Of a stretch of DNA of 64,000 nt, positions 1-64,000 are shown piece by piece. Both the position numbers and the translations under genes were made by a program. This stretch comes from Candidatus Eremiobacterota bacterium (lineage in GTDB: Bacteria; Vulcanimicrobiota; CADAWZ01; Ess09-12), in NCBI GenBank assembly GCA_031082125.1, contig JAVHLM010000003.1, forward strand, positions 124,001 to 188,000, written 5' to 3'. How positions within the stretch are numbered: the first letter of the stretch is position 1; the number at the start of each line of letters is the position of its first letter. The notes under the pieces were generated by a model, which had not been told where the DNA came from, searched no databases, and saw only the letters and a program-made list of their open reading frames with translations.

Positions 1-2
1 TG

Positions 3-428
3 CACCGGCTTTTCTTCCAGAAGATTGATGAGGGCGTTGCAGGGCACTATAGGAAGGTGAAGGTATTCATCACTGGCTCAAAGTATCCTATGCCTGCACC
101 TGAGGCAGTGCCGATGCTGATGAAGGGATTCATGGAGAACCTTACCAAGGAGCGGGAGCTCCTCCACCCTGTCCAGTTCGCTGCTAAGATGCACAAGGAC
201 TTTGTAATGATTCACCCCTTTGTTGACGGGAACGGGAGGGTGGCAAGGCTTCTGATGAATCTCATCCTTCTGCGGGAGGGGTATTGTATAGCCATCATTC
301 CCCCTGTCCTCAGGGCTGATTATATCAGGACGATAGAGAAGGCCCGGGAAGATGACAAGGACTTCCTGCAGTTCATTGCAGAAGTGGTGAGTGAGACACA
401 GAAGGATTACCTGAGATTGTTCTCATAA
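3..428 (+). CDS. Fic family protein (C-terminal part, cut by window edge)
   Basis: The frame is open to the left edge, so the N-terminus lies outside the window; a GTG at 57 is internal. The visible 142 residues form the end of a Fic domain, with the signature HPFVDGNGRVARLLMN encoded near 212-259. In this motif the His is catalytic and the Asp and GNGR bind metal and nucleotide phosphates in Fic AMP-transferases. These enzymes usually transfer AMP to a Ser, Thr or Tyr hydroxyl of a target protein. The N-terminal region that would hold an inhibitory helix is not visible. The stop lies 9 nt before the integrase gene, so the two are probably co-transcribed. The position beside an integrase suggests cargo of a mobile element. 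Family is certain; target is unknown. Confidence 0.9.
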   Translation, partial: HRLFFQKIDEGVAGHYRKVKVFITGSKYPMPAPEAVPMLMKGFMENLTKERELLHPVQFAAKMHKDFVMIHPFVDGNGRVARLLMNLILLREGYCIAIIPPVLRADYIRTIEKAREDDKDFLQFIAEVVSETQKDYLRLFS

Positions 429-437
429 GGAGCAACA

Positions 438-1487
438 ATGACCAGGCTCTACAAGCGAGGAGATATCTTTTATATTGACTATACCGACAGGCAGGGCAAC
501 CGGCACAGGAAGAGCACCGGCACCACGAACAAGCGCCTGGCTGAAGAGCAGCTTGCCAAGGAGAAAGCGGCAGCACTGGACAGGAAGGCAGGCATTGAGA
601 CCCCGGAGAAGGTTACACTCAGTGAGTTTGCCACTGAATTCCTGTCCTTCTGCAAGGCGAACAAGAAGCCAAATACCGTGGTATTCTATGACGTTACCCT
701 GAAGGCCCTGGTCAGAACCTTTGGTGATTACCTGCTTGATGAGATAAAACCTTATTTCATAGAGCAGTATAAGCTGAAGCGGGCGCGGGATGTCTCGAAA
801 ACCACGGTGAAGCGGGAGATGACAACACTGCACCGGGTTTTCAACCTCGCGATTCTTTGGAAGAAAGCGGTCGATAATCCTGTTAAGTTGGTGGATAAGA
901 TAAAGGAGCCGGAGGCGAGGACCCGCTCTCTCTCCGAGGAAGAGCTCCGGCGCCTGGTGGCAGAGTGCGGCCCCCCTTACCTGAGGATGGCCGTGCTCAT
1001 CGCTCTTAACACTGGGTTGAGAAAGGGGGAGATTCTCGCCCTGGGAAAAGATGACGTTGACCTTGAAGCAGGGATCATTTCAGTCTCATCGACAATGTGT
1101 GCCACTGGACTTGGCACACCTAAAAGTGGCAAGGGGAGGCAGGTGCCAATAAATAGCACTCTACTCCCTGAGCTTGCAAAGTGGGTTGAAGGCCTGAAAG
1201 AGGAGCACCTCTTCCCCCATGGGGACTTCAAGAAAGCCTTCAACGCAGCAGTGAGGCGGGCAGGCATTAAGGATTTCCACTTCCATGACCTGAGGCACAC
1301 CTTCGCCTCCCGCCTTATCATGGCAGGGGCGGACATCGCCACCCTCAAAGAGCTCCTGGGGCATGCCACCCTTTCGATGGCCATGAAGTATGCCCACCCC
1401 TCAAAAGAGCATAAGCGCATGGCGCTTGATAAAATTGGTGAATTGTTTTCAACAGAAAAAAATGCCCTTATGGGCAATGGGTTTTAA
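438..1487 (+). CDS. Tyrosine recombinase / phage-type integrase
   Basis: A 349-residue site-specific recombinase. The N-terminal part (about 1-60) resembles the arm-binding region of tRNA-targeting integrases. A SAM-like core-binding domain covers about 60-155 and the catalytic domain about 165-335. All catalytic residues are present: R195 (TGLRKGE), K229 (TPKSGKGR), H283 and R286 (HDLRH), H309 (LLGHATL) and nucleophile Y318 (MKYAHP). AAGGAG precedes the ATG with good spacing. The gene follows the Fic gene by 9 nt and ends 134 bp from the 3' end of a tRNA-Phe gene, the usual place for an integrase of an element inserted in a tRNA. It appears intact and is probably functional. Confidence 0.95.
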   Translation: MTRLYKRGDIFYIDYTDRQGNRHRKSTGTTNKRLAEEQLAKEKAAALDRKAGIETPEKVTLSEFATEFLSFCKANKKPNTVVFYDVTLKALVRTFGDYLLDEIKPYFIEQYKLKRARDVSKTTVKREMTTLHRVFNLAILWKKAVDNPVKLVDKIKEPEARTRSLSEEELRRLVAECGPPYLRMAVLIALNTGLRKGEILALGKDDVDLEAGIISVSSTMCATGLGTPKSGKGRQVPINSTLLPELAKWVEGLKEEHLFPHGDFKKAFNAAVRRAGIKDFHFHDLRHTFASRLIMAGADIATLKELLGHATLSMAMKYAHPSKEHKRMALDKIGELFSTEKNALMGNGF

Positions 1488-1568
1488 GGAGGTTTGTGTG
1501 CCATTTTTGTGCCAAGTTATCCTGAAAAGAGGCCCGTTTTTGTGTCTAAAGGCTATTTAATTGAAAAT

Positions 1569-1586
1569 TTTTACCTATTGGTAAAA
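1569..1586 (-). terminator. Possible weak terminator after the tRNA operon
   Basis: A 7-bp inverted repeat (ttttacc, 4-nt loop, ggtaaaa) lies 36 nt beyond the 3' end of tRNA-Phe. On the minus strand it is followed by ATTTTC. The stem is AT-rich and the U-tract short, so termination here is only possible. Confidence 0.3.
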
Positions 1587-1621
1587 TGCCCTGGAAGCTT
1601 ATTAAAGAGGGAAAAGAAATA

Positions 1622-1694
1622 TGCCGAGGGACAGAATCGAACTGTCGACACCATGATTTTCAGTCATGTGCTCTACCAACTGAGCTACCTCGGC
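1622..1694 (-). tRNA. tRNA-Phe (anticodon GAA)
   Basis: The minus strand folds as a complete 73-nt cloverleaf: acceptor GCCGAGG with CCTCGGC, T8-A9, D-arm GCTC...GAGC, anticodon stem CATGA/TCATG with loop CTGAAAA, and TTCGATT in the T-arm. The anticodon is GAA and the discriminator base is A. CCA is not encoded. Its 3' end faces the integrase gene at 438-1487 and is the likely attachment site of that element. Confidence 0.97.
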
Positions 1695-1700
1695 ATAAAA

Positions 1701-1777
1701 TGGCGAGGACGATGGGATTTGAACCCACGATCTCCGGCGTGACAGGCCGGCGCGTTAAACCGCTACGCTACGCCCTC
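1701..1777 (-). tRNA. tRNA-Asp (anticodon GTC)
   Basis: A complete cloverleaf on the minus strand: acceptor GAGGGCG with CGTCCTC (one G-U pair), anticodon stem CCGGC/GCCGG with loop CTGTCAC giving anticodon GTC, and T-loop TTCAAAT. The discriminator base is G, as expected for tRNA-Asp, and CCA is encoded at 1701-1703, unlike the two neighbouring tRNAs. Confidence 0.97.
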
Positions 1778-1811
1778 GTAAACTTTATGTGGCACGTTCC
1801 GTGTCTTTAAA

Positions 1812-1883
1812 TGGGCGAAACAGGATTTGAACCTGTGACCCCCTACATGTGAAGCAGGTGCTCTACCGCTGAGCCATTCGCCC
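1812..1883 (-). tRNA. tRNA-Val (anticodon CAC)
   Basis: A 72-nt cloverleaf on the minus strand: acceptor GGGCGAA with TTCGCCC, D-arm GCTC...GAGC, anticodon stem CCTGC/GTAGG (one G-U pair) with loop TTCACAT giving anticodon CAC, and T-arm around GGTTCAAATCC. The discriminator is A and CCA is not encoded. It is the first tRNA of the three-gene operon, just downstream of a consensus promoter. Confidence 0.97.
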
Positions 1884-1896
1884 TTAACGTAACCAT

Positions 1897-1924
1897 ATTA
1901 TAGCAAATATTGTAAATCTGTCAA
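1897..1924 (-). promoter_or_regulatory. Sigma-70-type promoter of the tRNA operon
   Basis: The minus strand carries a perfect -35 TTGACA (complement of 1919-1924), a 16-nt spacer and a perfect -10 TATAAT (complement of 1897-1902). The -10 ends 13 nt upstream of the first base of tRNA-Val, so the leader is very short, as is usual for tRNA operons. Confidence 0.93.
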
Positions 1925-1934
1925 GACGATTTTC

Positions 1935-3218
1935 CTAGGTTCCCGCAGAATAATCTGAGGCGTAGTGGACCTGCTCGTCGGTGAGCCTGTCAATGGCACG
2001 CCCCATGGTTTTCAGCTTGAGCCCTGCGATCTCCTGGTCCTGGGCCTCCGGGATGTTGTACACCTTCTTTTCCATCTTCTTCCCCTCGCGGGAGAGCCTG
2101 ACCATGGAGAGGAACTGATTGGCAAAGCTCATATCCATCACTTCGGAAGGATGGCCCTCGGCTCCGGCAAGATTCACCAGGCGGCCCTTGCAGAGCAGAT
2201 AGATCTTCCTGCCCCCGGAAAGGCTGTATTCATCGTTGTTCTGCCGTATCTCCCTGTGAGATTTCGCCATGGACTCAAGTTCCGGAATGTTAATCTCTAC
2301 ATCGTAGTGGCCGGTGTTGCAGATCACGGCACCGTCCTTCATATGCTCAAAATGCCGCTTCACTATGACATCTCTCATGCCTGTTGCAGTGATAAAGATG
2401 TCGCCCACTTTCGCCGCCTCATCCATAGGCATGACATCGAAGCCTTCCATCATGGCCTTGAGGGCCGCCGTAGGCTTCACCTCCGTAACGACCACCCGTG
2501 CCCCGAGGCCCCTGGCCCTCATGGCACAGCCCTTGCCGCAGTGGCCGTATCCTGCCACTACAAAGGTCTTCCCTGCGATAAGCACGTTGGTGGAGCGGAG
2601 AATCCCGTCAATGGAAGACTGGCCGGTGCCGTATACATTGTCGAAATCCCACTTTGTTTCCGCATCGTTTACGGCAATCACCGGGTAAAGCATCTTTCCA
2701 TCGTCAGCCATGGCCCTGAGGCGGTGCACGCCTGTGGTCGTTTCTTCAGTCCCTCCGATGATGTCACGGGCAAGCTCAGGGTGCTTGTGGTGGATGGTGA
2801 AGATAAGATCGGCGCCGTCATCAAGGGTGAGCGTAGGCTTGAAATCGAGAGTTCTTTCAATGCACCAGTAAAACTCGTCAACGGAAAGTCCATGCCACGC
2901 AAAGATAGGTATTCCCTCCGAGGCGAGGGCAGCAGCTATGTCATCCTGTGTCGAGAGGGGATTGCAGCCGCTCCATGAAACCTCGGCACCAGCCGCTACA
3001 AAGGTCTTTACCAGCACTGCCGTTTCCTTGGTCACATGGAGGCACCCGGCAATTCTCATCCCTTTCAGAGGCTTGGTCCTGCCGTGCTCCTCGCGGAGTG
3101 CCATCATTACCGGCATATGGGCCTCGGCCCATTCAACCTTCTTCTTTCCCTGTTCCGCAAGCAAGAGATCCTTCACTTTGAATTTCTCTGCCGCTGCCGT
3201 CGAGTGTTCATTGGTCAT
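1935..3218 (-). CDS. ahcY: Adenosylhomocysteinase (SAH hydrolase)
   Basis: A 427-residue cytoplasmic, NAD-dependent enzyme that reversibly splits S-adenosylhomocysteine into adenosine and homocysteine, clearing the product inhibitor of methyltransferases. Seen: N-terminal substrate-domain signature GCLHVTKETAVL, conserved Asp pair in LDDGAD, the AVNDAETK(W)DN-like segment, and the Rossmann motif GYGHCGKG at about 223-230. Length fits the short class without the roughly 40-residue insertion. The start chosen is the ATG at 3216-3218 because AAAGGGGAA lies just upstream; an in-frame extension of 14 codons has no comparable site. A strong promoter lies about 60 nt upstream. Together with mtnA at 30957 it suggests active SAM recycling and salvage. 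Confidence 0.96.
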   Translation of the reverse strand: MTNEHSTAAAEKFKVKDLLLAEQGKKKVEWAEAHMPVMMALREEHGRTKPLKGMRIAGCLHVTKETAVLVKTFVAAGAEVSWSGCNPLSTQDDIAAALASEGIPIFAWHGLSVDEFYWCIERTLDFKPTLTLDDGADLIFTIHHKHPELARDIIGGTEETTTGVHRLRAMADDGKMLYPVIAVNDAETKWDFDNVYGTGQSSIDGILRSTNVLIAGKTFVVAGYGHCGKGCAMRARGLGARVVVTEVKPTAALKAMMEGFDVMPMDEAAKVGDIFITATGMRDVIVKRHFEHMKDGAVICNTGHYDVEINIPELESMAKSHREIRQNNDEYSLSGGRKIYLLCKGRLVNLAGAEGHPSEVMDMSFANQFLSMVRLSREGKKMEKKVYNIPEAQDQEIAGLKLKTMGRAIDRLTDEQVHYASDYSAGT

Positions 3219-3278
3219 GGTAATTCCCCTTTCATAGTGAGCTTGGTATGGAGTGAGCATTCAATGCATCGTCCCCAT

Positions 3279-3307
3279 ATTATACCACGGCCTGTCAACT
3301 ATCTCAA
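3279..3307 (-). promoter_or_regulatory. Sigma-70-type promoter of ahcY
   Basis: On the minus strand: -35 TTGAGA (complement of 3302-3307), 17-nt spacer, -10 TATAAT (complement of 3279-3284) preceded by TG as in an extended -10. The predicted leader of about 55 nt is too short for a typical SAH riboswitch. A TTGACA also lies 8 nt before the -10 but is too close to act as its -35. Confidence 0.85.
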
Positions 3308-3452
3308 TACTTTTCATGGCAAGGCTTTTCACTCTCCTGGCAGGGACATGAAGGTGCCGAGGGCCATCACCGTGGGAGGAGAGAAGCGCGCCAGAAGGGT
3401 ACAATTACAGGATGGAGAAGTGTGCCATGAGAACATTGAGGCGAGGGAGCCC

Positions 3453-4562
3453 ATGACACGACGGGAACTTGAAGAACTTGCGGCACAGCAGGAAATTGAA
3501 TCGATCGGTGTCGCGCCCTGTGAGCCCCTTGAGGACTGCCGGCAGGAAATCCTGCTGAGACAGGAAAGTGGCCTCATACCGGTCCATGCGAAATGGCACC
3601 GTGAAGAGGTCACGCAGTTCTGCAACCCCGAGCATTTCCTGCCCGGCGCGCGCTCGGTGATTGTCGCCACCCTCTGCTATCTCACCGGTGAACAGGAAGA
3701 ACCGGACTGCTCAGGTACACCCGGGGGGGCAATTGCCCCCTATACCCGTTATAACTTCTACAGGGCCTTGAAGGAGAAGCTGAGAGGCCTCGCGCGGAAG
3801 ATAAAAAGATACTATCCAGACGCCCGGTCTTACGTCTCATCATGTGGATTCCTGAGGGAGAAGCCTCTTGCGGCTTTATCCGGCATAGGCTTCTATGGAT
3901 CCCATGGCATCATAATCACAAAAAAATGGGGTTCATGGGTCGTCCTGGGCACCATAGTAACGACACTGGAGCTTGAGCATAATGAACCACTCCCTGACAG
4001 CTGCGGCCAATGCTCGATATGCAGAGAAGCCTGCCCGACAGGGGCAATCACGGAACCGGGAGTGCTCCACGAGGGACGGTGCCTTCAATTCTTATCGGAG
4101 CATGAGGTGCTCCCCGTAAAATACCGTCAGGCATGGGGAAAACGCCTCTACGGCTGCGCCATATGCCAGGAGGTCTGCCCCCAGAACACCGGCATACCCC
4201 ATGACGCCGCAAAGCCTCCCTTCGGGGCCTTAGGCCCCAGTGTGCCGCTTATTCCACTCCTCTCGATTGACGAAGAGACCATGAAGGAACAGTTCAAGGG
4301 AAACCAGCTCGGCGCCCGGTGGCTTTCGGGCTGGTCCCTCAAGAAAAATGCCGCCGTCGCTCTCGGCAACTGGCAGGACCCGGCGGCAGTGAAGCCCCTT
4401 GGAGAGCTTCTTTTCAACGGGCCTCTCCACATAAGCGAGCATGCCGCCTGGGCTCTTTCCAGAATCGGCGGCAGGGAGGCCCGGGCGCTCCTTGAGAGAG
4501 CACTGGCTTCTCCGTCACTGGGAGCCCTTAAAGGTACCATCAGAACCCATATGGAATTCTGA
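3453..4562 (+). CDS. queG: Epoxyqueuosine reductase QueG
   Basis: A 369-residue cobalamin-dependent iron-sulfur enzyme that performs the last step of queuosine synthesis, reducing epoxyqueuosine to queuosine in tRNA. Seen: N-terminal cobalamin-binding reductase domain with the PYTRYNFYRALKEKL segment, a first 4Fe-4S cluster at C184-x2-C187-x2-C190-x3-C194 followed by PTGA, a second at C235-x2-C238-x3-C242 followed by PQN, and a C-terminal HEAT-like region (about 305-365) as in longer QueG proteins. The frame extends upstream, but the ATG at 3453 is preceded by GAGGCGAGGGAG and gives the usual family length. It is divergent from ahcY. Confidence 0.93.
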   Translation: MTRRELEELAAQQEIESIGVAPCEPLEDCRQEILLRQESGLIPVHAKWHREEVTQFCNPEHFLPGARSVIVATLCYLTGEQEEPDCSGTPGGAIAPYTRYNFYRALKEKLRGLARKIKRYYPDARSYVSSCGFLREKPLAALSGIGFYGSHGIIITKKWGSWVVLGTIVTTLELEHNEPLPDSCGQCSICREACPTGAITEPGVLHEGRCLQFLSEHEVLPVKYRQAWGKRLYGCAICQEVCPQNTGIPHDAAKPPFGALGPSVPLIPLLSIDEETMKEQFKGNQLGARWLSGWSLKKNAAVALGNWQDPAAVKPLGELLFNGPLHISEHAAWALSRIGGREARALLERALASPSLGALKGTIRTHMEF

Positions 4563-4656
4563 GGCAGAGGCCCCTTCACAGGATATGAGAGGATTTTCAC
4601 CCATGACGGGGAACAAGACTCTTTAAAGCACCACCATCCACGGGAGGAATCACGAA

Positions 4657-6693
4657 ATGAAAAAAGGAGCCTTCATCTTTCTTCTCATTGCAGCACTCTT
4701 CTTGCCTGGAGCCCCTGCACAAGGCGCCGACAGGGAATATACCTTCAGGGACTTTATCGGCACCCAGTGGGTGAAAGACCCGCAGGTATCGCCCTCAGGG
4801 GACAGAATTGTCTTTGTCCTCGAGAAAAAAAACCTCAGCGAGAATACCGTCACCTCACGCCTCATGGTGCTCGATATAAAAAGCCGATCGATTACAGGCC
4901 TCACCGCGGGAAAAGGGAAGGACAGCCATCCCCGGTGGTCGCCCGATGGCGCGAAAATTGCCTTTACCTCGACATTTGAGGGGGACACGCAGGTATGGGT
5001 CATCGCCTCTTCAGGCGGCGAGGCGAAAAAGATAACCGCCCTAGCCGCCGGGGCCTCAGATGCCGAGTGGTCACCTGACGGAAAGACGCTCCTCTTGGTC
5101 TCTGACCGGTACCAGGGATGCAAGACAGAGCGAGAGAACAAAAAACGCGTGCTCCAGGAAGAGAAAAGCAAAGTGAAGGCAAAAATCTTCACCGATCTCC
5201 CATACCAGGTCTTCGATCACTGGCGCGACAACAGGAACAGCCATCTCTTCACCATTCCGGCGGGGGGCGGAGAAGCCCTTGACCTCACGCCGGGAGCCTT
5301 CGACATTCCTCCCATTGATCTCGGAGGAACACAGGATTACTGCTTCTCTCCTGACTCCAAGGAGATCTGCTATGTGACCAACACCGATAAAAACCTGGCC
5401 TGGAGCACCAACAATGATCTCTTCATCATCCCCGCCAAGGGAGGAGCCCCCCAGAGAATCACCGCAGGGAAGGGCTGCGACTGCAACCCCCGGTATTCGC
5501 CTGACGGCACCTCCATAGCCTACACTTCTATGATAAGGCCCGGCTTCGAGGCTGACAGGAGAATAGTCATGCTCTATGACAGGAAAAAGGGAACCCACGA
5601 GGCTCTCAGCGACTCACTTGACAGGACTATCGACGACCTCCAGTGGGCACCCGACAGCTCTGCCATTTACTGCAGCGCTGAAGATGAGGGTTACAAGTCA
5701 ATTTACCGCATTGAGAGAGCCTCGAAAGAGATCCGGAAGCTCACCGGGAAGTCATTCAACACCAGCCCAAAAGTGAGCCCCGACGGCAGCACCCTCTATT
5801 TTCTGAGCGAGCGCATGACGAGCCCCCCGGAGCTCCAGAGCTTCGACACAACGACTGGAGTCATGGAGAAACTCACCGATTTCAACAGGAATTTCGCCTC
5901 CCTTGCAATGAACCCCGCAGAGGAGTTCTCCTTCAAGTCAAGCGACGGCCTCAGCATCCATGGGTTCCTGGTAAAGCCGCCCCACTTTGACCCTCAGAAG
6001 AAATACCCCCTGGTCTACCTTATCCATGGAGGCCCCCAGGGGGCATGGAGCGATGATTTTCACCCTCGCTGGAATACGGAGCTCTTCGCCGCATCAGGCT
6101 ACGTGGTGGCCGCCGTCAATTTCAGGGGGAGCGTGGGATACGGCCAGAAATTTACCGACATGGTGTCAAAAGACTGGGGAGGGAAGCCTTATCAGGATCT
6201 GATGGAAGGCCTCGAATACCTTATCACTGCCTTTCCCTTCATCAACAAGGAGCGGATGAGCTGTATCGGCGCCTCTTATGGCGGTTATATGGTAAACTGG
6301 ATGATGGGCCACACCGACTGTTTCCGCGCCGCAATCTGCCACTCGGGCGTCTTCAATACCCTGAGCGAATACGGTACCACCGAAGAGCTCTGGTTCCCCG
6401 AGTGGGAGTTCAAGGGGACTCCTTATGATAACCGGGAGCTCTATGAAAAGTGGAATCCCCTCAATTACGTGGATAATTTCAAGACCCCTTGCCTGGTGGT
6501 CCACGGAGCCCAGGACTTCAGGGTCCCTGTCTCCGAGGGGCAGCAGCTCTTCACGGCGCTCCGCAGAAACGGAGTCCCTGCGAAATTTCTTTACTTTCCC
6601 GATGAGTGCCACTTCGTGAGGAAACCCCAGAACCTGGAGCTCTGGTACCGTACCATGCTTGAATGGCTCGCCACCTGGCTGAAAGGGCAATAG
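4657..6693 (+). CDS. Secreted S9-family prolyl oligopeptidase / acylaminoacyl peptidase
   Basis: A 678-residue protein starting with a typical signal peptide (MKKGAFIFLLIAALFLPG, cleavage near AQG-AD), so probably periplasmic or exported. Residues about 30-400 form a TolB/WD40-like beta-propeller with repeated SPDG motifs (WSPDGAKIAF, WSPDGKTLLL, YSPDGTSIAY). Residues about 420-678 are an alpha/beta hydrolase with nucleophile S540 in GASYGGYM, D620 in HGAQDFRVP and H652 in DECHF, the full S9 triad. Such enzymes cleave short peptides, typically after Pro or releasing blocked N-terminal residues; the exact specificity is unknown. GGGAGGAATCACGA precedes the ATG. It stands alone between queG and an unrelated TPR gene. 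Confidence 0.93.
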   Translation: MKKGAFIFLLIAALFLPGAPAQGADREYTFRDFIGTQWVKDPQVSPSGDRIVFVLEKKNLSENTVTSRLMVLDIKSRSITGLTAGKGKDSHPRWSPDGAKIAFTSTFEGDTQVWVIASSGGEAKKITALAAGASDAEWSPDGKTLLLVSDRYQGCKTERENKKRVLQEEKSKVKAKIFTDLPYQVFDHWRDNRNSHLFTIPAGGGEALDLTPGAFDIPPIDLGGTQDYCFSPDSKEICYVTNTDKNLAWSTNNDLFIIPAKGGAPQRITAGKGCDCNPRYSPDGTSIAYTSMIRPGFEADRRIVMLYDRKKGTHEALSDSLDRTIDDLQWAPDSSAIYCSAEDEGYKSIYRIERASKEIRKLTGKSFNTSPKVSPDGSTLYFLSERMTSPPELQSFDTTTGVMEKLTDFNRNFASLAMNPAEEFSFKSSDGLSIHGFLVKPPHFDPQKKYPLVYLIHGGPQGAWSDDFHPRWNTELFAASGYVVAAVNFRGSVGYGQKFTDMVSKDWGGKPYQDLMEGLEYLITAFPFINKERMSCIGASYGGYMVNWMMGHTDCFRAAICHSGVFNTLSEYGTTEELWFPEWEFKGTPYDNRELYEKWNPLNYVDNFKTPCLVVHGAQDFRVPVSEGQQLFTALRRNGVPAKFLYFPDECHFVRKPQNLELWYRTMLEWLATWLKGQ

Positions 6694-6807
6694 AGAGACA
6701 GGGGCAAAAGCAATGAATGATGCTTGCAGGAATGGAAGATAGAACTCTAGAAACTCCTTGGGAAGGACAAGCATCCTTTCACCCCAGAAAAGAGGAGACG
6801 AGAGCCC

Positions 6808-7899
6808 ATGAGTGCGTTATTTCAGAGGAACATCGACAGAGACGGCGAGTACAAAAAACTCCATGGGAGAAAAATTGATCTTGCAGCAGCTCTCGGCATC
6901 ACACTGGAACGAAGGGTTATTGACGCCAACCGTTATGAAGAGAAGGGGAAGGAAGGCACCTTTGAAATCACTTTCTACAGTGAGGGTGAAGGCTCGCCTG
7001 CCAAACGCAAGCAGGGCTATTTCGAAGTGCTGAAGCTGAATCTCACCAGGTTCTCTCCGAAAACCGGAGATTTTGAAGAGTCCATAAGCCTCAACTATGA
7101 AAACTCCGAGATGTACACCTCCTTCAGGGACAGGGATTTCTGGCTGGAATATGCAGGCACCGATCTTCCGGGCCTCAAGGACAAATTTGGCAAATTCCGG
7201 GACTCCCAGGGAGAATCACTTGCCGAACACGTGCTGAGGGAGTTTGCCCGCGTTGCTGAGAGGGCTACGAAGCTCCCCGGGCAGGAAGTGATCCTCTTTT
7301 CCACTCTCAATACCTCTCTGGACGGCATAGAAGAGCTGATGCACCAGGTACTCACAGGAAATTTCTCTAAAAAGCTTGTTATCCCTGAGCGGAAAGAGCA
7401 GCCGCCACCACCACCACCGGCAAAAGTGGAAAAGCCGGCACCATCGCAAGAGCCACCGCCGGCAAAGGCCGAGCCAAAGCCGGAGCCGAAACCAGAGCCC
7501 AAGGCAGAGCAGAAGCAAGAGCCTGGTGACGCCGGCATGGCACTTCTGCTGCAGCAGAAGTATGAAGAAGCCGTTGATTTTTACAAGACGAAAGCCAAAA
7601 AAAGCCCTAAGGATCCAGGTGGCTGGTTTGGCCTCACGGCGTGCCTTTTCCTCACCGGTGACATCAAGAAATGCACCCTCTATTACAACAAGTGCCTTGA
7701 AATAGATCCCTCGTACGAGATTTTTTCACAGCTCGTGAAGCTTGCCCCCGATGACGAGACGAAGCTGCTGGATCTTGCCGAGCGCTTCATAGACATCGAA
7801 ATGCAGACCGAAGCAAAAAAATACCTGGAGTTTCTCGATAAAAAGACGCTTCAGGACAAGTCCAGGAAAAAGCTGGAGAGCCTTCAGAAGAAGCTGTGA
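6808..7899 (+). CDS. Uncharacterised protein with Pro/Lys/Glu-rich linker and C-terminal TPR
   Basis: 363 residues, no signal peptide or membrane segment. Residues 1-190 form an alpha/beta domain I do not recognise. Residues about 197-240 are a low-complexity hinge of Pro, Lys, Glu and Ala (repeated KPEP). Residues about 242-330 contain TPR-like helices (KYEEAVDFYK, GWFGLTACLF) and the C-terminus is charged helix. The start is supported by GAGGAGA upstream. The domain-linker-TPR plan recurs in the giant TPR proteins at 22614-27572 and 56574-61889. Presumably a cytoplasmic adaptor; the function is unknown. Confidence 0.8.
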   Translation: MSALFQRNIDRDGEYKKLHGRKIDLAAALGITLERRVIDANRYEEKGKEGTFEITFYSEGEGSPAKRKQGYFEVLKLNLTRFSPKTGDFEESISLNYENSEMYTSFRDRDFWLEYAGTDLPGLKDKFGKFRDSQGESLAEHVLREFARVAERATKLPGQEVILFSTLNTSLDGIEELMHQVLTGNFSKKLVIPERKEQPPPPPPAKVEKPAPSQEPPPAKAEPKPEPKPEPKAEQKQEPGDAGMALLLQQKYEEAVDFYKTKAKKSPKDPGGWFGLTACLFLTGDIKKCTLYYNKCLEIDPSYEIFSQLVKLAPDDETKLLDLAERFIDIEMQTEAKKYLEFLDKKTLQDKSRKKLESLQKKL

Positions 7900-7926
7900 C
7901 CGCCGTTTTGGCCCTCTGAGATCTCA

Positions 7927-9924
7927 TCACAGGTTCTTCTTCACCCACTGAGGGGCATCTATTCTCCCTTTATGTATCACAAACGAGCCCTGGGAGGTCA
8001 CCCTCCTGCTGTTTCCGCAGACATAGACGAGCTCCCGGTAGCCGAAATCATCGATTCTTATGGTTGAGATGCCCAGAAGCTCCCCCTCTCCTATACCTTC
8101 CTTGAGGGGATCCTTGAGGGCAATGACCCGGTATGAGCCTCCATCGTTCTTTACCGCGAAAAGATGAATAGGATAGCCATCCTTTCCTTTCCGCAGCATA
8201 TGCTTGAGAGCCACCACCATCTCCAGGGCGCCGTCATTATCAATGTCTTCATAAAGGGTCTCCAGGACCTTCCATTGCTTCCCGGGGAACCTCTCACCAA
8301 GGGGAAACTGATAAAAATCGGGACTGATAAAGGCCCTCGAAGAGCCGGCACGGGAGAAGCCGGCGCTCAATGAAGCACTCTGGGGCCGGGGAGGGGAAGG
8401 AGGACGGGGCGGGGGTGAGGGCAGTCTCACCTGCTCCTGGCGGAACTCACCTTCCAGGGGGGTAATCTCCCTTCTCCACTCCCTCCCGTCATGGGATGCG
8501 ACTGTCACGGCGATTTTCTTCCCGGGTACCACACGGACCTTTTGAGGAAGCTCTCCCTTGTAAAGGCCATTGAAAAAAAGCGCCGTGCCTTCATCGGACT
8601 TGAAGGAGAGAATCGCCTCCCTTACAGGCTTGATGGCAAGCTCAGCCACTTCTCCGGCAGAGAAGGAAAGCCGCTGCTTCCAGGGCACGCAGTTTTTTGC
8701 ACGAACCTCTATGGTATGAATGCCCGGCGAAACGGTTATAACCGCAAGAGGGAGGGTCCCCCTCAGCCTGCCATCCAGAAAGACCTTTGAGCCGGCCTCA
8801 CCGTCGAGCTGCAATGCAGCCGACCTTGAGTCGCCAAGCACATAAAGAGTGGCCCTTTCTCCCCAGTTCACCTCTACGGGGAAGATTCTGCCCCCTCCGG
8901 CGCTTGAAAAATCCGCCACCCCTACTTCATGCCGCCCCTCCTTTACTTTCTCCAGCAGTGCAGGCGTCACCATTCCCGTATCCTTCCCATCGACCATGAC
9001 AGGGGCACCGGGGGGAATTGATTTCACAAGCATCTCGCCCTGCCTCTCCAGGTGAAACATGTAAGAGGTCTCTCTGCCGGGCACTACGGTAAGTGAATAA
9101 AGGGCATCAGCGCCGCCGCAGTGCTCCAGGACAAAATGCACCTTATATGAGCCTGCGGGAAGGGAGGGGATTTCGAGGGGCGTCCTGGCCATAGGATACT
9201 GGCCGTCAAGAAAAATAACAGATGCTCCCGGCGGGTCGGTGGTGATGGAAAGGGCTCCCGTGGCAGCAGGAGCCTCAGCTTCCGGCCTTGCGGGCCTGTA
9301 GCCTTTTACAAACCCCGCCAGTATGAGGGCTGCCGCAAGAATCAGAAGGGAGGCACCGAGAAGGGCATACCTCCTCACTCCGCGGGGGGATTCCCCCCGG
9401 GAATCCCGGGACTTGACTCTCTTTTTGCGGCATGCGCTGCAGTAGGGCCTCTTATCAGGGACGGGAGCGCCGCATTCCGTGCATATATTATGGGAAGCTG
9501 CCTGGGCACCGGAAGGCTCAAGGCCCGCCTTCACTCTTTGAAGCTTCTGGAGCTTCTCCTCCAGGGAATCCTCAAGGGCTCCCTTCTCAGGAGAAGGGCG
9601 GTAATGAGCCCTTACCTCGAGAGGAAGGTCTCCTGCTTCATTGGCTCCGCGATAGCGAAAATGAAGCAGAGTCTCCATGTCACCGGGCTTCTCCCCCGAT
9701 GGCTCGACCCTGATGGTGACCATGGCGGGAACAGGGGGCGAAACGGAAAAACGGGGGGGCGTGACGGAGAGCCAGGGGGCTTCGCTTTGCACCTCCACGT
9801 CAATCTCATTGCCGTCTTCGAGTGCCACCACGGCGAGGTTCACCAGGCAGCCACCTTCAAAAACCTCTTTTAATTCAAGGATTTTTACCTGCTGCCCCAG
9901 AACCTCTATGGCTATCCGCTCCAT
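7927..9924 (-). CDS. Zinc-ribbon, single-pass membrane protein with PEGA repeats and EF-hand-like C-terminus
   Basis: 665 residues with an unusual order of modules. Residues about 30-110 resemble a BACON-type beta-sandwich (APWLSVTPPRFSVSP). A zinc ribbon uses C148, C151, C162 and C165. One membrane helix lies at about 187-207. Beyond it come at least three PEGA-like beta modules (for example TDPPGASVIFLDGQY, IPPGAPVMVDGKDTG, AGSKVFLDGRLRGT), a Pro-rich stretch near 510-530, and a C-terminal domain with a DIDNDG calcium-binding-like loop followed by FG-GAP-like beta strands. The N-terminal third should be cytoplasmic and the PEGA part outside the membrane. PEGA domains are common in surface proteins. 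It converges with the 363-aa TPR gene. Function unknown. Confidence 0.85.
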   Translation of the reverse strand: MERIAIEVLGQQVKILELKEVFEGGCLVNLAVVALEDGNEIDVEVQSEAPWLSVTPPRFSVSPPVPAMVTIRVEPSGEKPGDMETLLHFRYRGANEAGDLPLEVRAHYRPSPEKGALEDSLEEKLQKLQRVKAGLEPSGAQAASHNICTECGAPVPDKRPYCSACRKKRVKSRDSRGESPRGVRRYALLGASLLILAAALILAGFVKGYRPARPEAEAPAATGALSITTDPPGASVIFLDGQYPMARTPLEIPSLPAGSYKVHFVLEHCGGADALYSLTVVPGRETSYMFHLERQGEMLVKSIPPGAPVMVDGKDTGMVTPALLEKVKEGRHEVGVADFSSAGGGRIFPVEVNWGERATLYVLGDSRSAALQLDGEAGSKVFLDGRLRGTLPLAVITVSPGIHTIEVRAKNCVPWKQRLSFSAGEVAELAIKPVREAILSFKSDEGTALFFNGLYKGELPQKVRVVPGKKIAVTVASHDGREWRREITPLEGEFRQEQVRLPSPPPRPPSPPRPQSASLSAGFSRAGSSRAFISPDFYQFPLGERFPGKQWKVLETLYEDIDNDGALEMVVALKHMLRKGKDGYPIHLFAVKNDGGSYRVIALKDPLKEGIGEGELLGISTIRIDDFGYRELVYVCGNSRRVTSQGSFVIHKGRIDAPQWVKKNL

Positions 9925-10097
9925 AACCGCTCACTCATCCCGGCGCAATACTGACGCACGTTATGTTCCCGAGTATATTCCTGATTATTTCTGGAGACGC
10001 ACCAAGATACCTTTTCTCAAGAGAGGATTATCTTTACTGATCGCAAAATAATAGTAACCTTAGCGATAAGTGAAAGTCATGCAAGGAGAACCAGTCC

Positions 10098-10499
10098 ATG
10101 GATTTTGAAACCTTTGTCAAGAAAGCCGCTGCCCTTATTCCCTGCGCCGTAAGGCATGAGCCTGAGAATGAAGAGCTTCACCTGAGTTTAAAGGTGAAAG
10201 AGGACAGGAAACAGATCGTGCGGGCCTACCAGTTCGAGGAATCAGGGAAGGTAATGGTGAGGTTTTATACCGTAATCGGCAAAGCCGATGCTTTTTCTGA
10301 AAAGCAGCTCCTCTCCCTTCTGGAGCTCAACTTCAGTCTTCTCCAGGGCGCCTTCGCCCTTTATGCCGGGGAGATCATCATCACAGAAACAATCCCTCTC
10401 GAGGAATCAAGGGTGGGCGACGCCGTGCAGATACTCCACTATATTGCCCAGATGGCCGATTCATACGAGAAGATGACCCTGGGGCTCGACAAGAACTAG
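10098..10499 (+). CDS. Small YbjN / secretion-chaperone-like protein
   Basis: 133 residues, soluble, no cysteine cluster or signal. The pattern of a helix, a beta meander (LHLSLKVKED, KVMVRFYTVIG), the FALYAGEIIITETIPLEE strand pair and a long C-terminal helix resembles the YbjN and type III secretion chaperone-like fold, which usually binds other proteins. This is by fold impression only. AAGGAG stands 8 nt before the ATG. Its TAG stop lies in a CTAG palindrome shared with the stop of the convergent TPR gene. Confidence 0.75.
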   Translation: MDFETFVKKAAALIPCAVRHEPENEELHLSLKVKEDRKQIVRAYQFEESGKVMVRFYTVIGKADAFSEKQLLSLLELNFSLLQGAFALYAGEIIITETIPLEESRVGDAVQILHYIAQMADSYEKMTLGLDKN

Positions 10500-12427
10500 G
10501 CGCCTGCCTTTGCCTTTTCGCTGAGGAGCTTTATCTTCTCCCTGAGGGGTGGCGTGGAGAGGCTGAGAGGCTCAAGCATAATGAAGCGGCTGAACAATTC
10601 AATTGCCTTGTCGTATTCGCCAAACTTCTCGGCAAGCACACCCTCTCCGCGCACCGCCTCCGAGTCCATGGCGTTGTATTTCATGGCCTGCGCATAAGCA
10701 TCCCGCGCTTTTTCAAACTGCCCCAGCAGGGAGCTCATGTCTCCCAGGAGGCTCCAGAGATCTGACGCGGAAGGGGCGCACTTAAGCATCCTTTCGACAC
10801 GGGCGATCAGCTCATCACCGGCAGCTTTTGCCTCCCGCACTTTCCCCTGAAGGAAAAGAAGCTTTATCCTCCTGAACTCCATGTTCAGAAGCTCAGGCGA
10901 GCTCTCTATGGCTTCATCCATCACCTTGAGGGCCTCGTCAATCTTTTTTGTCTTCATCTTTGCAGTGGCCAGGACCACGTAGAGCTGCTCATGGGCTTCC
11001 TTGGTGATATGAGGGCACTCAAGGCCCTTGATTGCAGTCTCCTCGGCCTCTTGCCACCTGCTCCTCCTCACATGATACTCTGAGAGGGCCAGGTAATTAC
11101 GGCCGTCCCTTGGTGACATTTCAAGGGCCGTGTGATAGGAGGAGAGAGCCTCCTGGTCTTCCCCACTGGCCTCGAGAACGATGCCTATGTAGCGCGCATT
11201 GGAGCTTTCCTCTCTCCGGTAAAGCGAGAGGGCTTCCTCAAACCTTGCCAGGCGATAATACAGGTCTGCCAGGCAAAGCTCCAGGGCGCGGTGGTATTTC
11301 ATCCTGCTTGCCAGGTCATCTTCGCCGGGCAGGATGGAAAGGTAATACTCTATTGCCTCCTGGGAGCGGTTGAGCCTCACCAGGATCCTTCCAAGCTCAT
11401 AGAGGGCCTGGACATTCTTGGGATCAGCATCTATGGCGTTCTTCAGGGAGCCTATGGAGTCTTCGAAAAAGCCGCCCTGTATCTGCTGAAGGGCAAGCTG
11501 GAGCCATCCATTGCTATCAGCGGTATTCTTTGCCAGGAATTCCTTGTAATCATCGATAAGCTCTCTGTTGAGCTTTTTCCACTTCTCGTCGAGCCCCTCG
11601 CGGGCGTATATCCTGAGAAGCTCTCCCTTCCACTGCCTGAAGCCGGAGCTTTCCTTCGCTTCACGAAGAGCGATCAGCTTTTCAAAAAATGATATGGCGC
11701 TCTCATTCTCTCTTCCTATTCTCGCAAGCCGTGCCGTCCCTTCCAGCATCGCAATGCTCTGCGGCCTCAGCGCAAGTGCCTTTTTCGCAATTTCAATGCC
11801 GAACTTGACGATATCGGCGCGCTTCTCCTTGGGAAAGCCCACGCCCTGCATCTCCTGGAAAAAGGTATGCCCCAGCAGATCGTCCACTTCAGGCTGGAGC
11901 GCAAAGGCTTTTTGATAAGCCTTCTCAGCCTCGGCGAATCTGAAGGATCTCACATAGGCAATGGCCAGGCGCTTTATGGTATAGGCATCTTCCGGTTTGA
12001 GCTCTGCCACCTTCTGTCTCCACTTGAGAGCCTGCTCATACTTGAAATGCTCCTCCCAATGCTCTGCAAGCTTCGTGGCGAAAAAGTGATTCTGTGAAAT
12101 GGCGATAGCTTCTTCCAGCGCTTTTACCAGGGCTTCCTTGTCGCCGGCTCTCTTTAAAATCTGGTATTTCTTGATATGGAGCTCGTCATTGCGGGGATCC
12201 TGGCCAAGAGCCTCCTCAACCTCCTGGAGGGCTCCCTCCAGATCCTCGCCTATGTCACCGAGAATGCGCTTCGCGGTTGCCGCCTCTTCATCGTCCTGCG
12301 CTTCTCCGCGGGCGCCCATGACCTTTTTCTTGAGAAACCCCTTCTGTTCCAGCCCCCCTTTTCCCATGACGGGCTTTTCCGGGGAGCCGCCGGGGCCTCG
12401 GGATGAAAATCCTTTTGAATCTTTCAT
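10496..12427 (-). CDS. TPR-repeat protein, 643 aa
   Basis: A soluble protein of tandem 34-residue tetratricopeptide repeats from about residue 65 to 630; good copies include FEEALSLYRREESSNARYIG and the segment with YDKAIELFSRFIMLEP near the C-terminus. The first 60 residues are basic and disordered (SSRGPGGSPEKPVMGKGG). TPR superhelices are protein-binding scaffolds. No enzymatic motif is seen. The gene lies 70 nt downstream of a CarD-type regulator on the same strand and may be co-transcribed with it. It overlaps the convergent small gene by 4 nt. Confidence 0.88.
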   Translation of the reverse strand: MKDSKGFSSRGPGGSPEKPVMGKGGLEQKGFLKKKVMGARGEAQDDEEAATAKRILGDIGEDLEGALQEVEEALGQDPRNDELHIKKYQILKRAGDKEALVKALEEAIAISQNHFFATKLAEHWEEHFKYEQALKWRQKVAELKPEDAYTIKRLAIAYVRSFRFAEAEKAYQKAFALQPEVDDLLGHTFFQEMQGVGFPKEKRADIVKFGIEIAKKALALRPQSIAMLEGTARLARIGRENESAISFFEKLIALREAKESSGFRQWKGELLRIYAREGLDEKWKKLNRELIDDYKEFLAKNTADSNGWLQLALQQIQGGFFEDSIGSLKNAIDADPKNVQALYELGRILVRLNRSQEAIEYYLSILPGEDDLASRMKYHRALELCLADLYYRLARFEEALSLYRREESSNARYIGIVLEASGEDQEALSSYHTALEMSPRDGRNYLALSEYHVRRSRWQEAEETAIKGLECPHITKEAHEQLYVVLATAKMKTKKIDEALKVMDEAIESSPELLNMEFRRIKLLFLQGKVREAKAAGDELIARVERMLKCAPSASDLWSLLGDMSSLLGQFEKARDAYAQAMKYNAMDSEAVRGEGVLAEKFGEYDKAIELFSRFIMLEPLSLSTPPLREKIKLLSEKAKAGA

Positions 12428-12497
12428 AGGATTAGCCTCGCTTCAGCCTTTTTCTCTCTTTAGCATAGGACAAGGTCATCTACCGCGTGATCACCTG

Positions 12498-13097
12498 CTA
12501 TTTGCAGCTTGCCTCTACCATCATCTCGGCATCTTCCTGGGAAATACTTGAAACATAGCCGAATTCCATTGCCAGCATCTTTTTTGACTGCTTGAGCATA
12601 TTCATCTCTTTAGGAGTGAGCTTCTTATCCCGGGAAAGGGACGTGAGGTCCTTTATCACCTCAGCAAGCTGGTAGACATCAGAGCTTTTAATCTTCTTGA
12701 GATTGATATTATATCGCTCCGAAGACTTTGCAGGAAGCTCGCTCTTGCAGTGCTTGAGAAAATCAAGAACGCGGGGAATCTCCTCCTTGGCGAGAAGGCT
12801 TCTGATCAGGTTATTCTTCTGTTCAAGGTTGACCATTATCTTCAGCCTGTCGTTCTGAAAGGAGATAACGGCGAACTTGTTTACTTTTCCAAGAATTTCC
12901 TTTTCTTCTACCTTCTCCACGGTGCCTATGCCATAGAGGGGATGCATCACCATCTGACCGCTCCCCAGTACAAGAGCTGGTATAGCAGACTCTCTCTCTG
13001 CTGCGGACTTTACTTCCTCACCACCAAGACTTGCGTTTTTGGGACCCTTTACCGCCATACTATATGATTCATCTCCCTGTTGAGAAAATCCTCTCAC
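12498..13097 (-). CDS. CarD/CdnL-family RNA polymerase-binding regulator
   Basis: 199 residues. Residues about 45-110 form the CarD_CdnL_TRCF RNA-polymerase interaction domain (GQMVMHPLYGIGTVEKVEEK, then FAVISFQNDRLKIMVN). The rest is a helical domain that in CarD contacts the DNA at the upstream edge of the transcription bubble. CarD proteins stabilise open promoter complexes and often control rRNA and growth-rate genes. The start is a GTG at 13095-13097 with AGAGG 7 nt upstream; an ATG 13 codons later is an alternative with a poorer site. The first 40 residues are a charged extension beyond the core family. Confidence 0.9.
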   Translation of the reverse strand: MRGFSQQGDESYSMAVKGPKNASLGGEEVKSAAERESAIPALVLGSGQMVMHPLYGIGTVEKVEEKEILGKVNKFAVISFQNDRLKIMVNLEQKNNLIRSLLAKEEIPRVLDFLKHCKSELPAKSSERYNINLKKIKSSDVYQLAEVIKDLTSLSRDKKLTPKEMNMLKQSKKMLAMEFGYVSSISQEDAEMMVEASCK

Positions 13098-13114
13098 ATG
13101 GTAGCCTCTTTGAG

Positions 13115-14065
13115 TTATTTGACCTGATGGCCCGCTCTCGCCTTATTCACCACTTCTTTCACCGCATCAACAGTCAGCCTGGGATAGACAGCACAACTGG
13201 TGTTAAGGGTAAGCGTCGCTGCTCCGATTCCGAATTTCACGGCATCCAGAAAGGAATACTTGTTGAGAAAGGCTGTTACCACCCCTGCCACGAGGGCGTC
13301 ACCGGCCCCCACCGAGTCCACGACTACCGTGGAAATTGAAGAGACAAAATCACTGAAATCCCGGGAGGCGCAGTAAACGCCTTCGGGACCAAGGGTGATA
13401 ATGACGAAGTGGACTCCCCGCCCCACAAGTTCATCACCGGCACGCTTGATGTCATCCTCATTGATTATCTGGCGGCCCACCAGCACTTCCACTTCCTCAC
13501 GGTTCGGCGTAATAAGAGTCATTTCATTGAGATAGGGGACCATCACCTGCGCCTTGGCAGGCGAGACAGGCTCAACGCAGGCCGGTATGCCCTTCTCCTT
13601 CGCCATCTTAAGGCAAAGAGAGAGGGTATTTTCCGGAACATCGGCATCTATCACCATGTACGAGGCTTCATCGAATACTTCCTTGTGGGCCATCACATAG
13701 GAAGGGGTGATCTCCGTGAGGATTGTCATGTCGGAAATGCTGGACTCCAGTTCGCCACGGGAGTTGATTACGGCCATGAATATCCCCGAATGAAGCTCCT
13801 CTGAGACAAGAATTCTCGACGTGTCAACGCCCGCTTCCTGTGATACCCTCAGTATCATCTCAGAAAGCCCTTCTTTCCCTATTGCGGAAAGCAGGATGGT
13901 ATGAATGCCGAGCCTGGAGAGGTTTTCCGCAATATTCCTCCCCACTCCCCCTGCAGTGATCTCCACCCGGCCGGGATTCTTCAGCCGGGTATATACTGCG
14001 CTGATACTTCTTCCCTTGATATCTACATTGGATGCCCCGAGGACCACTACTTTTTCATCTGCCAC
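13115..14065 (-). CDS. PfkB-family sugar/nucleoside kinase (ribokinase-like)
   Basis: 316 residues. Family signatures are present: GGVGRNIAENLSRLG at about 39-53 (substrate and lid region) and DSVGAGDALVAG at 250-261, with catalytic base D256 and the anion-hole GAGD. The N-terminal segment resembles pseudouridine kinase and other nucleoside kinases as much as ribokinase, so the substrate is left open. The start is GTG at 14063-14065, placed 7 nt after GAAGGAG; a 15-codon upstream extension lacks a site. It lies just upstream of carD on the same strand, 17 nt apart, suggesting co-transcription. Confidence 0.9.
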   Translation of the reverse strand: MADEKVVVLGASNVDIKGRSISAVYTRLKNPGRVEITAGGVGRNIAENLSRLGIHTILLSAIGKEGLSEMILRVSQEAGVDTSRILVSEELHSGIFMAVINSRGELESSISDMTILTEITPSYVMAHKEVFDEASYMVIDADVPENTLSLCLKMAKEKGIPACVEPVSPAKAQVMVPYLNEMTLITPNREEVEVLVGRQIINEDDIKRAGDELVGRGVHFVIITLGPEGVYCASRDFSDFVSSISTVVVDSVGAGDALVAGVVTAFLNKYSFLDAVKFGIGAATLTLNTSCAVYPRLTVDAVKEVVNKARAGHQVK

Positions 14066-14313
14066 GCCACTTGCTCCTTCACAAAAATTCTGGAGGTCAC
14101 GAAAAACCAAGAAAGGGGATCGGTAAGAAAACTCACTTTACTAAAAGGGCTGTTCTTATCACTAATTTCGATAAATACCACTATTATCCTGCCACCGGTA
14201 TTGACAAAAGGTAGGGCAATGCCATCGAAACGGCTTTATAATTGCTTTTCCGCACTCATGCGCCTTATAGCGCCATGCGACACGACAGATAAGCACCTGA
14301 ATCCCAGGAGCCA

Positions 14314-15372
14314 TCAGTAGTTTCTTTGGATGGGCCTCACATGATCTATCTTTTTCCTGGAAGTCTTTGGAAAGATATCGCTGTGAATAAGCTTATCTCT
14401 GTAAGTGAGGACAGCCCCTGATACTGCTGAGCCCTCAAAGGTGTAGAGCTTTCCCTCACCGGGCGGATCTGACGGGGAGGCCTCTGAAGAGGCGGCCTTG
14501 TCGAGAAGTGACTGTGCCTCATGCCTGGCAACGTCTGCAGACTCAGAGCTGCGGCTTACTGCCTCAAGCAGATATGACTTGAGAAGCTTTGGCCACAGGG
14601 AGCGCAGAAGTTCATGAGAGCCAAAAAGGTCTGCACAGAGCACTTCATCACCTATGGCCACCACGACACCGACAGCACGGGGCTCTTTCCCGGGAAGACC
14701 ATAGAGAGCAGAATAGAGGTCATCTATGCCTTTTTCGACAGCGGGAGCCCTGTAAGTCTCATTGAGGGCTTTTGTGCCCGAGCTGTAGCCGAGGGAGCTC
14801 TGGGTCTTTGCCACCGCTTCCCAGACCCCCGATTGCGCCTGAGAGGCCCTGGCTTCCTGGCGCACCGCGATATTGGACGCGGTCCTGTTGGAAGAGAACT
14901 TATCGGACTTGTACGTCCAGCGGTCGGCCTCCACGCAGAAAGCATTCACCATAATCCTGCCGCTCCGGGGAGGGATAAGCACGTCATCCTTCAGTATCCT
15001 GTCCTGCTTGCTGCCCGTGAGAATCTCGCCCGCCATGATAAAGACCCACCGCGAGGAATCATTTTTCACCATAATCTTGTTCACATCTTCGGGTTTGAGC
15101 TCCGTCACGGCAAGCCACCCCTTTTCCATTGCCTCATCAAGCGTCACAAGGGTCTCATCCATGCGGGAGGGCTGCTGCCTTATCACCGGGTAGAGGGCAA
15201 TGTTCCCTTTCTTCATGGGCTCTCCAAGCGAGAAAGACTTGAGGACTTCTCTGAGAGGATTTGAGGAGCCATATTCCTTGGCCGTCACCGCACTCCCCGA
15301 TCCTATGAGCATTACAAGCACCGCCATGATAAAAAACCTCTGTGCCTCAAGAAAGCGCTTCCCACCTGTCAT
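14314..15372 (-). CDS. Secreted ARPP-1-like domain protein
   Basis: 352 residues with an N-terminal signal peptide or anchor (FFIMAVLVMLIGSGSAVTA). The conserved core (about 75-270) matches what I know as the ARPP-1 domain: VTLDEAMEKGWLAVTEL, a VFIMAGEILTGSKQDR segment, and RSGRIMVNAFCVEADRW. The C-terminal region carries a Ser/Ala/Glu-rich linker and a basic end. Biochemical function is unknown. Start: ATG at 15370-15372 with GAGGAGGGAATT directly upstream; a longer reading of 15 codons has no site. It is divergent from the mce operon. Confidence 0.82.
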   Translation of the reverse strand: MTGGKRFLEAQRFFIMAVLVMLIGSGSAVTAKEYGSSNPLREVLKSFSLGEPMKKGNIALYPVIRQQPSRMDETLVTLDEAMEKGWLAVTELKPEDVNKIMVKNDSSRWVFIMAGEILTGSKQDRILKDDVLIPPRSGRIMVNAFCVEADRWTYKSDKFSSNRTASNIAVRQEARASQAQSGVWEAVAKTQSSLGYSSGTKALNETYRAPAVEKGIDDLYSALYGLPGKEPRAVGVVVAIGDEVLCADLFGSHELLRSLWPKLLKSYLLEAVSRSSESADVARHEAQSLLDKAASSEASPSDPPGEGKLYTFEGSAVSGAVLTYRDKLIHSDIFPKTSRKKIDHVRPIQRNY

Positions 15373-15451
15373 AATTCCCTCCTCATAGTAGCCAAAATGG
15401 CCCGCAAGACCCTCCATCCGATGAAAACGTAGGGCTTCCGGGGCTTCTTAC

Positions 15452-15480
15452 TTGATATAGCATGGCCGGCCATGTTTTAT
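15452..15480 (+). promoter_or_regulatory. Possible promoter with palindromic spacer upstream of the mce operon
   Basis: Plus strand: TTGATA at 15452-15457, a 17-nt spacer, TTTTAT at 15475-15480. The spacer contains the perfect 14-bp palindrome CATGGCCGGCCATG at 15461-15474, which could be an operator that blocks polymerase. The hexamers match consensus 5/6 and 4/6. The distance to the mce start is about 180 nt. Confidence 0.35.
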
Positions 15481-15660
15481 TCCCTTCAGAGACATTTTCA
15501 TGGCAGGAAAAGCCGAAAGAAGGAAAAAATGGCCCTGTGGAGAAAGGAATGGCGAATTCCCGCTTTACAGAGCCTGTGCCTTCATCGGCGCAATCTTTGA
15601 TATCCTGAGACAATCACTGCCGCATGCCCTTGGAAATTCCGCGGTAAAGGAGATCACACC

Positions 15661-16068
15661 ATGATAACCGGTATCAATCACCTGGGAATCGCCACGAACA
15701 ACGTGCAGGAGATAAGGGAGCTTTACAGGAAATTGCTCCCTCTATCCCCGGTCCACGAGGAGACAATAGAAGAGCAGGGCGTAAAAGTGGCAAGCTTCAT
15801 GGTGGGAGGCACCCACCTTGAGTTTATGGAACCACTGGGGCCTGAGAGCCCTATCAAGAAGTTCATGGAAAAGCATGGAACGGCCGTCCATCATATTGCC
15901 TTTACCACCGACGGCATCACCGGTGAGCTCGAGAGGCTCAAGGAGAAAGGATTCCGGCTGATTGACGAATCCCCCCGAACTGGCTTCGGAGGGAAACAAA
16001 CCGCCTTTGCCCATCCCAAGAGCACTGGCGGCATACTCATCGAGCTCTGTGAGGAAAACCAGTCCTAG
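15661..16068 (+). CDS. mce: Methylmalonyl-CoA epimerase (VOC superfamily)
   Basis: 135 residues, the normal length. It interconverts the R and S forms of methylmalonyl-CoA in the propionyl-CoA/succinyl-CoA pathway. The vicinal-oxygen-chelate fold is clear: NHLGIAT with metal ligand H7, THLEFMEP (acidic ligand or base near 54-57), GTAVHHIAF with H78, and LIELCE with E128. AAAGGAG precedes the ATG. It heads a nine-gene run continuing to korC at 21868; no methylmalonyl-CoA mutase lies in the window, so that partner must be elsewhere. Confidence 0.92.
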   Translation: MITGINHLGIATNNVQEIRELYRKLLPLSPVHEETIEEQGVKVASFMVGGTHLEFMEPLGPESPIKKFMEKHGTAVHHIAFTTDGITGELERLKEKGFRLIDESPRTGFGGKQTAFAHPKSTGGILIELCEENQS

Positions 16069-16077
16069 GAGGATTCA

Positions 16078-16620
16078 GTGCTGTACCCCTTTGAAGAGAA
16101 ATCACCTCAGGTCCATAAGGATGCATGGATTGCCCCTACGGCGGCAGTCATCGGAGCCGTTGAGGTCGGCCCCGGTTCAAGCATCTGGTTTCACTGCGTT
16201 GCCCGCGGCGATGTCAATTACATAAAAATCGGATCCTTCACGAATATCCAGGACGGCACCATAATGCACGGTGCCGATGAATATTCCGTTGAAATCGGTG
16301 ATTACGTCACCGTAGGCCACGGAGCCCGTCTCCATGGGTGCACCATTGAGGACATGTGCCTTATTGGGATAGGGGCGATCATTCTGAACGGCGCCGTGGT
16401 AAGAAAAAACACTATCATTGCCGCAGGCTCCCTTGTGCCCGAGGGGAAAGTGCTCGAGAGCGGCTGGCTCTATAAGGGAATCCCTGCAAAACCCTTCAGG
16501 GAGCTCACAGGGGAAGAGCAGGAAAAGAACCGTTACTGGGCAGAGAAATACATGCGTTTTGCCCTGAAATACCAGCAGGGCGACAAGAACCCGCCCTTGC
16601 AGGGAGGACTTCCCGCTTGA
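16078..16620 (+). CDS. Gamma-carbonic anhydrase family / left-handed beta-helix protein
   Basis: 180 residues made of hexapeptide repeats forming a left-handed beta-helix. The three zinc-binding histidines of gamma-carbonic anhydrases are at H64 (IMHG), H81 (VGHG) and H86 (LHGC). Many family members (YrdA, PaaY-like) have these ligands; activity as carbonic anhydrase or thioesterase varies. Start is GTG at 16078 with AGGAGG nearby. It is 9 nt after mce and its stop overlaps the next start (TTGA), so translation is coupled. Confidence 0.9.
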   Translation: MLYPFEEKSPQVHKDAWIAPTAAVIGAVEVGPGSSIWFHCVARGDVNYIKIGSFTNIQDGTIMHGADEYSVEIGDYVTVGHGARLHGCTIEDMCLIGIGAIILNGAVVRKNTIIAAGSLVPEGKVLESGWLYKGIPAKPFRELTGEEQEKNRYWAEKYMRFALKYQQGDKNPPLQGGLPA

Positions 16621-17495
16621 GGACTTCTGCGGAAAAAGCACTCTCTTCGTGCCCCCTGGCACTCTGGGGGCTTGTCATGCTCTTCATGGTCATGGGAGTT
16701 CCGGCCTGCCCGGCCGAAAACCGCCTTATCGTGCCGGGGAAGAGCGTAGGGCCTCTCAGGCTTGATTCCACTATCGAAGAGTGCATCAAGATACTGGGAA
16801 ATCCCACAGAGACGGAGCAGGCCACTCCTCTCAGCAGCTCGAAGGGTTATTATTTCAATGAGCAGAACCTTGTCCTCTGCGTTGAGAGCAGCAAAATCAG
16901 CGGGATAATAGTCAATGACCGTAGCTACCCCACTCTTGAAGGGATACGCGTGGGAAGCTCGCTGCAGGAAATGGAGGCGCGGTATGGCACAAAAGACCGC
17001 CACACCTCAGGCTCATCGCTGGTGTACCCCCTGAAAGGCATCGCATTTATTGTCGAAAAGGAACAGATCACCTCCATCTATATCTTCAAGCTTGAAAATG
17101 ACTCGCTGAGAGGTGACGGCTTGATAATAGCAGGGCAGCGCGCGGGGCATCTCACTCTGGATTCTCCTTATTCGATAGTCGAGAGGGTATGGGGACCCAG
17201 TGACTCCTCGATAAAGCTTCTCATTCCCCGGGGAAGCGTGATGCACCTCTTTGCCAGCAGGAAAGGGGTCCTTATCATCACATTCCGGAGCAGAATCGAC
17301 AGCGTCACCATAATGACCTCCCTTTACAGAACTCCCGAGGGGCTCCAGGTGGGCTCACTGGAACAAGAAGTGAAAACCCTGTATGGCCAGCCCGCCGTGG
17401 CAGGCTCCTACTATTCCTATCCTGAAAAAGGCATCAGTTTCAAAATTACCGGCAAGAAGGTGGAAGAGATATCCATCACAAAACCACGGAAATAA
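16617..17495 (+). CDS. Exported protein with four copies of a ~60-aa repeat
   Basis: 292 residues. It begins with TTG at 16617, overlapping the preceding TGA stop by 3 nt, with AGGGAGGAC upstream. Residues 13-32 are a hydrophobic export signal (LALWGLVMLFMVMGVPAC); the Cys could be a lipidation site, but Pro at -2 is atypical. The mature part shows four related modules: a G-x-L-x-L/V-G helix, an E-rich turn ending G-x-P or YG, then a beta hairpin (VGPLRLDSTIEECIKILGNP; GIRVGSSLQEMEARYG; AGHLTLDSPYSIVERVWGP; GLQVGSLEQEVKTLYGQP). I do not recognise the family. Its place inside a metabolic operon is odd. Confidence 0.8.
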   Translation: MRTSAEKALSSCPLALWGLVMLFMVMGVPACPAENRLIVPGKSVGPLRLDSTIEECIKILGNPTETEQATPLSSSKGYYFNEQNLVLCVESSKISGIIVNDRSYPTLEGIRVGSSLQEMEARYGTKDRHTSGSSLVYPLKGIAFIVEKEQITSIYIFKLENDSLRGDGLIIAGQRAGHLTLDSPYSIVERVWGPSDSSIKLLIPRGSVMHLFASRKGVLIITFRSRIDSVTIMTSLYRTPEGLQVGSLEQEVKTLYGQPAVAGSYYSYPEKGISFKITGKKVEEISITKPRK

Positions 17496-17510
17496 AGGAG
17501 AAAAAGCCCT

Positions 17511-18356
17511 ATGAGAGAGCTTCACAGAGATGAAATCGCAAGGGCCGTCGCCTCGCTATGCGAGCCTGCCTGCCTGGAACTTCCACCCGACGTGGAGAAG
17601 AGCCTTAAGACCGCCCTGGACACTGAAAAATCGCCCGCAGGCAAAGAGGCACTCGAGCTCATCAACGAAAACATAGTAATAAGCAGGGAGGAAAAGATCC
17701 CTCTCTGCCAGGACTGCGGATTTGCCGTCCTTTTCCTTGAACTGGGGCAGGAACTTCACATTGTCGGCGGCTCCCTCACTGAAGCCCTCAACGAGGGTAT
17801 AGCGAAGGGCTATACCGAGGGATATCTCAGGAAATCAATTGTGAGCGATCCACTTTTTGGGAGAAAAAACACCACCGACAACACCCCGCCGGTGGTACAT
17901 ATTGACGTGGTTCCCGGTGACAGGCTCAAGATCGTCCTGGCGCCCAAAGGGGGAGGCAGCGAAAACATGAGTGCCCTCGCCATGCTGAAACCAGCCCAGG
18001 GTGTTGAGGGAGTAAAAGCATTCGTGAGGGAGACTGTGGAGAGAGCCGGATCAAATCCCTGCCCACCAATCATTGTTGGCATAGGGATAGGCGGAACTGC
18101 CGATAAGGCAATGGTCCTCGCGAAAAAGGCGCTGCTGCGTCCCATTGGACCATCACATCCCGAAGAGGCTTATGGAGCATTGGAAAAGGAGCTGCTGACT
18201 CTTGTTAACAGTCTTGGGATAGGGCCTCAGGGATTTGGAGGCATTGTCACGGCTCTCGCAGTCCATATAGAGACCTTTCCATGCCATATTGCCAGCCTCC
18301 CTGTGGCAATCAACCTGCAGTGCCACAGCGCGCGGCACGCCGAAGTAGTTTTATAG
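17511..18356 (+). CDS. Class I fumarate hydratase, alpha subunit
   Basis: 281 residues, the N-terminal domain of iron-sulfur fumarases found as a separate subunit in many anaerobes. It hydrates fumarate to malate. The three cluster-ligating cysteines are visible: C66 (LCQDCG), C184 (NPCPP) and C271 (LQCHSARH). The glycine-rich APKGGGSENMSAL and GIGIGGTADKA segments are family signatures. AAAGGAG precedes the ATG. The beta subunit follows by 11 nt. The oxygen-labile cluster fits an anaerobic or microaerobic life. Tartrate dehydratase subunit A is a close relative that cannot be excluded. Confidence 0.93.
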   Translation: MRELHRDEIARAVASLCEPACLELPPDVEKSLKTALDTEKSPAGKEALELINENIVISREEKIPLCQDCGFAVLFLELGQELHIVGGSLTEALNEGIAKGYTEGYLRKSIVSDPLFGRKNTTDNTPPVVHIDVVPGDRLKIVLAPKGGGSENMSALAMLKPAQGVEGVKAFVRETVERAGSNPCPPIIVGIGIGGTADKAMVLAKKALLRPIGPSHPEEAYGALEKELLTLVNSLGIGPQGFGGIVTALAVHIETFPCHIASLPVAINLQCHSARHAEVVL

Positions 18357-18367
18357 AGAGGTGCAAA

Positions 18368-18928
18368 ATGAAAAATCCTTCCACCCGTCTTACCCTTCCC
18401 CTTACCCTGGAAGCCGTCAAGGCACTCAGAGCGGGTATGAACGTGACTCTTGAGGGAGAGCTCCTTGTGGCCCGCGATACCGCCCACAAACGGCTCTACG
18501 AAGCGCTTGAGAAAAAGGAAAAGCTTCCTGTCTCATTGAAAGATCAGACCATTTATTACATGGGCCCCTCACCAGCGCGCCCCGGGCAGGTGATTGGTGC
18601 TGCAGGCCCCACCACTTCAGGGAGAATGGATTTCTACACTCCGCGGCTCCTTGCGGAGGGAGTGCGGGGACTGATTGGAAAGGGAGAGCGCTCAAAAGAG
18701 GTAAAGGAAGCGCTTGTCTCTTATCAAGCCATCTATTTTTCGGCGATAGGAGGGATAGGGGCACTTTTGTCAAAAAAGATCAAGGAAGTGAATATTCTCG
18801 CCTATGAAGACCTCGGGGCGGAAGCCCTGAGGCTTATACGTGTCAGCGACTTTCCTGCCGTGGTGGTTCTTGACACCTACGGCGGGAATCTCTATGAAGA
18901 AGGCCGGAGAAGTTATAAAACACTCTAA
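18368..18928 (+). CDS. Class I fumarate hydratase, beta subunit
   Basis: 186 residues, corresponding to the C-terminal domain of iron-sulfur fumarases. Seen: the RDTAHKRLYEAL segment, YYMGPSPARPGQVIGAAGPTTSGRMD (substrate-binding loop; first 20 residues are the core), GKGE and FSAIGGIGALLSKKI. The frame reaches further upstream, but ATG 18368 has GAGAGGTG upstream and gives the usual length. Together with the alpha subunit it makes the active enzyme. The next gene is the ferredoxin subunit of 2-oxoglutarate oxidoreductase, 17 nt downstream. Confidence 0.92.
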   Translation: MKNPSTRLTLPLTLEAVKALRAGMNVTLEGELLVARDTAHKRLYEALEKKEKLPVSLKDQTIYYMGPSPARPGQVIGAAGPTTSGRMDFYTPRLLAEGVRGLIGKGERSKEVKEALVSYQAIYFSAIGGIGALLSKKIKEVNILAYEDLGAEALRLIRVSDFPAVVVLDTYGGNLYEEGRRSYKTL

Positions 18929-18945
18929 GAGAGGGAACCCTGACC

Positions 18946-19218
18946 ATGGGAGACAATGAAACTGCCGGAGAAGCTACTCCTAAGGAAGTAAAGAACATTC
19001 TGGAAAACAAGCTTGTCAATCCTGATGCACCTCTTTTCGTTTTCAAGGGGTGGTGCAAAAAATGCGGAATCTGCGTGGGGCTCTGCCCTCATAAGGCCTT
19101 TGAATGGGGTGAAGACGGCTATCCCGCCGTTCCCAGCCCGGACAAATGCAGGCGCTGCAACCTCTGCGAATACCGCTGCCCCGATTTTGCCATCACCCTC
19201 CTGCAGACAAGAAAGTAG
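18946..19218 (+). CDS. korD: 2-oxoacid:ferredoxin oxidoreductase, delta (2x4Fe-4S ferredoxin) subunit
   Basis: 90 residues with two 4Fe-4S motifs: C37-x2-C40-x2-C43-x3-C47-P and C68-x2-C71-x2-C74-x3-C78-P. It passes electrons from the thiamine enzyme to ferredoxin. It sits 7 nt before the alpha subunit in the order delta-alpha-beta-gamma usual for 2-oxoglutarate oxidoreductases. The first 30 residues are a charged extension. Confidence 0.93.
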   Translation: MGDNETAGEATPKEVKNILENKLVNPDAPLFVFKGWCKKCGICVGLCPHKAFEWGEDGYPAVPSPDKCRRCNLCEYRCPDFAITLLQTRK

Positions 19219-19225
19219 GCACACC

Positions 19226-20428
19226 ATGAAAGAAGTTCTCTTACCTTGTTACGGCACTTCCTGGGTAATAAACGACAGAAACAACGACCTGAGAGAGATT
19301 GACTATTTCCCGAGGTTTCTTCAGGGCAACGAGGCATGTGTCGAGGGGGCTCTCATGGCGGGCCTTGACTTTTACGGAGGCTACCCCATCACGCCGTCAT
19401 CTGAAATAGCGGAGATTCTTTCACGCCGCCTCCCCCAGGACGGCAAGGTATTCATCCAGATGGAAGACGAGATCGCGAGCATCGCCTCCTGTATCGGTGC
19501 TTCACTGGGAGGCGCCAAGACCATGACTGCCACAAGCGGACCGGGATTCTCCCTGATGCAGGAAAACATCGGATATGCCGTAATGACTGAAGTTCCCACA
19601 GTCATTGTCAATGTGCAGCGCCTGGGTCCTAGCACTGGTGCACCCTCGAGCCCCGCGCAGGGCGACGTCATGCAGGCACGATGGGGCTCCCATGGCGATC
19701 ATCCCATCCTGGTACTTACCCCTTCCTCCGTGAAGGAAGCTTTCGAGCTTACCGTCCTGGCCTTTAATTTCGCAGAAAAATACCGCACGCCTGTCATTCT
19801 CCTCTCAGATGAGGTAGTGGGTCACATGAGGGAGAAAATACTTCTTCCCCCGCGAGAATATCTCACCATCGTCAACAGGAAAGTGCCCGATGAGCGCCCC
19901 GCCACTTATTCCCCCTACAGGGACACTGACCACGACGGCGTCCCGGCGCTGGCGAAATTCGGGACTGGCTACCGCTTCCACGTGACAGGCCTTCTCCATG
20001 ACTACGACGGATTCCCCACGTCAAAGGCAGATGAGATAAACGAATGGTTCGAGAGGGTCTTCCGCAAATTCGAACAGAACATTGAGGATATCTTCCTTTA
20101 CCGGACCTACCACACCGACGATGCTGAAGTCCTGCTCATCTCTTACGGCATCTCTGCAAGAGCTTCAAGAAGGGCCATGGCAATGGCCAGGGAAAGGGGC
20201 ATCAAGGCGGGGCTCCTGCAGCTTATCACCCTCTGGCCCCTTAACGAAAAGGTTATCCTTGAACACGCTGCCGGCAAGAAGCTTATTGTGGTCCCTGAGA
20301 TGAACAGGGGGCAGATGGTGCTTGAGATAGAGAGAATTACCGGAAGGTCGGTGCCCATCAGGAAAGTCAACAGGTACGACTGCCACATGATTGAGCCCGA
20401 AGCGATACTGGAGGTTATGAATAAATGA
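19226..20428 (+). CDS. korA: 2-oxoglutarate:ferredoxin oxidoreductase, alpha subunit
   Basis: 400 residues. KorA oxidises 2-oxoglutarate to succinyl-CoA with ferredoxin, or runs in reverse in CO2 fixation. Signatures: GNEACVEGALMAGLDFYGGYPITPSSEI at the N-terminus (core GGYPITPSSEI), FIQMEDEIASIA, TATSGPGFSLMQE, and the RLGPSTGAPSSPAQGD motif typical of KorA. The ORF is open upstream inside korD, but ATG 19226 gives the family start. It overlaps korB by 4 nt (ATGA). Assignment to 2-oxoglutarate rather than another 2-oxoacid rests on the four-subunit order and the fumarase neighbours. Confidence 0.92.
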   Translation: MKEVLLPCYGTSWVINDRNNDLREIDYFPRFLQGNEACVEGALMAGLDFYGGYPITPSSEIAEILSRRLPQDGKVFIQMEDEIASIASCIGASLGGAKTMTATSGPGFSLMQENIGYAVMTEVPTVIVNVQRLGPSTGAPSSPAQGDVMQARWGSHGDHPILVLTPSSVKEAFELTVLAFNFAEKYRTPVILLSDEVVGHMREKILLPPREYLTIVNRKVPDERPATYSPYRDTDHDGVPALAKFGTGYRFHVTGLLHDYDGFPTSKADEINEWFERVFRKFEQNIEDIFLYRTYHTDDAEVLLISYGISARASRRAMAMARERGIKAGLLQLITLWPLNEKVILEHAAGKKLIVVPEMNRGQMVLEIERITGRSVPIRKVNRYDCHMIEPEAILEVMNK

Positions 20429-21270
20429 GAGAGAGAAATTCACCGACCATTGTGGACTTCCTGAGAAGCAACAAGAAATTTCCCACAGTGTGGTGCCCGG
20501 GATGCGGCATTGGAGTGGTCCTGGGGTCAATCATCAGGGCGGTGCACAGCCTGGGCCTGAACAAGGACTATGTGGCGATGGTGTCAGGAATCGGCTGCTC
20601 AGGGAGAATGCCGGTTTATCTTGATTTTCACACCATCCACACCACCCATGGGAGAGCTCTCTCCTACGCCACGGGCCTCAAGCTCGCCCGCCCGGAGATG
20701 GAAGTGATAGTAATCCTGGGTGATGGCGACGGCCTTGCCATCGGCGGCAACCATTTCATCCACACGGCGCGGAGAAACATAGAGCTCACTGCCATTGTCA
20801 TCAATAACAGGATATACGGGATGACGGGGGGACAATACTCACCGGCCACTCCGACGGCGTGCTTCTCGACCACCTCAACTTACGGGAACATAGATCAGCC
20901 CTTCGACATCTCCAAGATCGCCGAGGTTGCCGGGGCGGCCTTCGTGGCCCGCAGCACGGTGTACCACGTGATGGAGATGGGAAAATACATTGAAAAGGCC
21001 ATTGAGAAAAAGGGCTTTTCCGTCGTGGAGGTCATGAGCAACTGCCACACCTACTTCGGGAGAATGAATAACATTAAAAGCCCCATTGATATGCTTACAT
21101 GGTTTAAGGACAATACCACGATTGCCACCGGTGAAGGCGAGGGAGCCGATGCTTCAGGAAAGCTGAAAAGAGGAATCTTTGTTGACAAGGACGTAAAGGG
21201 TTTCATTGAAGAGTACCAGAATGTGATCGTGAGAGCACGGCGCCAGAAGAAATACAGAAAGATATCGTGA
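20425..21270 (+). CDS. korB: 2-oxoglutarate:ferredoxin oxidoreductase, beta (TPP) subunit
   Basis: 281 residues. It holds the thiamine diphosphate site: CPGC at C24-C27, GIGCSGR at 55-61, THGRALSYATGLKLA, and the GDGD...GGNH...NN motif (about 99-128). Its start overlaps the korA stop (ATGA), so translation is coupled. The C-terminal 40 residues are basic and charged. The set korD-korA-korB-korC is complete. Confidence 0.93.
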   Translation: MRERNSPTIVDFLRSNKKFPTVWCPGCGIGVVLGSIIRAVHSLGLNKDYVAMVSGIGCSGRMPVYLDFHTIHTTHGRALSYATGLKLARPEMEVIVILGDGDGLAIGGNHFIHTARRNIELTAIVINNRIYGMTGGQYSPATPTACFSTTSTYGNIDQPFDISKIAEVAGAAFVARSTVYHVMEMGKYIEKAIEKKGFSVVEVMSNCHTYFGRMNNIKSPIDMLTWFKDNTTIATGEGEGADASGKLKRGIFVDKDVKGFIEEYQNVIVRARRQKKYRKIS

Positions 21271-21310
21271 CGCCTCATGGCTTTTATGGACAGGTGGTAA
21301 GGAGACTGAT

Positions 21311-21868
21311 ATGGAACGATGCGAGATAATACTGGCAGGTATCGGCGGCCAGGGACTTCTGCTGGCGGGCCTCATTCTCGGGGATTCGGCAGCCATTGGG
21401 GAAAAAAAGCACGCCGTGCAGATAGAATCATATGCACCCCTCGCCCGGGGGGGCGCAAGCAAGTCGGAGATAATCATAAGCACCAATGAGATCGACTATC
21501 CCAAGATCCAGAAAGCCGATGTGCTTGTGGCCCTCTCCAAGGAAGCCCTCGCCTCCTCAATGAACAGGGTAAAGCCAGACGGCCTTATCGTCCTCGACTC
21601 CACGGTGCCCCTGCCCGGCGAGGACCGCAGAATACTCCATGTACCCCTCACCCAGATTGCCGTTGAAACAACAGGGAAGGCCTTTACTGTCTCAATAGTG
21701 GCCCTGGGGCTCGTTGCACGCATTACCGGCGTTGTGGGGATCACATCGATACTCACGTCAATCGGCTTCCGCGCACCGACAGGAACTGAGGATATCAACA
21801 GGAAGGCCGCCGAAGCGGGATACAAAACAGCTGAAAACTATCTTCCCTCGGCAAAGGATGTGGCCTGA
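21311..21868 (+). CDS. korC: 2-oxoglutarate:ferredoxin oxidoreductase, gamma subunit
   Basis: 185 residues. Signature AGIGGQGLLLAGLILG at the N-terminus and SYAPLARGGASKSEIIIS, both typical of the gamma domain. It sits 40 nt after korB with AAGGAG upstream of the ATG. It ends the plus-strand operon; its stop abuts the stop of the convergent gene at 21869 with no spacer. Confidence 0.93.
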   Translation: MERCEIILAGIGGQGLLLAGLILGDSAAIGEKKHAVQIESYAPLARGGASKSEIIISTNEIDYPKIQKADVLVALSKEALASSMNRVKPDGLIVLDSTVPLPGEDRRILHVPLTQIAVETTGKAFTVSIVALGLVARITGVVGITSILTSIGFRAPTGTEDINRKAAEAGYKTAENYLPSAKDVA

Positions 21869-22666
21869 TTATTTCTGCACCTTCTTTTTGATCTGCACCG
21901 AGAGTTCGTATTCCAGCTTTTCGACTGACGGGGGGTTGTTGGTAAAGAAGATGACGCGCCGGCTCTCACCTGGCGCGAGCCGATCGATTGAAACTACATC
22001 ATCCTTGTAGACTTCGCCCTTCGGGTAGCGGAATATACAGTGAGCCTCTATGTTTTCCGCCGGCCTGCCCCTCTCATTCTTCACATCTGCATATATCCTG
22101 AGCAAGGTGACCTGTTTCAGCACATTGGTGACGGCATCCTCCAGGAAAAGTGATATCACCACCCCTTTCCTCTTCCTTGTGCCTTCTGCAGGCCTGTCAC
22201 CGGCCCTGCCCGTTTCCTTGCCGGCTTCCGCAGCAGGAGGGGCCACGTCAAAAGTGTTTATATTCAGCTTGTTGCGGCTCTGGTCAAACTCAATCTTGTA
22301 GCCCAGCTCTCTTGCGAGGGCCTTCAGGGGAAGATAGACCATCCCCTGGTATTCAAGACCTTTCTGGGGAAGCTCCTTCTCTCCGATCTTCACCCACAGG
22401 GTGCTGGGATCCCACGAGAGATCCTCTCTTCTGTAGACTCTTACAAGCTCCTGCGCAGGGACAAATATCTCGTCAACCACCACGATATATTCTGTCTTGA
22501 GAGGACGATCGTCAACGGAGAGGGAGAGTATCTCGCCCCGGGCAGCCGAGGAAGCCAGGACAATAAAAAGAGCAAGAAGAATTGCGGCAAGGAGGGACCC
22601 GGTAAGGCCCTTCTCAGAGGCGGCGCTTCTTTTTCCGCCTTCTCCTCCTCCGGGCATCGCTGTCAT
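21869..22666 (-). CDS. Exported stalk-domain (copper amine oxidase N-like) protein
   Basis: 265 residues from ATG 22664-22666, chosen because GGAGG lies 8 nt upstream; nearby ATGs at 22655 and 22667-22672 are alternatives. A basic start is followed by a signal sequence (LLAAILLALFIVLASSAARG). Residues about 50-135 resemble the two-strand-helix stalk domain called copper amine oxidase N-terminal-like (IFVPAQELVRVY...VYLPLKALARELGYKIE). A beta domain follows (about 165-262) that may bind peptides or wall. The first 17 codons overlap the end of the 1652-aa TPR gene in another frame. Function unknown; probably co-transcribed with the TPR gene. Confidence 0.8.
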   Translation of the reverse strand: MTAMPGGGEGGKRSAASEKGLTGSLLAAILLALFIVLASSAARGEILSLSVDDRPLKTEYIVVVDEIFVPAQELVRVYRREDLSWDPSTLWVKIGEKELPQKGLEYQGMVYLPLKALARELGYKIEFDQSRNKLNINTFDVAPPAAEAGKETGRAGDRPAEGTRKRKGVVISLFLEDAVTNVLKQVTLLRIYADVKNERGRPAENIEAHCIFRYPKGEVYKDDVVSIDRLAPGESRRVIFFTNNPPSVEKLEYELSVQIKKKVQK

Positions 22667-25600
22667 CATCATCGCCTCCAGAGGCTTCGTCGGATTCATC
22701 GGCGGTATCATCAGCAGCTTCTCCATCAGAGAAGATCTCATCAGCGATTTCCAGCAGCATTGGTATCTCAAACACCGGCGTCTCCTCTGCTGCTTCCTGC
22801 AGCAGGGCGCTCTCGTCACCTGCTTTGCCTGCTTGTCTTCTCTCCGCCGGGCGCGGTGAGGGGGGGGCACTCTCTTCGTCTCCCGGGAACAGTATTTCTT
22901 CCCGGGGCGATTCACTGACAGGCTCTTCTGCCTGCTCCTTCTCCGGGTGCGGCAGGGTTTCAGGGCCTGTCCCAAGCTCTTTCTCTATCAGCACGATCCG
23001 CTCCTTGAGGTCACCGGCAAGATCTTTCTCACCGATGAGCTCCCTCACCTTCTTGAACTCAGCCTCTTTATCATCCTTCCTGTCAATGAGGGCAACCATG
23101 CGCACCCTTGCCTCAATATGCTTCTGATCGATGCCCAGGGCCTCCTCAAGCATTCTTTTTTCGGCATCAAACTTCTGCATCCTGTGATAGCTGTCAGCCA
23201 GATTGACAAACACCTCGGGGGTCTTCTTCTGGTGGAGGACCTTCTGGTACTGCACCGCTGCAAGAGAATGCTTTTCGTGCTGTTCATAGAGCCTGGCAAG
23301 GGCAAGGGGGAAATCTGCCTTCTGAGGATAGGCCGAGATATAGCGCTTGTATTCATCAACGGCCTGCCTGACAAGGCTGGCTTCAAGGAGAGCCGGCACA
23401 GTCTGCTTGAGTCTCTCCGGGTTATCTGCGGGAAGCTCAAGGATTGCTGCAGCAGCCTTTTCTACCCCCTCACTATTGCCTGTCCTGTGGTAGAGGGGGA
23501 GGAGGCGGCAATAATAATGGGTCTGCGACGGAGCACTGGCAAGAATGCTCTCAATATGCTCAATAGCGGCGGCGGGATTCTCAAGGAGCACTTCCACTTC
23601 GGCAAGTTTCTCCAGCGCTTTTATGTGGGATCCCTCTTCGTCAAGCACCTTCCTGAAATGCTCCCGGGCCTTGGGGTAATTTTTCTTGACAAGCGCCTCC
23701 AGTCCCGCCTGGAACTCCTGTTTTACCGCCTGCTCCTTCTCATAGGAGAAGACCTCTTCGCTCTCCCGGGGAACCGCAGGCTCGCTCTTGACACTCTCCT
23801 TCCCTGGCTCCTCCTCATGAGTGGAAATGCCTTTGAGAAGCTCTTCATCAAAAAACGAGGCCACCTCCTTCTCAAAGGAATACTCCTCGCTGAACACGGG
23901 AGGGAGGGGCGCCTCAGAGGGGCCTGAAGGGCCTTCGTGCCGGGAAGAAGGGGGCTGCTTTTCAGCCTCATCATCAGCGCTTGGCACCTCGGCAATGAGC
24001 TCAAGAATATCATCATCAGCAAAGAAGGGAAGAACTTCATCGGGCTCTGCCGGTTCGGTCTTGTCCGCAGCAGCCTCGGGAGCTTTCTCTTCTTCCCCCG
24101 GAACCTTCGGACTCTCAAGCTCAGACGGCGGTGCGGCTTCTTCTCTCAGGGCGTCCTTCTCTGCGAGTGCCAGCAGGACATATTCATCGTCTCCCTGGGC
24201 AGTCGCCAGGTCGAAAGCCTTGGAGAAAAGCTCCTGTGCTGAAGGGGCACCGCTCTTTTCCTTTTCAATGAGACCGAGGTAATAGAAAGCCCTGTAATTC
24301 TGAGGCTCATGCTTCATTATCTTACTGAATTGTGATGCTGCAGCATCGAAGCTGCCTTCCTCGAAGAGCTTTCTCCCTTTTTCAAAGGGGGATATGGCCT
24401 CGGGAAGCTTTGGAGCCTCTGGTTCCTGCTCCACGGGCGCTGGCTCCGGCTTCACTGCAGCCTTTTCCTGCTCCCCGGAGAGCACCTCGAGATCGATGTC
24501 ATCAAAACCCTCCGGGAGGACGATTCCTTCCGGCAGTGCCGAGGCCTTCTCCTTTACAGGCTCCTCTTTTGCCTTGGGTGGCTCCACAAAGGGCTCGGGT
24601 TTTGCGGCCTCCTCCATTGCCTGCCTCGCTTTTGCTTCCTCCTGTTCCGCCTCTTTCTTGAGGAGCATTTCTATGTCAGGAAGGATAGGTATATCCAGAC
24701 ATTCTTCCGCGCTGAGCAGCAGGGGATCAATCTCCTCCTTGACAGGTTCTGCCGCCTTGGGGCGCTCCGGCAGGGGCGCCTCAGCACTTTTGACAGGTGC
24801 TTCTTTCCGGGGCTCTACAAAAGGCTCGGGTCTTGAAGGCTCCTCCTTTACCTCGGGCGGCTCCACCACAGGCTCAGGCTTCAAAGGCTCCTCCTTTGCC
24901 TCGGGCGGCTCCACCACAGGCTCAGGCTTCAAAGGCTCCTCCTTTACCTCGGGCGGCTCCACTACAGGCTCAGGCTTCAAAGGCTCCTCTTTTACCTTGG
25001 GCGGCTCCACTACAGGCTCAGGCTTCAAAGGCTCCTCTTTTACCTCGGGCGGCTCCACTACAGGCTCAGGCTTCAAAGGCTCCTCCTTCACTTTGGGCGG
25101 CTCCACAAAAGTGACCGGCTCGGGGAGGGCTTCCTCCTTTGCCTGCACAGGGGGAGGTTCCTTCTCGGCTTGTGGTTCGGCCTGAGGCTCAGGCTGGGGC
25201 TCGGCCTTTGGGGGAGGAGCAGGAGGGGCCTCTGGTGCGGCAGCCCGTACGGGAGGCTCTTCCTTGAGGGAGGGGGAGCCTGCTTCGGCGGTGAGCCCGA
25301 GCTCGAGGGAAAGGTCGGGAGGGCTCGATATAAAATCCCGATCGTCAAAAGAGGGGAGGAACATTCCCTCATTAAGCCCCGGCATAAGGCCATCCGGAAG
25401 GGCGACCCTGGCGTCGGCAGGTATTTTTTCCCTGAGATCCGCACCATGCCCTTCTCCGTGGATCGCGACAGGCGCTTCGGCGGAAACAGCTTCCATGGGC
25501 TTAACGGGCTTGGGTGCGACACGCTTCTCGCCAAAGAGCTCCGCCAGCGCCTCCTGGGCCTCTTCATGATCAGGGGCAATCCTGATGATATTGTAGTATT

Positions 25601-27572
25601 CCTGCTTTGCAAGATCGACTTTCTGCAGCCTCTGATAGAGCTTTGCCAGGGCAAGGTGATAATCAACCTCTTCAGGTGAAAGCGCCGAGGCCCTCTGGTA
25701 CTGCTCAATTGCCCGGTTTATCTCATTCACATCTTCATAGGCCTTTGCAAACATATAGCGTGCATGGGCATCATCGGGATTTTCATTGATAACGGCAGCA
25801 AAAAGCCCCGTACCTTTTTCCACTTTGCCTGACTTCATAAGCGCCGAAGCATATTTCATCTTCATCTGCAGATCATCGGGTGAGAGTTCGAAAGCCTTCT
25901 CATAATGGACGAGGGCTTCCTTGTTATCATTCATGGCGATAAGGGCATCACCCATGTCACAGAAGGCTGGCGCATACTGGGGGTTGGCCTTCACTGCCTG
26001 GGTGAAATATTCAAGGGCCTCCTTCATCTGGTTCCGGAAGTGGGCAAAGACCACTCCGAGACCATGGAGCGAAGGAGCATGATCGGGCTGGGTACTGATG
26101 GCCTTCTGAAACTCCTCGTACGCGAAATCGCTTTCCTTGATATCAATGAAAGACATTCCCAGCTCATAATGAGCATCGACAGAACGGGGATCTATCTCCA
26201 GGACCTTGCGGAGCTCAACAATTGCGTCATCAAAGCGGTCAACCTTCTTGTAAATGAGGGCCAGTTCAAGATGGGTCGCCATCTCGCTCGGCTTGAGGTC
26301 GATGGCTTTGTTGAGGTTCTCAATGGCCTCTTTCATCATGTTCTGCCTGGAGTAGGCAAGGGAAAGCTGCTGGTAGTATGACGCCTCGGAAGGTGACAGC
26401 TCAAGCGCCTTCCTGAGCTCCTCAATGGCTTTGGGATAATTGCCGGTCTGGATATATGAGAGACCCAGATTGTAAAAGGCGAAGGCATCCTTCGGGTTGA
26501 GGGCGGCGGCATGGTAGAAATGATTGATAGCCCGCTCATAATTATTGACCCTGAAATAGGCAGTGCCCAGCTGGTAATGGGCATAGGCATCGGCAGGGTT
26601 GATCTTGAGGGCGTTTTCAAGACTGTCTATGGCCTTTTTTGTGTCCCCCATCTGCAGGCAGAGGGAGCCGAGCTGGTAATAGGCCTCAGCGTATTTCGGA
26701 TCGCATTCGATTGCCCTCTCGTATTCCATAATGGCAAAATCAGGACGGTAAATCGCCTCACAGGCCTTGGCAAGCGAAAAATGCACTTCAGGGTTTGACT
26801 TGTCGTAATCAATGGACTTCTGGAAGGCCTTGATGGCCAGCTTATTGTTTCCCTGCTTGAAATATACCCTCCCCAGCCCGTAGTATATCTTGTAGTTATC
26901 GGCATCCAGCTCAAGAGCCCGTTCATACTGTTGCACTGCCAGGGCAATCATGTTCTCTTTTTCATAAGTGATTCCGAGGTTCAGGTAGGCATCGGCATAT
27001 TTGGGGTTTACATTGATGGCACTCTTATACTGCATGATCGAATACTTGTTCTGCCCGAGGGCGGAATAGACATCGCCGGCCTTCACATAGGCTTCCCACA
27101 GCTTCGGGTTGATATCGACGGCCTTTTTGAGGCTCTGCAGCGAGAGCTCGGGCCTGTCAAAGAACTTGTAGGCAAGGCCGAGCTGGTAGTGGGCATAGGC
27201 ATTATCGGGGCTTATCATGATAGGACGCTGGAACTGGCTGAGCGATTCCTCGATGCGCTTCTTGTAATAAATGGCAAAGGAGGGATCCTTGATCCAGTTG
27301 ATAACGGTGGGATCAATATCAAAGGCCTTCTGCCACTCGTCAAGGGCGCGGGCAAGCTCATCCTGCCTGGCGAAAAGGAAGCCCATATGGAGGCGGGCCC
27401 TGGCATGGCGGGTGTTGAGCCTGATGCACTGCTCATAGCCCTTGTATGCCTCGTTGAAATCGTTAGCCTCCTCGAAGGCCATTGCGAGGCCGAAATGGGC
27501 CTCGGGGTCATCGGGATTCAGCTTTACGAGGGTCGAGTATTTCTGGAGAGAATAACTCGCCTTCTCAGCCAT
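22614..27572 (-). CDS. Giant TPR protein with disordered Pro/Glu repeat linker, 1652 aa
   Basis: Residues 1 to about 660 form a long array of canonical TPRs (about 18; for example YAEAYYQLGSLCLQMGDTKK). Residues about 690-1060 are disordered and rich in Pro, Glu, Lys, with five near-perfect copies of a 16-residue repeat (VVEPPEVKEEPLKPEP). More TPR-like helices follow (about 1060-1120 and 1290-1530). The tail is acidic and then strongly basic (RRRRRRKKKRRL). No signal peptide is present, so it is cytoplasmic. AGGAG lies 8 nt before ATG 27570-27572. Two TPR arms joined by a flexible tether suggest a scaffold that bridges partners; none is identified. Confidence 0.9.
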   Translation of the reverse strand: MAEKASYSLQKYSTLVKLNPDDPEAHFGLAMAFEEANDFNEAYKGYEQCIRLNTRHARARLHMGFLFARQDELARALDEWQKAFDIDPTVINWIKDPSFAIYYKKRIEESLSQFQRPIMISPDNAYAHYQLGLAYKFFDRPELSLQSLKKAVDINPKLWEAYVKAGDVYSALGQNKYSIMQYKSAINVNPKYADAYLNLGITYEKENMIALAVQQYERALELDADNYKIYYGLGRVYFKQGNNKLAIKAFQKSIDYDKSNPEVHFSLAKACEAIYRPDFAIMEYERAIECDPKYAEAYYQLGSLCLQMGDTKKAIDSLENALKINPADAYAHYQLGTAYFRVNNYERAINHFYHAAALNPKDAFAFYNLGLSYIQTGNYPKAIEELRKALELSPSEASYYQQLSLAYSRQNMMKEAIENLNKAIDLKPSEMATHLELALIYKKVDRFDDAIVELRKVLEIDPRSVDAHYELGMSFIDIKESDFAYEEFQKAISTQPDHAPSLHGLGVVFAHFRNQMKEALEYFTQAVKANPQYAPAFCDMGDALIAMNDNKEALVHYEKAFELSPDDLQMKMKYASALMKSGKVEKGTGLFAAVINENPDDAHARYMFAKAYEDVNEINRAIEQYQRASALSPEEVDYHLALAKLYQRLQKVDLAKQEYYNIIRIAPDHEEAQEALAELFGEKRVAPKPVKPMEAVSAEAPVAIHGEGHGADLREKIPADARVALPDGLMPGLNEGMFLPSFDDRDFISSPPDLSLELGLTAEAGSPSLKEEPPVRAAAPEAPPAPPPKAEPQPEPQAEPQAEKEPPPVQAKEEALPEPVTFVEPPKVKEEPLKPEPVVEPPEVKEEPLKPEPVVEPPKVKEEPLKPEPVVEPPEVKEEPLKPEPVVEPPEAKEEPLKPEPVVEPPEVKEEPSRPEPFVEPRKEAPVKSAEAPLPERPKAAEPVKEEIDPLLLSAEECLDIPILPDIEMLLKKEAEQEEAKARQAMEEAAKPEPFVEPPKAKEEPVKEKASALPEGIVLPEGFDDIDLEVLSGEQEKAAVKPEPAPVEQEPEAPKLPEAISPFEKGRKLFEEGSFDAAASQFSKIMKHEPQNYRAFYYLGLIEKEKSGAPSAQELFSKAFDLATAQGDDEYVLLALAEKDALREEAAPPSELESPKVPGEEEKAPEAAADKTEPAEPDEVLPFFADDDILELIAEVPSADDEAEKQPPSSRHEGPSGPSEAPLPPVFSEEYSFEKEVASFFDEELLKGISTHEEEPGKESVKSEPAVPRESEEVFSYEKEQAVKQEFQAGLEALVKKNYPKAREHFRKVLDEEGSHIKALEKLAEVEVLLENPAAAIEHIESILASAPSQTHYYCRLLPLYHRTGNSEGVEKAAAAILELPADNPERLKQTVPALLEASLVRQAVDEYKRYISAYPQKADFPLALARLYEQHEKHSLAAVQYQKVLHQKKTPEVFVNLADSYHRMQKFDAEKRMLEEALGIDQKHIEARVRMVALIDRKDDKEAEFKKVRELIGEKDLAGDLKERIVLIEKELGTGPETLPHPEKEQAEEPVSESPREEILFPGDEESAPPSPRPAERRQAGKAGDESALLQEAAEETPVFEIPMLLEIADEIFSDGEAADDTADESDEASGGDDDDSDARRRRRRKKKRRL
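24811..25110 (-). repeat. 48-bp tandem repeat encoding 16-residue Pro/Glu repeats
   Basis: Near-identical 48-bp units begin at 24859, 24907, 24955, 25003 and 25051, with degenerate copies on both sides (24811 and 25099). Each encodes one in-frame copy of EPLKPEPVVEPPEVKE. Copies differ mainly by synonymous changes and E/K or V/A swaps. Because the unit is a multiple of 3, copy-number change would alter linker length without breaking the gene. Confidence 0.95.
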
Positions 27573-27611
27573 TCTATCAACTCCTCACCATGCTCTTTGA
27601 TACAGCTTCCC

Positions 27612-27634
27612 CCCGGCGGCAGGCTCCCGCCGGG
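27612..27634 (-). other. GC-rich hairpin in the leader of the 1652-aa TPR gene
   Basis: Perfect 8-bp inverted repeat cccggcgg (27612-27619) and ccgccggg (27627-27634) with a 7-nt loop, located 40 nt upstream of the TPR start codon and downstream of a TATAAT (complement of 27650-27655). There is no U-tract on either strand, so it is not a simple terminator. It may stabilise or regulate the leader. Confidence 0.45.
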
Positions 27635-27649
27635 ATAAAACTCAGTACT

Positions 27650-27655
27650 ATTATA
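27650..27655 (-). promoter_or_regulatory. Likely -10 element of the 1652-aa TPR gene
   Basis: Minus-strand TATAAT (complement of 27650-27655), 78 nt upstream of the start codon. No good -35 is seen at 16-18 nt (the region is T-rich), so this call rests on the -10 alone. Confidence 0.4.
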
Positions 27656-27806
27656 CAGGAAAAACCACGTAAATTAAACCAGAAGGTATTTCGCTCTCAG
27701 CACCAGGCTTTTTCTGGCATACATAAGAGTCCCCCCTGTGGAGATAATTTCTCCCAGCATTGCCGATTTCCTCCATGAGCTTGCCGGTGAAGGTGAAAGA
27801 GTTGCC

Positions 27807-29960
27807 ATGGAGAATTATCAAAAAGAGAGAGAAAAGGCTTCACACCGGAAGGTTTCAATGGCTCCAGGGAAAACTCCAAAGACCGTCAGAAGGCCTCTTC
27901 TTCCTTTTCTGCTCCTGGGCGTCATGATAGGTTTTCTTGGATACTGGCTGACGACACTGAAAATAGGGCATTACTTCGATATAGCCGGGATTTATGACCA
28001 CTATGAGCGGCAGCTCCTCTACAATCGATTTGAATGGAGGGCTGAGAATAAAAACTACCCTCTCCCGCTCGATGACCGTATCGCCATCATAGCAATAGAC
28101 GACAGGAGCCTTGACAATGATAGGCTGCCCCTTATCTACTGGAACAAGTACTATGTGCCTGTTTTCAGCATGCTTCTTGAAGGCGGCGCCAGGGTTATCG
28201 GCTTTGACGTGTATCAAGGCCTCTCCATTGAGGAATCACTGCAGCAGATTCTCGATGAAAAGGCCTTTGATGCGGCAAAGGAGTACTTGAAAAAGGGCTT
28301 TACTTTTGATGAGTGGCGTGATGACTTACTGCCGGAGCTCCCCATAAGCAAGAAAGACAACGAGCTTGCCATGCTTCTCATGGAGAAGAAAAAGATCATC
28401 CTGCCCTGTCAGGTCCTTTCAGGCAAAGAAATTGTCCGTCCAATCGATCTCATAGCTCTTGCTTCAGGAAGAGAAACATGGGGAGTTGTCACTTTGCCGA
28501 CATTTCCCGATGGCGTGGTCATTTTCAATCAGTTCTCATTTTTATGGAAGCCCCATGCCAACGAAGAAAGAACTGAAGGGAATAAGAGCTCTTCAGCGGA
28601 CGTATCTGAGGAAAACAGCGAAACGCTCTATAGTTTTGCCGTGCGTATCCTTGAGAAATTCAGCGGGAGTTCTCTTGAAATGAAAAGTGACGGTGCCTCA
28701 ATAGGGAAGCTAGGCCTCCCGCTTGACAGCGGCCAGAGGCTCTGGATTAACTACCGGCGACCCGTCGATTATCAGAATGACAAGACCATTGCCTATTCAT
28801 TCATTGATGTCCTGAAAAAGGCCAGCAATAATGACGCTGAGTTCTTCAAAGAGAATTTCGAGGGCAGAATCGTGCTTATAGGTTGCACGAGCCTTGCCAT
28901 GGGAGACATGCATAAAAGTCCCTATATTGATGCCAGTGGCGATTTACTGAAACTGCCCGGCATTGAGATCCACGGACACACGTTGAGCACCATCCTTCAG
29001 CAGGACTTCCTCACCCTCACCCCCCCGGCTTACAGGTGCCTCATTTTTGTTTTTCTCTGCCTCCTCTCAAGCCTTATGGCAGCCCGCACGAGGCCGCTGG
29101 TGGCAGTTATTCTGAACGGGCTCCTCATGGTGACTTATATCGCGATCACCTTCGGGCTCTTTTTTTTCAGAAGCATCTGGGTGGACACCCTCGCCGCCTT
29201 CATCATCATCCCGAACTTTGCGGCCCTCTCCCTTTACCGGTATTATACCGAAGAGCGTGAGAGAGAAAAGCTCAGGAAAATCTTCGGGCGCTATGTGTCG
29301 AAGAACGTGATGGAGGCCATCACCGGCAACCCGAAGCTCCTCGCGCTTGGGGGCTCGCGCAGAAAAGTGACCATTCTCTTCTCAGACATCAACAATTTCA
29401 CGCCCACCTCGGAAGGCCTCACCCCAGAAGAGCTTATCGGCTGCCTTAACAGCTACTTCAAGGAGATGAACGCCATCATTATGAAGTACAACGGCACCAT
29501 CAAGCAGTTTGTCGGCGACGAGATCATGGTCATCTACGGCGCGCCCGTTGACCAGGATGACCAGGCGGTGAGGGCCGTGAACACCGCCCTTGAGATGGTG
29601 GATCGCCTCAACGAGATGAAGGCCGCCGCCCCCACAGGCAAGGCAGGGTTCTACGAGGTCAAGATCGGCATCCACACCGGCGAGGTGGTGGCGGGAAACG
29701 TGGGATCAGAGGACCGCACCGAGTACGCGGCCGTCGGCGACAATGTGAACCTCACGTCACGAATAGAAGGCCTCAACAAGAAACTGGGCACCTTCATCCT
29801 GATCAGTGAGGAAACCTACAGCGAGGTGAATGGAAAAGTCGAGAATGTGGCGTATGTTCCCTTCCCGCCCCAGGAGGTGAAAGGGAAAAAGAAGCTGCTT
29901 ACCGTATTTGAGGTAAAAAGACCAGTTATAGGAGGAAAGAATGAAGAAAATCAGCCTTAG
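27807..29960 (+). CDS. CHASE2-domain class III adenylate/guanylate cyclase
   Basis: 717 residues from ATG 27807 (AAAGAG upstream); a GTG at 27738 would add 23 residues. An N-terminal membrane helix (PLLPFLLLGVMIGFLGYWL) is followed by an extracytoplasmic CHASE2 sensor domain (about 45-390, with IAIIAIDDRSL and GRIVLIGCTSLAMGD). Three membrane helices follow (about 405-485), then a cyclase domain (about 520-690). Metal-binding D527 (FSDINNFT) and D571 (GDEIMVIYG) are present, as are the AVGDNVNLTSRIE transition-state residues, so it should be active. It makes cAMP (or cGMP) in response to an external signal. The next gene, a FecR-like protein, overlaps by 20 nt. Confidence 0.93.
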   Translation: MENYQKEREKASHRKVSMAPGKTPKTVRRPLLPFLLLGVMIGFLGYWLTTLKIGHYFDIAGIYDHYERQLLYNRFEWRAENKNYPLPLDDRIAIIAIDDRSLDNDRLPLIYWNKYYVPVFSMLLEGGARVIGFDVYQGLSIEESLQQILDEKAFDAAKEYLKKGFTFDEWRDDLLPELPISKKDNELAMLLMEKKKIILPCQVLSGKEIVRPIDLIALASGRETWGVVTLPTFPDGVVIFNQFSFLWKPHANEERTEGNKSSSADVSEENSETLYSFAVRILEKFSGSSLEMKSDGASIGKLGLPLDSGQRLWINYRRPVDYQNDKTIAYSFIDVLKKASNNDAEFFKENFEGRIVLIGCTSLAMGDMHKSPYIDASGDLLKLPGIEIHGHTLSTILQQDFLTLTPPAYRCLIFVFLCLLSSLMAARTRPLVAVILNGLLMVTYIAITFGLFFFRSIWVDTLAAFIIIPNFAALSLYRYYTEEREREKLRKIFGRYVSKNVMEAITGNPKLLALGGSRRKVTILFSDINNFTPTSEGLTPEELIGCLNSYFKEMNAIIMKYNGTIKQFVGDEIMVIYGAPVDQDDQAVRAVNTALEMVDRLNEMKAAAPTGKAGFYEVKIGIHTGEVVAGNVGSEDRTEYAAVGDNVNLTSRIEGLNKKLGTFILISEETYSEVNGKVENVAYVPFPPQEVKGKKKLLTVFEVKRPVIGGKNEENQP

Positions 29961-30957
29961 AAAGACTCTCGTGCACTTCCTGTGCATTTCCCTGCTCGCT
30001 TTTCTGGCCCTGATGGGAGAAAAAGCAGCCGCCTGCTACGGAGCCAACGCAGGGATCATTACCGATCTCAAGGGGAAAGTCACCCTCACAAAGCAGCAAA
30101 GAGCAGAAAAAGCGAGGCTTCTGGACTTGCTTCCCCCCGGCGCGAAGCTCTCGGGAGGCAAGCAGACGCGCCTCACCGTCACTTTTTCCAAAGACGGCCA
30201 CACAGAGACTGTCACTGGAGAATTCTATGTGGTGGTCCAGGAAAACAGCCTTAAGATTATAAAAGGAACTGCCATCGCTCCTCCAAAGCCTGACAAGAAC
30301 CCCGTGGGCCTGATACCCCAGGAGGTATCGCTTGCAAGCGCGGGAGCCCTCAGGACAAGAACAGGCCCTTCCTTTGACATCGCCGAGCTCTCGCCACTCT
30401 CACCGGTCAACGAAGAATACATTGACACGCTGCAGCCCACTTTCCGATGGAATTCTTTTGACAAGGGAACAGCCTACAAATTCCTGCTGCTCCATGACAT
30501 GGAGAGCGCCACTAAATTTCCCGGAGTCATAATAAGGGAACAGGGAAAAGTACCCTTTCCCCGTGAATGGGGAGATCTCGTGTATGGCCACCATTATGAA
30601 TGGAAGCTTTCCAACTCCCCGATCTGGGATGAATCCAAAGGGATGACCGAACCCCTTTTCTTCCATATCATCAATAGCGAATTCCTTACCGAGCTCAGGA
30701 AAGCCGAAGAACAGGCGAAACAGCTCTATGAAAAGAATCCCGGAAATCTCTCCCCTTATGTGACCCTCATCTCGCTCTATTTGAATCGCCTTCTTTATAA
30801 CAAGGCCCTCGCAAAAGCACAGGAGCTCGTCGCGAAAAGACCCAATGACCCCAACGTGCACAACCTCCTGGGAGGAATTTATAACGCAATGAATCTGAAG
30901 GACCTCAGTGAAGCCGAGTTTAAAAAAGTCAACAAACTGGAGGCTGGCTCCAAATAA
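29941..30957 (+). CDS. Exported FecR-like protein with C-terminal TPR
   Basis: 338 residues with a signal peptide (LVHFLCISLLAFLALMG, cleavage near AAA-CY). Residues about 38-105 resemble a FecR-type beta domain (GIITDLKGKVTL, LLPPGAKLSGG, YVVVQEN). The centre carries a beta-sandwich segment (PTFRWNSFDKGTAYKFLL) and the last 80 residues a TPR-like helix pair. Start ATG 29941 has GGAGG upstream and lies inside the end of the cyclase gene, so the two are translationally coupled. FecR-like proteins are often encoded beside CHASE2 cyclases and may supply the periplasmic signal; that link is inference. Its stop overlaps the mtnA start by 1 nt. Confidence 0.82.
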   Translation: MKKISLRKTLVHFLCISLLAFLALMGEKAAACYGANAGIITDLKGKVTLTKQQRAEKARLLDLLPPGAKLSGGKQTRLTVTFSKDGHTETVTGEFYVVVQENSLKIIKGTAIAPPKPDKNPVGLIPQEVSLASAGALRTRTGPSFDIAELSPLSPVNEEYIDTLQPTFRWNSFDKGTAYKFLLLHDMESATKFPGVIIREQGKVPFPREWGDLVYGHHYEWKLSNSPIWDESKGMTEPLFFHIINSEFLTELRKAEEQAKQLYEKNPGNLSPYVTLISLYLNRLLYNKALAKAQELVAKRPNDPNVHNLLGGIYNAMNLKDLSEAEFKKVNKLEAGSK

Positions 30958-32000
30958 TGAAACAGCTCATATGGAATGACAAAGAACTCCATATCCTGGA
31001 CCAGCGGAAGCTCCCCCTCACCGAGGAGTACCTCGTCCTTACCGACTACCGCCATGTCATGGAAGCCATAAAGACACTCGCCGTGAGGGGGGCTCCCCTG
31101 ATAGGAGTCACTGCCTCGATGGCGCTCGTGATGGCAGCCAGGGAAATAAGGGAAGACTCCCTTGAAGCCTTTCTTGCCGCGCTCGGCGAAGCCCAGCAGG
31201 CACTACGCTCCACGAGGCCGACGGCAGTCAACCTCATGTGGGCCCTTGACAGGATGATGCAGTGCGCTGAAAAGGCTCCGGGAGGGCCGGAGCTCATTAA
31301 AAAGGCCCTTCTTGCCGAAGCGCTGGCCATATGGCATGAAGATGAGGAGCTTTGCAGAAGGATCGGGGAGGCGGGAGAGGCTCTTATCCCCGACGGGGCA
31401 GGAGTACTCACGCACTGTAATACCGGGAGCCTCGCCACGGCCGGGATAGGAACGGCCCTCGGCGCCATCAGAACTGCAGTGAAGAGGGGGAAAAAGATCC
31501 ATGTCTATGTGGATGAGACAAGGCCACTCCTCCAGGGCGCCCGTCTCACTGCCTGGGAGCTCACCCAGGACGGGATCCCCTTCACCCTTATCAGCGACAA
31601 CATGGCGGGCCACTTCATGCGCAAGGGGAAGATATCTCTTGCCATCACCGGCGCCGACAGGATAGCCGCAAACGGCGACGCGGCCAACAAGATAGGCACT
31701 TACACGGTGGCCCTCCTCTCCCAGGCCCATCATATTCCCTTCTATATCGCAGCGCCCTATTCAACGGTGGACCTCTCCATCGCCACAGGCGACGAGATAC
31801 GCATCGAGGAGCGCAGCAGCGAGGAAGTGACCTCTTTCGGCGGCGTCACCGTCGCACCGCCGGGAGCGAGAGCGGCCAACCCCGCCTTTGATGTGACTCC
31901 CCATGACTTGATTGCCGCCATCGTCACCGACAGGGGCATCATTGAAAAGCCTTTTGAAAGGAACCTCCGCGAGGCTCTCATGGCCGGAAACTCCCGGTGA
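30957..32000 (+). CDS. mtnA: S-methyl-5-thioribose-1-phosphate isomerase
   Basis: 347 residues. It converts methylthioribose-1-phosphate to methylthioribulose-1-phosphate in methionine salvage. Catalytic residues fit: C154 in THCNTGSLAT and D234 in TGADRIAANGD; VRGAPLIG near the N-terminus is also diagnostic. Related ribose-1,5-bisphosphate isomerases and eIF2B subunits share the fold, but length and motifs favour MtnA. The start overlaps the preceding TAA by 1 nt and its end overlaps a GTG start of holA by 4 nt. No other salvage gene is nearby. Confidence 0.94.
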   Translation: MKQLIWNDKELHILDQRKLPLTEEYLVLTDYRHVMEAIKTLAVRGAPLIGVTASMALVMAAREIREDSLEAFLAALGEAQQALRSTRPTAVNLMWALDRMMQCAEKAPGGPELIKKALLAEALAIWHEDEELCRRIGEAGEALIPDGAGVLTHCNTGSLATAGIGTALGAIRTAVKRGKKIHVYVDETRPLLQGARLTAWELTQDGIPFTLISDNMAGHFMRKGKISLAITGADRIAANGDAANKIGTYTVALLSQAHHIPFYIAAPYSTVDLSIATGDEIRIEERSSEEVTSFGGVTVAPPGARAANPAFDVTPHDLIAAIVTDRGIIEKPFERNLREALMAGNSR

Positions 32001-33097
32001 ACCGGGGTCTGCAGGGCGATCGCGGGAACCATATGAATACAGCAGGAGCAGCGCTCAGTTTCGGACAGCTTCTTGAAGGGAAAGAGAAAAAAGGCTCCCA
32101 CCTTTATTACCTTGAAGGCGCTGACGAGTTTCTGCTGAGGGAAGCCCAGCGCCATCTCAAGGCCAGGCTTCTCGATCCCTCCCTCAGCGACTTCAACTAC
32201 TCGAGGATCGTCGGGGCAAAAGATGTCAAAGCCGCCGCAATCAATGCCCTCTGCCAGGAGTTCCCCCTCATGTCCCCGCTCCGCGTCGTGGCTCTCGAAG
32301 AGGTGCAGAAAATGAAGGAGGAGGAGACCGAAAGGCTTGCCTCGTACTTCGCCGATCTGCCGAAAACCACCGTGGTTATTCTTTCCTTTAACACCTCGGC
32401 ACCGCAGAAAGGGAAGAATCCGCTGGGAAAAAAGCTTGAGAGCCTCATCAGGGCAAAGGCAGTGCAGGTGCAGTGCTCCATGGCGGAAAGGGAGGCCGAG
32501 GAATGGATTATAGCCCACCTCAAGCGCTCGGGGTACGAAATACGGCAGGACGCGGCTCTCCTTCTGCGAAAGAGAATAGGGAACGACCTTTGGCTCATCT
32601 CGGAGGAACTCAATAAGCTCAAGGCATACTGCGGGAACCGCAAGATCATCTCGAGAACCGATATAGAATCCATTTCAGCCTATACTCCCCAGGCACAGAT
32701 GTACCATATCACCGATTCCATTATGAGAGGCAACGCCGACGGAGCCCTCAAGGCATTTTATGAGCTCACGGCCACCGAAGAGCCTTCACTTGGCATGATG
32801 AGCTATCTGTTCAGGTTTTTCATGGGAGTCATTGATGCACAGAGGCTTTTCCAGGAGACGGGCTCAGCGCGGGAAGTGGCACGGATCCAGAGAAAATCAG
32901 AGTACGTGGTGAGAAAGAACCTTGAGCTCGCGTCGAGCATCACGGGAAGCCACGTTTACAAGATCGCCGATGCTCTGCTGCAGGCCGACCTCTCAATCAA
33001 GAAGGGCAAGGACAGAAGAATTGTCTTTGAGATGCTCATCATTCACCTCTGCGGGCTCTTCAGGAAAAGGGAGCGTTTCTCCCGGGATGCAGAATAG
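31997..33097 (+). CDS. holA: DNA polymerase III delta subunit
   Basis: 366 residues from GTG 31997, or 354 from ATG 32033; the latter matches the usual N-terminus (family start LYYLEGADEFLLREAQ). HolA opens the beta sliding clamp within the clamp-loader complex. The AAA+-like domain I carries YYLEGADEFLLRE and a middle region with LKLERDL-type helices; the C-terminal collar domain is about 220-350. As is normal for delta, there are no Walker motifs. It overlaps mtnA by 4 nt if GTG is used. Confidence 0.85.
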   Translation: MNRGLQGDRGNHMNTAGAALSFGQLLEGKEKKGSHLYYLEGADEFLLREAQRHLKARLLDPSLSDFNYSRIVGAKDVKAAAINALCQEFPLMSPLRVVALEEVQKMKEEETERLASYFADLPKTTVVILSFNTSAPQKGKNPLGKKLESLIRAKAVQVQCSMAEREAEEWIIAHLKRSGYEIRQDAALLLRKRIGNDLWLISEELNKLKAYCGNRKIISRTDIESISAYTPQAQMYHITDSIMRGNADGALKAFYELTATEEPSLGMMSYLFRFFMGVIDAQRLFQETGSAREVARIQRKSEYVVRKNLELASSITGSHVYKIADALLQADLSIKKGKDRRIVFEMLIIHLCGLFRKRERFSRDAE

Positions 33098-33170
33098 GAC
33101 CATGGCGGAAGGAAAAGTGAGCGACATGGAAGAAGACCATAAGTGATCAGCCTTTCTCCATGGAGTCCCG

Positions 33171-34760
33171 ATGAAAGTCGCATCAAGTGCAGAAATGCAG
33201 GCCATTGATCGAATCACTATTGAGGAGAGAGGTGTTCCCTCTTCGACCCTCATGGAATGCGCCGGCCTTGCAGCTCTCAAGGTTTTCCGTTCACGCTTCC
33301 CTCTTGAGGGAAAATCGGTGCTCATACTCTGCGGCCCAGGCAACAACGGGGGCGACGGCCTTGTCATGGCGAGGCATCTCCTCAAGCTTCCCGTGAAGCC
33401 CGTGGCGGTCCTCACGGGCCTGCCGGAAAAACTCACGGGCGATGCTCTCTCTCAATTTACCATCCTCAGGAACCTGGGAGTGCCCCCTGTCAGTATCACA
33501 GAAGAGTCGCACCTCGCATGCCTCGGCGAGCTCATAAGCTCCGCCGACTATATTGTTGATGCCCTGCTGGGCACAGGCCTCAAGAATCCCGTGAGGAGCC
33601 TCTTCGCATCGATCATCACGAGAATTAACGAATCGGGAAAGCCTGTAATCGCCGTGGATATTCCCTCGGGAATTGACGGCACCTCGGGGCACGTGATGGG
33701 CGTGGCAGTACGTGCTGCCCTTACAATCACCATGGGGCTCCCCAAGCTCGGGCTCCTTCTCTACCCCGGCGCTCTCTACGCCGGAGAGGTAGTCGTTGCC
33801 GACATCGGCTTCCCGGAGAGTCTTGTTGAAAAACCGGAACTTATGGCGGAGATCAGTGAACCCGAAAAACTTGCCTCATGGCTCCCGGGGCGCCCCGGGA
33901 ATGCCCATAAGGGAAGCTGCGGAAAAGTGATGATCTTTGCCGGCTCACCGGGATATACAGGCGCCGCAGCCCTTGCCTGCGAGGCCTGCCACAGAGCTGG
34001 AGCGGGGCTTGTCACCCTCGCCGTTCCCGAGAGCCTCCACCTGCTCATGGAGGGGAAGCTTACCGAGACCATCACCAGGCCCTATCCCGATCTGCACGGC
34101 GCGGACGAAGTGGAACAGGCCTTAAAGATACTCCTCTCCCTCGCCGGGGAGGCCGATGCAGTGGCAGTGGGCCCCGGCATAGGGCGGCTGCCGGCGGTTC
34201 AGGATCTTACGGAAAAGCTCATCACAGGCATTGGGAAGCCGGCTGTCCTTGACGCCGACGCCCTCTTCCCTCCGATCATTGAAGGGCACGGCATGGCTCT
34301 CCCTGTCCTCACCCCTCACCCCGGCGAGATGGCGCGCCTCATGGGGGTCCCGACAGAGGAAATCACGGGGAATCCTCTCCATTACGGCAGGGCATGTGCC
34401 CAAAAATACAGGGCCTCTACGGTGCTCAAGGGCTCGCACAGCCTTATTTCAGATCCTGAAGGCCACACCTCTGTGAATGCCTCTGGCAATTCTGCAATGG
34501 CCACGGCAGGCATGGGCGACGTGCTCACGGGAATCATTGCAGGGCTCCTGGCACAGGGAATGAGCCCCCACAGGGCTGCCGTCCTGGGAGCTTTCATTCA
34601 TGGGCTTGCTGGTGATTTTGCCGCGTGCCATATCGGCCCGAGGGGCCTCAAGGCCTCTGATCTCCTGGGACATATCCCGGAAATTCTCGGGCACCTCTCC
34701 TGCGGCAGCTTCGATAAGCTTGAGCCCTTTAAGCCTGTAAAGAAAGTCACCTTATGGTGA
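33171..34760 (+). CDS. nnrD/nnrE: Bifunctional NAD(P)H-hydrate epimerase / dehydratase
   Basis: 529 residues, the normal length of the fused repair enzyme. Residues 1-215 are the epimerase (LCGPGNNGGDGLVMARHL; DALLGTGL; AVDIPSGIDG). Residues about 235-515 are the ribokinase-like ADP/ATP-dependent dehydratase (GKVMIFAGSPGYTGAAALA; LTPHPGEMARL; ATAGMGDVLTGIIAGLLAQG). It repairs NADH and NADPH damaged by hydration. GGAG lies 6 nt before ATG 33171. It follows holA by 73 nt and precedes a CBS protein. Confidence 0.95.
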   Translation: MKVASSAEMQAIDRITIEERGVPSSTLMECAGLAALKVFRSRFPLEGKSVLILCGPGNNGGDGLVMARHLLKLPVKPVAVLTGLPEKLTGDALSQFTILRNLGVPPVSITEESHLACLGELISSADYIVDALLGTGLKNPVRSLFASIITRINESGKPVIAVDIPSGIDGTSGHVMGVAVRAALTITMGLPKLGLLLYPGALYAGEVVVADIGFPESLVEKPELMAEISEPEKLASWLPGRPGNAHKGSCGKVMIFAGSPGYTGAAALACEACHRAGAGLVTLAVPESLHLLMEGKLTETITRPYPDLHGADEVEQALKILLSLAGEADAVAVGPGIGRLPAVQDLTEKLITGIGKPAVLDADALFPPIIEGHGMALPVLTPHPGEMARLMGVPTEEITGNPLHYGRACAQKYRASTVLKGSHSLISDPEGHTSVNASGNSAMATAGMGDVLTGIIAGLLAQGMSPHRAAVLGAFIHGLAGDFAACHIGPRGLKASDLLGHIPEILGHLSCGSFDKLEPFKPVKKVTLW

Positions 34761-34790
34761 TCCATAATCACAGGGCGGAATCCACCGCCC
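34752..34790 (+). other. Two adjacent inverted repeats between nnrDE and the CBS gene
   Basis: ttatgg (34752-34757), tgat, ccataa (34762-34767) overlaps the nnrDE stop, and gggcgg (34773-34778), aatcca, ccgccc (34785-34790) follows. Neither has a U-tract on the plus strand. They could be transcript-processing or attenuation structures. Confidence 0.3.
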
Positions 34791-34809
34791 ATGAAAGGCT
34801 GGTGACATT

Positions 34810-35292
34810 ATGAAGGCGGCAGACGTGATGACCAGGGAAGTGCTGAAAGTGTTCCCCGATACTCCGATACAGGAGATTGCGAAAATCATCCACGAGCACA
34901 GGATAAGCGGCGTTCCTGTCGTCACCAAGGGTGACGAGATCGTGGGAATCGTCACTGAGGGAGACCTTATTATCAAGCTTGCAAGGCCTCACATGCCCCC
35001 CCATATCGAGATCCTGGGCGGGATCTTCTACCTCAGGCGCCCCCAGGATATGGATGAGGAGCTGAAAAAGATAACGGCCGTCCTTGCCAGGGACATTATG
35101 ACAGAAAAGGTAATCACCGTGACGGAGGAGTGCGAGATTGAAGACATTGCCTCCATCATGGTGAGCAAAAAAATCAACCACATCCCTGTCGTGAGGGAGG
35201 GAAAACTCGTGGGAATAGTCTCACGGGGCGATCTCATTGACACCATGGTGGAAAAGCATAAAGACGACAACGAAATTCCCGATGCTCCCTAG
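34810..35292 (+). CDS. Two-CBS-domain protein
   Basis: 160 residues made of a CBS pair: VMTREVLKVFPDTPIQEIAKII...GVPVVTKGDEIVGIVTEGDLI (first core EIVGIVTEGDLI) and IMTEKVITVTEECEIEDIA...IPVVREGKLVGIVSRGDLI. Both end in the GIV-x-x-GDLI strand-turn typical of adenosyl ligand-binding CBS domains. A 20-residue insert between them (HIEILGGIFYLRRPQD) is found in many stand-alone bacterial CBS proteins. Such proteins sense AMP, ATP or SAM and regulate partners; the ligand here is unknown. Confidence 0.92.
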   Translation: MKAADVMTREVLKVFPDTPIQEIAKIIHEHRISGVPVVTKGDEIVGIVTEGDLIIKLARPHMPPHIEILGGIFYLRRPQDMDEELKKITAVLARDIMTEKVITVTEECEIEDIASIMVSKKINHIPVVREGKLVGIVSRGDLIDTMVEKHKDDNEIPDAP

Positions 35293-35400
35293 AGTCAGGG
35301 GGAGAGCACCTGGCGGCAGCCGCGGGAAATGAGGCCCTGAAGGAAGTATCTTCCTACTGCAGAACTAACAAAGGTGCACACTCAAGATAAGGAGCCTGCG

Positions 35401-36843
35401 ATGAAAGAAACTGCAACAGAATTTGTGAAAGAAATCCCCTCAAAATCAGAGAATTTTTCTGACTGGTACACTTCGGTAATCCTGAAAGGTGAGCTGGCCG
35501 ACTATTCCCCCGTGAGAGGCTGCATGGTGATAAGGCCTTACGGGTTTGCCATATGGGAGAACATCCAGCACCATCTCAACCTGCGCTTCAGGGAGACGGG
35601 CCACAGGAACGCCTATTTTCCTCTTTTCATCCCCGAGAGCTTTCTGAAAAAGGAGGCGGAACATGTCGAGGGTTTTGCTCCCCAGGTGGCCTGGGTCACC
35701 CGCGGCGGCACGGAGGAACTTACAGAGCCTCTCGTGGTGCGCCCCACCTCAGAGGCGATAATCTGCAGCATGTACGCGAAATGGATAAAGAGCTACCGCG
35801 ATCTCCCCGTCCTCATCAACCAGTGGTGCAACGTGGTGCGGTGGGAAAAAGCCACAAGGCTCTTTCTCAGGACCACCGAGTTTCTCTGGCAGGAGGGCCA
35901 TACGGCTCACAGGACCGCCGAGGAAGCCGAGGCTGAAACCCTGCAGATGCTCACCATATACAGGGAATTTGCAGAAAATATCCTCGCCATCCCCGTGCTG
36001 TGGGGCAAAAAGACAGAGGGGGAAAAATTCGCGGGAGCGGTCCATACTTACACCATTGAGGCTCTCATGCCCGATGGGCAGGCTCTCCAGGCCGGCACCT
36101 CCCATAACCTGGGCACTCACTTCTCCAAGGCCTTCAATATCAAGTTCCTTGACAGCGACAACACGGAAAAATACGTCTGGCAGACCTCATGGGGCGTTTC
36201 AACCCGCATCATGGGAGCCCTCATCATGGCCCATGGCGACGACAGGGGACTCGCCTTCCCGCCCATGGTGGCTCCCACCCAGGTGGTCCTGGTGCCCATC
36301 TTCTACAAGAGCAGGGATGAAGTGCTTGCCAAGGCCCAGCAACTGAAGAGCGAGCTTGCAAAAAAATTCAGGGTTGAGCTTGATGACCGCGATGAATACA
36401 AGCCCGGATGGAAGTTCAACGAGTGGGAGATGAAAGGCGTCCCCCTCAGGATAGAGCTGGGACCCCGGGACCTGGAAGAACACAAAGTGACACTGGTATC
36501 GAGGGTTGATCACCAGAAAACGCAGGTGCCCATCGAGAACCTGGAAGAGACCGTGGAGCGCACCCTGGCCTCCATCCAGCAGAAATTCCTGGAGAAGGCC
36601 CGCCATCACCTTATGAGCAACATTTTCCCCGTGGAATCCGTTGAACAGTTCATGGCCATCAAGGACAGCCAGAGAGGGTTTTACAAGGCGGCCTGGTGCG
36701 GCCGCGAGGAGTGCTCCACAAAGATCGCCGAGGCCACAAAGACCACGCCGCGGTGTATCTCGCTTGAGGAAAAAACCGAAGGTCCCTGCCTTCAGTGCTC
36801 GCAGAAAGGCTCTCACGTAATCTATTTTGCCCGTGCATACTAG
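35401..36843 (+). CDS. proS: Prolyl-tRNA synthetase, archaeal/eukaryotic type
   Basis: 480 residues. It charges tRNA-Pro. The class II motifs are visible: VIRPYGFAIWENIQ, motif 2 near TEFLWQEGHTAH, and motif 3 around GDDRGLAFPPMVAPTQVVLVP. The large insertion domain of standard bacterial ProRS is absent, and the C-terminal zinc-type extension (CGREEC... CLQC) ending in YFARAY is present; this is the type shared with archaea, eukaryotes and some bacteria. ATG 35401 has AAGGAG upstream; an upstream ATG at 35374 does not. It is followed by a zinc-ribbon protein at 36855. Confidence 0.95.
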   Translation: MKETATEFVKEIPSKSENFSDWYTSVILKGELADYSPVRGCMVIRPYGFAIWENIQHHLNLRFRETGHRNAYFPLFIPESFLKKEAEHVEGFAPQVAWVTRGGTEELTEPLVVRPTSEAIICSMYAKWIKSYRDLPVLINQWCNVVRWEKATRLFLRTTEFLWQEGHTAHRTAEEAEAETLQMLTIYREFAENILAIPVLWGKKTEGEKFAGAVHTYTIEALMPDGQALQAGTSHNLGTHFSKAFNIKFLDSDNTEKYVWQTSWGVSTRIMGALIMAHGDDRGLAFPPMVAPTQVVLVPIFYKSRDEVLAKAQQLKSELAKKFRVELDDRDEYKPGWKFNEWEMKGVPLRIELGPRDLEEHKVTLVSRVDHQKTQVPIENLEETVERTLASIQQKFLEKARHHLMSNIFPVESVEQFMAIKDSQRGFYKAAWCGREECSTKIAEATKTTPRCISLEEKTEGPCLQCSQKGSHVIYFARAY

Positions 36844-36854
36844 GAGGGAACAAT

Positions 36855-38624
36855 ATGAAAGTGATCAGTATTCCGCCTGAAAGCGCCCTCTTTCTGAACC
36901 GGCTCACCGCCGTGAAGGGAGGGGAGGAGCTCGACCTCATCGAGGAGATAAAGCACTACCGGGTCTTTCACCAGTTCACCCTGCAGTGGCTCCAGGGGAA
37001 ATCAGCCCTCACCGATGAGGAGCAGACGAGGCTCTCCAATGCCCTTTACCTTCTCCAGAGAAGAGAGGAGCTCCTCAACGAGATAGAGACCAGGGGCCTG
37101 GACGACGGCCTCTATGACGAGCTCAGGAAAATAGAGTTCGAAATAGCCGATACCTTCACTGCTCTCACCCAGGAACGGGAGAAATCACCCATTTCCCCCA
37201 TCCCTGCCGTCAATGAGCTGCTCATGAGCACCTGGGCTTCCATCCACAGGGAAGCCCCCCTGGAGCGTGTAAAAGAAGCGCTTGACGTGGCAAATGGGTA
37301 CCTCCGGAACCTGGAAGGTGATTACAATGCCATTGCCCATACCTTCAAAGAAGAGGTGAAGCATGAATTCGCCCTTGGCTTTGAAGTCACAAAAACCGCC
37401 CTCGCCGACATTGGGAGCGCCCTTCTCTCAGGTGACAGGGCGGCCCTGGAAGGCCCTTCAGGAAGGCTGAAGGAGGGGAGCGGCCTTTTGAATTATTACC
37501 TCGAATGGCAACAGTCGCAGGAAGAGAAGCTCCTGACCCAGTTTAACAGGTTCAACATCCCCTTCATAGGTCCCGACCTGCAGATACTCCTCGAGGAGAT
37601 GAGAGAGGGGAACTACTCGGAGGAGAAGCTCCTTCTGATAAAGGAATTCTCACTCCCGAAGCTTCTTCAGTTCTGGGAGGCCACCAACGAAAGGCTTTTT
37701 ATCAAGCCGTCACAGAAACTGGAGCTGCTGGAGAAAATGGATGAGGCGCTTCAGGCGCTCCAGGCAGCCTTTGAGAGCTTGAAGGAGAACACCGGGGCCT
37801 CGATTGACCACTATGAGGAATGCCTTCAGAAGCTTTCGTCCCTCTTTACCGCTATTGACCACGAAACCCTTCACTGGAACAGCCTCATCGGTACAGGAGG
37901 GGAACTCCTGGGAGAGGCCATAAAAAATGTCTACTACGGCACCCTTCCGGACTTTGCCCTCGAGGAGGTCATAGGCTATTTCAAGTATACTCCCCAGGTG
38001 AGCTACCTGGAAGAGGGCATCGCACAGCTTGAGGCCTATTTCCAGGATCACAACAGGGAGCGGCTTCTTCACGGCCTTGAGCACATCCTCGCGGTGCTGC
38101 CCGGAAAAGAAGAGGAGGCAGACTCGCAGGTCTCCACGATCCCATGCGCATACTGCGGCACTGCCAATGAGCCGGCCAGGGCGTTCTGCTCCAAATGCAA
38201 CGCGCGCCTTATGTTTAAGGAAGCGATAATTCTTGACCAGGACCAGGAAAAGGAGGGAGTTGAAGAGAAGCCGGTCAACCTTATGGAACTGCCCCTGCCT
38301 GCAACAGCGGAGCCTCTCATCAGGCTGGTGAACACCATCGAAAAAGGCACGGTCAATGACGAGGATGCCAAGTCGTACCTTTACTCCTTCAGGAACCTCG
38401 TGGAGAATGCCAAGAAAGAGATTGCCGCCGACAAATCGCTTCCCCCGGAAGGCAAGGAAAAAATGAAAGCGCTCATGGAGGTCTTTTCTGAGGCTGCCGC
38501 TGAAGCGATACAGTACCTCTCAAGCCATGACAGCGCAGTTATTCACAGGGCCCTCAGGAAAATCTCAGAGGCATCGGTGAATGCCCGGAGACTGGGCGAG
38601 CCTCAGGAAGCCCGGGAGGAGTGA
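36855..38624 (+). CDS. Uncharacterised helical protein with central zinc ribbon, 589 aa
   Basis: Starts at ATG 36855 with AGGAGGGAACAAT upstream, 11 nt after the proS stop. Residues 1-425 are mostly long helices, possibly coiled. A zinc ribbon C-x2-C ... C-x2-C (IPCAYCGTANEPARAFCSKC) lies at about 432-452. Residues about 475-589 form another helical bundle. No signal peptide or membrane helix. The pattern resembles bacterial regulatory or scaffold proteins with a short ribbon, but I do not recognise the family. It converges with iorB, with stops abutting. Confidence 0.8.
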   Translation: MKVISIPPESALFLNRLTAVKGGEELDLIEEIKHYRVFHQFTLQWLQGKSALTDEEQTRLSNALYLLQRREELLNEIETRGLDDGLYDELRKIEFEIADTFTALTQEREKSPISPIPAVNELLMSTWASIHREAPLERVKEALDVANGYLRNLEGDYNAIAHTFKEEVKHEFALGFEVTKTALADIGSALLSGDRAALEGPSGRLKEGSGLLNYYLEWQQSQEEKLLTQFNRFNIPFIGPDLQILLEEMREGNYSEEKLLLIKEFSLPKLLQFWEATNERLFIKPSQKLELLEKMDEALQALQAAFESLKENTGASIDHYEECLQKLSSLFTAIDHETLHWNSLIGTGGELLGEAIKNVYYGTLPDFALEEVIGYFKYTPQVSYLEEGIAQLEAYFQDHNRERLLHGLEHILAVLPGKEEEADSQVSTIPCAYCGTANEPARAFCSKCNARLMFKEAIILDQDQEKEGVEEKPVNLMELPLPATAEPLIRLVNTIEKGTVNDEDAKSYLYSFRNLVENAKKEIAADKSLPPEGKEKMKALMEVFSEAAAEAIQYLSSHDSAVIHRALRKISEASVNARRLGEPQEAREE

Positions 38625-39221
38625 TTACTGCTTTTTTCCGGCCTCGTAGCCCATCTGGAAGGCCTTCAGGTTAAGGTCAAGCCACCGGGGAGCGATTCTC
38701 TTCCTGAGCGCTGCCTCTACGGCCTCCCTGGCAAGAACGAAATTCTCAAGGGCCACCATGGCCCCGAGCATAACTATATTTCCCGCCACGGTGCTCCCCG
38801 CGCTCCTTGCAATCTCAAGGGCCGGGACGGCGATTACCTTCAACCCCCCGTTTCTCATGTTCTCTATGAGCTTCTCGACCTTGGGATAGGCGCCCTGCCC
38901 CAGAGAGACCCCCGGCGGCACAAGGGGATCCGTATTGGTTACTATCCCCGTGCGGGGCGAGGCTTTCTCCAGGGTCCTGTAGGTCTCGACAGGCTCAAAG
39001 CCGAGAATGACATCGGCCTCGCCCTTTGCCACAAGGGGACTTTCAAAATCCCCTATCTTCATCTCCGTGGTCACTACGCCGCCGCGCTGGGCCATGCCAT
39101 GGACCTCACTCATGACCGCCTTGAGGCCCTCCTCTATTGCTGCCGTCCCCAGTATATCAGAGACGGTAAGTATTCCCTGGCCGCCAACGCCTACTATTAC
39201 AAGCTGTAAATTTCTACTCAT
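38625..39221 (-). CDS. iorB: Indolepyruvate:ferredoxin oxidoreductase, beta subunit
   Basis: 198 residues with the gamma-like domain signature VIVGVGGQGILTVSDILG and EVHGMAQRGGVVTTEMKIG. With IorA it oxidises aryl pyruvates from aromatic amino acids to aryl-acetyl-CoA using ferredoxin. GAGGAG stands just before the ATG, which lies inside the end of iorA (8-nt overlap), so the pair is coupled. Its stop abuts the stop of the convergent zinc-ribbon gene. Confidence 0.94.
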   Translation of the reverse strand: MSRNLQLVIVGVGGQGILTVSDILGTAAIEEGLKAVMSEVHGMAQRGGVVTTEMKIGDFESPLVAKGEADVILGFEPVETYRTLEKASPRTGIVTNTDPLVPPGVSLGQGAYPKVEKLIENMRNGGLKVIAVPALEIARSAGSTVAGNIVMLGAMVALENFVLAREAVEAALRKRIAPRWLDLNLKAFQMGYEAGKKQ

Positions 39222-41085
39222 TGCTCCTCACCTCGATTGATTTAGTGGGACACACCTGGGCACAGACGCCGCAGCCGTCACAGAGCGCCCTGTTTATGAA
39301 AACATTTCTCTCCTCACTGGAAAAGGCAGGGCAGGCGAACTGCGTTACGCAGACAAGGCAGTGAGAGCATGTCTCCTGGTTCACCTCAAAGGTCTTCCAT
39401 TCGCCCTTCTTCCTGCGCTCCCTGTCGGCAACAAGAGCGCACTCCCTCCGGGAGACAATGACGGAAAGGCCTTCATGGCCAAGCGCTTCCTGGAATGTCT
39501 CAACAGTTGCATTGAGATCATAAGGATCAACAACTTTTACGAATTCAACGCCTATTGCCTTGACAAGCTTCTCGATGTCAACGGCGGGAGCCTTCATGCC
39601 ATTGACTTCGCAGGCGATTCCGGGATGAGGCTGGTGGCCTGTCATCGCCGTGGTCCTGTTGTCAAGAATCACCAGCAGAAAGCTGTGGGCATTGTGATAG
39701 GCACTGATAAGCCCTGTCACACCGGAGTGAAAGAAGGTGCTGTCCCCTATAAAGGAGACCACCTTCTTTCCCGTAGCCCTCGAGATCCCGCAGGCAGTCC
39801 CCACGCTTGATCCCATGCAGAGAAGGTAATCAGCCATTGACTGGGGCGCCATGATACCGAGGGTGTAGCACCCGATATCAGTGGGAAAAATGGCATCCTT
39901 AATCTTGGCCTTTCTTAATGCCACTTTGACGGCATGGTAGGTAGCCCTGTGGGAGCAGCCGGGACAGAGCACGGGGGGACGCGGGGGAAGCGTCAGGGCC
40001 TCCACTTCAACACACTCTACTGTATATGGCACACCACGCCATTCACAGAGGGCCTTCTTCAGAATGTCAGGGCTGTATTCATACATCACCGAAAAAAGAC
40101 CGTCTCGCTTGCCCCGTATCCTTGCGGTGATGCCTTCCCTCTGGGAGAGCACTCTTACGGCATTTTCCAGGTAGGGGTCAAGCTCTTCCACGATAAGCAC
40201 ATCCTCGCAGCTCCTGAGAAAATCAGAAATCTTTTTTTCAGGAAGGGGGGCCGTCATTCCCAGCTTGAGGACCCGCACATCCATTTTCATCGCCCTCGCC
40301 GCGTCCATGACATAATTATAGGCGCACCCGGAGGTGATAATTCCATAGGGCGACTTATCCCCCACCTGCTCGACAAAGTTGTACGGCGACTGTTCAGACA
40401 TTTCTCTTGCTTTTACAAGTTTCTGCTGCAGCTCGCGGTGCATGGTCCTTGCAAAAGCGGGAACGGGAACCCATCGTGAGGGATTTTTTTCGAAATCACC
40501 CTGCCTTCTCCCCCCCGTAATCTCTCCAAAGGTCACTACAGAGCGGATATGGGCAACCCGCGTAGTAGTCCTCACGAGAAAGGGAAGCTCCAGCGCCTCC
40601 GACAGCTCAAACCCTTTCTTCATCATCTCATAGGCCTCGACGGGATCGGAAGGCTCAAGCATCGGTGCCCTTGATATCTCAGAAAAATAGCGGGTATCCT
40701 GCTCATTCTGAGAGGAGTGCATCGAGGGATCATCAGCGACAATCACCAGAAACCCCCCTCTTGTCCCGGTGTACACCGCTGTCATGAAGGGATCGGAAGC
40801 CACGTTCAATCCCACATGCTTCATGAACACCATGCTTCTCAGGCTGCAGGCGGCAGCTGAGGCTGCGACTTCCATCGCCACCTTTTCATTAATGGAGAAC
40901 TCAAACGAGACCCCCGCCGGGCCTGCAATTTCCGAGAGCACATCTCCGATTTCCGATGAGGGAGTGCCTGGGTACGTGGCAGCGAAATTGAGGCCTCCTT
41001 CAAGGGCGCCTCTTACCAGTGCCTCATTCCCAAGCACAAAGTACTTATCACCGGCTTTCCCTTCCAGTATATCTCGTGGTTTCAC
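39214..41085 (-). CDS. iorA: Indolepyruvate:ferredoxin oxidoreductase, alpha subunit
   Basis: 623 residues, fused pyrimidine-, TPP- and ferredoxin-domain subunit. Signatures: GNEALVRGALEGGLNFAATYPGTPSSEI-type N-terminus (core YPGTPSSEIGDVL), CPGCSHRATYHAVKVALRKA with the TPP-binding segment GDSTFFHSGVTGLI, and a C-terminal ferredoxin-like end (CSHCLVC...CP and CDGCGVCAQVCPTKSI). GTG at 41083-41085 is preceded by AAGGAGGTAGTT. Divergent from the lipoprotein gene at 41282. Confidence 0.95.
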   Translation of the reverse strand: MKPRDILEGKAGDKYFVLGNEALVRGALEGGLNFAATYPGTPSSEIGDVLSEIAGPAGVSFEFSINEKVAMEVAASAAACSLRSMVFMKHVGLNVASDPFMTAVYTGTRGGFLVIVADDPSMHSSQNEQDTRYFSEISRAPMLEPSDPVEAYEMMKKGFELSEALELPFLVRTTTRVAHIRSVVTFGEITGGRRQGDFEKNPSRWVPVPAFARTMHRELQQKLVKAREMSEQSPYNFVEQVGDKSPYGIITSGCAYNYVMDAARAMKMDVRVLKLGMTAPLPEKKISDFLRSCEDVLIVEELDPYLENAVRVLSQREGITARIRGKRDGLFSVMYEYSPDILKKALCEWRGVPYTVECVEVEALTLPPRPPVLCPGCSHRATYHAVKVALRKAKIKDAIFPTDIGCYTLGIMAPQSMADYLLCMGSSVGTACGISRATGKKVVSFIGDSTFFHSGVTGLISAYHNAHSFLLVILDNRTTAMTGHQPHPGIACEVNGMKAPAVDIEKLVKAIGVEFVKVVDPYDLNATVETFQEALGHEGLSVIVSRRECALVADRERRKKGEWKTFEVNQETCSHCLVCVTQFACPAFSSEERNVFINRALCDGCGVCAQVCPTKSIEVRSNE

Positions 41086-41281
41086 AACTACCTCCTTGGC
41101 CGGGCTCTGTACTTTGATATTCTTTTACGATTCCTGCAGGGATAGCGTCTCCAGAGCCGCGATCTTATATGGTGTATAGAGTTTCTTTCTTGAGAGGAAA
41201 AAACCTTTTGGTCAATAAAGAGGAATATAGGGGTATGTGAAGAATCTTCTATGCCTAATCAACATAAGGAGCGTTCAGAAT

Positions 41282-42136
41282 ATGAACCCACGCACAATTC
41301 TCTCGATACTTATTATCGCCCTCCTTGTCATCCCGATGGCCGGGTGCGGCAAGAAGGTGGTGAATCTGGAATACCGCCTCCCCAAGGATGATTTGTCAAA
41401 GTACAAGATCTCCACGAGCTCCACGATAAACACCACGGCTTCAGACGGTAAAAACTCCACCATGAAGACCACCACTGATGCGGAAATCTCCCAGAAGGTC
41501 AAGGACGTCAGCAAAACAGGCGATCTCGTCCTCGATGTCACTTACAACAACGTGAAGATCACCCTTGAGAGGGACGGGAAAACCCAGACCATGCCCACAG
41601 GCGCCCTCGATGGAAAAACAGTCAACATGAAAATGTCCAAAAAGGGCAAGCTCCTTGAAGTCGAAGGAGAGGAAATTGACTCCGGAGGAGGCATGAAACA
41701 GCTCTCCCAGATGAACGCCGTATTTCCCGATAAACCGGTGAAAATTGGTGACACCTGGGAGAACACCGACACCTCCGACATTCCCCTGGGGGCCCCGGAG
41801 CTTAAAATGGTCCAGAAGGTGACAAGCAAATATACCTTCCAGTCCATTGAAAAGATGAACAACATTGAATGTGCGAAGGTGACAGTGGCAGCCACGCTCA
41901 ACCAGGAAGTGCAGAAGGGGAAAGACGTGGACAAGCTTCCCGTGAAAATTGACGGCAAGGGCGAGGGCAAAGTGGATGGCACATTCTATTTCGGCATCAC
42001 CAAGGGGAAAGTGGTCAAGGCTGAGATGATCATGGACATGGACAATACCATGAACATCCAGCAGAAAGCTAAAAAGGCTTCCACAAGCACAAAAGTGAAG
42101 ATGAACATGTCAATGGAGCTCATTAACGCCAACTAA
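41282..42136 (+). CDS. Lipoprotein of the DUF6263 type
   Basis: 284 residues. A signal peptide with lipobox (ILSILIIALLVIPMAGC) places the lipidated Cys near residue 22. The mature part is beta-rich with alternating charged and hydrophobic residues; the FPDKPVKIGDTWENT motif and closing VKAEMIMDMDNTMNI are those I associate with the DUF6263 family. ATG 41282 follows AAGGAG by 12 nt; an upstream ATG at 41237 lacks one. A strong terminator follows, so it is a separate unit. Function unknown. Confidence 0.85.
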   Translation: MNPRTILSILIIALLVIPMAGCGKKVVNLEYRLPKDDLSKYKISTSSTINTTASDGKNSTMKTTTDAEISQKVKDVSKTGDLVLDVTYNNVKITLERDGKTQTMPTGALDGKTVNMKMSKKGKLLEVEGEEIDSGGGMKQLSQMNAVFPDKPVKIGDTWENTDTSDIPLGAPELKMVQKVTSKYTFQSIEKMNNIECAKVTVAATLNQEVQKGKDVDKLPVKIDGKGEGKVDGTFYFGITKGKVVKAEMIMDMDNTMNIQQKAKKASTSTKVKMNMSMELINAN

Positions 42137-42161
42137 ACCTCGGGATTCATATCAGGTAAGC

Positions 42162-42206
42162 AAAGCAGCCTGCAGGAAATCACTCCTCCAGGCTGCTTTA
42201 TTTTTG
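42162..42206 (+). terminator. Rho-independent terminator of the lipoprotein gene
   Basis: A perfect 11-bp stem: aaagcagcctg (42162-42172) and caggctgcttt (42189-42199), with a 16-nt loop and the tail TATTTTTG. It lies 25 nt after the lipoprotein stop. Confidence 0.85.
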
Positions 42207-42229
42207 CCTTCATGCCGCACCGCATGCGG

Positions 42230-42264
42230 AAAAAATTACACGCACCCATGGAAGGTGCGTGTAA
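42230..42264 (-). terminator. Rho-independent terminator of the rplM-rpsI operon
   Basis: On the minus strand: 11-bp stem TTACACGCACC and GGTGCGTGTAA (complement of 42236-42264) with a 7-nt loop, followed by TTTTTT (complement of 42230-42235). It lies 28 nt past the rpsI stop. Together with the terminator at 42162 it insulates the convergent units. Confidence 0.9.
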
Positions 42265-42291
42265 AATAATCCCAAAATGCGGCGATGCAAT

Positions 42292-42705
42292 TTAACGCTT
42301 GGTCCACTGAAAGCCCTTGCGCGCGCGCTTGCGGCCGTATTTCTTTCTTTCCTTCTCTCTGGGATCCCTGGTGAGGAGACCATCTTTCTTGAGAGGGGAG
42401 CGAAGGGTTTCATCAAATATGACAAGCGCCCGGGAAATGCCATGGCGGATCGCGCCAGCCTGGCCTGCGATGCCGCCTCCCACCGATTTGGCGATGACAT
42501 CAAACTTGTCCTGAAGCTTGACCAGCTCAAGAGGCTTGCGCACCTGGAGCTCCATGATCTTTCTTCCAAAATACTGCTCGATAGGCCGGCTGTTGATGCT
42601 GATATTTCCTTTACCAGGCATGAGCCATACCCTTGCAATGGCAGTCTTCCTTCTTCCCGTCGCGTAGTAGCTCGTAGTCTTTTGTGAAGTTTTTGCCCTG
42701 GCCAT
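42292..42705 (-). CDS. rpsI: 30S ribosomal protein S9
   Basis: 137 residues. Typical start [21 protein letters not shown] and C-terminus [14 protein letters not shown], whose KR tail reaches the P-site tRNA. The second of two adjacent ATGs (42703-42705) is chosen because GGAGG lies 6 nt upstream of it and only 3 nt from the first. It lies 14 nt after rplM in the conserved L13-S9 order. Confidence 0.97.
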
Positions 42706-42719
42706 CATGATCCTCCAAA

Positions 42720-43148
42720 TTATATCTCCAGTTTTTCTGGTTTCTGAGCGCTATGCGGATGTTCTACACCGCTATATACCTTGAGCTTCTTAAGACGCGG
42801 CGCCCGCATCTTGTTATTGGGCAGCATTCCTTTCACTGCCTCGAGAATCAGCCTCTCGGGATGCTTCTTATGCACTTCCAGAGCCGTCCGCTGCCTTAAT
42901 CCCCCGGGATAACTGCTGTGACGGTAATAAATCTTGTCACTCCATTTCTTGCCCGTGAGCTTCACCTTGTCAGCATTGACCACTACCACGAAATCGCCTA
43001 TATCCATATAGTGCACGTACTCTGGTTTATGCTTTCCTATGAGGATTTTGGCTATTCCCGTTGCCAGTCTCCCCAGTACCTTGTTCTCTGCATCGACAAT
43101 AAACCACTTTTTCTCTATATCCTTGATGCTTACAAAAGGAGTATCCAA
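42720..43148 (-). CDS. rplM: 50S ribosomal protein L13
   Basis: 142 residues if translation starts at TTG 43146-43148, which has GGGAGGG 6 nt upstream and reproduces the usual family length and start ([16 protein letters not shown] near residue 14). The in-frame ATG 15 nt upstream has no ribosome-binding site; its own ATGGGAGGG supplies the one for TTG. Other signatures: [17 protein letters not shown], and [21 protein letters not shown]. First gene of the L13-S9 operon, driven by a consensus promoter at 43192-43220. Confidence 0.95.
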
Positions 43149-43191
43149 CGAAAACCCTCCCATGACTCATTTTTTTAATAACAGCTTTTAC

Positions 43192-43220
43192 ATTCTAATA
43201 TAAAAAACCGAATATGTCAA
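43192..43220 (-). promoter_or_regulatory. Sigma-70-type promoter of the rplM-rpsI operon
   Basis: On the minus strand: -35 TTGACA (complement of 43215-43220), 17-nt spacer, -10 TAGAAT (complement of 43192-43197). Transcription should begin near 43185, giving a short AT-rich leader of about 37 nt before the TTG start. Confidence 0.92.
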
Positions 43221-43267
43221 GAGATTTTCTCTATCCTTCTTATCCATCACGTGATCCCATGAAAATT

Positions 43268-45097
43268 TCAGGGATCCTGCGCCGCATTCTTGGCGCAGGA
43301 GAAGAGCTTGACGCCGTCAAGAAGGAGCTTCTTCACGGTCTCTTCATTATTTTTTTCAAGAGCGGCTTCAAGGTCACTCAGCATCTTTTCCATGGCATCC
43401 CTGTCAAGAGCACAGCTGTGGACCTTGAGAATTTTCTCAACGCCTGTGGGACTGATGGTCTCGCCGACATTGACAAGCTCCTCCTCGAGCTTCTCACCGG
43501 GCCTTGAGCCCTGTATCTCGATCCTGATGTCCCTGCCGACCTCATATCCCGAGAGGCGGATCAGGTTCTTTGCGAGATCAAGGATTTTAATAGGTTTTCC
43601 CATGTCGAGCATGTAAATCTCACCTCTCTCCCCGATGGCACCTGCCTGAATCACCAGCTGCACCGCCTCAGGAATGGTCATGAAATAACGGGTCATGTCG
43701 GCATGAGTCACCGTCACGGGGCCGCCGCTTTTTATCTGGTGCTTGAACGTGGGGATAACGCTCCCCCGTGAGCCAAGGACATTTCCGAAACGGACTGCAA
43801 TAAATTTGGTCGATGAGTGGGCAGCCCCCGTGGCGACCAGAATCTCGGCAATCCGCTTTGAGGCCCCCATGACGCTTACCGGATTCACTGCCTTGTCAGT
43901 GGAGAGGAAGATAAAGCGTTCAACTCCATATTTGCCTGCTGCCTCAACAAGATTCCTTGTGCCCTTGACATTATTCTTTATAGCCTCGCGGCTGTTGTGC
44001 TCCATGAGCGGTACATGCTTATGGGCGGCAGCATGAAATACCACCTGAGGCCTGACATTCTCAAAGAGCCAGTTCAGCATCGACCGGTCCTTGATATCTC
44101 CGATTACGGTTCTGAGAGGAATCGCGGTATGTGACGAGAGCTCCAGCCATATCTCATGAATGCTGTTTTCGCCATGGCCGAGCAGCACGAGCTCACGGGG
44201 CTCAAGCCGGAGCACCTGGCGGCAGATCTCGCTCCCGATGGAGCCTCCGGCGCCCGTCACCAGGACAGTATTGTTCTTGATATAGCTGGAAAGCCTTTCA
44301 AGATCGAGAGTCACCGGAGCACGCTCCAGCAGATCCTCGATCTGCACTTCACGTATCTGGTTTACCGCGATTTTTCCATCAAGTATCTCTGATATGCTCG
44401 GGATGATCTTGAGGGCCACCTTGAGCTTTTCGCAGCGCGACACAAGCTCCCTCACGTAGCTGGGAGAAGAAAGGGCAATGATGAGCTCATCAATGCTTTT
44501 GTTCTCAATGACCTTCGCGATGGTTTCCTTGGTGCCGAGCACGGGGACCCCATGTATCATCACATGAGCCCGGGTGAGGTCATCATCAATAAAGCCGACG
44601 GGAATATACCCCGCTCCCTTCTGGCGCTGCATTTCTCTTAAGGCCAGCTCTCCTATATCATTGGCACCGACGATCAGGACCCTCTTCTGCTGAACGCTTT
44701 TGTGAGGGCGTGCCCTCTCGCTCACAAGCCTGAGAACGAAGCGGATTCCTCCAAGGAAAAATATGTTTGCGAACCAGGCAATGGCGACAATGCCGCGGGG
44801 GAAAACCGATCCTGAGGTGACGAAGCTGAAGATAAGATAGGGTGCAAGAGCTGTGGACACGGCATACACGATGGTGATAAGCTCATAAAGCCCGGCATAA
44901 CGCCATACCTTTTCATAAAGGCCAAAGAGGTAAAAGACCACCACGCAGACAGGAGCTATAGTGAAAAAATAGAGGCAGGGCGTGATGAACCGAGCAGGAA
45001 TCTCTCCTTCAAAGCGGATGAGGATAGAGAGGCCTATGGCACAGGCTGAAAGAATGAGATCGACGCCCATAAAGAGAAACTTGCCGCTTATTTTCAC
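43268..45097 (-). CDS. CapD/FlaA1-type nucleoside-diphosphate-sugar 4,6-dehydratase, membrane-bound
   Basis: 609 residues. The N-terminal 125 residues hold four membrane helices, a first Rossmann-like domain follows (LIVGANDIGE, about 141-250), and the catalytic NAD-binding domain begins with TGAGGSIGSE at 281-290. In place of the usual YxxxK, this group has MxxxK: M410-x3-K414 (VMGASKRIAE), as in PglF and FlaA1 type UDP-GlcNAc 4,6-dehydratases. It probably makes a 4-keto-6-deoxy sugar precursor for surface glycan. Start is GTG 45095-45097 with GGGGG upstream. It is the last gene of the polysaccharide set that includes the ligase at 46378. Confidence 0.92.
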   Translation of the reverse strand: MKISGKFLFMGVDLILSACAIGLSILIRFEGEIPARFITPCLYFFTIAPVCVVVFYLFGLYEKVWRYAGLYELITIVYAVSTALAPYLIFSFVTSGSVFPRGIVAIAWFANIFFLGGIRFVLRLVSERARPHKSVQQKRVLIVGANDIGELALREMQRQKGAGYIPVGFIDDDLTRAHVMIHGVPVLGTKETIAKVIENKSIDELIIALSSPSYVRELVSRCEKLKVALKIIPSISEILDGKIAVNQIREVQIEDLLERAPVTLDLERLSSYIKNNTVLVTGAGGSIGSEICRQVLRLEPRELVLLGHGENSIHEIWLELSSHTAIPLRTVIGDIKDRSMLNWLFENVRPQVVFHAAAHKHVPLMEHNSREAIKNNVKGTRNLVEAAGKYGVERFIFLSTDKAVNPVSVMGASKRIAEILVATGAAHSSTKFIAVRFGNVLGSRGSVIPTFKHQIKSGGPVTVTHADMTRYFMTIPEAVQLVIQAGAIGERGEIYMLDMGKPIKILDLAKNLIRLSGYEVGRDIRIEIQGSRPGEKLEEELVNVGETISPTGVEKILKVHSCALDRDAMEKMLSDLEAALEKNNEETVKKLLLDGVKLFSCAKNAAQDP

Positions 45098-45136
45098 TTT
45101 TGAGTGCCCCCGCCTGTCCTTGATTGTCCATGCATT

Positions 45137-46300
45137 TTAGACCGCATAAAGCCCGCTGCAACGGGAACATATGGGGAGCCTGCCTTGACGGATCAGCTCA
45201 GTCCTGAAATGCCTCATGGATTCATTGTTCCATACAGAGGCAATTGTATCCTCATTGATATGGCCGATGATAATATCAGGATAATCATTGCAGGTAACAA
45301 TTTCACCGTTTTCGAGGACATTTGCGGCATACCAGGGGATATGGCAGCGCTCAATTCCTGATGTATAGTCATAATCCTTGTAATAATCGGAAATCTGCCA
45401 GGGTTTAAGAGCCGGGAAGAAAGAGTAAGGGATCCGGTGAGGTTTTTTCCGAATCCTCATGATGTCCCTTAAGAGGGCCGAAGGCTCGAGGCCCTCTCTG
45501 TCAAGCAGATAACGCTCCCAGGAAAGAGAGGGACTGTTAAAGGTATCCATAAGGAAATTATTGTATCCATGGCCTTTCTGCTCATCAACAGTGAAGGGAT
45601 GGCAGAATATGAAGCGTTCAATGCCCAGATCCTCGGCAAGGTCCAGGATGTCAGAGAGAAAATGATAATTCTCCTTGGTGATCATCAAGGTGCCGGTAAT
45701 CAGGGGATTTCGGCTCTTTTTTTCCTTCCTCACCCTGAGGAGGGCCCGCATGCCGCTTTCCATTTCCTCATAAGCATTGGACCGTGGATTCAAGTTCTTA
45801 TAGACCTGCTGTGTACCGTCAAGCGAGATCACAAGCTCAGCGATTTGATTTTCCACGAGAGAAGGCGCCAGATTCTCCAGATTATGGCCCCTGGTGGCAA
45901 GCACGCAATAGATCTTCCTCTCCCCAATTGTCTCCAGTACTGAGGCTATATAAGGGTGGGAAAGAGGCTCGCTCCCCCAGAGATAGATGTTTGAGCGCAT
46001 CTGGGAGACCTCCTCGAGAAGCTTGGCGAAAAGGGAGGAAGAGAGGTAGTTATCGCTTTCCCTGCGCTGGCTGGACTTTAACGGGGAGCATCCGAAGGAT
46101 CCGAACTGCCCATATATGAGGGTTTCCGAGTTTTCGGGGGGGGTCATCCTCACATTGACCACTTTTGGGAGACCTGGGCACTGAGCCTGTGAGATCCAAT
46201 AGTGCCACCTCGCCCCCCCCTTTTTCTGAAAGAAACCTTTCATTGATTCCCAGAGGAACTCAGGATGGTGAGCAAAAAGCTGAAGCTGCCTCAGTGGCAT
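45137..46300 (-). CDS. SPASM-domain protein of the radical SAM superfamily lacking the CxxxCxxC motif
   Basis: 387 residues. The fold of a radical SAM/SPASM protein is clear: the YLWGSEPLSHPYI segment matches the GGEP region, LVISLDGTQQVY and later TIM-barrel strands follow, and a SPASM-like cluster site is formed by C319, C337, C378 and C381 (CSRC). But where the family has T-x-x-C-x3-C-x2-C-GQWG, this protein reads T-P-P-E56-N-S-E-T60-L-I-Y63-GQFG: all three cluster cysteines are replaced with the surrounding residues still aligned. Radical chemistry at that site is therefore unlikely. It sits between the O-antigen ligase and CapD genes. Confidence 0.8.
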   Translation of the reverse strand: MPLRQLQLFAHHPEFLWESMKGFFQKKGGARWHYWISQAQCPGLPKVVNVRMTPPENSETLIYGQFGSFGCSPLKSSQRRESDNYLSSSLFAKLLEEVSQMRSNIYLWGSEPLSHPYIASVLETIGERKIYCVLATRGHNLENLAPSLVENQIAELVISLDGTQQVYKNLNPRSNAYEEMESGMRALLRVRKEKKSRNPLITGTLMITKENYHFLSDILDLAEDLGIERFIFCHPFTVDEQKGHGYNNFLMDTFNSPSLSWERYLLDREGLEPSALLRDIMRIRKKPHRIPYSFFPALKPWQISDYYKDYDYTSGIERCHIPWYAANVLENGEIVTCNDYPDIIIGHINEDTIASVWNNESMRHFRTELIRQGRLPICSRCSGLYAV

Positions 46301-46377
46301 TCTTTCTACCCCTTGTGCATGTAAGGTACCTTATCCTTCTGCAGGCAGGGGGCAATATCCTATGAGGTACCGCTTAA

Positions 46378-48606
46378 TTATTTTGGCGGTGCCTTCTGCC
46401 TGAGCTCCGGATCAAGCTTCAGGGCTTTGTCGATGTACTCCCCTGCCTTTTTATTCTGTCCCATCTTTTCAAAAGCATATCCCAGAAACAGGTAGGTAAG
46501 CGGGAAAGAGGGATCCTTCTCAGATGCAAGGGTCAGGTTGCCTATAGCCTGCAGATTGTCGCCAAGCTGGTAGAAGCCGTAGCCGGCGGCAAAAAGTGCC
46601 GATGCATTCTCCTTGTTCAGCTTCAGGGATGTCTCAAGGAGGGCTATGGCCTCCCGGTATTCCTTTTTCTTCAGGTATATATTCGCCAGGCCCAGGTAAG
46701 TGTCTGAGAGCTGGAGCTTTGTGGGGTCGCGTCTGAAAAACCAGAAGCGCTCGAGGGTATCGGGGGGAAATCTCTTTATGGCATCACGATAGATTCTTTC
46801 AGCTTCATCAAAATTCTTCCGGCTGATGGCACAGGCAGCGCTGTCATTATAGAAGCTCGGGTAGTTAACGGGATCGAGCCTGAGGGCTTTTAAGAAGCAG
46901 GCATAGGCCTCATCATAACGGCCTTGCTCCCAGTACACTTTCCCCAGGAAATGATGGAGCACCGCCCTTGCAGGATCAAGCGCCACTGCCCGCTTGAGAT
47001 GCATTTCCGCCATTCTGAAATATTCCGGAGAGGTCTGGTGCGCCATAGCCTGGGTGAAATAGTGATTTGCCAGGTTCCTCTGCAACTCACTGTCATAGGG
47101 GTCAATGGAAGCGGCAAGACGGTAGCATTCAAAAGCCTCCTTCGTCCTGTTCATGGTACGGAGCGTATCGCCAGTCTCGGTATAACGGCGGGCAAAGTAC
47201 GGCATGACAAGAACAATTGAGCAGATCATGAAAAGAATACAGAAGCCGAACTGGACTGCCATGTGGCGGCTCAGCCCCTTGATGAAAAAATCTCCGTCTC
47301 TCTCTCCCTGAAAAGCGGCATGGTGCTCTTCTGCTTTGGAACCTCTTACGACACGCCCCATGCTTGAGGCAAAAAGGGCGACCCACACTGCGGGAATGGC
47401 AGGGAAAAACCAGTCAACATCGACAAAATGGTGCAGGAAGCTCCCCAATGCTCCAATACCGATCCCCACATAGGAATAATAAAGAAATGCCCTCTCCTTT
47501 ATCTCGGCCAGAAGTCTGAGATATCTGCTGAAAAGCGCCCACAAGAGCCAGAGAAAAGAAAGAAAGACTATCCAGCCCATCTCTGAGAGAAACTGAAAAT
47601 AGAGATTATGGGGGTACTTGGAAAAATGGCGTATGTCGTCTTCATAGAGGGGATAGAATCTCCCGTAGGTCTTGAGTCCTGTTCCCAAGAGAGGGTATTT
47701 AAGAGAGATCTTTACCGCTGCTTTCCAGAACTGAAGGCGGGCTTCCCGTGACATGTCTCCTTCCGAGACAAGCTCCACAGCCCGCTGCTTCAGTCTCTCC
47801 TGCACGGCAACCTGGTTTTTGCCGGGAGCCTTTTCATGAGGAAGAAAATAAGGAATAAAGAACATAAGCAGAGCAAGCGCCGCTGCCCTTAGAGCCACCC
47901 TCCTCCTGCTCTGGAACTGCACCTTGCCTAAAAGCGCAAGCAGTACCAGGAATGCCATGCTGACGGCAAGGCTCAGGAGCACTCCCCTTGAGAAGGTGAG
48001 TATGATACAGATCCCGAAGGTGAGGCTGCAAAGGCCGTATAGCATGCTCCTCGACATATCAGAAGCGCTCACAAAAAGCGAAAAGGCCAGCGGAAAAAAG
48101 AGGAGAAGGAAACCGCCGAAGACATCAATCTGATAAAAGGTGGAATAGAGGCCTCCCATCTCCTTCTGGAGGCCGTATTTAAAAAAGAGGCCTATGCAGC
48201 AGACTGCAAAAGCGACCATCATGAGAAAGTGAATAAAAAAATGATAGTACTGCTCAAGGCTCCAGAGATCATAGATGATGACAAAAAGAAGGACATAACA
48301 GAGGAGATTCGCCCATTCCAGGATGCTGTCATGGACATAGGAGGAACAGAACGAGGAAATCAGGGAAATGACCATAAAGAGAGCAAGGGGGAGTCTCAGC
48401 TCCCTGAAAGGCGGAAGGACCCTGAAGGGGATCAGAAGCCAGAATGAGGCGAAAGCGAGGGTAAAGAACCTGAAGAGGGATTCGGGCCTGGGATGATGAC
48501 CGCCAAAATCCAGGCAGAGATAGAAAAGAAGCAGGCAAATCCCGATCCTTGGAATCCAGGGAATGGATTTTTCAAAAAAACGCCCGGAGAGCGACAGTAC
48601 CATCAC
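46378..48606 (-). CDS. O-antigen ligase/Wzy-like membrane protein with C-terminal TPRs
   Basis: 742 residues. About 12 membrane helices occupy residues 15-470. The extracytoplasmic loop near 290-350 has the Wzy_C features (FWKAAVKISLKYPLLGTGLKTYG and a nearby KYPHNLYFQFLSEMG), which catalyse glycan polymerisation or transfer to lipid A core. Residues about 480-735 are TPRs (for example YDEAYACFLKALRLDP). The fusion of a ligase core and TPR tail is known in several phyla. It is the first gene of the apparent minus-strand unit with the SPASM protein and CapD. Confidence 0.9.
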   Translation of the reverse strand: MMVLSLSGRFFEKSIPWIPRIGICLLLFYLCLDFGGHHPRPESLFRFFTLAFASFWLLIPFRVLPPFRELRLPLALFMVISLISSFCSSYVHDSILEWANLLCYVLLFVIIYDLWSLEQYYHFFIHFLMMVAFAVCCIGLFFKYGLQKEMGGLYSTFYQIDVFGGFLLLFFPLAFSLFVSASDMSRSMLYGLCSLTFGICIILTFSRGVLLSLAVSMAFLVLLALLGKVQFQSRRRVALRAAALALLMFFIPYFLPHEKAPGKNQVAVQERLKQRAVELVSEGDMSREARLQFWKAAVKISLKYPLLGTGLKTYGRFYPLYEDDIRHFSKYPHNLYFQFLSEMGWIVFLSFLWLLWALFSRYLRLLAEIKERAFLYYSYVGIGIGALGSFLHHFVDVDWFFPAIPAVWVALFASSMGRVVRGSKAEEHHAAFQGERDGDFFIKGLSRHMAVQFGFCILFMICSIVLVMPYFARRYTETGDTLRTMNRTKEAFECYRLAASIDPYDSELQRNLANHYFTQAMAHQTSPEYFRMAEMHLKRAVALDPARAVLHHFLGKVYWEQGRYDEAYACFLKALRLDPVNYPSFYNDSAACAISRKNFDEAERIYRDAIKRFPPDTLERFWFFRRDPTKLQLSDTYLGLANIYLKKKEYREAIALLETSLKLNKENASALFAAGYGFYQLGDNLQAIGNLTLASEKDPSFPLTYLFLGYAFEKMGQNKKAGEYIDKALKLDPELRQKAPPK

Positions 48607-48662
48607 CTCAAAAAAGAAAATGCGTCAGATGCTTGGAATCGGGCTTTTTTTACTTATTCACG

Positions 48663-49934
48663 TCAGTCTTCTGCCGGTACATGAGCAAACAGTTCTTCAA
48701 GAGTCTCTTTCCCTTTTTCCATGCTGTAGCGCATAGCCCCAAAATTGGCCCCTGCCTTGGCGATAGTGATAAGAATATGTGATGGGCCTGCCGTCCTCAC
48801 CACCATGAGACCCTGTTCAAACTCAAGGACCCAGTAAATAAAAGCCTTGCCTTTTTCGTCCTGGCGGAACTCGCCTACGGCATCTATGCCGCTTTTCACT
48901 ATTTGTGCTATCTCATCAACTTCAATCGCCTCATTGTTGATGCTGTCTATTACAAAGCCCTCTCTTGAGAGGGTTATCACCGCAGAGACTCCCTTGGTCT
49001 TGATAAGGCTCTGGAGCACAGAATTGACTGAATCCTTGATTTCCTCATAGTATTTCCTCCGGGCCTCGGAGACTCCTCCAGCCTGTGCCCGGAGAGCTTC
49101 TTCAAGTTCTTTCTCGTGCTCTAATCTCTCGCGTTCTTCTCTCTCGCGTTCTTCTCTCTCGCGTTCTTCTCTCTCGCGCTCTTCTCTCTCGCGCTCTTCT
49201 CTCTCGCGTTCTTCTCTCTCGCGTTCTTCTCTCTCGCGCTCTTCTCTCTCGCGCTCTTCTCTCTCGTGCTCTTCTCTTTCGTGCTCTTCTCTCTCGTGCT
49301 CTTCTCTCTCGTGCTCTTCTCTCTCGTGCTCTTCTCTTTCGCGCTCCGCCTCCATTTCGCGCTCATGCTTCTGAGTAAGATGGCTTTCCCATTTTTCTAT
49401 GTACTGAAAGATCTCCTCAATATTGTGTTTACGCTTGAGAGCCATCTCGAAATGATATTCACAGATAGGATCAGTTTCATCATCCTTTACTGCCTGTTCG
49501 AGGTGCTTTATCTCGTCGTCAAGCATCTCTATCTCGAGCTCCCTCTGGCGACGATAAAGTCTCATCTCCTCAAGATCGGGCTCCTGCTCATGGTAAAGCT
49601 CGTACTTTTCCTGCACTTCATGAGGAGGAGGCAGAATATCAGAGAGCCTGTCATAAAGAATGCGGGCTTCAAGGTTTGAAGGGGCTCTCTCGAGGGCTGT
49701 CAGGATTTCCCTGTAAGATTCCAGGGGCATGTTCTGGAGCATATATATCCTGGCAAGAGCGAGATGAGCTTCATGGATATCTTCCTTGATGCAGGTTACC
49801 TTCTGATATGCCTGAAGCGCTTCAAGCCGCCTCCCGCGCCTCAGGTGATATTCGCCGTAAGCCATCAGGGTTGCGACATCGTCGGGATTATCCGAGAGAA
49901 GAGAGCTGATTTTCTCAATCTGCAGCTCCAGCAT
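48663..49934 (-). CDS. TPR - EREE coiled-coil - roadblock/LC7 protein
   Basis: 423 residues from ATG 49932-49934, which has GGAGG 8 nt upstream; a start 10 codons earlier has no site. Residues about 1-115 hold TPR helices. Residues about 120-195 are charged helices. About 200-280 is a perfect five-residue EREE[RH] repeat (about 15 copies), predicted as a single long charged helix. The last 120 residues form a roadblock/LC7 domain (GVSAVITLSREGFVIDSI... ILITIAKAGANFGAMRYSM). Roadblock proteins dimerise and often regulate Ras-like GTPases. The same domain occurs in the next gene upstream at 50082. Confidence 0.85.
   Translation of the reverse strand: MLELQIEKISSLLSDNPDDVATLMAYGEYHLRRGRRLEALQAYQKVTCIKEDIHEAHLALARIYMLQNMPLESYREILTALERAPSNLEARILYDRLSDILPPPHEVQEKYELYHEQEPDLEEMRLYRRQRELEIEMLDDEIKHLEQAVKDDETDPICEYHFEMALKRKHNIEEIFQYIEKWESHLTQKHEREMEAEREREEHEREEHEREEHEREEHEREEHEREEREREEREREEREREEREREEREREEREREEREREEREREERERLEHEKELEEALRAQAGGVSEARRKYYEEIKDSVNSVLQSLIKTKGVSAVITLSREGFVIDSINNEAIEVDEIAQIVKSGIDAVGEFRQDEKGKAFIYWVLEFEQGLMVVRTAGPSHILITIAKAGANFGAMRYSMEKGKETLEELFAHVPAED
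49126..49345 (-). repeat. 15-bp tandem repeat, about 15 copies
   Basis: Direct repeats of 15 bp (ctctctcgcgttctt and close variants) run through the coiled-coil part of the roadblock gene. Each encodes EREE plus R or H. Copies form two blocks: R-type at 49126-49260 and H-type from 49261. The unit is a multiple of 3, so copy-number change would alter rod length only. Confidence 0.93.
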
Positions 49935-50081
49935 GAGGAACACCTCCACTATGAGATAAGACAACCCTGTCTGCCAAGCTTCTCCACGGAAAAATTGATT
50001 TCCTCCCTTATCACAGCCCGGCCATTCGCAGGGCCTGCGATTCAGCCAGGAGACGCCTGGAGCAGCCTGGAGCAGAAAAGC

Positions 50082-50438
50082 TTAGTTCGTAAGGCCTTCA
50101 ATGGCCTTCTTGCTTTTCCGTATCTCCAGCCGGATTCTCCCGAGATTCACCCCCGAAGAGGTGAAAATGGTGAGAATATGCCCCCTGGCCAGTATCACGG
50201 AAGTGATACTCAAATCTTCAAACTCGATATAAGACTGGTTCAGACCATCTTTCTGGAATTTAAGCGCCGCCTCGATGCCAATCTGAGTGCTCCTGTGGAG
50301 AAGCGGTTCGAGTGGCGCAAACTCATCAAGATTCTCAATTGTCTTGTCCAGTATCGTCCCATCCGGATCGGAGAGGATCGCCCCAAGGACCCCCTCAATT
50401 TTACAGAAGTTCTCGAGAATTTCCTTCAATTCAGACAT
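50082..50438 (-). CDS. Roadblock/LC7-domain protein
   Basis: 118 residues from ATG 50436-50438, placed 6 nt after GGAGAACACC; an upstream start adds 11 residues without a site. Nearly the whole protein is a roadblock/LC7 domain (GVLGAILSDPDGTIL; SVILARGHILTIFTSSGVNLGRIRLEIR). These domains dimerise and act as GTPase regulators (MglB) or scaffold elements. It lies 29 nt after the DUF4388-like gene and probably belongs to the operon running from 52917. No MglA-like GTPase is visible in the window. Confidence 0.9.
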   Translation of the reverse strand: MSELKEILENFCKIEGVLGAILSDPDGTILDKTIENLDEFAPLEPLLHRSTQIGIEAALKFQKDGLNQSYIEFEDLSITSVILARGHILTIFTSSGVNLGRIRLEIRKSKKAIEGLTN

Positions 50439-50467
50439 GGTGTTCTCCGCTTTCACATTGCCCTTGC

Positions 50468-51352
50468 TCACGCAATAGGCCTCACATTGACAAAGTCGCC
50501 ATCCTTCACGTTCATTTTCTTCATAAGCTGGCCGGCAAGGGAAAGATAACCGCCAAGATGCTTGGCTGCGGAAGTCTTGAGGGTATAAATCTTTCCGTCG
50601 GCAGTTTCAACCTCTATGGTAATGGTTGCGGTAGTCTTGATTCCCCATTCCTTCATCAGGTGTTCTTCTATCTTAACCGTGTCGGCAGCCTTGATGAAGC
50701 CGCCCATGGTTTTCGCAATGAGCTGCCTCTCTTTCTCGAGTTCTTCCTGCACCGTTCTCTTTTTGAACTCTATCTCATCAGCCTTTTCCGCAAGCACATT
50801 TATCCTTGCCCCTTCCTTGAAAATGATATCCAGGAAGGAATTGACGGCGTCAAGGCCGCAGAGTATCTGCCCATATTCATTGGCAAAACTATCGGTGACA
50901 ATCTTGCCATGATCTATAAGGAGCATATGATCTGCATCCTTGATGATCACCTGGAGAATACCGGTTATATTATCAGCCTCCAGGGCACTGAGAACCTTTT
51001 TGAACTCCTTTTTCTTTACCTCATAGTCCTTATACTGGTAATCATAGGCAAAAATAGTGGAGAGAACGCTCACGATCTGGGGAGAGAGCACATAAGAACT
51101 CACGGGGACCTCTTTGCTTTTCACTTTATTGATGAGCCGCGCCGACTTGAGGACCTTTATCTTCGGATCCTCAATCTCAAGGGCCCTTATAATTTCTCCG
51201 TGAGAAAAGAAAATGACGCCTTCCGTCTTGAAAATCTCCATCAGCACATATCCGGTAAATCCCTGCTGCTCCAGGTTCTGTATCATGGTATTGATATCGG
51301 TAAAGGGAAGGGTAATTTTTTCTATGAGGGGATTTCCCTTTGGTAATAGCAC
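50468..51352 (-). CDS. PATAN/DUF4388-like two-domain protein
   Basis: 294 residues. The segments GYVLMEIFKTEGVIFFSHGEIIRALEIED (core GVIFFSHGEIIRAL) and GILQVIIKDADHMLLIDHGKIVTD repeat the G-x-x-x-V/L-...-F-x-x-G-x-I pattern of PATAN/DUF4388 domains, suggesting two copies (about 15-95 and 115-195). A coiled linker and a small alpha/beta C-terminal domain follow (KTTATITIEVETADGKIY ... LSLAGQLMKKMNVKDGDFV). PATAN domains occur in response regulators and gliding or pilus polarity proteins and are linked to GTPase control. Its stop lies 29 nt before the roadblock start; it starts 11 nt after the membrane protein stop. An LC7-like partner is plausible. Confidence 0.75.
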   Translation of the reverse strand: MLLPKGNPLIEKITLPFTDINTMIQNLEQQGFTGYVLMEIFKTEGVIFFSHGEIIRALEIEDPKIKVLKSARLINKVKSKEVPVSSYVLSPQIVSVLSTIFAYDYQYKDYEVKKKEFKKVLSALEADNITGILQVIIKDADHMLLIDHGKIVTDSFANEYGQILCGLDAVNSFLDIIFKEGARINVLAEKADEIEFKKRTVQEELEKERQLIAKTMGGFIKAADTVKIEEHLMKEWGIKTTATITIEVETADGKIYTLKTSAAKHLGGYLSLAGQLMKKMNVKDGDFVNVRPIA

Positions 51353-51363
51353 CTTGCTTCCTC

Positions 51364-52917
51364 CTACTCTTCGCTTTTCTCTTTTGCCTTCTTGAGAGCA
51401 CCCTCTATGGCCAGGAATTTGTCATCCCTTGTCTGAGAAGCGGCATCTTGAGCTTTCTTGGGTGCATCTTCTCCCTTATCTGGCTGGACATCAAGCGAGA
51501 TGATCTTAGGTGCTTTCTTGACACCAGTAGGCAAACTCTCCGGTTTCGTAGGAGATTTCTGCTCGGGAGCAATATCTTCCTTCTTTTTGTCCACCGCGAG
51601 GCCAATGATCTTTTTATCCTTGCCCGCCGGGGGCTTATCGCCAGTTTCCGGCATCTGCGCCGCAAGCGATATCACCTTCTTGAGGGGCTTTTTCGGTGAT
51701 GGTGCCTCTGCCTCCTGTGCCGCAGCAGGTGTCGGGGCTCTTTCTTCACTTTCCTTTCTCCTGGGCAGCGCCTCGGTCTTCACCTTCTCAGGCTCAGGCT
51801 CCGGCTCTTTCTCCGGCGGCTTCTCGGCCGCTTTCTCAGGCTCAGGCTCCGGCTCTTTCTCTGGCGGCGTCTCTGATGCCGCTTCATCAACAGTGCCTGT
51901 ATCAGCTTTTTCTCTCTCTTCGTCAGCTTCGGTCTTCTCCTGATAAGCCTCTTCCTCTGCAATGGAGAGGGCGGGCGTGGGCTCACTGGGCGACTCTTCA
52001 GGAGGGGAAACCTTTTCCTGCAGGAGAGGGGAAGGCTCTCTTTCGGGTGCTGATGGCTCTGGAGGGCTTTCTTCCTCCTCCTGCACTACAGCAGCCTCCA
52101 CCGGCGGAGCTTTATCCTCCGCCTCACCTTTTGCTTTTGACGGAGCCTCACGCTTACCCTTGTCGCTCTTGAGAAAGACCGACCATGGCTTGTCTTCCTC
52201 TTTGGCCACATCGTCCTCAGTCTTGCTTTTCTTGAGAAGAGCCTTCCAGGGGTCATCTTCTTCTGCTTCTTCCTGGTGAGGCGGCGGCTCCTCTTCAACC
52301 CTGATCTTCCTTGTCGGTTTGCCCGCATGCCTCTCTTCCGGCTCCTGAGTGGCCTTCTGCATGAGATCCCTCCATCCGCCCTCACCGCCGGGAGGGGCCT
52401 CGGCACTCATCACTGCATGTTTCTCCTCTCCCTTCGCCTGAGGCAAAGGGGGCTCCAAAACAGCCGGTTCAGGTGCTGCATCAATATGCACCACACGTTT
52501 TGCGGGTTTATCACGGCGTTCTTCATGCACCACCGCCGGTTCACTTACTTCCTGGGCGAACTCTACCACTGCCGGCGGTTCCTGGGCACCATGCTCCACT
52601 TCCTTGGTGCGCGAGGAAGAGGCAAATTGCACACTTTCTTCCTTAAGCAGGGCTCTGAAGGGATCGTTCTCGCTGGATTCTTCCTCGACGACACTCACTG
52701 TTTCCGTCGCTTCCTCCGAGGAGGCGGCAAGTTTCTTCTTCTGGAACCAGTCAATGAGCTCCCACACCATCAGTACCACGAATATCCCAAGAAACAGCAT
52801 CATGAGCTGGAAATATTTCGTCTTGATACTTTCCTGAGGGAGAGCAGGCTGGGCACTCCATGCGGGAAGAATTGAGAGAAGAGAGAGGGACACTAGACAG
52901 AATAGTTTCCTTATCAT
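51364..52917 (-). CDS. Membrane-anchored disordered Pro/Glu-rich protein with repeated PW motif
   Basis: 517 residues from ATG 52915-52917 (GAGG 10 nt upstream). A cleavable-looking signal (MIRKLFCLVSLSLLSILPAW) is followed by one membrane helix at about 36-58 and then about 450 residues of disordered, Pro/Glu/Lys-rich sequence with no Cys. Four copies of a short hydrophobic motif appear in this tail: NDPFRALLK (84-92), GGWRDLMQK, DDPWKALLKK and DKPWSVFLKS (encoded between 52160 and 52670). The motif spacing suggests docking sites for a repetitive partner. Predicted topology places the long tail in the cytoplasm. It is first of a minus-strand operon with the PATAN-like and roadblock genes. 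Confidence 0.85.
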   Translation of the reverse strand: MIRKLFCLVSLSLLSILPAWSAQPALPQESIKTKYFQLMMLFLGIFVVLMVWELIDWFQKKKLAASSEEATETVSVVEEESSENDPFRALLKEESVQFASSSRTKEVEHGAQEPPAVVEFAQEVSEPAVVHEERRDKPAKRVVHIDAAPEPAVLEPPLPQAKGEEKHAVMSAEAPPGGEGGWRDLMQKATQEPEERHAGKPTRKIRVEEEPPPHQEEAEEDDPWKALLKKSKTEDDVAKEEDKPWSVFLKSDKGKREAPSKAKGEAEDKAPPVEAAVVQEEEESPPEPSAPEREPSPLLQEKVSPPEESPSEPTPALSIAEEEAYQEKTEADEEREKADTGTVDEAASETPPEKEPEPEPEKAAEKPPEKEPEPEPEKVKTEALPRRKESEERAPTPAAAQEAEAPSPKKPLKKVISLAAQMPETGDKPPAGKDKKIIGLAVDKKKEDIAPEQKSPTKPESLPTGVKKAPKIISLDVQPDKGEDAPKKAQDAASQTRDDKFLAIEGALKKAKEKSEE

Positions 52918-53036
52918 ATCTTTAAGCCTCGTACCAGTATTATTTTGCGTTCTCAAGCCATTCTTAAGGATTTCACCTGAACGCTGAAGATCACAATTTT
53001 AAAACTCCCTTTCCTGCACGGAAGAACGTGGATCTC

Positions 53037-56000
53037 TCAATCCTCTGAATAAGCCGAGAAGGGAATGACCTTCCCTTCAGAATCGGAGAGAATCTGCGAA
53101 AGCTCATTTATCTTCTCTGACACATCCTTGTATCTGATATCGATAGCATAGCACTCCTGGAACATGCCAAGAGCATCCTCAATGGTGCCCATCTCCTGGT
53201 AGGTGAGCCCCAGGTTGTACCGGATCTCCTGGAGATCCTCATCAGAGAAATCAAGATCCAGGGCTCTCTGGAACTGCTTGATGGCAAGCCTTGTAAAGCC
53301 CTCTTTCTTGAAGGCCTTGCCAAGAAGGGTATGGGCCTCAAGTATATGGGCATGATCCTTTGAGGCCTTCTGGTATTCCATGATTGCCTCTTCCATAAAG
53401 CCCATTTCCTCGTAAAAAAGCCCCAGATTTATGTGGGCCATAGCCTCATCATTGCCGACCTGCACCGCTTTCTTATATTCTTCAACGATTCTGGACATGA
53501 GACCTTTTGAGACCACCTGCTTGGCAAAATTCACGGCAAGCTCAAGGGCTCCATGCTTGGCATGAATAATAGCGAGCCTCGTCATTCCCTCGTAATGACC
53601 GGGTTCCGCCTCTACGATCTTCTCATAAAGGGGCTTGGCTTCCTCAAGGAAGCCGTTGGAAAAGAGGGCTTCAGCCATTCTGAAGATGAAATCCAGGCTC
53701 TCAGGCTTCCACTCCTGGATCTGCTGAAAGAGCCCCAGGGCCTGGGCAAGCTCCCTCTGCTTGAGATGGAGCTCAATCATTCCGAAGTAGACCTCAATGA
53801 CTTCCTGGGTGCTCTGGGCGTTGAGATGAATAGAAGCGATCCGCTCTTTTACCCTCAGCGCCTGGGAGATATTCCCGAGATCCTCGTACTGGTAGGCCAT
53901 AAAGCCGAGGATTTCCAAGGCTTTGCCCCAGTCATCCTTCCGCTCATACATCTTCTCAATCTGCTCCTGAAGGCAGAGCGCTCCCTCCATCACTCCCTCG
54001 TGGAAGAGCTCGCTCACCATCCTCTCAAAGCTCTTTATCCCCTCATCGGCAAGACCTTCCTTGAAATATACCTCCTCCACCATGGTGAAGATTTCCCGTT
54101 CGCGGTCGAAATCGCCCTGACGGATCAGCTCCTTTATTATCTCGCTGTATTGGCTGAGGGCATTCTGGACCTGGTTGTCACGGTAGAAAAGACTGGCAAT
54201 CTTCTCCCGGTAGTCCCAGTAAAGGCTCATGTTGCTCTGAGCCTTCACCAGTTCGGCCATCTTCAGATTCAGCTCGATCACCTTGGAGATCTCACCCTTG
54301 TCAAGATAGAGCTGTACCAGTTCCTCCAGAAGTTTCTGGGCTTCTTCAAGATGATTCTGCTCAAGAAAAATCTGGCTCAGGTTCTGGCGAAGCTCAAGGT
54401 TGAAAGGCTGAAGGGCGATGATTTCCCTCACCACCTCCTGAGCCTTTTCCACCTCGTTCTCTTTCAGATAGTTCACCATCAGATACTTGTAATGGTCCGT
54501 TGCTTCCTCAAAGCGGATCTGCTTGACAAGAATGTCTATGAGGTTCTGGCGGAACGTGATATTTTCGGGCTCAATCTCCAGTATCTCATTGAGAATCAGG
54601 GTGGCGGGGATGTCAAGAGACTTGGCAAGATAAAGCTGTGCCAGTTTTGAATACTGCACAAGCGCCTCTCTCACGTTCACACGCTTGTAGAGGGCGCCAA
54701 GGCTCCTGTGGGCTATCATGTTCTCAGGCGAGAGATCAAGAATCCTGTTGCACATCCTGATTGCTTCTTCCAGCATCTCCATGCGCAGATATATGTTGAA
54801 AACCACCAGATAGCCGTTAATTGCCTTCTCTATGTGTCCTCGGGCCGCCTGCACCTCGCAGAGCCTCTCCCTCAGCTCAATGTTGTCAGGCACAAAAGCG
54901 AGTATCTTCCGGTAGATATTTTCCACTTCCCTGTAGTCGGCCTTGCCGAAAAGCATCTCACTGATTTTCTTGGTCTCATCAAGCGCCTGCTCAAGATCGC
55001 CCTCTTCCAGGCACTTCTCAAGAAGGATCTTGCGCACATCGGTATTAGTAGGCTCTAGCTCAAGGATTTTCTGATAGGTTTCATAAGCAACGTGCCATTC
55101 ATCCATTTTGACATGGATGTCGGCTTTTGCAAAGAGGGCCTGCTTGTATCCCGGGGTGTTGCGCAGTATGTTCTCCAGGATTTTAAGAGCGCTGTCAAAA
55201 TTGCCGTTTTCTTTTTCCTTGATGGCCTCCTGGTAGTAAAGATCGACCTGATCGGGAAACTTTACCACCAGCTCCTTGTTCAACGAGTTGGCTTTTTCCT
55301 CATCGCCGCGCTCCCGAAGTATTTTCACCACGTGGAGGTACTGGTCAAGGGCTACCTGGTGCTGACCCTGCCGGTAATAGATCTCCCCCAGGATTTCGTT
55401 CGCCTTGAGGTTATTGGGATCAATGTCAAGCATCTTCTGGCATACCGAAAGGCCTTCGACAAGCATCCCCTTCTCCAGGTAAGTCGAGGCAAGGGAGAGA
55501 AACTCGGGTATGGCCTCTTCTGAATTGCCATCGTTGAGGAGGAGGCCTATGAGCTTATGGCGGGCCGTGAGGTTGCCGGGATCCATCTTCAGGATCTGCC
55601 GGTAGATATCTATAAGCTTTTTCCGCACCTCTACATTGTCGGGATCAATATCATTGAGCCTTTCATAGAGACCTACCACCTTGTCGAGCAGCCCCTCCTC
55701 GGTATATATCTGGGCAAGCTTCTTGATGCACTCAACGGCCTTTTCCACCGAGCCCTTCTGGGCATAGATCTCGCTGAGTCTCTGGAGGACTTCCTTGTTG
55801 CGGGGCTCAAAATTGAGGATCCTTTCAAAGGCTCTTATGGTGTCAACGAGCTGGTTGTTCTTCATATAGAGCTCGCCGGCGTTCCTGAACCATACAATGG
55901 TTCCCTGGGGGGTTCTCCCTCCCCTGATGTAGATCTCGCCGAGCATCTCGTAAGCATAGGCGGCATCGGCGGGAGCAAGCCTGACTACCTCCTGGAACTC

Positions 56001-56522
56001 CCCCACTGCCTCCTTGTCCATGCCTTTTTTCATGTACGCCTGGCCAAGAGCCATATGGACCTTTGCGTCCTGCGGTGACAATTCATAGCAGGCCCTCAAA
56101 TACTGGATTGAATCATCAAGATGCCCTTTAGTCTGAAGAATCATGCCCATCTGGTAAAAAATCTCGCCCTTGATATTATTGACCAGATCCTTGAGCTGCT
56201 CGCCGGAGCCGCCGCGCTGCCCCATCAAAAAGCTCTTCTTGGCTGCCTGGCCCTCAAGGCCGATGATTTCCTGGTACACCGTGAGGGCATCATCAAGGGC
56301 ACCCCGTTCCTGACATGCTCTTGCCCAGTTCAGGTATTCCTGGACCGCTATGTCAAATTCACCCTTTTTCATGAAGATGTTTACAATATTCCGGCGCACG
56401 TTGCTGTTCTGAGGCTCAAACTGGAGGGCCCTCTGGTACATATCGACGGCCTCGTCCAGCTTGCCCTGGGTGGCAAGCGTATCGCCCTGCTTGACAAACA
56501 TCTCGAATTCTTTACTTGACAT
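53037..56522 (-). CDS. Giant TPR protein, 1161 aa
   Basis: Almost the entire protein is tandem TPRs of 34 residues (about 30 repeats), many perfect (for example HVAYETYQKILELEPTNTDV). Several longer loops are spaced along it, and the C-terminus lacks a tail. No signal or membrane segment. GGGGAGGTTAGT precedes the ATG 56520-56522. Paired with the even larger TPR protein 51 nt upstream, and probably in the same unit. Likely a rod-like scaffold; partner unknown. Confidence 0.9.
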   Translation of the reverse strand: MSSKEFEMFVKQGDTLATQGKLDEAVDMYQRALQFEPQNSNVRRNIVNIFMKKGEFDIAVQEYLNWARACQERGALDDALTVYQEIIGLEGQAAKKSFLMGQRGGSGEQLKDLVNNIKGEIFYQMGMILQTKGHLDDSIQYLRACYELSPQDAKVHMALGQAYMKKGMDKEAVGEFQEVVRLAPADAAYAYEMLGEIYIRGGRTPQGTIVWFRNAGELYMKNNQLVDTIRAFERILNFEPRNKEVLQRLSEIYAQKGSVEKAVECIKKLAQIYTEEGLLDKVVGLYERLNDIDPDNVEVRKKLIDIYRQILKMDPGNLTARHKLIGLLLNDGNSEEAIPEFLSLASTYLEKGMLVEGLSVCQKMLDIDPNNLKANEILGEIYYRQGQHQVALDQYLHVVKILRERGDEEKANSLNKELVVKFPDQVDLYYQEAIKEKENGNFDSALKILENILRNTPGYKQALFAKADIHVKMDEWHVAYETYQKILELEPTNTDVRKILLEKCLEEGDLEQALDETKKISEMLFGKADYREVENIYRKILAFVPDNIELRERLCEVQAARGHIEKAINGYLVVFNIYLRMEMLEEAIRMCNRILDLSPENMIAHRSLGALYKRVNVREALVQYSKLAQLYLAKSLDIPATLILNEILEIEPENITFRQNLIDILVKQIRFEEATDHYKYLMVNYLKENEVEKAQEVVREIIALQPFNLELRQNLSQIFLEQNHLEEAQKLLEELVQLYLDKGEISKVIELNLKMAELVKAQSNMSLYWDYREKIASLFYRDNQVQNALSQYSEIIKELIRQGDFDREREIFTMVEEVYFKEGLADEGIKSFERMVSELFHEGVMEGALCLQEQIEKMYERKDDWGKALEILGFMAYQYEDLGNISQALRVKERIASIHLNAQSTQEVIEVYFGMIELHLKQRELAQALGLFQQIQEWKPESLDFIFRMAEALFSNGFLEEAKPLYEKIVEAEPGHYEGMTRLAIIHAKHGALELAVNFAKQVVSKGLMSRIVEEYKKAVQVGNDEAMAHINLGLFYEEMGFMEEAIMEYQKASKDHAHILEAHTLLGKAFKKEGFTRLAIKQFQRALDLDFSDEDLQEIRYNLGLTYQEMGTIEDALGMFQECYAIDIRYKDVSEKINELSQILSDSEGKVIPFSAYSED

Positions 56523-56573
56523 ACTAACCTCCCCGCAGCTCGTTCAATAGTCTCCCTTTTCCATCAGAGCCCG

Positions 56574-59500
56574 CTATCCAGGCTCACGGGGTATAAGACG
56601 CGTGACCTTGGAGGGAGCTGACTGCTGCTGCTCCTTGAGATGCTTGATTTTCTGGGCCACATCCTTATAGGTGATATCCACCTTGAAGATATCCTGATAT
56701 ATTGCGAGGGCATCCTGGATTTTATTGGTGCTCTCCAGCAGTATACCGAGGTTGTAGCGGAGCTCCAGCTTGTCCTCATCGCTGAATTTCGGCTCTTCTA
56801 TGGCCTTTTTCAATGTCTTGATGGCAATGGGCTGCATGCCCGGCTTCATCGCGAAGCAGAGGGCCAGCATGTTTGAAGACTGCAGGTTGTACTCGTCGGC
56901 TCTCTTCGTTTTCTGGAACTGCTCTATGGCGTCATCAAGGCGCTTCAGTTCCTTGTAGATAATGCCGAGATAAAACCTTGACTGCACGTCATCCTTGTTT
57001 TCCTCCACTTTTTTCCGGTAGCTATCAACGATTTCCTGCCTGAACTGCTCATTGCTCGCATCAAGGGCAATCAGCTTGTCCAGGACCCGCATGGCATCTT
57101 CAGGCTTCCCCTCACGGAGCAGCACCTCGACATACTTCTTGGTATTTTCCTTATGGCCCGGATCCATGTCAAAAACTCTCGAGAGCTCCTGAAGCGCTTC
57201 CTTCACATTCCCCTTCTTTTCCAGCAGTATTATGGCGAGCTGGTGACGGGTGTCGGTATTCCTCTCGTCGATCTGCAGGGCTTTTTTATAGGTTTTGATG
57301 GCTTCATCCCAGTTCTCCATGGTGGTAAGATTCTTGGCGATGGTGAGGACCTCTTTGAGAGCTTTTTCCGAGTTGTCGCTCATCATGTAGAAATGGGCGA
57401 GCCTCTCTCTCAATGCGAGATTATAGGGATCGGCCGCAACGAGCTTCTGGTAGAGATCGACGGCCTGTTCAACTTTTTTCTCCTTGAAATAGACGTCTGC
57501 AAGAATCTGTGACTCATGCATAGCCTTTTCCACCATATTCTTTTCAAGGTACAGGTTGATGAGCTGGTGACGGGCATCATGATGATCTGGCTTTGCCTTG
57601 ACTACTTCCTCCAGGATGGGGAGCGCATGTTCCTTCTCGCCGGACTCTATGAAAAGTGCCGCGATGGAATACTGCGTTTCAAGGGTCTTGGACTCATCGC
57701 CCATTTTCTTGTACAACGACACAAGCTGCTGATGGGCGTCTACACTTCCCGGCTGAAGCATGACTATCTTCTGCAGGCAGTAGGAAGCATTCTCAATCTG
57801 CTCAAGATCCTTGTAACGCTCCGCAAGAGTTGAATATTCCTTCACCGCCTCCTCCACGGTACCGGCCCGTTCATAGGCCTCGGCAAGCTTGAGCTGCACA
57901 TCAATACCATTGGTAAGATCAAATATCTTCCTGAGCAGATGAACGGATTTCGCCGAGTCCACATTCTCCATGGCGAGCTGGGCAAGCACGTTCAGATGAT
58001 AAAGGGCGGCTTTTTCTGTCTTCTGCTCCAGGTAGATGTCTATAATCTCCTCACGGGCATCTACATTGTCCTTGTTAAGGGCGAGCACTGCCTGGAAATA
58101 TTCAATTGAAAGGGGAGTCTCCTTTCTTTCCTTGAAAGTTCTCGCAATGGAGAGCAGCACCGACTCGGCTCTTTCTGTCTTCTGCTGCCAGAGATTTATC
58201 GTGGCCAGCTTCTGAAGGTAGTCAATCCTCTGGGGATCCTTCTGGCATAATATCTCGTACTGCTCAAGCGCCTCATCGGTAAGGCCGCAGTTATAATAAA
58301 GATCTGCAAGCTCCGTTCTGAGGTCAATGTTCCCGGGGTAATCGGCAAGAATCTTCTGGTAAGTCTCGATTGCGGCAGAATAGTCACCGGCTTCCAGAAT
58401 ATCCCTCAACTTCAATATCATCTCTTCAAGTTTTGACATCTTCGGCTCCTGTACTTCCTGGAAAGGCACCGTGATGCCGGTAATAAGCCCCGGGCCCACC
58501 TTCTCTCCAATTGCCTCCTCAACCTGGGCAAAAGGAGGGATGTCGGTGGGAACATGCCATTCACCGGCGGCAGCGCCTGTCTCAAGGGCAGTCTCCACGC
58601 CGGAAAACTCTCCCAGCGGCTGATCTGACGGGAAGAGCATATCTTCCTGCGCAGGCGATGCCATTGCGGCACCAGGCAGTCCCCCCAGTTCACCGCCGGG
58701 TACCTCAAATGCGCTTTGCTCTGGGCTCAGGAAGCTGTCCTGGGGGAACCCCTCAAGGGGAGCATCCCAGAAGGAGATGGGCTCCTCAACAGACTGGCCT
58801 TGACCGGGGCTCCCGAAGAGAGGGCTACTCCCCTCTCCGAAGCCTACCCCTTCATTGTCTGAAGAAAAACCAAGGGAGTTCCTCATTGCCGAGTCCCCTG
58901 AAGGGACATCGTAGGTCATCTCAAGAGGCGCAGCGCCGAAAGGTTCTTCACCGAAAGGCATCTCAAAGGCCGAGCCCGGCATGGAGATGTCAATTATCGG
59001 ATCCTTGGAGAAGGGGCTCACCTCATCAAGCCTTCTTGTGTCCATTACCTTTTCAATGGAGGAATCCTGCGATGCCGGCTGCCACGAGGGAGTGGCAGGG
59101 CCCGGCGCCAGTGGCTGCGAAGGCTCTCCAAAGGTATCACCGGGGAAGGTGATTTCCATGTCGCCCATGGGGGGAAGACCGAACATGTCATCTGCAGCAG
59201 AAGGAGCCTGAGGCGCTAAGGGCTGAGAAGGCGAAAGGGGCACAGTGGAAAAATCCTCAAGCGTGGAGGAAAAAGGGGTCTCATCAAGGCCCGTTGACAG
59301 AGGAGCATCATCACCAAAGTCAAAAAAGCCCATTGACTCTTCCTGGGGAGCTTCCTCGTACGCGGTCGCCTCAAAGCCCTCCATGCCAAAATCACCGGGA
59401 GACGAATCCATTGGCGGGGCTATTTCCATTCTTGGCGGGCCCTTCTGGGGAATTACCTCTTCCCATTCATCCTCAAGGCTCTGTGGAGCCCTTTCCACTC

Positions 59501-61889
59501 CTTTCTCCTTACGCGGCATTATTTCCTGAGCCTCAGGTCTCATAAGAGGCTTTTTCGCACCGGGAGGAGAAAGTGTGGGCTTCCCACCGCCCGCCTTGGA
59601 GCGCAGCTGAGGCCTTCCCGGCTCATTCTCCTCTTCACCGCCTTCACCGCTCAGGCGCGGCTTGAAAAGTGAAGTCTTCTCCCTTGAGACAAGGCCTTTC
59701 TTTTTCTGTGCACCCAGTCCTCCCTTGGGGATCAATCCTTCTTTGGACCTGGCGGCTTCCTTACGGGAAAACATCGAGCTCTTCCCTGAGAGAAGACTCT
59801 CGTCAAAATCCTCCTCGTCGGTAAGGGGTTCCATCACTTTTTCAGGACGGGGCTGCATGAGCTCGGAGGAGACTTTGAATTCCTGCTCCTCGACCCTTCT
59901 GGGCATTGCCTGTCCAGGAGTCCTTGCCGCCACCTGGGGCTCCCTTGCGGGAGGCTTCTGTGGTCTGGGAGGCGGTTCTGGGGACGGTGTATCAAAAAAG
60001 GTGGAACTGGCTGGCGCGGGGCCGGGAGGCGAAGGCTGTGGCACATCAAAAAAAGGCGAATTCATCACGGGAGCTGCCGGGGCGCTTTTGGACGGAACAT
60101 CGAAGAAGGGTGATTCCTGGACTGATGCCGTCACTGAGGGCATGTCAAAATATGAGGGCTCTTTTGCCTGAGGCGCCGGTGAAGGTACCGGCATATCAAA
60201 GGGAGAGCTCATTGACGGTGGCGGGGCTGAAAGAGGCGATACCTCAAAAAAAGGCGAATCCTGCGGGGCCTTTCCCATGGAAGGAGTATCGAAAAGAGAT
60301 GCCTCCTTTGCAGGGGCGCCGAAATCCTGAGTGCCAAATCCCGGAGCGTCAAAGAGAGATCCTCCCTTCGGTGCTGTATCCAGCTGAGGCATTTCCAGAG
60401 AGGGGGGCTCAAAAAGCGATGCACTCGGCTGTGCTCCCGCCATCGGTGCTGAGGGCATTTCAAGAGGAGGCGGCTCAAAAAAAGGAGTGTCCAGAGAAGG
60501 TACCTCAAGGGAAGGCACCTCAAAGGAAGGCGCATCAAGGGAAGGCACGTCAAAGCCCCCCAGATCAGGCACTTCAAGCGAGGGGATCTCCAATGAGGGC
60601 CCATCAAGCGAAGGAATCTCCATCGAATGGGTATCAAAAGAGGGCAGCGGAGGCGCTTCCATTCTGGGCGGAGGAGGAGCTGCCTGTACAGGGGCAATTG
60701 GCTCGGGCTTAGGAGATTCCGGGGCTGGTTTCGGCTGAAACTGGGGCTTTTCCGGCGGCGGCGGAACCAGTTCCGGCATCTCAGCGGCAACGGGTGGCTC
60801 AGCCATGGTGGGTCCCAGTTCCGGAATGGGGGCGACCCTGGGCTGATATGATGAAATCGGCTCGTCTTCCTCGTCGCCTACGAGGGGGGCGCCAAGATTA
60901 GTCAATTCCCTGCAGGCCGTCGGATTCGTCGGATCAAGGGTAAGGACCCTCTGATAAATCCTTATTGCTTTCTCCGTCTCATCAATAGACTGGTATATAT
61001 GGGCTGCCGAGAGGTAATTCTTGATTGATTCAATATGGTTGCCCTGGGCCTGGTGCAGCTCACCAAGCTTTTCCTTTGCCTTTACCTCCTGGGGGTTGAT
61101 GGAGAGTATCTTGTTGAAGGCAAGAATGGCATCCCTGAACTGGCCCTTGAGCTGGCAGACATTCCCGAGGGCCATAAGGGCTTCCACGTTGTTGAGATCA
61201 AGGCGCAGCACGGCCCTGTATTCTGCCTCGGCCTCATTGAATCGGTTGAGGTTCACGTAGATATTGCCGAGGGTAAGGAGGAGCTGCTCATCATCGGAAA
61301 CGATTACCTTCATTCTGCGGAAGGCTTCTGCCGCTTTTTCCAGATTGTTCTTCTGAAGGTAGGCATTAGCAATTTTCCTGTACTGGGAGGCCGCTTCCTG
61401 GATATGGCCATGGGTCATATACATCTCGGCGAGCTCAAGGCCGATGTCCAGATTGTTGGGAGCATATTCCTGGGCGTTCTGGAGCAGCATGATCGACTGA
61501 TCACTCAGCCCCAGCTCTACATAAAGGCGGGCCAGCTGCAGGGACTGCTTTACCACCTCTGCAATATTGCCCTTCTTCTTGTGGATCATGATGATCTTAA
61601 GGCGCGCCTTGTCATTTTCCGGCTGGATCATCTGGATCAGCTGGGCAAATTCAACGGCCTGGTCAAGATCGCCCTTTGCCTCGAGAATGTCCATGAGCTG
61701 AAAATACTGGTTTACCACATTGGAAATAAGGCCCCTTATTGAATAGATCCTCGCTATCTTATAGCATGCCTCCTCGTTCTGAGGATCCCTCTGAAGGATC
61801 TTGATAAACTTCTCCTGGGCCTGATCCCATTCTGACTGCTCAAATAAAGTATCTGCTTCTCTTAGGAGCGCCTGTAATTCATCGGACAC
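56574..61889 (-). CDS. Giant TPR protein with large disordered motif-rich insert, 1771 aa
   Basis: TPRs at about 1-340 and about 1190-1750; between them an 850-residue disordered region rich in Pro, Ser, Ala, Phe, Glu. The centre of that insert (about 405-640) holds repeats of two motifs: S-L-E-V-P / S-L-D-x-P and at least nine copies of S-x-F-[DE]-x-P (for example SLFDTPS, SPFFDVPS, STFFDTPS). The rest includes acidic and Gly/Ser-rich stretches. No signal or membrane helix. Start is GTG at 61887-61889 (AGGAG close upstream). A good promoter lies at 61926-61954. Reads as a scaffold with linear docking motifs. Confidence 0.9.
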   Translation of the reverse strand: MSDELQALLREADTLFEQSEWDQAQEKFIKILQRDPQNEEACYKIARIYSIRGLISNVVNQYFQLMDILEAKGDLDQAVEFAQLIQMIQPENDKARLKIIMIHKKKGNIAEVVKQSLQLARLYVELGLSDQSIMLLQNAQEYAPNNLDIGLELAEMYMTHGHIQEAASQYRKIANAYLQKNNLEKAAEAFRRMKVIVSDDEQLLLTLGNIYVNLNRFNEAEAEYRAVLRLDLNNVEALMALGNVCQLKGQFRDAILAFNKILSINPQEVKAKEKLGELHQAQGNHIESIKNYLSAAHIYQSIDETEKAIRIYQRVLTLDPTNPTACRELTNLGAPLVGDEEDEPISSYQPRVAPIPELGPTMAEPPVAAEMPELVPPPPEKPQFQPKPAPESPKPEPIAPVQAAPPPPRMEAPPLPSFDTHSMEIPSLDGPSLEIPSLEVPDLGGFDVPSLDAPSFEVPSLEVPSLDTPFFEPPPLEMPSAPMAGAQPSASLFEPPSLEMPQLDTAPKGGSLFDAPGFGTQDFGAPAKEASLFDTPSMGKAPQDSPFFEVSPLSAPPPSMSSPFDMPVPSPAPQAKEPSYFDMPSVTASVQESPFFDVPSKSAPAAPVMNSPFFDVPQPSPPGPAPASSTFFDTPSPEPPPRPQKPPAREPQVAARTPGQAMPRRVEEQEFKVSSELMQPRPEKVMEPLTDEEDFDESLLSGKSSMFSRKEAARSKEGLIPKGGLGAQKKKGLVSREKTSLFKPRLSGEGGEEENEPGRPQLRSKAGGGKPTLSPPGAKKPLMRPEAQEIMPRKEKGVERAPQSLEDEWEEVIPQKGPPRMEIAPPMDSSPGDFGMEGFEATAYEEAPQEESMGFFDFGDDAPLSTGLDETPFSSTLEDFSTVPLSPSQPLAPQAPSAADDMFGLPPMGDMEITFPGDTFGEPSQPLAPGPATPSWQPASQDSSIEKVMDTRRLDEVSPFSKDPIIDISMPGSAFEMPFGEEPFGAAPLEMTYDVPSGDSAMRNSLGFSSDNEGVGFGEGSSPLFGSPGQGQSVEEPISFWDAPLEGFPQDSFLSPEQSAFEVPGGELGGLPGAAMASPAQEDMLFPSDQPLGEFSGVETALETGAAAGEWHVPTDIPPFAQVEEAIGEKVGPGLITGITVPFQEVQEPKMSKLEEMILKLRDILEAGDYSAAIETYQKILADYPGNIDLRTELADLYYNCGLTDEALEQYEILCQKDPQRIDYLQKLATINLWQQKTERAESVLLSIARTFKERKETPLSIEYFQAVLALNKDNVDAREEIIDIYLEQKTEKAALYHLNVLAQLAMENVDSAKSVHLLRKIFDLTNGIDVQLKLAEAYERAGTVEEAVKEYSTLAERYKDLEQIENASYCLQKIVMLQPGSVDAHQQLVSLYKKMGDESKTLETQYSIAALFIESGEKEHALPILEEVVKAKPDHHDARHQLINLYLEKNMVEKAMHESQILADVYFKEKKVEQAVDLYQKLVAADPYNLALRERLAHFYMMSDNSEKALKEVLTIAKNLTTMENWDEAIKTYKKALQIDERNTDTRHQLAIILLEKKGNVKEALQELSRVFDMDPGHKENTKKYVEVLLREGKPEDAMRVLDKLIALDASNEQFRQEIVDSYRKKVEENKDDVQSRFYLGIIYKELKRLDDAIEQFQKTKRADEYNLQSSNMLALCFAMKPGMQPIAIKTLKKAIEEPKFSDEDKLELRYNLGILLESTNKIQDALAIYQDIFKVDITYKDVAQKIKHLKEQQQSAPSKVTRLIPREPG

Positions 61890-61925
61890 TTCTCCTGCAC
61901 CACCTTACAAGTTCTATTCTGACTT

Positions 61926-61954
61926 ATTATACATAATAACTACCTCGGGGTAAA
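61926..61954 (-). promoter_or_regulatory. Sigma-70-type promoter of the giant TPR operon
   Basis: On the minus strand: -35 TTTACC (complement of 61949-61954), 17-nt spacer, -10 TATAAT (complement of 61926-61931). It lies 37 nt upstream of the start codon. Confidence 0.7.
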
Positions 61955-62185
61955 CCATGCTGCTCCTTATATTTTTGGGATTTTTCCGGGGAGTTCTTCC
62001 ATTCTCCGCTTCTTGCTGCAAATTTCCCCGCTTTATCAGGTTGCAGATTCGAATTTTTTATCGATATCCATGAGAAAACAAGAGGTTATCGCATTTCATT
62101 GCACATTCATGAAGATGATTCGCCTTGGCAGGCTTTTATCCTTTCAGGAACCACTCTCCTTTTGCATGGGAAAGGGTTCCAAGGC

Positions 62186-62214
62186 AAAAAAAAAGAGCAG
62201 GCATTAACCTGCTC
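62186..62214 (-). terminator. Rho-independent terminator of the secretin gene
   Basis: On the minus strand: stem GAGCAGG and CCTGCTC (complement of 62195-62214), 6-nt loop, followed by nine T (complement of 62186-62194). It starts 23 nt past the secretin stop and separates it from the giant TPR operon promoter. The rest of the 61890-62237 gap, apart from the promoter at 61926-61954, shows no gene. Confidence 0.93.
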
Positions 62215-62237
62215 TTCTTTGATACGGGATGAGATCG

Positions 62238-64000
62238 CTATTGAACCATTATCCTCGGGGTGATCATGATAACCACTTCGTTCTTGCTCTTTGAACGGGT
62301 CTCGTTCTTGAAGAGCTGCCCGATGATCGGGATATCACCAAGAAGAGGAATACGGTTCTTGGTCACATTCTCGGTCTCTCTCAGCAATCCGCCAAGCACC
62401 ATCGTATCGCCATCCTTGACTCTCATGTAGACATCGGCAGTCCTGTTTGCCGTGTGAGGATACTGGTTGTTGATGAGGTCAAGCAGGGTGGAGATGTCGG
62501 GCTTGATATGAAGGCTCACATTGCCATCGGGAAGTACCGTGGCGGTGATGTTGAGCTTCGTGCCTATATCAACATAGATAACCTGATACTGACCGGCGCG
62601 GGGATCATAGTATACCACGGGGTATTTTTCACCGATATGAATCGTGGCTTCTTTGCCGCTGATGGTCGTCACTTTGGGTGCCGCAAGCACCTTGGCTTCT
62701 GATGCGTTGATAAGGGCATTGATCTGGACAGACATCTGAAGAGCACTTCTGGTGAAGTAAGTGATCGGGATCACACCACCGGTCGTATAGCTCAGGCCGC
62801 TGATTGCGCCTGGACCAGTACCGGTGGGATTGCTCTCAGTGAAGGTGGTGTTCATGAGGACGCCCTGTGTTCCACCGACACCCCATGAGCCGCCGAATGA
62901 TTTCTGCCCTGTCTCGGTGAGATCAACGACCTTCACATCAAGAGATATCTGCTTAAGATTTGCATCGAGCTCATCGAGATAGTCTTTGCACTGTGAGATT
63001 GCTGAATCATCGCCGGTCACAATGATGGCATTGAGCCTTTCATCGTAGTTGTAAGTAAGAGTCGGCACCAGTTTCTGGAGGGTAGCGATGATGTCTCTCG
63101 CGACAGCGGCCTTGAGAGGAATGATCTCCGTCTTTGGCGGCGGAGGGGCCGGCACAGCCACATCAAGCTGCGAGGCAAGAGTCTTCATCTGCTTGATGGT
63201 GTTGGGATCAGCTGTCACGATAAGGGCATTGAGCCTTGAATCGGGCTGAATCTTTGCATCAGGGTAGTTGCTGGAAAGCACTCCCTGCACATCGCCGGGT
63301 TTCGCATTTTCCAGGGGAATGACCTGAGTGGTTTCATCGCCCTTTTTCACCTTCATGATATTTGAAGGTATCTTGTCAAGCACTTTTGAGTCGCCTACGA
63401 TAAGGGTGCTGTCAACCTTTTTGTAGTCATAACCGCTCATCTTGATGATCAGATTGAGGGCACCTGTGGCAGGCACGTTTTTCAGGGTCATGGTTACTGC
63501 GCCGCTTACTGAGGGATCAGTAACAAGGTTCAGGTTGAGCTCCTTCGCAAGGATCTTGAGAACGTAAATCAGGTCAGCATTGACAAAATCCATGGTGACC
63601 ATTTTCTCTTTGGGAGCCTCTGCCTTTTTCTTTGCCACGGGCTTATATCTGGGAGCCGCGGGCTTGTAGGCGGGCTGTTCATAAGTTTCCCTGGGCTGGG
63701 CCTGGGCAGTATGCTTCGGGGTTGCAGCCGGCTTATCAGGCGTCACAGCGGGTTTCGTGACGGGTTCTGTGGGAGCTTCGGTGGCCGTAGTTTTCGCAAC
63801 GGCTGTCGTTGCTTTCGCCGTGGAAATCATAGCTGTTCCAAGCTCAACAGTGAAACCCCTTCTCCCTGCCGCTGCGATTACTTTGTAATCGGGCTGCGAC
63901 ACGACATTGATGATAACCTTGACTGTTCTTGCCTTATCGGTTGCCTGGATGACTCTTACATCCTCGATCAGGCCGTAGTTCACCGCAATGCTCTTCTTCA
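62238..64000 (-). CDS. pilQ: PilQ/GspD-family secretin (N-terminus cut by window edge)
   Basis: At least 587 residues; the frame is open to the right edge, so the start lies outside. An AMIN-like beta domain is partly visible at the N-terminus, followed by a Pro/Ala/Thr-rich linker with TKPAVTPDKPAATPKHTA. Two N-type (STN/secretin N) domains follow: MDFVNADLIYVLKILAKEL and LENAKPGDVQGVLSSNYPDA. The C-terminal secretin domain carries VLMNTTFTES..., TGGVIPITYFTRS and the signature NRIPLLGDIPIIGQLFKNE. It forms the outer-membrane pore of type IV pili or type II secretion; AMIN domain favours PilQ. Upstream genes (probably pilM-P) would lie beyond the window. Confidence 0.9.
   Translation of the reverse strand, partial: KKSIAVNYGLIEDVRVIQATDKARTVKVIINVVSQPDYKVIAAAGRRGFTVELGTAMISTAKATTAVAKTTATEAPTEPVTKPAVTPDKPAATPKHTAQAQPRETYEQPAYKPAAPRYKPVAKKKAEAPKEKMVTMDFVNADLIYVLKILAKELNLNLVTDPSVSGAVTMTLKNVPATGALNLIIKMSGYDYKKVDSTLIVGDSKVLDKIPSNIMKVKKGDETTQVIPLENAKPGDVQGVLSSNYPDAKIQPDSRLNALIVTADPNTIKQMKTLASQLDVAVPAPPPPKTEIIPLKAAVARDIIATLQKLVPTLTYNYDERLNAIIVTGDDSAISQCKDYLDELDANLKQISLDVKVVDLTETGQKSFGGSWGVGGTQGVLMNTTFTESNPTGTGPGAISGLSYTTGGVIPITYFTRSALQMSVQINALINASEAKVLAAPKVTTISGKEATIHIGEKYPVVYYDPRAGQYQVIYVDIGTKLNITATVLPDGNVSLHIKPDISTLLDLINNQYPHTANRTADVYMRVKDGDTMVLGGLLRETENVTKNRIPLLGDIPIIGQLFKNETRSKSKNEVVIMITPRIMVQ

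Follow-up and report, generated by a model that had tools for sequence, protein, structure and literature searches.

What can a radical SAM protein still do once the cysteines that would hold its catalytic cluster have been replaced? The question is raised by a gene lying among polysaccharide genes, whose product an earlier reading made from the DNA letters alone (hereafter the sequence-only reading) proposed to be either repurposed or the non-catalytic partner of an active enzyme. We examined this gene, its surroundings and its relatives; the window, below, is the whole stretch of DNA analysed (64,000 nucleotides).

A radical SAM relative in a polysaccharide operon

The gene and its neighbours in the window are as follows:

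45137..46300, minus strand: pseudo-radical-SAM/twitch (SPASM) protein, 387 aa; intact ORF with an ATG start
46378..48606, minus strand: upstream neighbour, Wzy_C O-antigen ligase/polymerase with a TPR domain, 742 aa (Pfam Wzy_C, 79.9 bits, plus TPR; 77-bp gap)
43268..45097, minus strand: downstream neighbour, CapD/FlaA1-like nucleotide-sugar dehydratase, 609 aa (Polysacc_synt_2, 383 bits; CoA_binding_3, 66 bits; 39-bp gap)
48663..56522, minus strand: rest of the conserved operon, with a gene order found wholly or largely in the relatives G007, G008, G010, G013 and G016

The 387 codons run without a stop, and the pseudo-radical-SAM protein aligns over its full length with active radical SAM/SPASM proteins at 25-28% identity. 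SPASM is the one Pfam model to score above its cut-off, at residues 319-381 (47.6 bits, 2e-12; cut-off 21.5 bits), and the Pfam Radical_SAM model gave no match at all to the protein; homology to the radical SAM superfamily is evident from relatives found at E values down to 3e-58.

The proposed surface glycan operon was borne out, as the Wzy/TPR and CapD-like genes flank the pseudo gene. Both are co-directional with it, and no terminator-like site was found on its strand in either the 77-bp or the 39-bp gap. The rest of the operon encodes a TPR/(E/R)-rich protein with a roadblock-like end, a roadblock-like protein, a DUF4388 protein, a 530-aa protein and a 1161-aa TPR protein, and beyond the CapD-like gene lie what appear, by sequence inspection, to be ribosomal proteins L13 and S9. 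The order TPR - (variable protein) - DUF4388 - roadblock-like - (kinase) - TPR/roadblock-like - Wzy/TPR recurs, wholly or largely, in the five relatives listed above. The slot that follows Wzy/TPR is variable, holding sugar-transferase, aminotransferase or radical-SAM genes in relatives: a sugar-phosphate transferase, an SDR, a DegT aminotransferase and CapD in G007; a transferase, DegT and CapD in G016; a B12-binding radical SAM protein, a GT2 and an active twitch radical SAM protein in G008; and a B12-binding radical SAM protein in G046. In the genome studied here (G000) the pseudo gene is the slot's sole occupant ahead of CapD, and G007's sugar transferase has its closest homologue elsewhere (C15:88176). 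Genomes of this order with the active gene described below gave no match to this Wzy/TPR gene at E <= 1e-15.

Of note, radical SAM genes (B12-binding, twitch) directly follow Wzy/TPR in this same slot in two other lineages (L147:3659-7207 and L153:3171-4754). The operon of TPR, DUF4388, roadblock-like and Wzy/TPR genes itself was seen across several families of the phylum (window positions 46378-56522, and loci L130, L147 and L150-L152), with a histidine kinase included in it in relatives.

The catalytic site and the auxiliary cluster site

Four features within the gene bear on its chemistry:

46091..46144, minus strand: degenerate cluster loop, codons 53-70; in the family alignment, T-PP-E56-NSE-T60-LI-Y63-GQFGSFG replaces T-xx-C-xxx-C-xx-C-GQWGExG
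45140..45358, minus strand: twitch/SPASM region with C319, C337, C378 and C381; the four Cys are invariant in 47/47 members and kept here
45968..45976, minus strand: former GGE SAM motif, now G109-S110-E111; the middle Gly is invariant in 47/47 active members
45788..45790, minus strand: N171 in place of the SAM carboxyl/ribose-binding Arg, which is present in 46/47 active members

Reading the codons confirmed the reported replacement of the cluster cysteines: residues 53, 56, 60 and 63 are T, E, T and Y (E56 at 46133-46135, T60 at 46121-46123, Y63 at 46112-46114), leaving the protein without the CxxxCxxC ligands of the catalytic [4Fe-4S] cluster. The flanking motif, described as matched at every position, does fit the family at T53, N57, G64, Q65, G67 and G70, but departs from its consensus at three others (L58>S, R59>E and W66>F). 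Near the loop are two further cysteines, C41 and C71, that do not belong to the twitch set.

At the other end of the protein, C319, C337, C378 and C381 are all present, as had been claimed. They align one-to-one with C169, C187, C232 and C235 in the twitch domain of BtrN (PDB 4m7s), a catalytic radical SAM dehydrogenase. The cysteines that the sequence-only reading called SPASM-type form a BtrN-like twitch set of four, without the full seven-cysteine SPASM set. Such a set would serve one auxiliary [4Fe-4S] cluster, which we infer the protein to bind.

To place these changes in context, we took as reference an alignment of 47 active members, in which 18 columns are invariant. The pseudo protein keeps 14 of the 18 (Y106, G109, E111, P112, T136, S159, P296, C319, G332, C337, G346, R366, C378 and C381); the four it loses, C56, C60, C63 and G110, all belong to the catalytic site. 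At columns conserved in 46/47 members, N137, R171 and G172 are lost, and Q65, Y306 and P376 are kept; at positions conserved at 95% or above, it keeps 8/8 in the SPASM region and 8/17 in the barrel. In a leave-one-out control no active member lost more than two otherwise invariant columns, indicating that the four losses seen here are not a matter of chance. A Fisher test of catalytic-site versus other losses gave p = 0.011, with categories chosen after the data were seen.

We took the roles of the SAM-binding residues from SkfB, in which Gly160-Gly161-Glu162 serve the amino and carboxyl groups of SAM; this GGE motif and Arg223 orient those groups, and Ser211 together with Arg223 positions the ribose (PMC6231123). 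The family Arg follows the ribose-motif Ser159 by 12 residues, the same spacing as from Ser211 to Arg223 in SkfB. The pseudo protein keeps S159 and has an arginine two residues beyond N171 (R173), but its SAM-binding set as a whole is broken (GSE, N171). The GSEP-like loop that the sequence-only reading counted as retained does keep G109, E111 and P112, but has lost G110, the middle glycine of GGE (now S110). Its suggestion that only the catalytic cluster was lost did not hold, given the change of GGE to GSE, the replacement of Arg by N171 and the disappearance of the conserved N137. As judged from these residues, both the cluster site and the conventional SAM site have been damaged. With cluster ligands, SAM-binding residues and N137 gone, the protein is not expected to bind the catalytic cluster or SAM in the ordinary manner.

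AlphaFold2, run on a 48-sequence alignment, predicts that the partial TIM-barrel fold is intact and the former cluster loop disordered (mean pLDDT 87.8, pTM 0.89), residues 64-82 forming the only segment below a pLDDT of 50. An active paralogue modelled from the same sequences reached a pLDDT of 92-96 across its cluster loop. Searched against the PDB with Foldseek, the predicted fold matched SkfB, BlsE, DesII, SuiB and PqqE, the best matches being radical SAM enzymes.

The active paralogue, other relatives and named families

Besides itself, the protein's best match in its own genome is encoded at C15:20157-21305, shares 26% identity with it and carries ITNLCNLRCKMCGQWGEKGYN and IWGGEP. This is an active-looking paralogue, of the kind with CxxxCxxC that the sequence-only reading had suggested looking for. 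It lies on another contig, outside the pseudo protein's operon, beside a GT2-type glycosyltransferase. Its close relatives, in four genomes from its order plus G007 from its phylum, have CxxxCxxC without exception. The paralogue also has a Lys/Ala-rich N-terminal extension of ~95 residues, in frame before the conserved start (L022, upstream of 1501), which was not seen in the relatives aligned with it.

No orthologue of the degenerate protein turned up in 149 genomes of the phylum. A scan of genome contigs yielded 50 relatives from many phyla (Spirochaetota, Planctomycetota, KSB1, archaea and others), all 50 with CxxxCxxC; none of them was an E/T/Y orthologue, in a scan made from two short peptide seeds that a diverged orthologue could escape. 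We also searched 33 genomes that carry a relative for second copies, 10/11 of which had CxxxCxxC; the eleventh (L188) gave no tblastn match, and its motif therefore falls outside this count. Between them, the phylum genomes, the genome-contig loci and the second copies speak against a conserved E/T/Y subfamily, and the cross-species conservation that had been envisaged gave way to a pattern seen in one genome only. In genomes carrying the active gene, the pseudo gene was not found. Relatives with intact cysteines, which the sequence-only reading regarded as evidence against itself, do exist; their occurrence in the paralogue, its orthologues and distant members, however, points to a derived loss here and is no refutation. 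The loss of the catalytic site is, on this comparison, derived and not family-wide.

The active radical SAM/SPASM relatives resemble the pseudo protein in their four auxiliary cysteines, GQWG-type loop and predicted fold. Yet CxxxCxxC is present in the own paralogue and all 50 loci, and those aligned have GGE and, in all but one, the SAM-binding Arg, whereas none of the three is intact in the pseudo protein. The neighbours of the active genes vary between loci (a glycosyltransferase in 7, a second radical-SAM-like protein in 7), which rules out a fixed operon partner of the active family. In the tree, the pseudo protein sits on a terminal branch of 3.51 changes per column, the median being 0.3. 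With so long a branch, the tree does not support a close position for it (for instance, as a recent duplicate of its own paralogue), and the fast evolution that the branch reflects fits repurposing as well as relaxed selection.

Pseudo-SAM/SPASM proteins are already known as a kind, and NCBIfam names one such family, TIGR04347 (pseudo_SAM_Halo). The present protein matches it weakly and locally (31.1 bits against a cut-off of 525) and is excluded from it; the active paralogue matches it better, at 61.2 bits. With the score so far below the cut-off and the active paralogue scoring higher, the catalytic loss here appears independent of that family. TIGR04150 is presumably another such case, a pseudo-rSAM family of Bacteroidales. 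The best NCBIfam match is TIGR04317 (W_rSAM_matur, tungsten cofactor oxidoreductase radical SAM maturase), at 91.5 bits for the pseudo protein and 111.6 bits for the active one; membership was rejected at a cut-off of 380. The pseudo protein differs from this family in having no catalytic motif, and no tungsten oxidoreductase was present among the neighbouring genes checked. The active relatives reached no NCBIfam equivalog. TIGR04304, which we take to be the SPASM domain protein of the GeoRSP system, where it has a radical SAM partner, is alike in concept only, as a SPASM-bearing accessory protein, and was absent among the matches listed for the pseudo protein.

Possible roles of the protein

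The sequence itself shows that the loss is selective, that the auxiliary ligands are retained, which genes lie around this one and that an active paralogue exists. These features are most consistent with a pseudo-radical-SAM protein, seen in one genome, that selection retains as an accessory of the polysaccharide operon, non-catalytic and probably carrying an Fe-S cluster; we give this reading a probability of about two in three. In this scheme, a paralogue of an active radical SAM/twitch enzyme would have lost the ligands of the catalytic [4Fe-4S] cluster and key SAM-binding residues, keeping the partial TIM-barrel fold and the four cysteines for one auxiliary [4Fe-4S] cluster. It would then work without radical chemistry, as an Fe-S-stabilised accessory of the surrounding polysaccharide machinery: a subunit for binding, scaffolding or regulation, or one that takes part in electron transfer with another of the cell's radical SAM enzymes. 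Production of the protein and its exact role among these are likewise inferred. It is conceivable, though doubtful, that within such a working component of a Wzy/CapD-type operon the auxiliary cluster acts as a redox sensor or electron donor.

The sites retained carry the most weight for this accessory reading. All invariant positions outside the cluster ligands and GGE were kept along a branch of 3.51, which favours a fold and an auxiliary site that are still under selection, and retention outside the catalytic site on so long a branch is best explained by purifying selection. The idea of a repurposed or non-catalytic protein thus stands in that the loss is selective for the catalytic site and the rest is kept, with the correction that the loss extends beyond the cluster cysteines. 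Counting against the accessory reading, the pattern occurs in one sequence only, and the long branch fits relaxed selection too.

Relaxed selection is the core of the first alternative, a decaying duplicate whose function is being lost and that has yet to acquire a stop. The long branch, the single genome and the partial loss of barrel conservation speak for it, as does a GC3 of 0.598 against 0.745 in the active paralogue, although the operon neighbours are similar (0.606-0.631). We nevertheless consider decay unlikely, as the reading frame is open and alignable throughout, the invariant positions all survive apart from those of the cluster ligands and GGE, the four auxiliary cysteines among them, the predicted fold is confident, and the gene is kept in a tightly spaced, operon-like row.

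Slightly less probable is a specific form of the accessory reading, in which the protein would pair, as the non-catalytic half, with the active paralogue or with some other radical SAM enzyme of the genome, and its auxiliary cluster would pass electrons to that partner. Candidate partners are at hand in the paralogue at C15:20157-21305 and about 126 radical-SAM matches in the same genome, and there are precedents in Dph1-Dph2, where the cluster of Dph2 serves to reduce that of Dph1 (PMC8153317), and in PapB, which requires intermolecular electron transfer (PMC10470005). However, the active paralogue lies outside the operon, beside a glycosyltransferase on another contig, and genomes with the active gene lack the pseudo gene.

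Less probable again is an enzyme with a metal or cofactor site rebuilt in the old barrel (for example, from E56, Y63, C41 and C71), or a sugar-nucleotide binder. The two extra cysteines near the loop, a barrel pocket that keeps E111, T136 and S159, and neighbouring genes concerned with nucleotide sugars would suit such a site; on the other hand, disorder is predicted for the residues after Y63 and the loop containing C71, the arrangement matches no known alternative ligand pattern, and nothing conserved is available for comparison. Finally, an assembly or sequencing error, the latter named by the sequence-only reading as its possible undoing, is negligible even though a run of eight C immediately precedes the loop codons: neither TGC nor TGT occurs in any frame of codons 53-70, and the three loop codons are at least six nucleotide substitutions away from three Cys codons, so neither a frameshift nor a stray read error can explain the missing cysteines, and G110, N137 and R171 are lost as well in an operon that is native and common to relatives.

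Pseudoenzymes have been well studied for kinases and proteases. For pseudo-radical-SAM proteins, we found no relevant paper in the open literature searched; only database family names record them. The protein described here offers a clean case, with catalytic cluster and SAM site erased, auxiliary ligands and fold kept, and an active paralogue in the same genome to compare it with. One could use it to ask whether an auxiliary cluster serves any end beyond the radical reaction itself.

The genome as a whole (7.4 Mb) has a rich radical-SAM repertoire, with 126 Radical_SAM and 27 SPASM matches. Close to two active radical SAM/SPASM genes in it we observed a second, different pseudo-radical-SAM candidate (L129:3564-6131; G000:C7, about 168063-170630, minus strand), an 855-aa protein without CxxxCxxC that has two SPASM-like cysteine regions, one matched by Pfam SPASM at 218-267 and the other by TIGR04085 at 708-786 (58.7 bits).
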